A stretch of DNA of 21,152 nt from Longimicrobium sp. (GTDB lineage: Bacteria; Gemmatimonadota; Gemmatimonadetes; Longimicrobiales; Longimicrobiaceae): the NCBI GenBank assembly GCA_030446945.1, contig JAUJMI010000014.1:1-21152 (forward strand), written 5' to 3'. Made by a program: the position numbers and the translations under genes. Below the pieces are notes generated by a model that had not been told where the DNA came from, searched no databases, and saw nothing but the letters and a program-made list of their open reading frames with translations. Of the stretch, positions 1 through 21,152 are shown piece by piece; the stretch's first letter is position 1; each line of letters begins with the position of its first letter.

Positions 1-1035
1 AGCGATCCGTTCGCCGCCACGTACCGTATCGCCCGTTCGGCGGACGTGCTCATCCAGAGCACGCCCCGCGTGGGCCTCGGTGCGGGGCTGCAGACCGGGA
101 TCAGCGCCCTGGCCAAGCTGGTGAAGGGGATGGCGCTGGGGCACCTCACCACGCAGTACGAGCGTCTGCCGGCCAACTACTCCGCCGCCGGGGCCACCCC
201 ACGTCCGCGGGACGAGGTGCGTGACACCGTGATCGCCATCCTCGAATCGGCGCGCGCGGAGCTGCAGGGCGTCTCCGATGCGGATCTCGCCCAGTTCCGC
301 TCACGGGTTCTGAATCCTACTTCGGGGACGGGGATCGATCTGCGCAACACGATCGATGCGATGCTGGCGCGGTACTACCTGTTCGACGGGCAGTACGCCA
401 ATGCCCTCGCGGCGGCGGCGCGGGTGAGTCCCACCTCGCTGTCGCTGCTCCAGTACCCGTCTCCCAGCGCCAACCCCATCTGGAGCTACGGCCTGAGCCT
501 CCGCTACGTCGGGGCGCGGAAGGAGTTCTTCACCGAGGCCCAAGCGGGCGACCAGCGTCCCAACTTCTGGGCGATCCGCAGCAACGCCACCGGGGCGGCG
601 GGGGTTCCGGATTCCGTGTTCGACTTCCGTTCCTACGGCGGCACGCGCAGCGATCCGTACCCGCTCTACCTTCCGGACGAGATGAAGCTCATCCGGGCCG
701 AGGCGCACGCGCGTAGCGGAAACCTGCCGGAGGCGCGGCGGCTGATCAACGAGGTCCGCACCCAGGGGCGGAACGCGACGACGGGCGTGTGCACCATCCC
801 GGCGGGCGCCACGGAGCCGTTGGCCGGTCTTCCGCCGCTGACCGATGCGCAGCTCGCCACGCAGGGGCGGGTGCTGGCGCAGATCCTCAAGGAGCGTCGC
901 TACGAGCTGTTCGGGCAGGGGGTGCGCTGGGAGGACCTGCGCCGCCTGCGGGCATTCACGGCGGAGCGTCCCTCGATCGAGTTCCTGCCGTTCCCGCAGT
1001 CGGAGTGCGACCGCAACCCGAACGCCGGCTGCTGA
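1..1035 (+). CDS. SusD/RagB-family outer-membrane nutrient-binding lipoprotein, C-terminal part (5' truncated by window edge)
   Basis: The reading frame is open from the first base to the TGA at 1033-1035, so the gene begins before the window and its lipoprotein signal is not visible. SusD-like proteins sit on the outer face of the outer membrane and pass glycans or peptides to a SusC-type TonB-dependent transporter. The C-terminal half shows the family pattern: the segment around 660-760 reads LYLPDEMKLIRAEAHARSGN followed by EARRLINEVR, the TPR-like helices of SusD. Near the end come ILKERRYELFGQGVRWEDLRR, the conserved 'ERR.EL..EG.R..DL.R' block, and a short tail ending in cysteine. The SusC partner would be expected upstream, outside the window. 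A strong intrinsic terminator follows 28 bases after the stop. Family call is firm; substrate is unknown. Confidence 0.9.
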   Translation, partial: SDPFAATYRIARSADVLIQSTPRVGLGAGLQTGISALAKLVKGMALGHLTTQYERLPANYSAAGATPRPRDEVRDTVIAILESARAELQGVSDADLAQFRSRVLNPTSGTGIDLRNTIDAMLARYYLFDGQYANALAAAARVSPTSLSLLQYPSPSANPIWSYGLSLRYVGARKEFFTEAQAGDQRPNFWAIRSNATGAAGVPDSVFDFRSYGGTRSDPYPLYLPDEMKLIRAEAHARSGNLPEARRLINEVRTQGRNATTGVCTIPAGATEPLAGLPPLTDAQLATQGRVLAQILKERRYELFGQGVRWEDLRRLRAFTAERPSIEFLPFPQSECDRNPNAGC

Positions 1036-1063
1036 CGAGCCGCGGCGGGTGAGGTGAAGTGAG

Positions 1064-1093
1064 GGGGGGCGCCCAATGTGGGCGCCCCCCTTT
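1064..1093 (+). terminator. Rho-independent terminator of the SusD-like gene
   Basis: A perfect 11-bp stem (GGGGGGCGCCC, 1064-1074, against 1080-1090) closes a 5-base loop AATGT and is followed by TTT at 1091-1093. It lies just after the SusD stop codon in the right orientation. The T run is short, but stem stability is very high. Confidence 0.8.
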
Positions 1094-1193
1094 GCGTCCG
1101 TGGAATCCGCGGCGACAGCCTGCCGTCGCGGGCTGCATGCATCCGTGTCCCATGCCGGTGATCAGAAGGGTGCGTGCAAAGCCCGAAGCGAAA

Positions 1194-1368
1194 GTCTCAC
1201 GCAGAGGCGCAGAGACGCAGGAGAGGAGAATCGACAAGAGAAAAGCATCACATCGAGGAACCGAAAGGCCACAGAGAACCCTTTCTGCCTTACTCCTTGT
1301 TGCCCTGCGGCTCTGTGCGAGACCCTCTCTTCACTTTCTTTTCTCTCCTGCGTTCTCTGCGTGAGACC
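1194..1368. repeat. Composite palindromic repeat: CACAGAG-type element nested in CACGCAGAG-type arms
   Basis: Outer arms TCTCACGCAGAGGCGCAGAG (from 1195) and the complementary CTCCTGCGTTCTCTGCGTGA (ending about 1364) form a long inverted repeat. Between them, about 1232-1323, lies a second inverted repeat of the CACAGAG type (CCACAGAGAACC ... GGCTCTGTGCGAGA) that resembles the elements at 6283, 12545 and 13467. The inner element starts with CGACAAGAGAAAAGCATCAC, close to the starts of the 12545 and 13467 copies. The arrangement looks like one repeat family inserted into another. Confidence 0.8.
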
Positions 1369-1529
1369 AGCCGTCCAGAAGGGATAGGTTTCCTGTAGAT
1401 GCTGTCAAACGCCTGCGGATGAACCCCCGGCCGGAGATTCGTGAAGGCGGCTGAAGCAGCTTCGGGGCGACACGCGGGTCTGCCCCCGCCAGCGGTGCAG
1501 CTGGCAGCGGTCGAGGCTGGGGAGAGGGC

Positions 1530-1558
1530 GGGCGCGATGGATCACGCCCCTACGATGG
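1530..1558 (-). repeat. CGTAGGGGCG short palindromic repeat, copy 1
   Basis: Read on the minus strand this 29-base stretch matches 11596-11624 on the plus strand at 27 positions. It contains CGTAGGGGCGTGATCCATCG and ends in CGCCC. The two differences from the other copy lie in or near the small stem-loop GGGCGCGAT/ATCGCGCCC. It is followed at 1562-1570 by CGTAGGGGC, which can pair with 1546-1554 around a 7-base loop. The repeat is a short dispersed hairpin of REP-like character; its function is unknown. Confidence 0.7.
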
Positions 1559-1609
1559 ATCCGTAGGGGCCTAGACCGGCTGTTTACTGTCGGGGCCGCG
1601 AGTGGCGGG

Positions 1610-2176
1610 TCACCGGGTGCGGAGCGAGAGGCCGACGGTGGTGGGGCCGCCGGGGTGCACGCTGACGCGGGCGGCGGCGGGGGGCTGGAACTCCTGCCAC
1701 TCCTCTCGGGCCAGCGCCCACCCCAGCGCCCCGCCGATGGCGCCCCCCAGCACCGCCCCGCTCGCCGCGGCGAGGGCGGTGGTGCCGGGGAGCTCCCAGC
1801 GGTCGCCCGCCTCGGCGTTGGCGATGATGGGGCCGCCCACCAGCCCCGCCGCGCCCAGGGAGAAGGCGCCCATGCGGGCGCCGCGCCAGGCGGTGTGCTC
1901 GCGGCGCACCCCAAGGCTGCGCGCCAGCCCGCGCACGTCGGCGAAGGGGATCGTCCGCTCCACGCCGGTGCCGCGCTGGCGCACGGTCATCCCGTTCCAC
2001 TCATATGCGGTCAGCACGCCCGTGAACGGACCCTCCCCCTGGTCCGGCGTGACGACGCGCACCGTGTCGCCCACCCCCAGCGTGCGGATGCGGCTCTCCT
2101 GCGCTCGGGCCGCGCCCGGAGCGGCGGCCAGGAGGAGGAGGACTGCCAGAAGGCGGTACGATGTTTTGTTGGTCAT
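1610..2176 (-). CDS. Secreted protein with a C-terminal glycine-zipper segment, function unknown
   Basis: The protein is 188 residues if it starts at the ATG at 2174-2176. That start was chosen because it gives a clean Sec signal peptide (MTNKTSYRLLAVLLLLAAAP, cleavage likely after GAARA, about residue 25); the open frame continues further upstream but without a plausible N-terminus. The mature part begins with a small beta-rich stretch (GVGDTVRVVTPDQGEGPFTG, then TAYEWNGMTVRQ). It ends with a hydrophobic glycine-rich region, GAVLGGAIGGALGWALA, of the glycine-zipper type found in envelope-associated proteins. It is probably periplasmic or membrane-attached. No specific family is recognised. 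Convergent with the SusD gene. Confidence 0.7.
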   Translation of the reverse strand: MTNKTSYRLLAVLLLLAAAPGAARAQESRIRTLGVGDTVRVVTPDQGEGPFTGVLTAYEWNGMTVRQRGTGVERTIPFADVRGLARSLGVRREHTAWRGARMGAFSLGAAGLVGGPIIANAEAGDRWELPGTTALAAASGAVLGGAIGGALGWALAREEWQEFQPPAAARVSVHPGGPTTVGLSLRTR

Positions 2177-2492
2177 TGGGAGAGCAGCGGGTTGCGGGGC
2201 GTGCAAACCTGAATGGTGGCGCACGAACCGAGCCTCGGCAAGGGCAGCGCTCTCGCCGCCTACCTCCCCGGGCGGTGCCGGACCCCGCTCCCGTAGTGCG
2301 GGGGCGCCCAGGGGCGCGCATACCCGCTCCACACCAGCATCACCACCTCGCTGCTGGGTGGCGGGCTGGCCCCGTACTACGGCCACTCGGGGGAGCGCTT
2401 TCCCGCGTCGTTCCTGCTGCCGCAGGAATCATCCCGAGGGGGCGCCCACGCACCGCTCCGCGCCTGGCCGCGAGCGCGAGTAGCGCTCGGGC
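2177..2492. other. Intergenic region, possible plus-strand gene remnant, otherwise no content seen
   Basis: About 316 bases between two minus-strand genes. One plus-strand frame after a TAG near 2298 translates to a protein-like stretch, including YPLHTSITTSLLGGGLAPYY then GHSGERFPASFLLPQE at roughly 2320-2420. It has no visible start codon, and the translation becomes low-complexity afterwards. I regard it as possible debris of a former gene, not as a gene. The rest shows no RNA gene or recognised site. Confidence 0.35.
2471..2489 (-). terminator. Hairpin 3' of the membrane protein gene (weak terminator candidate)
   Basis: CGAGCGC (2471-2477) and GCGCTCG (2483-2489) form a perfect 7-bp stem with a 5-base loop, three bases past the stop codon of the minus-strand gene ending at 2493. 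There is no T run after it, so termination is a guess; it could equally protect the 3' end. Confidence 0.35.
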
Positions 2493-3563
2493 TCACCCAA
2501 GTGCATGGGCGAACGCGTTCAGCGGACCTCCCGCCAGCACCGGTCCGAGCAGCGCCAGAAGCGATGTGACCTGAGAGGCGACCGAAGTACCAAGACCGTT
2601 GTTGTGCAGCCATTGACCCTGTGCCGCCGGTCCCTCCAGCGGAAGCGCGGACCGTGCCAGTGCCATCCCCCTCTCGCGCAGGATCAGCGCAGCGGGGAGG
2701 TATGCCGCCGCCAGGAATAGGGAGAAGAAGGTTCCGGTCGGGACTATCGCCGACGCCGTGACGGCCGCAGCCTGGTTCTCGTTCAGCTTCGTCAGCGACA
2801 GTGCCCAATGGTAAAGCGAGTCCACCTCCACGACACCGGCCACGAGCACCGCCGCCCCCGCGAACAGCACGGACTGGAGCCTCCTGCTCTGGACGTTGAG
2901 TGAAGCCGCGAGTTGCTGGAGGTCTTCAGCGGCCGAAACACCTGCCCCCGGGGCGCCGCGAGGGATGTCCAACAGGCATGCGCAGGCGCCTGCCACCACG
3001 AGAAACGCCGCGGTCAGCGTAACGGCCCAGAGAACCGCCACCGTCTCCATCGCGTTCGGAATTACCTTCTCCAGGATCTGCGACGTCACGTAACGGCTTT
3101 TCCCCAAAGGACCGGCACCGGCGAGAGTCAGCGCCGCGAGGATGAGCAATCCGGCTCCGAACTGTGTAAGGGTCCCGGCGACCGACCCGTTCGCGGCGTA
3201 GTCGCGGAGCGAGCGAAAGATCGAAACTGTGAGTACGACGGCGGCAGCCGCGGTCACTACCAGGAAGAGGATCGCGGAGCTCCCCCAGAGCAGGCTCGCG
3301 AGATCGGCCACACCATGTGTGCGCGGCGTCTTGGGGCTGTCGATCGATGCTGCCCAATCTTTCGAGTAAGGCTTTACCCGTACGTAGACGAACAGCGTGA
3401 TCCCCAGCAGCGCCCAGATCGCCACCATCGGCGACAGCCACGCGGAGCGTCGGACCCACGCCCGCAGCCCGCTCGTCTGGCGGCGGGCCGCGCTGGGGGT
3501 GGAATTCGGACCGGCTTCTAAGCGGGCGGGCGCAGGCGGAGAGAGTCGCGGTTTCTCGTCCAT
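2493..3563 (-). CDS. Polytopic membrane protein, unrecognised
   Basis: A 356-residue protein starting at the ATG at 3561-3563. The first 40 residues are charged and proline-rich and presumably cytoplasmic. Six or seven hydrophobic segments follow, for example around MVAIWALLGITLFVYVRV, SSAILFLVVTAAAAVVLTVS, TQFGAGLLILAALTLAG, VLWAVTLTAAFLVVAGACAC, SVLFAGAAVLVAGVV, TGTFFSLFLAAAYLPAALIL and a weaker C-terminal one. No catalytic or transport motif is recognised. It stands alone: 223 bases separate it from the upstream PdeM gene and about 316 from the next gene. The codon pattern fits a real gene, but function cannot be assigned. Confidence 0.7.
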   Translation of the reverse strand: MDEKPRLSPPAPARLEAGPNSTPSAARRQTSGLRAWVRRSAWLSPMVAIWALLGITLFVYVRVKPYSKDWAASIDSPKTPRTHGVADLASLLWGSSAILFLVVTAAAAVVLTVSIFRSLRDYAANGSVAGTLTQFGAGLLILAALTLAGAGPLGKSRYVTSQILEKVIPNAMETVAVLWAVTLTAAFLVVAGACACLLDIPRGAPGAGVSAAEDLQQLAASLNVQSRRLQSVLFAGAAVLVAGVVEVDSLYHWALSLTKLNENQAAAVTASAIVPTGTFFSLFLAAAYLPAALILRERGMALARSALPLEGPAAQGQWLHNNGLGTSVASQVTSLLALLGPVLAGGPLNAFAHALG

Positions 3564-3740
3564 GTGGATCGCAGAGGGTTAAGGGGGGTCCTGCGGATCT
3601 GCCGGCTTTCGCGGACGTCGCCGTCGTACGGGGCCGGCTCGTCCGCAGACCGGCCGCGCGGGCAACCGGCCGTGGGGTGACGCAAGTGATTAGAGCGACA
3701 CGGGGGTGAGAAATCCCCGCGCTCGGCTGTTTCTCCACGC

Positions 3741-3752
3741 GCGAAATTTCGC
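3741..3752. other. Perfect 12-base palindrome in the PdeM 3' region
   Basis: GCGAAATTTCGC is an exact palindrome with an AT-rich centre, 34 bases past the PdeM stop and about 180 bases upstream of the next minus-strand start. It could be an operator half-pair or chance. The rest of the spacer 3564-3786 shows no gene. Confidence 0.25.
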
Positions 3753-3786
3753 CGGTTTGATCGAACGGGACCTGACGCGGGGCTCG

Positions 3787-4434
3787 CTACCCCGCGCGCA
3801 GCACCTCGTCGCCCGCCACCACGAATACGCGGTCGCCGGGGAGCGGGGCCACGGTGGCGGCGCCGGTGAAGGCGCCGAACGCGGGCAGGATGCCCACCGC
3901 GGCGCCGAAGTGGAAGCAGGGGAGGCGCTCCTTCGTCCGGGCGGGACCGCGCAGGACGGCGGCGGGGTGCACGTGGCCGGCCAGCACGTACCCGCGCGCG
4001 TCGGGCTCCGGGTGGTGCGCGTAGACGAACGGCGCGGTCGCGAGCGGCGGGTCCGCCACGCGGAAGCCGAGGTCCGGCGGGGGATCGCCGGCGCCACGAT
4101 CGTGGTTGCCGCGCACCAGCTTCAGCCGCAAGGCCGGGTGCCGCGCCCTCCACCCGCGCACCTCCGCCAGCACCGCGGCGGACTTCCCCTGGCGCGCGTG
4201 AAAGAGGTCGCCCAGGAAGACGATCTCCTGCGCGGCGGTGCGCTCCAGCGCCGCGTCGAGCCGCGTCAGCCCCTCGGCCGTGGTCCCGCCCGGCACCGCG
4301 ATGCCGGCGGCGCGAAAGGTGGCCGCCTTCCCCCAGTGCGCATCCGCCACCAGCAGCTCCCCCGTCGCGGGCCGGAAGAGCGCGCGCTCCGGCAGCAGCA
4401 CGACGCGCTCACCCGCGACCTCCGTCTCTACCAC
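3787..4434 (-). CDS. pdeM: Ligase-associated DNA damage response phosphoesterase/endonuclease PdeM
   Basis: A 215-residue calcineurin-like metallophosphoesterase. It is the small nuclease of the cluster that usually also holds an Lhr-core helicase, an ATP-dependent ligase and a beta-CASP exonuclease. Metal-binding blocks are in order: D31-x-H33 in LLVADAHWGKAATF, GDLFHA at 75-80, GNHD at 109-112 and AGHVHP at 152-157; H140-H141 is a further candidate ligand pair. The LLPERALF start and the KAATFRAAGI stretch are typical of this family. The GTG at 4432-4434 was chosen because it puts the first beta strand (VVLLPERALF) near the N-terminus. It lies two bases beyond the stop codon of the kinase gene (4437-4439), so translation is probably coupled. 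The other three members of the set are all in this window on the same strand. Confidence 0.9.
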   Translation of the reverse strand: MVETEVAGERVVLLPERALFRPATGELLVADAHWGKAATFRAAGIAVPGGTTAEGLTRLDAALERTAAQEIVFLGDLFHARQGKSAAVLAEVRGWRARHPALRLKLVRGNHDRGAGDPPPDLGFRVADPPLATAPFVYAHHPEPDARGYVLAGHVHPAAVLRGPARTKERLPCFHFGAAVGILPAFGAFTGAATVAPLPGDRVFVVAGDEVLRAG

Positions 4435-4436
4435 GC

Positions 4437-6239
4437 TCAGTATGTCTGGGGCTGGAAAGTGATCGGCATCTGCACGCGCACCCGGACTGCACGGTCGTTC
4501 ACGATGCCCGGGGTGAACCGCATCCGCTTGACCACTCTGACGGCCGCGGTGGAGAACTCCTGGTTGGCGCTCTCCAGCACCTCCACGCTCGCCGGATCCA
4601 CCGATCCGTCCTCCACGACGACGAAACCCAGCAGCACGGTTCCCCCGACCCCCGCATCCCGCAGGAGCGGAGGATAGGCACGCTCGAGAGACCGCTGGAC
4701 GACTGCGGCGTTGTTCAGCCGCGGCACCTCGTCGAGACCCTCGATGGCGTAGGTCCCGCCGTCGCCCGCCGGCGGAGGGAAGCGGGTCGGCCTGATGACC
4801 TCGTCCGGGAAATCGACCTGACCCGGGCGTCCGCTTACCGCATCCGCGGTCAGGCCGGCGGCGACGGTCAGGAGGAGCATAACGCCGGCGAGCTGGCTCC
4901 AGTTGCGCGGGCTGCTCCGCGGCTGCAGCGCCGCCAGCGCGGCCACGAGCGCCAGGATCCCGGCGAAGAGCTGCCCCAGCCCCAGCGGCATCATCGCCAG
5001 CAGGAGGAGGGGAAAGACCCAGACCGCCGGATCCGCGACGGAGCTCTGCACCGCCGCCAGCGCGCGTGCGGGGAGCGGCGGCGCGGGGGGAGCCGGCCTG
5101 CGCGGACGCGGCGCGGGCGTGGGTGTGGCCGTCGGCATCGGGGCCGGCGCAGGGCGCGGCATGCGCGCACCCACGCGGCTCGCCGCCTCGGCCGTGGCGG
5201 GGAAGGGGTCGCGGCCGCGCAGCAGGCGGGCGCGCTCGCACCAGGGGCAGATCCCCAGGTGCGCGCCGAAGCGGTGCTGCGGGTTCAGGTCGCAACGGCG
5301 CAGCTCCCCCTCGGCCTCGCGCAGCGCGGCGCGCCAGGTGTCCGCGGCGGGGCGGGCGGCGGGGTCCTGATGCCCGTCCACGAAGCAGCGCACGAACAGC
5401 TCGCGGACCGCCGGGTAGAGGACCTCGAAGGGGAGCGCCAGCCGCGGCGGAGTGGCCGTGCGCCCGGGGCGGCTGCTGCCGTAGGGGAACATCCCCGCGC
5501 GCAGGCGCTCCTCCAGCGGCTCCGGCTCCGCGCCGCCTTCCATGCGCACGGCGAAGGGGTGCGTCCCCTCCATCAGCAGGAGGAAGAGGAGGACGGCCAG
5601 GCCGAAGCGGTCGTGCTCCGGCGTGCGGTCCACCGCGCCGAAGGGGACGCCCTGGAGCTCGGGCGCGGTGAACTCGGGCCGGCCCACGCGCGAGCGGTAC
5701 ACGGCACCGGTAGCGGGGTCGGGGACCTGGAAGCCGTCCGTGTCCACCAGCGTGACGGCGCCGTCGAGGGCCACCAGGATGTTGGACTCGTTGACGTCGC
5801 CGACCACGTAGCCGCGCTCGTGCAGCGCGGCGAAGGCGGCGGCGAGGTTGCCCCCCGCGCGGTGCAGCAGCCCGTAGTGGAAGAGCGGCGCCCGGGTGCG
5901 GCGCGTCACCGGGTTGTAGAACTCGAAGATGCGCGGCCCCTCGGCGCGCGGCATCAGGAACCCGACGGGCCGGCCCTCCTCGTCCACCACCCCCTCCTGC
6001 GGCCATGCGAGCCGCACCGCGCCCTCCGGATCGGGCCCCAGCAGCGGCGGCGCGGCGATCATGCGCGCGATCTTGCGCGCGCGCTCGGGTGTCGGCTGGC
6101 GGAAGACCTTGACCACCCGCTCCGCATCGCCCGGCAGGGCAAAGACGCGCGCCTCTCCGCCGGCGCCCAGCTCCAGCAACGGATCCAGCCGCAGCGAGAC
6201 GCCGCGGGCGCGCAGCAAAGGGAGGTGAGGATCGGTCAT
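4437..6239 (-). CDS. YegI-like protein kinase fused to membrane segments and a TonB C-terminal domain
   Basis: A 600-residue fusion. Residues 1 to about 300 are a protein kinase fold of the YegI/TerY-P type: glycine loop GAGGEARVF (25-33), K44 in VVKVF, catalytic loop VVGDVNESNILV (D148, N153), metal-binding VDTDGFQ (D166-D168) and an APE-like FTAPEL. The HRD arginine position is glycine, as is common in this branch. Next comes a C...H...CPWC stretch (CDLNPQHRFG, then GICPWC) that may bind zinc, followed by a proline-rich linker. Two hydrophobic stretches follow (about 395-435 and 445-465). The last 90 residues resemble a TonB C-terminal domain: PPLLRDAGVGGTVLLGFVV, then VRVVKRMRFTPGIVN. VWA and PP2C genes lie upstream, completing a triad; PdeM follows after 2 bases. 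The kinase side presumably faces the cytoplasm and the TonB side the periplasm. Kinase activity itself is inferred. Confidence 0.85.
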   Translation of the reverse strand: MTDPHLPLLRARGVSLRLDPLLELGAGGEARVFALPGDAERVVKVFRQPTPERARKIARMIAAPPLLGPDPEGAVRLAWPQEGVVDEEGRPVGFLMPRAEGPRIFEFYNPVTRRTRAPLFHYGLLHRAGGNLAAAFAALHERGYVVGDVNESNILVALDGAVTLVDTDGFQVPDPATGAVYRSRVGRPEFTAPELQGVPFGAVDRTPEHDRFGLAVLLFLLLMEGTHPFAVRMEGGAEPEPLEERLRAGMFPYGSSRPGRTATPPRLALPFEVLYPAVRELFVRCFVDGHQDPAARPAADTWRAALREAEGELRRCDLNPQHRFGAHLGICPWCERARLLRGRDPFPATAEAASRVGARMPRPAPAPMPTATPTPAPRPRRPAPPAPPLPARALAAVQSSVADPAVWVFPLLLLAMMPLGLGQLFAGILALVAALAALQPRSSPRNWSQLAGVMLLLTVAAGLTADAVSGRPGQVDFPDEVIRPTRFPPPAGDGGTYAIEGLDEVPRLNNAAVVQRSLERAYPPLLRDAGVGGTVLLGFVVVEDGSVDPASVEVLESANQEFSTAAVRVVKRMRFTPGIVNDRAVRVRVQMPITFQPQTY

Positions 6240-6282
6240 ACCGGTTCCATGAGATTCGTTTGCGAGCGGCCGAACGGCATTT

Positions 6283-6357
6283 CACACAGAGGGAACTGCA
6301 AGCCACGGAGGAACCTCTTTCGCCGTTCTCTCGGTGCCTCTGTGTCTCTGTGCGAGG
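6283..6357. repeat. CACAGAG-type palindromic repeat between PP2C and kinase genes
   Basis: CACACAGAGGGAAC at the left pairs imperfectly with GTTCTCTCGGTGCCTCTGTG near the right, and GTCTCTGTGCGAGG closes the element. It begins 11 bases past the stop codon of the minus-strand PP2C gene and occupies most of the 129-base gap before the kinase start. It belongs to the same family as the copies at 1232, 12545 and 13467. It could fold in the mRNA and lower kinase expression relative to PP2C. Confidence 0.75.
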
Positions 6358-6368
6358 CCAGCCGTTCT

Positions 6369-7100
6369 TCAGGTGGCTCCGATCCGTGCCGCGATCACCA
6401 GCGTCAGGTCGTCGTCCGCCCGGGCGCTGACGCGCGGGCCGGCGAGGAAGGCGGCCAGCTCTTCCTCGCCCGCCTTCAGGTCGTCGGTCTCGCCTGCGAA
6501 GCGGAAGAGCGGCGCGAAGAAGGGCACGTGCGGCGCGTGGTCCGGGCGGCGGAGCGCCAGGCCCTGCAAGCCGTCGCTGAACGCCGCCAGGTGCAGCGGG
6601 GTGCCGCTCCACGAGCTCCGCTGCACCGCGTCCAGCGCACCCGGCGAGGTGAGGAAGACCGTCTCGTTCACGAACTCGCCCGCCATCGGCACCGTGACCG
6701 AGTGCATCCCGTCGGCGCCCTCCACCACCAGCGCCCCGTCGCCGACCTGCGCCGCGGACACACCGCCCGCCCCGGCGAGGGCGAGGATCAGGGTGGTCGC
6801 CAGCTCGCGCGGAGGGGCGTTGCGGCGCGCCGCCTCCAGCTCGACGGCGGCCAGGGCGGCGGCGAACGCGCGGTCCAGCGCCGGACCCGCGTCGCCCCTC
6901 TCGCCCAGCGCGTCGATGGCGGCACGGGCGGCGGCGGCGGCGCCCACGGCGGCGTGCGGGGCCGATCCGGCGCCGTCTGCCACCGCCAGCGCCACCGAGC
7001 CGCAGGGTAGAACGCGCCAGGCATGCGCATCCTGGCACGGCGTACCCTCGCGCAGGTGGCGGGTGCCGCGCACCGACGCCCCCAGCACGCGCCAGGTCAC
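6369..7100 (-). CDS. PP2C-family serine/threonine phosphatase (YegK/TerY-P type)
   Basis: A 243-residue PP2C phosphatase that would remove phosphates added by the neighbouring kinase. Motifs in order are PCQDAHAW (21-28), the metal-binding AVADGAGSA (39-47), a central QVGDGALVV, a SDGLQG block and the C-terminal DDDLTLVIAAR. The GTG at 7098-7100 was chosen since it overlaps the TGA of the VWA gene (GTGA, 4 bases) and places the fold at the N-terminus; the frame runs open further upstream only as an overlap with VWA coding sequence. Length is typical for compact PP2C proteins in VWA/PP2C/kinase triads. The kinase follows after a 129-base gap that holds a palindromic repeat. Confidence 0.88.
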   Translation of the reverse strand: MTWRVLGASVRGTRHLREGTPCQDAHAWRVLPCGSVALAVADGAGSAPHAAVGAAAAARAAIDALGERGDAGPALDRAFAAALAAVELEAARRNAPPRELATTLILALAGAGGVSAAQVGDGALVVEGADGMHSVTVPMAGEFVNETVFLTSPGALDAVQRSSWSGTPLHLAAFSDGLQGLALRRPDHAPHVPFFAPLFRFAGETDDLKAGEEELAAFLAGPRVSARADDDLTLVIAARIGAT

Positions 7101-7774
7101 AGCTGTGCCCAGCCACTGGGCGGCGGAAGCGCGATCTCGTCGCCGGGGCGCGAGTGGGCGATCCCCTGCATGCTCCGCGACAGCCACACGAACATCTCGC
7201 GGAAGTTGAGCCCCTTCAGCCGCAGCGGCGCGCGCACCGAGATCTTGGCCAGCCGGTGCAGGTTGGCGCCTTCCACCCCCACGGCGAAGAAGGCTACGCG
7301 CTTGGCCGCCTCCGCCTCGCGCAGCTCCCTGGCGGCTGCGGCCACGGCCTCGGGCGGCTCCCCCTGCGGCTCGCCGTCGGTCACCATGAAGATCCACGGG
7401 CGGTAGTAGCCGATGTCGTACGCGCGGTACGCCGCCTTCCGCTCCTCCACCAGCTGCAGCGCGCGGCCGATGGCGGCGGCCATGCGCGTCTGCCCCTCCG
7501 CGCGCAGGGCGGGTACCTCCCACTGGTCGGGCGGGGCGAAGTCCTGCACCACGCGCACGGCGTTGTCGAACGTCACCACCGCCACCTCCACCCGCCGCGC
7601 CGCCAGCGGATCCACGGCCAGGTCGAAGCGAAAGGTCTCCAGCCCGTCCAGCATCGCCTCCAGCGGCTCCCCGGCCATGGAGCCGGAGGTGTCCAGCAGG
7701 AGGACGCACGGGCAGCGCGGCTCAGGGTTCTCGGCGAATTCCACGGCTTCGTCCAGCCGCGTCGGCATCGACAT
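7097..7774 (-). CDS. VWA-domain protein (TerY/YegL-like)
   Basis: A 225-residue von Willebrand factor A domain protein made up of almost nothing but the VWA fold. The MIDAS metal site is complete: DTSGSM at 28-33, a GQTRM threonine near residue 95, and MVTDGEP near 131-137. Short TerY-like VWA proteins are encoded with a PP2C phosphatase and a kinase in TerY-P triads, where they are thought to serve as metal-dependent adaptor or scaffold. Start ATG at 7772-7774; another ATG two codons later is equally possible. The stop overlaps the PP2C start by 4 bases. The upstream deacetylase stop lies 62 bases away, so this may be the first gene of the four-gene run ending with PdeM. Confidence 0.88.
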   Translation of the reverse strand: MSMPTRLDEAVEFAENPEPRCPCVLLLDTSGSMAGEPLEAMLDGLETFRFDLAVDPLAARRVEVAVVTFDNAVRVVQDFAPPDQWEVPALRAEGQTRMAAAIGRALQLVEERKAAYRAYDIGYYRPWIFMVTDGEPQGEPPEAVAAAARELREAEAAKRVAFFAVGVEGANLHRLAKISVRAPLRLKGLNFREMFVWLSRSMQGIAHSRPGDEIALPPPSGWAQL

Positions 7775-7836
7775 CGTTGGCTCGGTTCGGTTCGGGTTCC
7801 TGCGTCCGTACGCCCGTGCGGTCCTTGCAGTTGCGC

Positions 7837-8817
7837 TCACCTGTCCGGGGCGGACGCTTCCGCCACCCAGGGGGAGATGGCTGGCTCCACCCCCGGGTGG
7901 GCGCCGCGCGTGATGGCCCAGCGCTGGAGCCACGAAAGCCCGCGGCGCCCCGTGTAGCGGTCCGGCTGGCGGTAGGCGGGGTCCCGCAGCACGCGATCGA
8001 GCGGCGCAAAGGTGTAGCCGCGCCTGCGCATCATCGCCGCCAGCTCGTTCAGGTAATCCGCGTTCAGCGCGTTCGCGTGAAGCAGGAGCACCTGCGCCGG
8101 CTCGCGCCCCAGCAGCCGCCGCGACAGGGCCTCGTAGAAAGCGAACGTCGTGTCCATGTAGCGCACGTAGTCCGCGCCCAGCCGCCGCATCGCCGCGCTG
8201 TCGTGACGCGCCATCGCGCGGTCGTAAGCGAGCGCGTACAGGTAATCCTCGTTGTCTATCGTCACGGGCGCCACCCGGTAGCCATTCGCGGCGAGGAAGC
8301 GCTCGAACGCCTCCTTGTTCGCCAGGTCGGGGCCCGTATTGAGGAAAGGGTGGCGAAAGAAACGCGGGCGCGTTCCCCGCGCCGCCATCAGCCGCCGCGT
8401 CACCCGCTCGCCTTTCAGGACGTCGGCCTGGTACTGCTCGCGGGGCGTCGTCCAGAACGACCGGTGCGAGTAGGTGTGGTTCCCCAGCTCGAGCCCCGCA
8501 TCCACCCACCGCCGCAGCAGCGCTTCCCGCCCGGGGGCGGCCTCAAGCTTCTGCTCGTTCACGAACCCGAGCGCGGGTATCCCGGCGCCCCTGATCCTTC
8601 GTACGAGATCGGCCGTCAGCTCCGCCAGCCGCGCCTCGTCGTACCCCCCGGTGCGCGCCCACGGCAGGTCGTCGAACGTGACCGCCACCACGCGCGCCGG
8701 GGGGGCGGAGGCCTGCAGCGCGGGCACGAGCGCGCTGGCCGCGCGGGTCCGCGGCGCTTCCGCCGTGCACCCGGCAACCAGGGCCAGGGCGAGATACCGG
8801 AGAAATGAGCAGCGCAT
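7837..8817 (-). CDS. Polysaccharide deacetylase family lipoprotein (NodB fold)
   Basis: A 326-residue protein with a lipoprotein signal, MRCSFLRYLALALVAGC, the lipobox LVAGC giving Cys17 as the lipidated residue. The NodB fold follows: motif 1 TFDD at 47-50 (D49/D50), motif 2 NHTYSH at 113-118 (H114 and H118 as zinc ligands) and RHP at 155-157. LLLHANAL nearer the end supplies the later histidine. Members remove acetyl groups from chitin-like, peptidoglycan or other N- or O-acetylated glycans; the substrate here is unknown. The start ATG at 8815-8817 was chosen because it yields the lipoprotein signal, although the frame is open upstream. It separates helicase from the VWA gene and has no evident tie to DNA repair. 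Confidence 0.88.
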   Translation of the reverse strand: MRCSFLRYLALALVAGCTAEAPRTRAASALVPALQASAPPARVVAVTFDDLPWARTGGYDEARLAELTADLVRRIRGAGIPALGFVNEQKLEAAPGREALLRRWVDAGLELGNHTYSHRSFWTTPREQYQADVLKGERVTRRLMAARGTRPRFFRHPFLNTGPDLANKEAFERFLAANGYRVAPVTIDNEDYLYALAYDRAMARHDSAAMRRLGADYVRYMDTTFAFYEALSRRLLGREPAQVLLLHANALNADYLNELAAMMRRRGYTFAPLDRVLRDPAYRQPDRYTGRRGLSWLQRWAITRGAHPGVEPAISPWVAEASAPDR

Positions 8818-8947
8818 GGATCGTGGCTCCGTTGAATGGATGTCGGGGAGGACCCCCTCCCCGCTCGTCCCTCGCTGCCCCCCCCAATAAGTACCTGGGG
8901 GAGGGGCGCACGCATGCAGTCGCGCCTTTGCACCGGACCTCGTAGGC

Positions 8948-8970
8948 CCCCCATCCCCCATCCCCGCCGT
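8948..8970. repeat. GGGGATG heptad array, solo copy at the helicase stop codon
   Basis: This 23-base stretch (CCCCCATCCCCCATCC, then CCGCCGT, on the plus strand) is an exact match, in opposite orientation, to 15168-15190 at the ligase start. It abuts the helicase stop codon (8971-8973) with no spacer. The array is the same heptad that bounds the four-helix-bundle gene at 15166-15567. Confidence 0.75.
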
Positions 8971-11538
8971 TCATCCCGCCGCCCTTTCCAGCCGCACCTG
9001 CATCTTCCTCACCCGGTCCCCCAGGGACTCGCTGGAGACGCGGTTGCGCGCGCGGTCCACCAGGAGCGGGAAGGCGAGCGGCGGCGTGCGCTCGGGGTTC
9101 GTGACGACGACGCGGCTTGCGGCGAGGCGCTCCAGGGTACGGCCCAGGCGGCTGCTCTCCAGCTGGCGCTCCAGGACCTCGCGGTGGGCCTGGCCCAGCA
9201 GGAGGTTCTGCGGATCGAAACGCTGGAAGACGTCGAAGAAGAGGCCGCTGGAGGCCTGGAGCTGCCGCGCCGTCTTGCCCGCGTGCGGCAGCCCCGGGAA
9301 GACGAGCCCCGCCACCCGCGCGATCTCGCGGAACTGCCGCCTCGCCATCTCGGTGGCGTTCAGCGACGCGGGGATGTCGTCCACCAGGCCCTGCGGGCTC
9401 AGCAGGCCCGCCGCCAGCGCCTCGTCCAGCGGCGCCTCGTCGGCCGAGAGGAGCTCCACGCCGTAGTCGTTGGCGGCCAGCGTGAACGAGATGGGACGCA
9501 TCCGCGAGATGCGGTACGCCAGCAGCGCGGCCAATCCCTCGTGCACCAGCCGCCCCTCGAAGGGGAAGAAGAAGAGGTGGAACCCCTCGCGCGTCTTCAC
9601 CCGCTCCACCAGCAGCTCGTCCGCGGCGGGGATGCGGCTCCAGCGCGCCTGGATCTCCAGGATGGGGCGCACCGCCTCCATCTCCGGGTCGCGGAAGACC
9701 CCCTCGCGCGCCTCCTCCAGCCGCCGCCGCAGCGCCGCCGCCAGCTCGGTGGAGAGCGGCATGCGCGCGCCCATCCAGCGGGGGATGAAGCCCTTGACGC
9801 TCCCCGCCTTGCGCACCCATGCGGTCATGTCGCGCACGCGCACGAACTCAACCGGCTTGCCGGAGAAGATGAAGCGGTCGCCGGGGCGCAGGCGGGCGAT
9901 GAACGATTCCTCCACCGACCCCAGCCGCGCGCCCTTGAGGTACTTCACGCTGATGGACGCGTCGCTCACGATGGTTCCCACCGCCTGCCGGTGCCGCCTC
10001 GCCACCCCGCCGTCCTCCACGCGCCACCAGCCGTCCTCGCCCGGCACGACGCGGGAGTACTCGGGGTACGCACGTAGCGCCTCGCCTCCGCGCGAGACGA
10101 AGTCCAGCGTCCAAGCCCACTCGTCGTCGCGCAGCCCGACGTAGGCGCGGGTGGAGCGCACCTCCTCGCGCAGGTCGTCCGGCCGGAAGCCGCCGCCCAG
10201 CGCCACCGTGACCACGTGCTGCGCCAGGACGTCGAGGGGGCGCTCCACGGGGAGGCGGCTCTCGATGGCGCCCGCCTTCACCGCGTCGCGCGCGGCCGCC
10301 ACCTCCACCAGCTCCAGCGCGTTGGTGGGAACGCAGGTGACGCGGCTCTCCACTCCCGGGCGGTGGCCGCTGCGGCCCGCCCGCTGGAGGAGGCGAGCCA
10401 CCCCCTTGGGGCTCCCCACCTGGAGCACGCGGTCCACGGGCGAGAAGTCGACCCCCAGGTCCAGCGACGAGGTGGCGACCACGCAGCGCAGCCTCCCGGT
10501 GCGCAGCCCTTCCTCCACGAAGTCGCGCGTGGCGCGGTCCAGCGAGCCGTGGTGCAGCGCGATCGCCCCCGCCCAGTCCGGGCGCGCGGCGAGGATCGCC
10601 TGGTACCAGATCTCCGTCTGCGAGCGCGTGTTGGTGAAGACGATGGCGGTCTGCCCCTCCTCCACCGCCGCCACCACCTGCGGCAGCATCTGCGTCCCCA
10701 GGTGCCCGGCCCAGGGGAAGCGTTCGATGGTGCGGGGGATGAGCGCGTCGATGCGCACCGGCTTCGGCTCCTCGCCGCGGACGATGCGACCGCGCCCGCT
10801 CGCGCCGAGAAGCGTGTCCAGCGCCTCGCCCAGGTTGCCGATAGTGGCCGAGAGGGCCCAGGTGCGCAGCCCCGGCCGCCATCCGCGCAGCCGCGCCAGC
10901 GCCAGCTCGGTCTGCACGCCGCGCTTGCTCCCCATCAGCTCGTGCCACTCGTCCACCACGACGGCGCGCAGATCGCGAAAGAGCTCCGGCGCGTCCGGCC
11001 GCGTCAAAAAGAGCGACAGCGACTCCGGTGTGGTGAGCAACGCGCTCGGAAGCCGCCGCCGCTGCCTCGCCCTGGTGGCCTGCGAGGTGTCGCCCGTCCT
11101 GGACTCCAGCGTCCAGCTTATCCCGAGCGCCTCCAGCGCGTTGCCGAGCGCGACCTCGGTATCGGCCGCGAGGGCGCGCAGCGGGGTGATCCACAACACG
11201 CGCAGCCCCGGCGCCTTGCCCCCGCCCGGATGCTCCTCCATCCACTCCAGCAGCGGCCCCATCCACGCCGCGTACGTCTTTCCCGTCCCGGTGGCGGCGT
11301 GCACCAGCCCGCTTTCGCCTTCGCGGTACGCATCCCAAACCTCGCGCTGGAACCCGAACGGCTCCCACCCGCGCGACGCAAACCACGCCTCCACCCTTGC
11401 GAGCGCGGCGTCGCGTGCGGTCGGTGCGGGGGGTGCGGTGGAGGCCAAAAGTCTGCCCCGGTGCGGGTGGATGCGACGGACCGATGGCACACGAGGCAAC
11501 GACCGCGCCCGCGCGAAATCCAGCCATTCCGCCCCCAA
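8971..11538 (-). CDS. Ligase-associated DNA damage response DEXH-box helicase (Lhr-core)
   Basis: Up to 855 residues. A 3'-to-5' superfamily 2 helicase of the Lhr-core kind, which unwinds DNA or RNA:DNA and is commonly encoded with an exonuclease, an ATP ligase and PdeM. The first helicase domain shows ATGTGKT (82-88), TPLRALAAD, TTPESL, DEWH (196-199) and SATIGN; the second shows VFTNTRSQTE, TSSLDLGVDF and QRAGRSGHR. The Lhr winged-helix and beta-barrel core follows. The start is uncertain: the longest frame opens with TTG at 11536-11538, a second TTG lies at 11446-11448 (residue 31), and homologues usually begin close to the AWFASRGWEPFGFQ stretch (about residue 51). The first 30 residues are arginine-rich and unconvincing. 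A heptad repeat lies directly after the stop. Confidence 0.93.
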   Translation of the reverse strand: MGAEWLDFARARSLPRVPSVRRIHPHRGRLLASTAPPAPTARDAALARVEAWFASRGWEPFGFQREVWDAYREGESGLVHAATGTGKTYAAWMGPLLEWMEEHPGGGKAPGLRVLWITPLRALAADTEVALGNALEALGISWTLESRTGDTSQATRARQRRRLPSALLTTPESLSLFLTRPDAPELFRDLRAVVVDEWHELMGSKRGVQTELALARLRGWRPGLRTWALSATIGNLGEALDTLLGASGRGRIVRGEEPKPVRIDALIPRTIERFPWAGHLGTQMLPQVVAAVEEGQTAIVFTNTRSQTEIWYQAILAARPDWAGAIALHHGSLDRATRDFVEEGLRTGRLRCVVATSSLDLGVDFSPVDRVLQVGSPKGVARLLQRAGRSGHRPGVESRVTCVPTNALELVEVAAARDAVKAGAIESRLPVERPLDVLAQHVVTVALGGGFRPDDLREEVRSTRAYVGLRDDEWAWTLDFVSRGGEALRAYPEYSRVVPGEDGWWRVEDGGVARRHRQAVGTIVSDASISVKYLKGARLGSVEESFIARLRPGDRFIFSGKPVEFVRVRDMTAWVRKAGSVKGFIPRWMGARMPLSTELAAALRRRLEEAREGVFRDPEMEAVRPILEIQARWSRIPAADELLVERVKTREGFHLFFFPFEGRLVHEGLAALLAYRISRMRPISFTLAANDYGVELLSADEAPLDEALAAGLLSPQGLVDDIPASLNATEMARRQFREIARVAGLVFPGLPHAGKTARQLQASSGLFFDVFQRFDPQNLLLGQAHREVLERQLESSRLGRTLERLAASRVVVTNPERTPPLAFPLLVDRARNRVSSESLGDRVRKMQVRLERAAG

Positions 11539-11560
11539 TCCGCCCGCTGGAAAACCACCC

Positions 11561-11590
11561 GGCCGTCCACTGAACGTCCAGTGAACGGCC
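11561..11590 (-). terminator. Strong hairpin between methyltransferase and helicase, terminator candidate
   Basis: GGCCGTCCACTG (11561-11572) pairs with CAGTGAACGGCC (11579-11590), a 12-bp stem with one mismatch and a 6-base loop. Read on the minus strand it follows the methyltransferase stop by about 70 bases and is followed by GGGTGGTTTTCC. This may end the methyltransferase transcript ahead of the helicase gene. The T run is short and 6 bases away, so the call is moderate. Confidence 0.45.
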
Positions 11591-11595
11591 CGGCG

Positions 11596-11624
11596 CCATC
11601 GTAGGGGCGCGATTCATCGCGCCC
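11596..11624 (+). repeat. CGTAGGGGCG short palindromic repeat, copy 2
   Basis: Contains CCATCGTAGGGGCGCG and a perfect inverted repeat GGGCGCGAT/ATCGCGCCC (11605-11613 and 11616-11624). It matches 1530-1558 read on the other strand at 27 of 29 positions. It lies 36 bases past the methyltransferase stop codon. It is a short dispersed hairpin repeat without known function. Confidence 0.7.
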
Positions 11625-11660
11625 ACCCTCTCCCTCATCTCGACCGCCGCCCTCCGCACC

Positions 11661-12527
11661 TCACCCCTTGCGCGCCGCCACGCCGAACATCAGCGGCAGA
11701 TCGGGCATCCCGGGGGGCGGATGGAAGCGGCGGTTCTCGTCGGCGCGCATCCCGGGGTGGATCAGGCAGCCGTTGCTGTACGGCCACTCGCGCAACGCCT
11801 CCAGGGTGAGCCCCGCGTCCAGCAGCGCCATCACCACGTCGGAGATCCCCCACGCGAACTCCCAGGTGGGATGCGGGTTGCGGAAGTCCTGCACCCCCGC
11901 CTCGCCGGGAGCACCGTGGAGCAGCCCCTCGCCCGAGGCGGCCACGTAGTCGCCGATCCCTTCCGGCTCGTGGAGCGGCTTTCCGTAGGAGCGGTACGGC
12001 TGGAGGGGGCGAAGGTCCTCGCCCTGCATCATCGCGGCGCGGTGGAACTCCACCAGCACGAATCTCCCGCCCGGGCGCAGCACCCGCGCGATCCCCCGCC
12101 CCCACGCCTCCAGGTCCGAAAGCCAGCCAATGGCGCCGTACGAGGAGAAGACCCGATCGAACGTGCGCCCCGCGGCCCCCGCCTCGCGCAGCCAGTCGTA
12201 AATGTCCGCACGCTCGAACTGCGCCGCGATCCCGCTCCCCGCCGACAGCTCGCGGGCGAAGCGGATCGCCTCGTCGCTGATGTCCACCCCCGTCGCGCGT
12301 GCGCCGCGGCGGGCGAGGGAGAGCGTGTCCTGCCCCGCGTTGCACTGCAGGTGCAGAAGCTCCACTCCTTCCAGCTCCCCGAGCAGCTCCAGCTCCTCCG
12401 GAAAGAGCGTGTCGCCGCCCGCGCGAAAGAACGCCGCCTGGTCGCCCTTGTGGCTGTTGTGCGCGGCGGTGGCGGCGTTCCAGGAAAGCCGGTTCTGCTC
12501 GTGGAGATCGCGCTGCATCGGTCCCAT
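11661..12527 (-). CDS. Class I SAM-dependent methyltransferase, substrate unknown
   Basis: A 288-residue Rossmann-fold methyltransferase. SAM-binding motif I is LLHLQCNAGQDTLSLARRGA, followed by the acidic strand end GVDISDEAI, then ERADIYDWL, FDRVFSSYGAIGWL and VLRPGGRFVLVEFH (motif IV/post-II area). The C-terminal half has an aromatic-rich insert (TWEFAWGISDVV, LREWPYSNG) that probably forms the substrate pocket. The N-terminus (EQNRLSWNAATAAHNSHKGD) is like that of several small-molecule methyltransferases. Two starts compete: ATG at 12525-12527 and ATG at 12516-12518; the latter has TGGGA at a fitting ribosome-binding distance. It sits between helicase and a membrane protein with no clear functional link. 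Confidence 0.85.
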   Translation of the reverse strand: MGPMQRDLHEQNRLSWNAATAAHNSHKGDQAAFFRAGGDTLFPEELELLGELEGVELLHLQCNAGQDTLSLARRGARATGVDISDEAIRFARELSAGSGIAAQFERADIYDWLREAGAAGRTFDRVFSSYGAIGWLSDLEAWGRGIARVLRPGGRFVLVEFHRAAMMQGEDLRPLQPYRSYGKPLHEPEGIGDYVAASGEGLLHGAPGEAGVQDFRNPHPTWEFAWGISDVVMALLDAGLTLEALREWPYSNGCLIHPGMRADENRRFHPPPGMPDLPLMFGVAARKG

Positions 12528-12544
12528 TTCCAGAAGAGAACAAC

Positions 12545-12639
12545 ACGAAGAGCATCACACCGAGGACACGGAGGGGAACACAAATCCGCAGAGCACCCGT
12601 CCCGCTGTTCTCTCCCTTTCCTCTGTGTCTCTGTGTATA
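12545..12639. repeat. CACAGAG-type palindromic repeat upstream of the methyltransferase gene
   Basis: Left part AGAGCATCACACCGAGG and GGAGGGGAACACAAATC, right part TTCTCTCCCTTTCCTCTGTG and TCTCTGTGTATAA. It begins about 24 bases after the stop codon of the minus-strand membrane protein gene (12664) and fills nearly all of the gap to the methyltransferase start. Orientation equals that of the copies at 1232 and 13467: minus-strand reading ends in GTGATGCTCTTC. Confidence 0.78.
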
Positions 12640-12663
12640 ACCCGCTGTCCAGCCTGCGGCGGA

Positions 12664-13401
12664 TCAGTCATCCGCGAAGTCCAGCGCGACAGCGGGGCCT
12701 ACGAGCGAGCCTGGGACGCTGGCCAGGAAGAGCATCATCCCAAGGTCGACGGGCTCTCCCTTCAACAGCAACACGATCGGTGCCATGGCGCCGTAGACGC
12801 AGAAGCCTCCCAGGACCCCAATCAGGTACCTTCCGACAGCCAGGTGCGCCACGCGTTGGAGCAGCCAGTATACCGTCGCCGCGCTCAGCGTGCCCGCGAA
12901 GTAACCCGGGTACACCAGGAGGATCGGCGCCGCGCGCCCTCCATCCGCAAGGAAGCCGATGACGATGGGGATGGTGGCGATCGCGCTCAGTCCGGCGCCG
13001 GCAAAGACGCCGAACGTCCAGACCTCCCGCAACGGGGTGCTCGTCTCCGGCGGCGCACGCGGGGTCCAGCGGTGCGCCGCCCATAGAATCACCGCAGCCT
13101 GCACGCCCAGGACCGCCAGGGGCACCGCGGCCGCGCGCCTGACCGCGAACGCGGGAAGCAAGAGCACCACCGCGGAAACGACAGCCACGGCGATGACGCT
13201 CAACCCGTTGATCTTGCCCCGGCCCACGGTCCGCGCGATCCCCACCACGATCACGAACACGGCGAAACCGCCGCCTAGCGCGAGCGGGTATGCGCCAAAC
13301 GGCAAAAGGACGGCGGAAAGGACCAGGTAGAGCGCGGCCAACCCGCCCGCGATACGGGTGTCCGTGTCCAGGCCGGTGAGATCCGGTGCGCCGCGGGTCA
13401 C
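12664..13401 (-). CDS. Polytopic membrane protein, unrecognised
   Basis: A 245-residue, very hydrophobic protein with about seven or eight membrane segments, for example AALYLVLSAVLLPFGAY, GGFAVFVIVVGIA, LSVIAVAVVSAVVLLLPAF, VPLAVLGVQAAVILWAA, GVFAGAGLSAIATIPIVIGF, APILLVYPGYFAGTL, YLIGVLGGFCVYGAMAPIVL and a last one ending in LASVPGSLVGPAVAL. No conserved motif tells its function. The start is a GTG at 13399-13401 without a clear ribosome-binding site; no in-frame ATG lies nearby. It stands between two CACAGAG repeats, one just after its stop and one between it and the ligase. Confidence 0.65.
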   Translation of the reverse strand: MTRGAPDLTGLDTDTRIAGGLAALYLVLSAVLLPFGAYPLALGGGFAVFVIVVGIARTVGRGKINGLSVIAVAVVSAVVLLLPAFAVRRAAAVPLAVLGVQAAVILWAAHRWTPRAPPETSTPLREVWTFGVFAGAGLSAIATIPIVIGFLADGGRAAPILLVYPGYFAGTLSAATVYWLLQRVAHLAVGRYLIGVLGGFCVYGAMAPIVLLLKGEPVDLGMMLFLASVPGSLVGPAVALDFADD

Positions 13402-13466
13402 GCCAGAATGGTTCGAGTGAAAAGCACGGGGGCGTCTACGGTAAAGGAAACGCGCGGCGGGGTCAA

Positions 13467-13563
13467 CGACAGAAAAGCCTCACAGAGAGGACGCGGGGGG
13501 GAACACAAGCCGCAGAGAAGCTTTCCGCTGTTCTTTCCGTTCCCTCTGTGGCTCTGTGTGAGC
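13467..13563. repeat. CACAGAG-type palindromic repeat directly after the ligase gene
   Basis: Left part CAGAAAAGCCTCACAGAGAG, right part TCCCTCTGTGGCTCTGTGTG then AG. The outer arms CTCACAGAGAG and CTCTGTGTGAG pair well. It lies 7 bases past the ligase stop codon (13571). Read on the minus strand the closing stem is followed by GCTTTTCTG, which makes this copy look like an intrinsic terminator with an unusually large structured loop. Confidence 0.8.
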
Positions 13564-13570
13564 CCGCGGT

Positions 13571-15169
13571 TCAACCCTCCAGTAGCCCGATGATCGTCTC
13601 CAGCGAGTCGGCTTCCTCGGGCTTCTTGTCGGTGCGCCAGCGGAGGATGCGGGGGAAGCGCACCGCCACCCCGCTCTTGTGGCGCGGCGAGCGCTGGATC
13701 CCCTCGAACGCCAGCTCGAACACCAGCTCCGGCTTCACCGTGCGCACCGGCCCGAACTTCTGCAGCGAGTTGCGCCGCACCCACGCGTCCACCTGGCGGA
13801 TCTCGGCGTCGGTGAGGCCGCTGTACGCCTTGGCAAAGGGCACCAGCTCGCCCCCCTTCCACACGGCAAAGGTGTAGTCGGTGTAGAGCGATGCGCGCCG
13901 CCCGTGCCCCCGCTGGGCGTACACCATCACGGCATCGAGCGTAAAGGGCTCCACCTTCCACTTCCACCAGTCACCGCGCCGCCGGCCGGTGCGGTAGGGC
14001 GAGTCCAACCGCTTGAGCATCAGCCCCTCCGATGCGCGGTCGCGGGCGCCGCGGTACGCCTCGAGCACCGCGTCCCAGCCGGCCGCGGGGACGATGGGTG
14101 AGAGAGGGATGCGGTCCGTGGCACCGGTGGGGAGCGAGGCGATGAGCTCCTCCAGGCGCGCGCGCCGCCAGCGCAGCGGCTCCTCGCGCACGTCTCGGCC
14201 CTCGAGCTCCAGCAGGTCGTACGCGAGGAGGACGACGGGGACCTCGGCCAGGATCTTGGCGCCGAGCACCTTGCGCCCGATGCGCCGCTGGAGCTGGGCG
14301 AAGGGGAGCGGTGCGTGCTCCTTCCACGGCAGGATCTCGCCGTCCAGCACCGTGCCGTCGGGGAGAAGGCCGGCGGCGCGCGCCAGCTCGGGGAAGCGCT
14401 CGGTGATCAGCTCCTCGCCGCGCGACCACAGGTACACGTTGTCGCGCCGGCGGATCATCTGCGCACGGATGCCGTCCCATTTCCACTCCGCCTGCCACTC
14501 GCCGGCGTCGCCCAGCGACTCGGGGCCGCCCTCCAGCGCGTAGGCCAGGTAGAAGGGGTAGGGGCGGCTGGCGTCCGCGTCGCTGGTGTCCGCGCCGAAG
14601 AGGCGGGTGTAGAACTCGGGCGTGGGGTCCCAGGCGCCCATCAGCCGGTGCGCCACCGTGGGCTCGTCCACCCCCCCGGCGCGGGCCAGCGCGCGCACCA
14701 CCAGGTTCTGCGACACGCCCACGCGGAAGGCGCCGGTGATCAGCTTGTTCCACACGTACGCCTCGGGGCCGCTGAGCTCCGCCCAGGCGCCCCGCATCGC
14801 CGCGCGCTGCCCGGCCTCGTCCTCGTGGCGCATGGGGAGGAGGCGTTCCTCCACCCAGCGGTGCAGCGGCAGGTCCTCGCGTTCCTCGGACGGTGGCGGA
14901 AGGAGGAGGGTGATGGTCTCCGCCAGATCGCCCACGGCCTCGTGGCACTCGGCGAACATCCACTCCGGCACGCCCGCCATCTCCATCGCCCACTCCGCCA
15001 GCCTGCGCGCCGGCACCAGCCGCTTGGGCCTCCGGCCGATCAGGAAGTGCACCGCCCACGCCGCGTCCTCCGGCGCCGCCGACGCGAAGTAGCGCGCCAG
15101 CGCGTCTACCTTTTCGCTGGTGCGCGTGGTCTCGTCCAGCTCGGCGTACAGATTCGCGAAAGACTTCAC
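13571..15169 (-). CDS. ATP-dependent DNA ligase of the ligase-associated DNA damage response cluster
   Basis: A 532-residue ATP-dependent ligase that seals nicks through a lysyl-AMP intermediate. It has the long N-terminal DNA-binding domain (FANLYAELDETTRTSEKVDA at the start), then the adenylation domain with nucleophile motif KWDG at 230-233 (motif I), WSRGEELITERFPE (motif Ia/III area), VLDGEILPW (motif III), EGLMLKRLDSPYR (motif IV) and WWKWKVEPFTLDAVMV (motif V). An OB domain follows. The start GTG at 15167-15169 begins exactly where homology begins and overlaps the stop of the preceding four-helix gene (GTGA). No Shine-Dalgarno is seen because the bases before it are a CCCCCAT array, so expression probably depends on coupling. 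A palindromic repeat follows 7 bases after the stop. Confidence 0.93.
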   Translation of the reverse strand: MKSFANLYAELDETTRTSEKVDALARYFASAAPEDAAWAVHFLIGRRPKRLVPARRLAEWAMEMAGVPEWMFAECHEAVGDLAETITLLLPPPSEEREDLPLHRWVEERLLPMRHEDEAGQRAAMRGAWAELSGPEAYVWNKLITGAFRVGVSQNLVVRALARAGGVDEPTVAHRLMGAWDPTPEFYTRLFGADTSDADASRPYPFYLAYALEGGPESLGDAGEWQAEWKWDGIRAQMIRRRDNVYLWSRGEELITERFPELARAAGLLPDGTVLDGEILPWKEHAPLPFAQLQRRIGRKVLGAKILAEVPVVLLAYDLLELEGRDVREEPLRWRRARLEELIASLPTGATDRIPLSPIVPAAGWDAVLEAYRGARDRASEGLMLKRLDSPYRTGRRRGDWWKWKVEPFTLDAVMVYAQRGHGRRASLYTDYTFAVWKGGELVPFAKAYSGLTDAEIRQVDAWVRRNSLQKFGPVRTVKPELVFELAFEGIQRSPRHKSGVAVRFPRILRWRTDKKPEEADSLETIIGLLEG

Positions 15170-15567
15170 GGCGGGGATGGGGGATGGGGGATGGGGGAAG
15201 AGGGAGGGGTGAGGAGCCGTGCGCGGAGTGCGCGGAGCATGCGGCCGATCTGGGCGAGGAGCGCCATCGCCGGCCTCGCCTCGTCGATCGGAAGGTACCC
15301 GAGCCGCATCGCGAGGAGCACAAAAGCCTCTGTTTCCGCGAGGGAACCGGACGCCACCGAAATGAAGCCGGCGTTGTCCCTCCGTGTGGACCGTGCATTC
15401 CCTTCCGCGATGTTCGCGGGTATGGACGCTGCCGCCCGACGCAGCTGGGCCGTCAATCCGAATCGCTCCTCGCGCGGAAAGCGGGCGGATGCTCGATAGA
15501 CCTCGACCACCAGGTCCATCGCCATCTGCCACACCCTCAGCTCACGGTAGAGAGAACGCTCAATCAC
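15166..15567 (-). CDS. Four-helix-bundle protein (S23/IVP family), inserted between exonuclease and ligase genes
   Basis: A 133-residue protein of the four-helix-bundle family first seen in 23S rRNA intervening sequences and related to Avd of diversity-generating retroelements. The core shows RELRVWQMAMDLVVEVYRAS, FPREERFGLTAQLRRAAASI, PANIAEGNA and LAETEAFVLLAMRLGYL, all typical. The last 15 residues (LTPPSSPIPHPPSPP) come from the CCCCCAT array, so the natural C-terminus is probably earlier. The start GTG at 15565-15567 overlaps the exonuclease 3' end by 8 bases; its stop overlaps the ligase start. No rRNA or reverse transcriptase is near. Function is unknown; bundle proteins of this type form pentamers and may bind nucleic acid. 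Confidence 0.85.
   Translation of the reverse strand: MIERSLYRELRVWQMAMDLVVEVYRASARFPREERFGLTAQLRRAAASIPANIAEGNARSTRRDNAGFISVASGSLAETEAFVLLAMRLGYLPIDEARPAMALLAQIGRMLRALRARLLTPPSSPIPHPPSPP
15168..15199. repeat. GGGGATG heptad array, left edge of the four-helix-bundle gene
   Basis: Three near-perfect units of GGGGATG on the plus strand from 15173, after ACGGC, followed by GGGGGAAGAGGGAGGGG. It encodes the C-terminal tail of the four-helix protein on the minus strand and touches the ligase start codon. The array is the inverted counterpart of the one at 15599-15627. Confidence 0.75.
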
Positions 15568-16600
15568 TCGTTGTCTCCTCCGCGGGCGAGTCGGCCCCCT
15601 CATCCCCCATCCCCAATCCCTCATCCCCTTCCCAGCGGCTCGCGACGGCCAGCGCCTGGATCCCGTGCTCGCGGAGCCAGCGCACCACCGGCTCGCGGTA
15701 GCCGTGCGTGACCCAGACGCACTCGGCGCCGGTCGCTTCGATCGAGGACAGCAGCGACGGCCAGTCCACGTGGTCGGAGAGGACGAAGCCCCGGTCCACG
15801 CCACGCCGCCTGCGCGCGCCCCGGATGCTCATCCACCCCGACGCGAACGCGGCGGAGACGGGGCCGAAGCGGCGCATCCACGGCGTCCCGTTTGCGGATG
15901 GCGGGGCGATGACCAGGGCGCGGCTCCAGTCGAAGCCCTTGGGCGCGCCCATCGGGTTGTCGGCGGGGGGGAGGGGGATGCCGCCGTCGCGGTAGTCCTG
16001 GTTCAGCTTGAGCGCCGCCCCGTGCGCGAAGATGGGGCCGATGGTCGGATCGACGCCTGCCAGCATCCGCTGCGCCTTGCCCAGCGCGTAGCCGAAGAGG
16101 AGCGACGCGCGCCCCGCCTCCTGGTTGCCGCGCCACCACGCGTCGATCTGCGCGAACACCTCCGCCTGCGGACGCCAGCGGTAGATGGGGAGGCCAAAGG
16201 TGCTCTCGGTGACGAAGGTGTGGCAGCGCACCGGCTCAAAGGGGGTGCAGGTGGGGTCCGGCTCCGTCTTGTAGTCGCCCGACACCACCCACACCTGGCC
16301 CCCGCGCTCCACCCGCACCTGCGCGGAGCCCAGGATGTGCCCGGCCGGGTGCAGCGACACCCTGACCCCGCGCACGTCGCGCACCTCGCCCCACTCCAGC
16401 GTGTCGATGCGCGCGTCGTGGCCGAGCCGAGTCCGCATCACGCGCTCCCCCTCGCGCGAGCCCAGGTAGCGCCGGCACCCCCAGCGCGCGTGGTCGCCGT
16501 GCGCGTGCGTGATCACCGCCCGGTCCACGGGGAGCCAGGGGTCGATGAAAAAGTCACCCGCTTCGCAGTACATCCCCCGGTCGGATACGCGCAGCAGCAT
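15560..16600 (-). CDS. Ligase-associated DNA damage response exonuclease (metallo-beta-lactamase/beta-CASP)
   Basis: A 346-residue nuclease of the SNM1/Pso2-like group, presumed to trim DNA ends before ligation. The metallo-beta-lactamase motif HAHGDH is at 32-37, preceded by FFIDPWLPVDRAVIT; GHILGSAQV, SGDYKTEPDPTC and the beta-CASP blocks TESTFGLPIYRW and LSDHVDWPSLL follow. The ATG at 16598-16600 was chosen because family members start close to the LLRVSDRGMYC stretch; an ATG at 16643-16645 would add 15 arginine-rich residues. The last 25 residues (EGDEGLGMGDEGADSP...) are encoded by the GGGGATG array and look foreign to the fold. The 3' end overlaps the four-helix gene by 8 bases, so this gene heads the exonuclease/four-helix/ligase unit. 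Confidence 0.92.
   Translation of the reverse strand: MLLRVSDRGMYCEAGDFFIDPWLPVDRAVITHAHGDHARWGCRRYLGSREGERVMRTRLGHDARIDTLEWGEVRDVRGVRVSLHPAGHILGSAQVRVERGGQVWVVSGDYKTEPDPTCTPFEPVRCHTFVTESTFGLPIYRWRPQAEVFAQIDAWWRGNQEAGRASLLFGYALGKAQRMLAGVDPTIGPIFAHGAALKLNQDYRDGGIPLPPADNPMGAPKGFDWSRALVIAPPSANGTPWMRRFGPVSAAFASGWMSIRGARRRRGVDRGFVLSDHVDWPSLLSSIEATGAECVWVTHGYREPVVRWLREHGIQALAVASRWEGDEGLGMGDEGADSPAEETTSD
15599..15627. repeat. GGGGATG heptad array, right edge of the four-helix-bundle gene
   Basis: On the minus strand it reads AGGGGATGAGGGATTGGGG, then ATGGGGGATGAGG. Units are less perfect than at 15173. Orientation is inverted relative to the left array, so the two enclose the four-helix gene as terminal inverted repeats. 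It is translated as the exonuclease C-terminal tail. Confidence 0.7.
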
Positions 16601-16709
16601 GGGCGTCGTGGCGAGAAGGCGGCATCGGCGCGAGCGGCGGCCCATGGCGCACGACGCGGGCCGAAGCTGCTTGCGGGTGGCTCCGCGGCCGTGCCGCGCC
16701 GGTAGGTCT

Positions 16710-16762
16710 CACGCAGAGACGCAGAGGCGCGGAGAGATGCTCATCTCCGGCCTCTGCGTTTT
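16710..16762 (+). repeat. CACGCAGAG-type palindromic repeat with T-tail
   Basis: TCTCACGCAGAGACGCAGAG leads into a hairpin GCAGAGGCGCGGAGA ... TCTCCGGCCTCTGC (16721-16757, one bulge), followed by GTTTTGG. It matches the outer arms of the composite repeat at 1194-1368. The TTTT after the stem makes it terminator-like on the plus strand. It lies upstream of the exonuclease gene and before a plus-strand pseudogene. Confidence 0.7.
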
Positions 16763-16848
16763 GGCGCGCCTGGTCCTGTTCGGGAGCGCGGTTCGGCCTC
16801 TGCGAGGCGCCGGCAATCCCTACGCAAACCTGGACGGGAGATGGAGGG

Positions 16849-17113
16849 ATGACGGCAGAAAGCAGGGCGCAACGGTTCGTGGACGCGCTGTACGCGCTCC
16901 AAGACGGGCAGAGCGTGGAGCCGCCGGCCGCTGTACACGGCGATGGCGCGGACATCTCCAACCCGCTGGTGCCGCACCGGCCGCATTTCGCAGGGGCGCG
17001 ACTTCAGCTATCGCGGCGCCTCCGTAGTGGAGTGGAGCCGCAACCGCATCCGCGCCTTCCGCACCTACTTCGACCCGCGCCACCTCGGCCAGCAGATCGC
17101 CCCGGCGGCGTAG
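16849..17113 (+). pseudogene. NTF2-like/SnoaL-type protein gene, broken by internal deletion and frameshift
   Basis: The ATG at 16849-16851 has a good ribosome-binding site (GGAGATGGAGGG, adjacent). The first 44 codons give MTAESRAQRFVDALYALQDG then SVEPPAAVHGDGADISNPLV, a usual N-terminus of small NTF2-like proteins. The expected middle, about 40 residues, is missing. From about 16985 another frame gives QGRDFSYRGASVVEWSRNRI and RAFRTYFDPRHLGQQ up to the TAG at 17111-17113, a usual C-terminus of the same family. The two parts are in different frames (frames 1 and 2), so no intact protein can form. The break lies around CCGCACCGGCCGCATTTCGC. Sequencing error could explain a frameshift but hardly the shortness. 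Confidence 0.7.
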
Positions 17114-17189
17114 CGGCCGCGGAGCCGGTTGATCTTCGGCGGCGCGCGTCTTCTAACACGCGAGCGGCGGGCAGCGACGGGAAGGCGCC

Positions 17190-18614
17190 TCACTTCGTCC
17201 ACACCACGATGCTCCCGCAGCCGCTCAGCGCATCCTGGAACTGCGGGGGCACCTGGGAGTCCCGGTACACCTCGATCGCCGCGACCTCCTCCGGGTCCGC
17301 GAGCGCGTCGACATCGGCCCCTGAGAGGCCCCGCATCATGAGCCCGTCGAGATACACCGCCGGCGTGCAGCCATCCCCGAAGGCGCTGCGCATCACGAGG
17401 GACTCGCCTCCGTCCGCGCCGCGAACGCGCGACAGGCCGGGCACCTGGTCGAGCAGGTCCGACACCACCAGCACCCGCCGCCTCTCGATGTCTTCCGCGG
17501 TGAAGAAGCGCCCCATTCCCAGGGAGCGCCGCCGCTCGTCGAAACCGCCGCGCGCCGCCCTTCCTCCAGAGCGCGCCGTGACCTTGAGGGTGTCCAGCAT
17601 CGCCGCGAGCTTGGAGAGCGTCACGCGGACGGGTCGTGCGCCATCGGCGATGTCCACAGCGCGGAGGACCGGGTAGTACCCGGGCGCGCGCACCTCCAGC
17701 ACCCGCGTCCCCGAGGGGGCGCCGGTCAACGTCCACGCGCCGTTCGCGTCAGCGCGCGTCGGCACGCCGTTCGCCACGCTCACCTGCGCACCGGCCAGCG
17801 GCCGCCCTCCGTCGGCGGCCGTCACCGTGCCGGTCAGCCGGCCGGGCCCCGTGCGCGTCCGGGGCAGCGGCGGCACCGAGTCGTTCGCCCGCGCGGTGTC
17901 GGCGCGCGCCGCCATCCGCGCCTCGCCCAGGACCAGGTCGCGCCGCAGGAACCCCGATGCGGGGACCTCCGCTTCGATGCGGTCGGTGCCCTCCTCGCCC
18001 CGGCTCACCACCAGAATCACCGTTCCGGGCGTGGGCACGTCGCAGAGCACGAACCCTCCGTTCTCCGCCGTTGTCCCGGTGCGCCGCGCCGTCTGCCGCG
18101 CCACCCCCCCGGCACGGATGGCGAGCTCCATCCATTCGCCGACGACGGTGGCGCCCTGCACCGGCGCCCCGCCCTCCGCCGCACGCACGAACCCGATCAC
18201 CATCCCCCCTGTGCTCCCCTCCGCGCCGCAGAAGGCGCTCCTGAGCCGCGCCGGCGCTGGGACGGCGAGATCCGCGCGCACCTCCCCCTGCCCCGCCACC
18301 TGCACCTCGCGAACGATCGGCTCCAGCCCCAACGAGTCCAACACCGGGTGCAGGAACCCCACCGCGTACCTCCCCGCCGGCACCCCCTCGAACGCGAACC
18401 TCCCCGCCGAGTCCGTCACCGCCGTCCGCGCATTCGACGTCCCGCCCGCCTGCACCAGCTGCACCGTCGCCTCCGCCAGCGGCGCCCCCGCCAGGCTGTC
18501 GGTCACCACACCCCGGATCGTGGCGCTGGTCGAGGGGGCGGACTGCTGGGCAGCCAGGGGCGCAGCGCACAAAAGCCCGACCGCGATGAGCGGCAGGATG
18601 CGGGAGAGTCGCAT
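17190..18614 (-). CDS. Secreted protein with carboxypeptidase-regulatory-like repeats and a TonB-receptor plug domain, no beta-barrel
   Basis: A 474-residue exported protein. The Sec signal is MRLSRILPLIAVGLLCAAPL, cleaved near AAQ (about residue 22). Three carboxypeptidase-regulatory-like (transthyretin-like) units follow: about 33-105 (ATIRGVVTDSLAGAPLAEAT), 137-232 and 258-332 (LTGTVTAADGGRPLAGAQVS). The final 100 residues (about 375-474) resemble the plug of TonB-dependent receptors: VSDLLDQVPGLSRVRG, PAVYLDGLMM, LADPEEVAAIEVYR and GCGSIVVWTK. The protein stops where the barrel would start, and two plug cysteines (416, 466) could form a disulfide. Truncated plug-only proteins of this layout are common in Gemmatimonadota and Bacteroidota-like genomes; the role is unknown, possibly in envelope binding or signalling. 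Start is ATG at 18612-18614. Confidence 0.85.
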   Translation of the reverse strand: MRLSRILPLIAVGLLCAAPLAAQQSAPSTSATIRGVVTDSLAGAPLAEATVQLVQAGGTSNARTAVTDSAGRFAFEGVPAGRYAVGFLHPVLDSLGLEPIVREVQVAGQGEVRADLAVPAPARLRSAFCGAEGSTGGMVIGFVRAAEGGAPVQGATVVGEWMELAIRAGGVARQTARRTGTTAENGGFVLCDVPTPGTVILVVSRGEEGTDRIEAEVPASGFLRRDLVLGEARMAARADTARANDSVPPLPRTRTGPGRLTGTVTAADGGRPLAGAQVSVANGVPTRADANGAWTLTGAPSGTRVLEVRAPGYYPVLRAVDIADGARPVRVTLSKLAAMLDTLKVTARSGGRAARGGFDERRRSLGMGRFFTAEDIERRRVLVVSDLLDQVPGLSRVRGADGGESLVMRSAFGDGCTPAVYLDGLMMRGLSGADVDALADPEEVAAIEVYRDSQVPPQFQDALSGCGSIVVWTK

Positions 18615-18959
18615 GCAGAGATGGCGGGTCGGCAGAGGTTCGTGGCGGGCGAGCGAGAACTAGTTTGGCGCCGCTGCGGCCAAGGGGCAATGAAGTTGCC
18701 CGTCGCTGGCCGATGGACGGCGATCCCCTGCCATAAGGTACGGTCTGTCGACGAGCGATGTCCCTCTAGGCCGATGGGGCGGGGTAGACGACGTCTCCAG
18801 ACAGGTACTGGGTTCTTCTTTCGTACATCTCGCGGGTCTCCTTCCCGCGCCGAGTCAGCCAGAGGTACGAAAGCAACAGGGAAGCGCTCGTGCCGACGCT
18901 CCCCCTGTCCTCGTGTGCCCTTGCGGCTCCCTCTGCGTGGAGCGGGCCCTGCCGTTCCC
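18615..18959. other. Intergenic region downstream of dnaN, with possible gene fragment and degenerate repeat
   Basis: About 345 bases. At 18766-18900 the minus strand can encode LLLSYLWLTRRGKETREMYE and RRTQYLSGDVVYPAPSA before a TAG at 18766-18768, which looks protein-like, but the frame has no fitting start without running into dnaN. I treat it as a possible remnant. At about 18905-18942 the minus strand reads CCACGCAGAGGGAGCCGCAAGG, resembling half of a CACAGAG element, 17 bases after the dnaN stop. Nothing else was recognised. Confidence 0.35.
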
Positions 18960-20072
18960 TCAGCTCAGCAGCCGCAGCGGCATCACCAGGCACATGTAGT
19001 CGGGCGTGTCCTCGTTGCCGATGGGCTGCATGGTGGCGGCGCGCTCCGGGGCCTTGAAGGTCATGCGCACCTCGTCGGTCGGCATGTAGCGCAGCAGCTC
19101 CAGGAGGTACTGGGCGTTGAAGCCGATCTCCAGCGGGTCGCCGTCGTACTCCACGTTCAGCTCCTCGTTGGCGGCGCCCAGATCGGGCGTCTCCACCGAG
19201 AACTTGAGCGACGGGCCGCCCAGCGACATGCGGATGCGGTGTGTCTGGTCGCTCGCCACGATGGCCATGCGGCGCACGGCGCGGGTCAGCTCCTCCTTCC
19301 CCGCCACCATCGTCTTGTCGTTGTCCTTGGGGATGACCTGCTCGTAGTTGGGGTACGGCCCCTCGATCAGGCGCGTGTACACCTGCACCCCCTCGCTGCG
19401 GAAGCCCAGGTGGTTCTCGGACCGGCCGACCTCCACCTGGCCGTCGCCGGTGAAGAGGCGCTGCACCTGGCCCAGCGCCTTGGGATGCACGATCAGGTCG
19501 GCCGCGGGGACGGGGGAGTCCGCCTCCACCGGCATGGTCATCTTGGCGAGACGGTGGCCGTTGGTGGCCACCATGCGCATCTCCTCGCCGCTCAGCTGCC
19601 AGAGGACGCCGTTCAGGATGGGACGCGTCTCCTCCGTCGATGCCGCGAAGGAGACGTGGGAGATCAGGCGCTGGAGCTCGGCGCCCGTCACCCGCCAGCT
19701 CTCCGTGAAGTCCACCCTGGGGAAGGCGGGGAACTCGTCGCGCGGCAGGCCGTTGAGCTTGAAGCGCGTGCGGCCGCTCGAGATCGAGATGGTGTCGCCG
19801 TGCGTGGAGAGCTCCACCGTGCCGGGCAGCTCGCGGGCGATCTCCTGGAGCTTCTTGGCGGGGGCGGTGATCGCGCCCGGCTCGGCGACCTCGGCGGGGA
19901 CGCGCACGGCGACCGAGGTGTCCAGGTCGGTGCCGCTCATCCGCACGAACCCCTCCGCCTCCGCCTCCATCAGGATGTTGCTGAGGACGGGGAGGGTGGT
20001 GCGCGTCGGGATGCTCCCGGCCACGTTCCCCAGCCCCTGCTGCAGGTTCTCGCGCGTGATGGTGAATCGCAT
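18960..20072 (-). CDS. dnaN: DNA polymerase III beta subunit (sliding clamp)
   Basis: A 370-residue beta clamp, full length for the family. The ring holds the replicative polymerase on DNA and is loaded by the clamp loader. Three repeated clamp folds are visible: N-terminal MRFTITRENLQQGLGNVAGS with TTLPVLSNIL and SGTDLD; central FAASTEETRPILNGVLW with VATNGHRLA; C-terminal GFNAQYLLELLRYMPTDEVR and the conserved end DYMCLVMPLRL. Start ATG at 20070-20072 has GGAAAG six bases before it; the frame is open upstream into the origin region, which is non-coding. It follows dnaA across a 352-base spacer, the standard dnaA-oriC-dnaN order. Confidence 0.97.
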   Translation of the reverse strand: MRFTITRENLQQGLGNVAGSIPTRTTLPVLSNILMEAEAEGFVRMSGTDLDTSVAVRVPAEVAEPGAITAPAKKLQEIARELPGTVELSTHGDTISISSGRTRFKLNGLPRDEFPAFPRVDFTESWRVTGAELQRLISHVSFAASTEETRPILNGVLWQLSGEEMRMVATNGHRLAKMTMPVEADSPVPAADLIVHPKALGQVQRLFTGDGQVEVGRSENHLGFRSEGVQVYTRLIEGPYPNYEQVIPKDNDKTMVAGKEELTRAVRRMAIVASDQTHRIRMSLGGPSLKFSVETPDLGAANEELNVEYDGDPLEIGFNAQYLLELLRYMPTDEVRMTFKAPERAATMQPIGNEDTPDYMCLVMPLRLLS

Positions 20073-20127
20073 ACGCTTTCCGCCGGCGGTGGTGTGTTCT
20101 CCACGGGGAGGAAGTACTTCCACCCGG

Positions 20128-20360
20128 TAGTTTATAGAACTAGTAACAACAGTAGAGGGCGGGGATTCGTGGGAAACCTCTCCTCCGCCCCTCGCAACCG
20201 GTTCGCCCGCAACCCGTTGGACCCGCTCGCCGCGTTGTGGAGGGGGATGTGGAGATCGGCGGAATTCTCCACGCCGTCCACCTTTCCCCGGCCGCCGGGG
20301 ATAACCCGCGGCCCTTCCACACCCTTTCCACACCCGCTGTCCACGCCCTCCATCCACTAC
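20128..20360. other. Candidate replication origin (oriC) in the dnaA-dnaN spacer
   Basis: The spacer holds several DnaA-box-like nonamers matching TTATCCACA at 7 of 9 positions: 20248-20256 (minus), 20265-20273 (plus), 20296-20304 (minus) and 20324-20332 (plus), plus weaker ones. To their left lies a GC-rich block (about 20156-20220), and next to dnaN an AT-rich tract at 20128-20155. That tract contains TAGTAACAACAGTAG (20141-20155), five trinucleotides with central A that resemble the DnaA-trio. The order boxes, GC-rich, trio, dnaN and the strand polarity agree with the Bacillus subtilis layout. No box is perfect, so the call rests on the arrangement. Confidence 0.6.
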
Positions 20361-20382
20361 GGGGTGGGGTACTCGCCCCCCG

Positions 20383-20412
20383 CAAATACAGCCGTTAGGG
20401 GTGGAGTGTCAA
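20383..20412 (-). promoter_or_regulatory. Candidate sigma-70-type promoter for dnaN
   Basis: On the minus strand a perfect -35 hexamer TTGACA (20412-20407) is followed after 18 bases by TATTTG (20388-20383), itself in the TGTATTTG context. It starts 12 bases past the dnaA stop codon, so dnaN could be transcribed separately with a long leader across the origin region. The -10 box is imperfect. Confidence 0.45.
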
Positions 20413-20424
20413 GGGTGCCGCTCC

Positions 20425-21152
20425 TTAGCGGAACGAGGCGCGCAGCTCCTCCACCCGCTGGCGAAAGGCGGGGTCGGCCGCCATCTCCTCTTCCACCTTG
20501 GCGATGGAGTGGATGACGGTGGAGTGGTCGCGCCCGCCGAACATCCTGCCGATCTCCACCAGCGAGACGTCGAAGAGGTCCTTGATGAGGAACATCGCCA
20601 CCTGGCGCGGCACCGTGAGGTCCTTGGTGCGCTTCTTGGACTGCAGCGCCTCGGGGGTGGTGTTGAAGGCGCGTGCCACGGCCTGGCGCACCCGGTCGGG
20701 CGTGGAGCCGGCGTCCATGGCGAACCCCGCCCCTCCCGGACGCACGATGCCGCCTCCCAGCGCCTCCTGGGCCAGCTCCAGGTCGATCTGCCGCCCCGTG
20801 AGCGACGAGTAGGCGAGCAGCTTGATCACCGCCCCCTCGATCTCGCGCACGGACGAGGTGCGGTTGCGCGCGATCAGGGTGAGGACGTCGTCCAGGTTGC
20901 TGATCTGGAGGTGGTCCTCCTCCACCTTTTTGCGCAGGATCGCCATACGCGTCTCGAAGTCGGGCGGCTTGATGTCGGTCACCAGGCCCCACTCGAAGCG
21001 GGAGATCAGCCGGTCCTCCAGCCCGATCTCCTTGGGCGGACGGTCGGAGGTGAGGACGATCTGGCGCTGCGCCTCGTAGAGCGCGTTGAAGGTGTGGAAG
21101 AACTCCTCCTGCGTGCGCTCCTTCCCCTCCAGGAACTGGATGTCGTCCACCA
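20425..21152 (-). CDS. dnaA: Chromosomal replication initiator DnaA, C-terminal part (5' end beyond window)
   Basis: About 242 residues are visible; the frame is open to the window edge at 21152, so the N-terminal domains and Walker A lie outside. The visible part begins at Walker B (VDDIQFLEGKERTQEEFFHT) and continues with sensor I (IVLTSDRPPKEI), the arginine-finger region (LISRFEWGLV) and sensor II (SVREIEGAVIKL). A linker rich in glycine (GGGIVRPGGAGFAM) follows. DNA-binding domain IV comes last with VPRQVAMFLIKDL and the signature RDHSTVIHSIAKVE, which reads DnaA boxes. The last residues are LRASFR before TAA at 20425-20427. The gene sits directly next to the origin-like spacer and dnaN. 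Confidence 0.97.
   Translation of the reverse strand, partial: VDDIQFLEGKERTQEEFFHTFNALYEAQRQIVLTSDRPPKEIGLEDRLISRFEWGLVTDIKPPDFETRMAILRKKVEEDHLQISNLDDVLTLIARNRTSSVREIEGAVIKLLAYSSLTGRQIDLELAQEALGGGIVRPGGAGFAMDAGSTPDRVRQAVARAFNTTPEALQSKKRTKDLTVPRQVAMFLIKDLFDVSLVEIGRMFGGRDHSTVIHSIAKVEEEMAADPAFRQRVEELRASFR

Follow-up and report, generated by a model that had tools for sequence, protein, structure and literature searches.

We propose that the four-helix-bundle gene between an exonuclease gene and a ligase gene in the window (the whole stretch of DNA that was analysed, 21,152 nt) is probably one copy of a widespread S23 element, in which an S23 gene lies between matched inverted arrays of 7- or 8-nt units. 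Such cassettes suggest a type of mobile element that has received little recognition, and our best reading is a selfish element armed with hairpins. At the level of sequence, the support consists of matched arms, empty and occupied sites, a copy in rRNA, covariation of arm unit and protein, purifying selection and denser arrays.

The cassette and its site

The window comes from a genome (G000) of 3.7 Mb in 526 contigs, 86% complete, whose nearest named match is the Gemmatimonadetes assembly AVDCRST_MAG68, with 91% identity in the exonuclease. The gene order on the minus strand is exonuclease, four-helix gene, ligase, with these features:

15166..15567, minus strand: four-helix gene (S23/IVP; PF05635, TIGR02436), GTG at 15567-15565, stop at 15168-15166
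15560..16645, minus strand: host gene for the ligase-associated exonuclease (TIGR04122), extended through the 5' arm
13571..15169, minus strand: host gene for the ATP-dependent DNA ligase (TIGR04120), its GTG inside the GTGA of the four-helix stop
15173..15628, minus strand: S23 element, 456 bp from arm end to arm end, matched-arm score 23
15597..15628, minus strand: 5' arm (S23 sense), GGGGATG-type array forming the exonuclease tail
15173..15199, minus strand: 3' arm (S23 sense), CATCCCC-type array forming the four-helix protein tail

The four-helix protein belongs to PF05635 (E 1.2e-34, 119.1 bits; cut-off 33.8) and TIGR02436 (109.8 bits; cut-off 24), and its neighbours match TIGR04122 (exonuclease, 485.5 bits, cut-off 325; stop at 15562-15560) and TIGR04120 (ligase, 643.6 bits, cut-off 400; GTG start at 15169-15167), which confirms the gene placement of the initial annotation. 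S23 is the sole family match inside the element, and no transposase gene was found there. The left array, read on the plus strand from 15173, is GGGGATG three times and then GGGGAAG; the right array, at about 15597-15628, is inverted relative to it. The oppositely oriented arrays reported earlier at both gene edges are thus present, at coordinates that were good to about 2 bases, and both are indeed translated, one as the exonuclease tail and the other as the four-helix tail. The left array does not touch the ligase GTG, as had been thought, and ends 3 bases short of it. Both overlaps that had been suggested to keep the operon readable were found: 8 bases between the exonuclease and the four-helix gene, and 4 bases, the common GTGA, between the four-helix stop and the ligase start.

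The window contains 22 copies of GGGGATG where 4.8 would be expected, a count that none of 100 shuffles reached; likewise, 400 kb of relatives held 26 period-7/8 arrays versus 0 after codon shuffling. The window has a second CATCCCC array at 8948-8970, whose edge, ACGGC(A/G)GGGATG, is common to the studied 3' arm and to G000 contigs C323 (L009), C427 (L017) and C83 (L080); the stop codon of a neighbouring gene often follows such edges in this genome. The window also has octad arrays like ACGCAGAG / CTCTGTGT at 1199-1220, 6329-6352, 12621-12636 and 16711-16735; in G003 and G005, octads resembling these are paired in inverted orientation.

We compared the junction with 15 other exonuclease loci that also contain the ligase. 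Neither the four-helix gene nor a GGGGATG array is at the junction in any of the 15. In other genera the two genes overlap or are at most 200 nt apart in 8 of 9 loci (520 nt in G014). In the six congeners 271-1415 nt separate the two genes, and this gap contains other things: G005 and G006 have what we read from the sequence as a lipoprotein-like gene, G004 has a collagen-like gene that also occurs in L021, and G001, G003 and G008 have repeats. The expectation that relatives lacking the gene would also lack its arrays therefore stands for GGGGATG itself but not for arrays in general, as the gaps of G003 and G006 contain an octad array of another unit and G001 has, as judged by eye, a heptad-like run next to the ligase start. 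Another repeat, resembling GAATTCGCTGCAACAACCACACGAAGTCCGCC, occurs at the congener junctions L050 (G008), L049 and L052, with an inverted partner in G008. At the window locus, the sequence GGGAAGGGGA is already present at the conserved end of the exonuclease, which is suggestive of a repeat unit copied from the target site.

Matched arms and their covariation with the S23 protein

Within the family, S23 is found in 14 of 21 genomes. We assembled 117 loci confirmed by the S23 HMM, from Gemmatimonadota, cyanobacterial plasmids and one Azospirillum plasmid. The family contributed 31 loci from 34 listed places (two places were one broken gene and two were left out), the phylum 27 at one per genome plus 40 picked by hand from the listed E-value-ranked table with their flanks unseen, and the plasmids came from 19 of 39 records. 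The arm test kept 113 loci, after exclusion of L100, L101 and L105 for short flanks and of one plasmid duplicate. Arms were called matched at a score of at least 15, and control ORFs were scored likewise.

Matched inverted arms were found at 92 of the 113 loci (family 23/28, phylum 56/67, plasmids 13/18), and at none of 180 control ORFs, whose maximum was 13. When arms were swapped between different loci, 41 of 2825 pairs reached 15, and a locus's own right arm beat 25 random others at 94 of the 113. Among the 92 matched loci the best period was 7 in 66, 8 in 23 and another in 3, and the 5' arm in the S23 sense was mainly purine in 73. The S23 elements here have a median length of 523 nt. Of the 31 family loci read, 30 were testable and 25 scored at least 15; L101 and L105 had matched arms in a smaller test (scores 31 and 22). 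The remaining 21 of the 113 loci lacked matched arms at this threshold; among the 19 plasmid loci, L218 and L219 had no arms (scores 8 and 10). Six loci (L163, L182, L188, L191, L193 and L200) have long plain inverted repeats of roughly 30-85 bp in place of clear arrays; that plain-repeat loci are rRNA insertions was rejected, given no Rfam match at 20 loci. On cyanobacterial plasmids, which are AT-rich and show the same matched-arm pattern, S23 genes also lie between cas6 and cas4 (two records), cas10 and cmr3, and nrdB and nrdA (L204, L213, L205, L208).

Genome G000 itself has four S23 loci, two of them (C117 and C258) with a broken or incomplete frame, and these carry inverted arrays of different units: C198 scores 25 and C258 15, with a weak array pair at C117 (only 12). 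Other four-helix genes do carry inverted arrays, then, as the cassette reading predicted, and since this and the junction comparison both favour that reading, and inverted arms recur at most other S23 loci, we regard it as supported.

The arm unit varies among loci but is alike in both arms of one locus. Neither this variation nor the agreement between unit and protein clade could have been seen by the earlier reader from the window alone. The family S23 tree groups by unit into AGTGC-type, GGGRAW-type (the window's) and TATCGG-type; only 3 of its 27 inner branches are strongly supported, that of the AGTGC group among them. Since S23 loci are not independent, with 44 same-site pairs, those pairs were left out of a Mantel test on 91 loci with period-7/8 arms, including a few hardly periodic ones such as L163 and L188; protein identity was correlated with unit similarity (r 0.248; maximum of 2000 permutations 0.091), shared lineage descent being only partly removed. 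The S23 protein of L148 (Gemmatimonadota) is 67-69% identical to those of the cyanobacterial loci L210 and L214, and the units are similar. At a site upstream of a DHS-like gene, the unit changes among genomes and both arms agree within most of them. In 22 same-site pairs S23 dN/dS was 0.06-0.30, with dS often above 1; S23 here is under purifying selection.

Occupied sites, scattered arrays and rival explanations

The pdhA 3' end was readable in 14 genomes. It runs directly into pdhB in seven (G000, G002, G005 on contig C103, G009, G011, G015 and G020), is followed by S23 in five (G001, G003, G004, G006 and G008), and meets a non-coding array pair in G010 and a plain spacer in G017. Besides its empty junction on C103, G005 has an S23 copy beside pdhB on C211, which may reflect two copies or mixed strains. 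In G008, a 13-bp direct repeat flanks the S23 element at pdhA-pdhB. A general target-site duplication was looked for and not found: direct repeats of at least 6 nt outside the arms occurred at 14 of 93 loci versus 10.6% of mismatched pairs, not clearly above chance. From these insertion patterns we infer that the cassette moves; transposition itself was not seen, and the element is without a recombinase.

Away from S23 loci, we counted 71 arrays in 869 kb of eight genomes with S23 and 4 in 558 kb of six without, a density about 11 times higher in the former, in a contrast that is confounded by phylogeny. Every S23-positive genome exceeded every S23-negative one (Mann-Whitney p 0.001, the genomes not being independent), and density contrasts also occur within genera (G002 versus its congeners; G019 versus G017). 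Of the 9 arrays in G016, 6 match the flanks of that genome's own S23 loci, and no array matches the S23 flanks of seven other genomes; such a preference was absent outside G016 (for example, 2/13 in G009 and 0/5 in G017).

The arms could instead be regulatory or RNA-processing stems made by the host, with junctions gaining heptad hairpins by slippage and S23 genes as passengers. This we consider unlikely, given that the S23 protein and the arm unit vary together across different sites and that arrays are scarce in the six genomes without S23. In its favour, S23-positive genomes often have array pairs with no S23 gene (17 in 713 kb), other arrays sit at the same junctions, such as clpX in G007 and pdhA in G010, and heptads without S23 have been described (PMC4692102, PMC4679880); the units of the clpX and pdhA pairs resemble those of each genome's own S23 loci. 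That low-complexity, G-rich DNA collects in intergenic gaps and only seems paired is very improbable: these GC-rich genomes do have many simple repeats, but arms from other S23 loci rarely match and the AT-rich plasmids show matched arms too.

It is also improbable, a little more so than host-made stems, that S23 works with a reverse transcriptase as Avd does, the enzyme moving the element in RNA form. S23 resembles the Avd of diversity-generating retroelements in its four-helix-bundle fold family and in weak profile matches, but its score with the Avd profile NF033474 (35.6 bits, cut-off 80) is far under the cut-off and places it outside Avd, as does that with the bAvd profile (23.7 bits, cut-off 40), and no reverse transcriptase was found in G000, at 86% completeness. 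RVT_1 is somewhat commoner with S23, matching in 9 of 14 S23-positive versus 2 of 7 S23-negative family genomes; we set this partner aside, though, because 5 of the 14 have no match, some of which incomplete assemblies could hide, and G001 (98% complete, three S23 matches) is one without.

A proposed mechanism and its wider meaning

Based on these results, we return to the hairpin-armed S23 element and suggest a plausible course of events. An S23 element would have inserted at the exonuclease-ligase junction. Since neither arm brings a stop codon into the translated frame, the operon remains readable: the exonuclease continues through the 5' arm and ends a short way into the four-helix gene, which in turn continues through the 3' arm and stops on the GTGA that starts the ligase. 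Folding prediction places the two arms together in a terminal stem of the transcript (z -4.59 for the window). Such a stem, as would be expected from complementary arms, was predicted for all 37 of 45 loci drawn that had matched arms and a suitable length, the window included. By analogy with rRNA, RNase III may trim the arm stem. S23 is probably a pentamer: Avd is a pentamer, and the five chains in each of the PDB relatives 2gsc and 2rld fit this. The conserved S23 protein may recognise its arm unit, a suggestion we make tentatively, and would aid in trans the persistence or spread of element copies and of short non-coding array pairs. As for how arms become or stay matched, our guess is template switching between arms, or slippage followed by repair.

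In L220, on an Azospirillum lipoferum plasmid, an S23 ORF flanked by matching heptad arms (score 21) splits the LSU rRNA (RF02541, 1024.9 bits). Since this S23 with arms lies inside 23S rRNA, rRNA intervening sequences (IVSs) look like the same element, as far as sequence can tell. An IVS is recognised by an S23 ORF between complementary, stem-forming ends and by its location in a 23S rRNA gene; the window copy has the former (the stem being predicted) and L220 the latter, but the window copy lies between the TIGR04122 and TIGR04120 genes, and no Rfam match was found in L002. According to PMC4990558, the Coxiella burnetii IVS likewise has an S23 ORF and complementary ends that form a 28-bp terminal stem, is cleaved by RNase III in vitro, carries tandem GACAGAT heptads upstream of S23 and is similar in total length (about 430 nt, against our median of 523 nt). 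It differs in its position in rRNA helix 45 rather than between protein genes, and in that its heptads are reported as direct repeats on one side, not as matched arms. The same paper cites an older idea that the IVS ORF serves mobility and argues that S23 is not made in Coxiella in vivo, unlike the purifying selection on S23 here.

Heptameric repeats are also known genome-wide, namely GGGNATC in Xanthomonas and Nostoc (PMC4692102) and TAACTGA in Beggiatoaceae (PMC4679880). Like the S23 arms, they are 7-nt intergenic arrays, and those of Xanthomonas include inverted pairs (70 and 75 cases); the Nostoc repeats, in contrast, form few pairs, and one inverted repeat is given for the Beggiatoa genome. 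In Xanthomonas, most heptad positions are shared between two species, and the repeats are not associated with mobile elements (PMC4692102); the accessible text of the two reports makes no mention of an S23 gene. Our literature search, most subscription journals being outside its scope, found no S23 genes tied to inverted heptad arrays outside rRNA.

REPIN/RAYT and MITE/transposase pairs are short non-coding inverted units possibly dependent on a protein encoded elsewhere, and in this they resemble the S23-less array pairs. They differ from the S23 element, which has no transposase and whose ends are tandem arrays with a unit that varies between copies. It is conceivable, at somewhat under even chances, that S23 elements form a separate class of mobile element, one that has no known recombinase, in which S23 reads a clade-specific 7-8-nt unit, maintains the matched end arrays and drives short non-coding array hairpins across the genome in trans. 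If that is true, the heptameric repeats of bacteria and the intervening sequences of rRNA would both be expressions of a single system. One answer would then be possible for two old puzzles, the nature of the S23 rRNA intervening sequences and the origin of bacterial heptameric repeats, both of which this reading makes testable, and it would explain why S23 genes are found inside cas, nrd, pdh and ligase operons.
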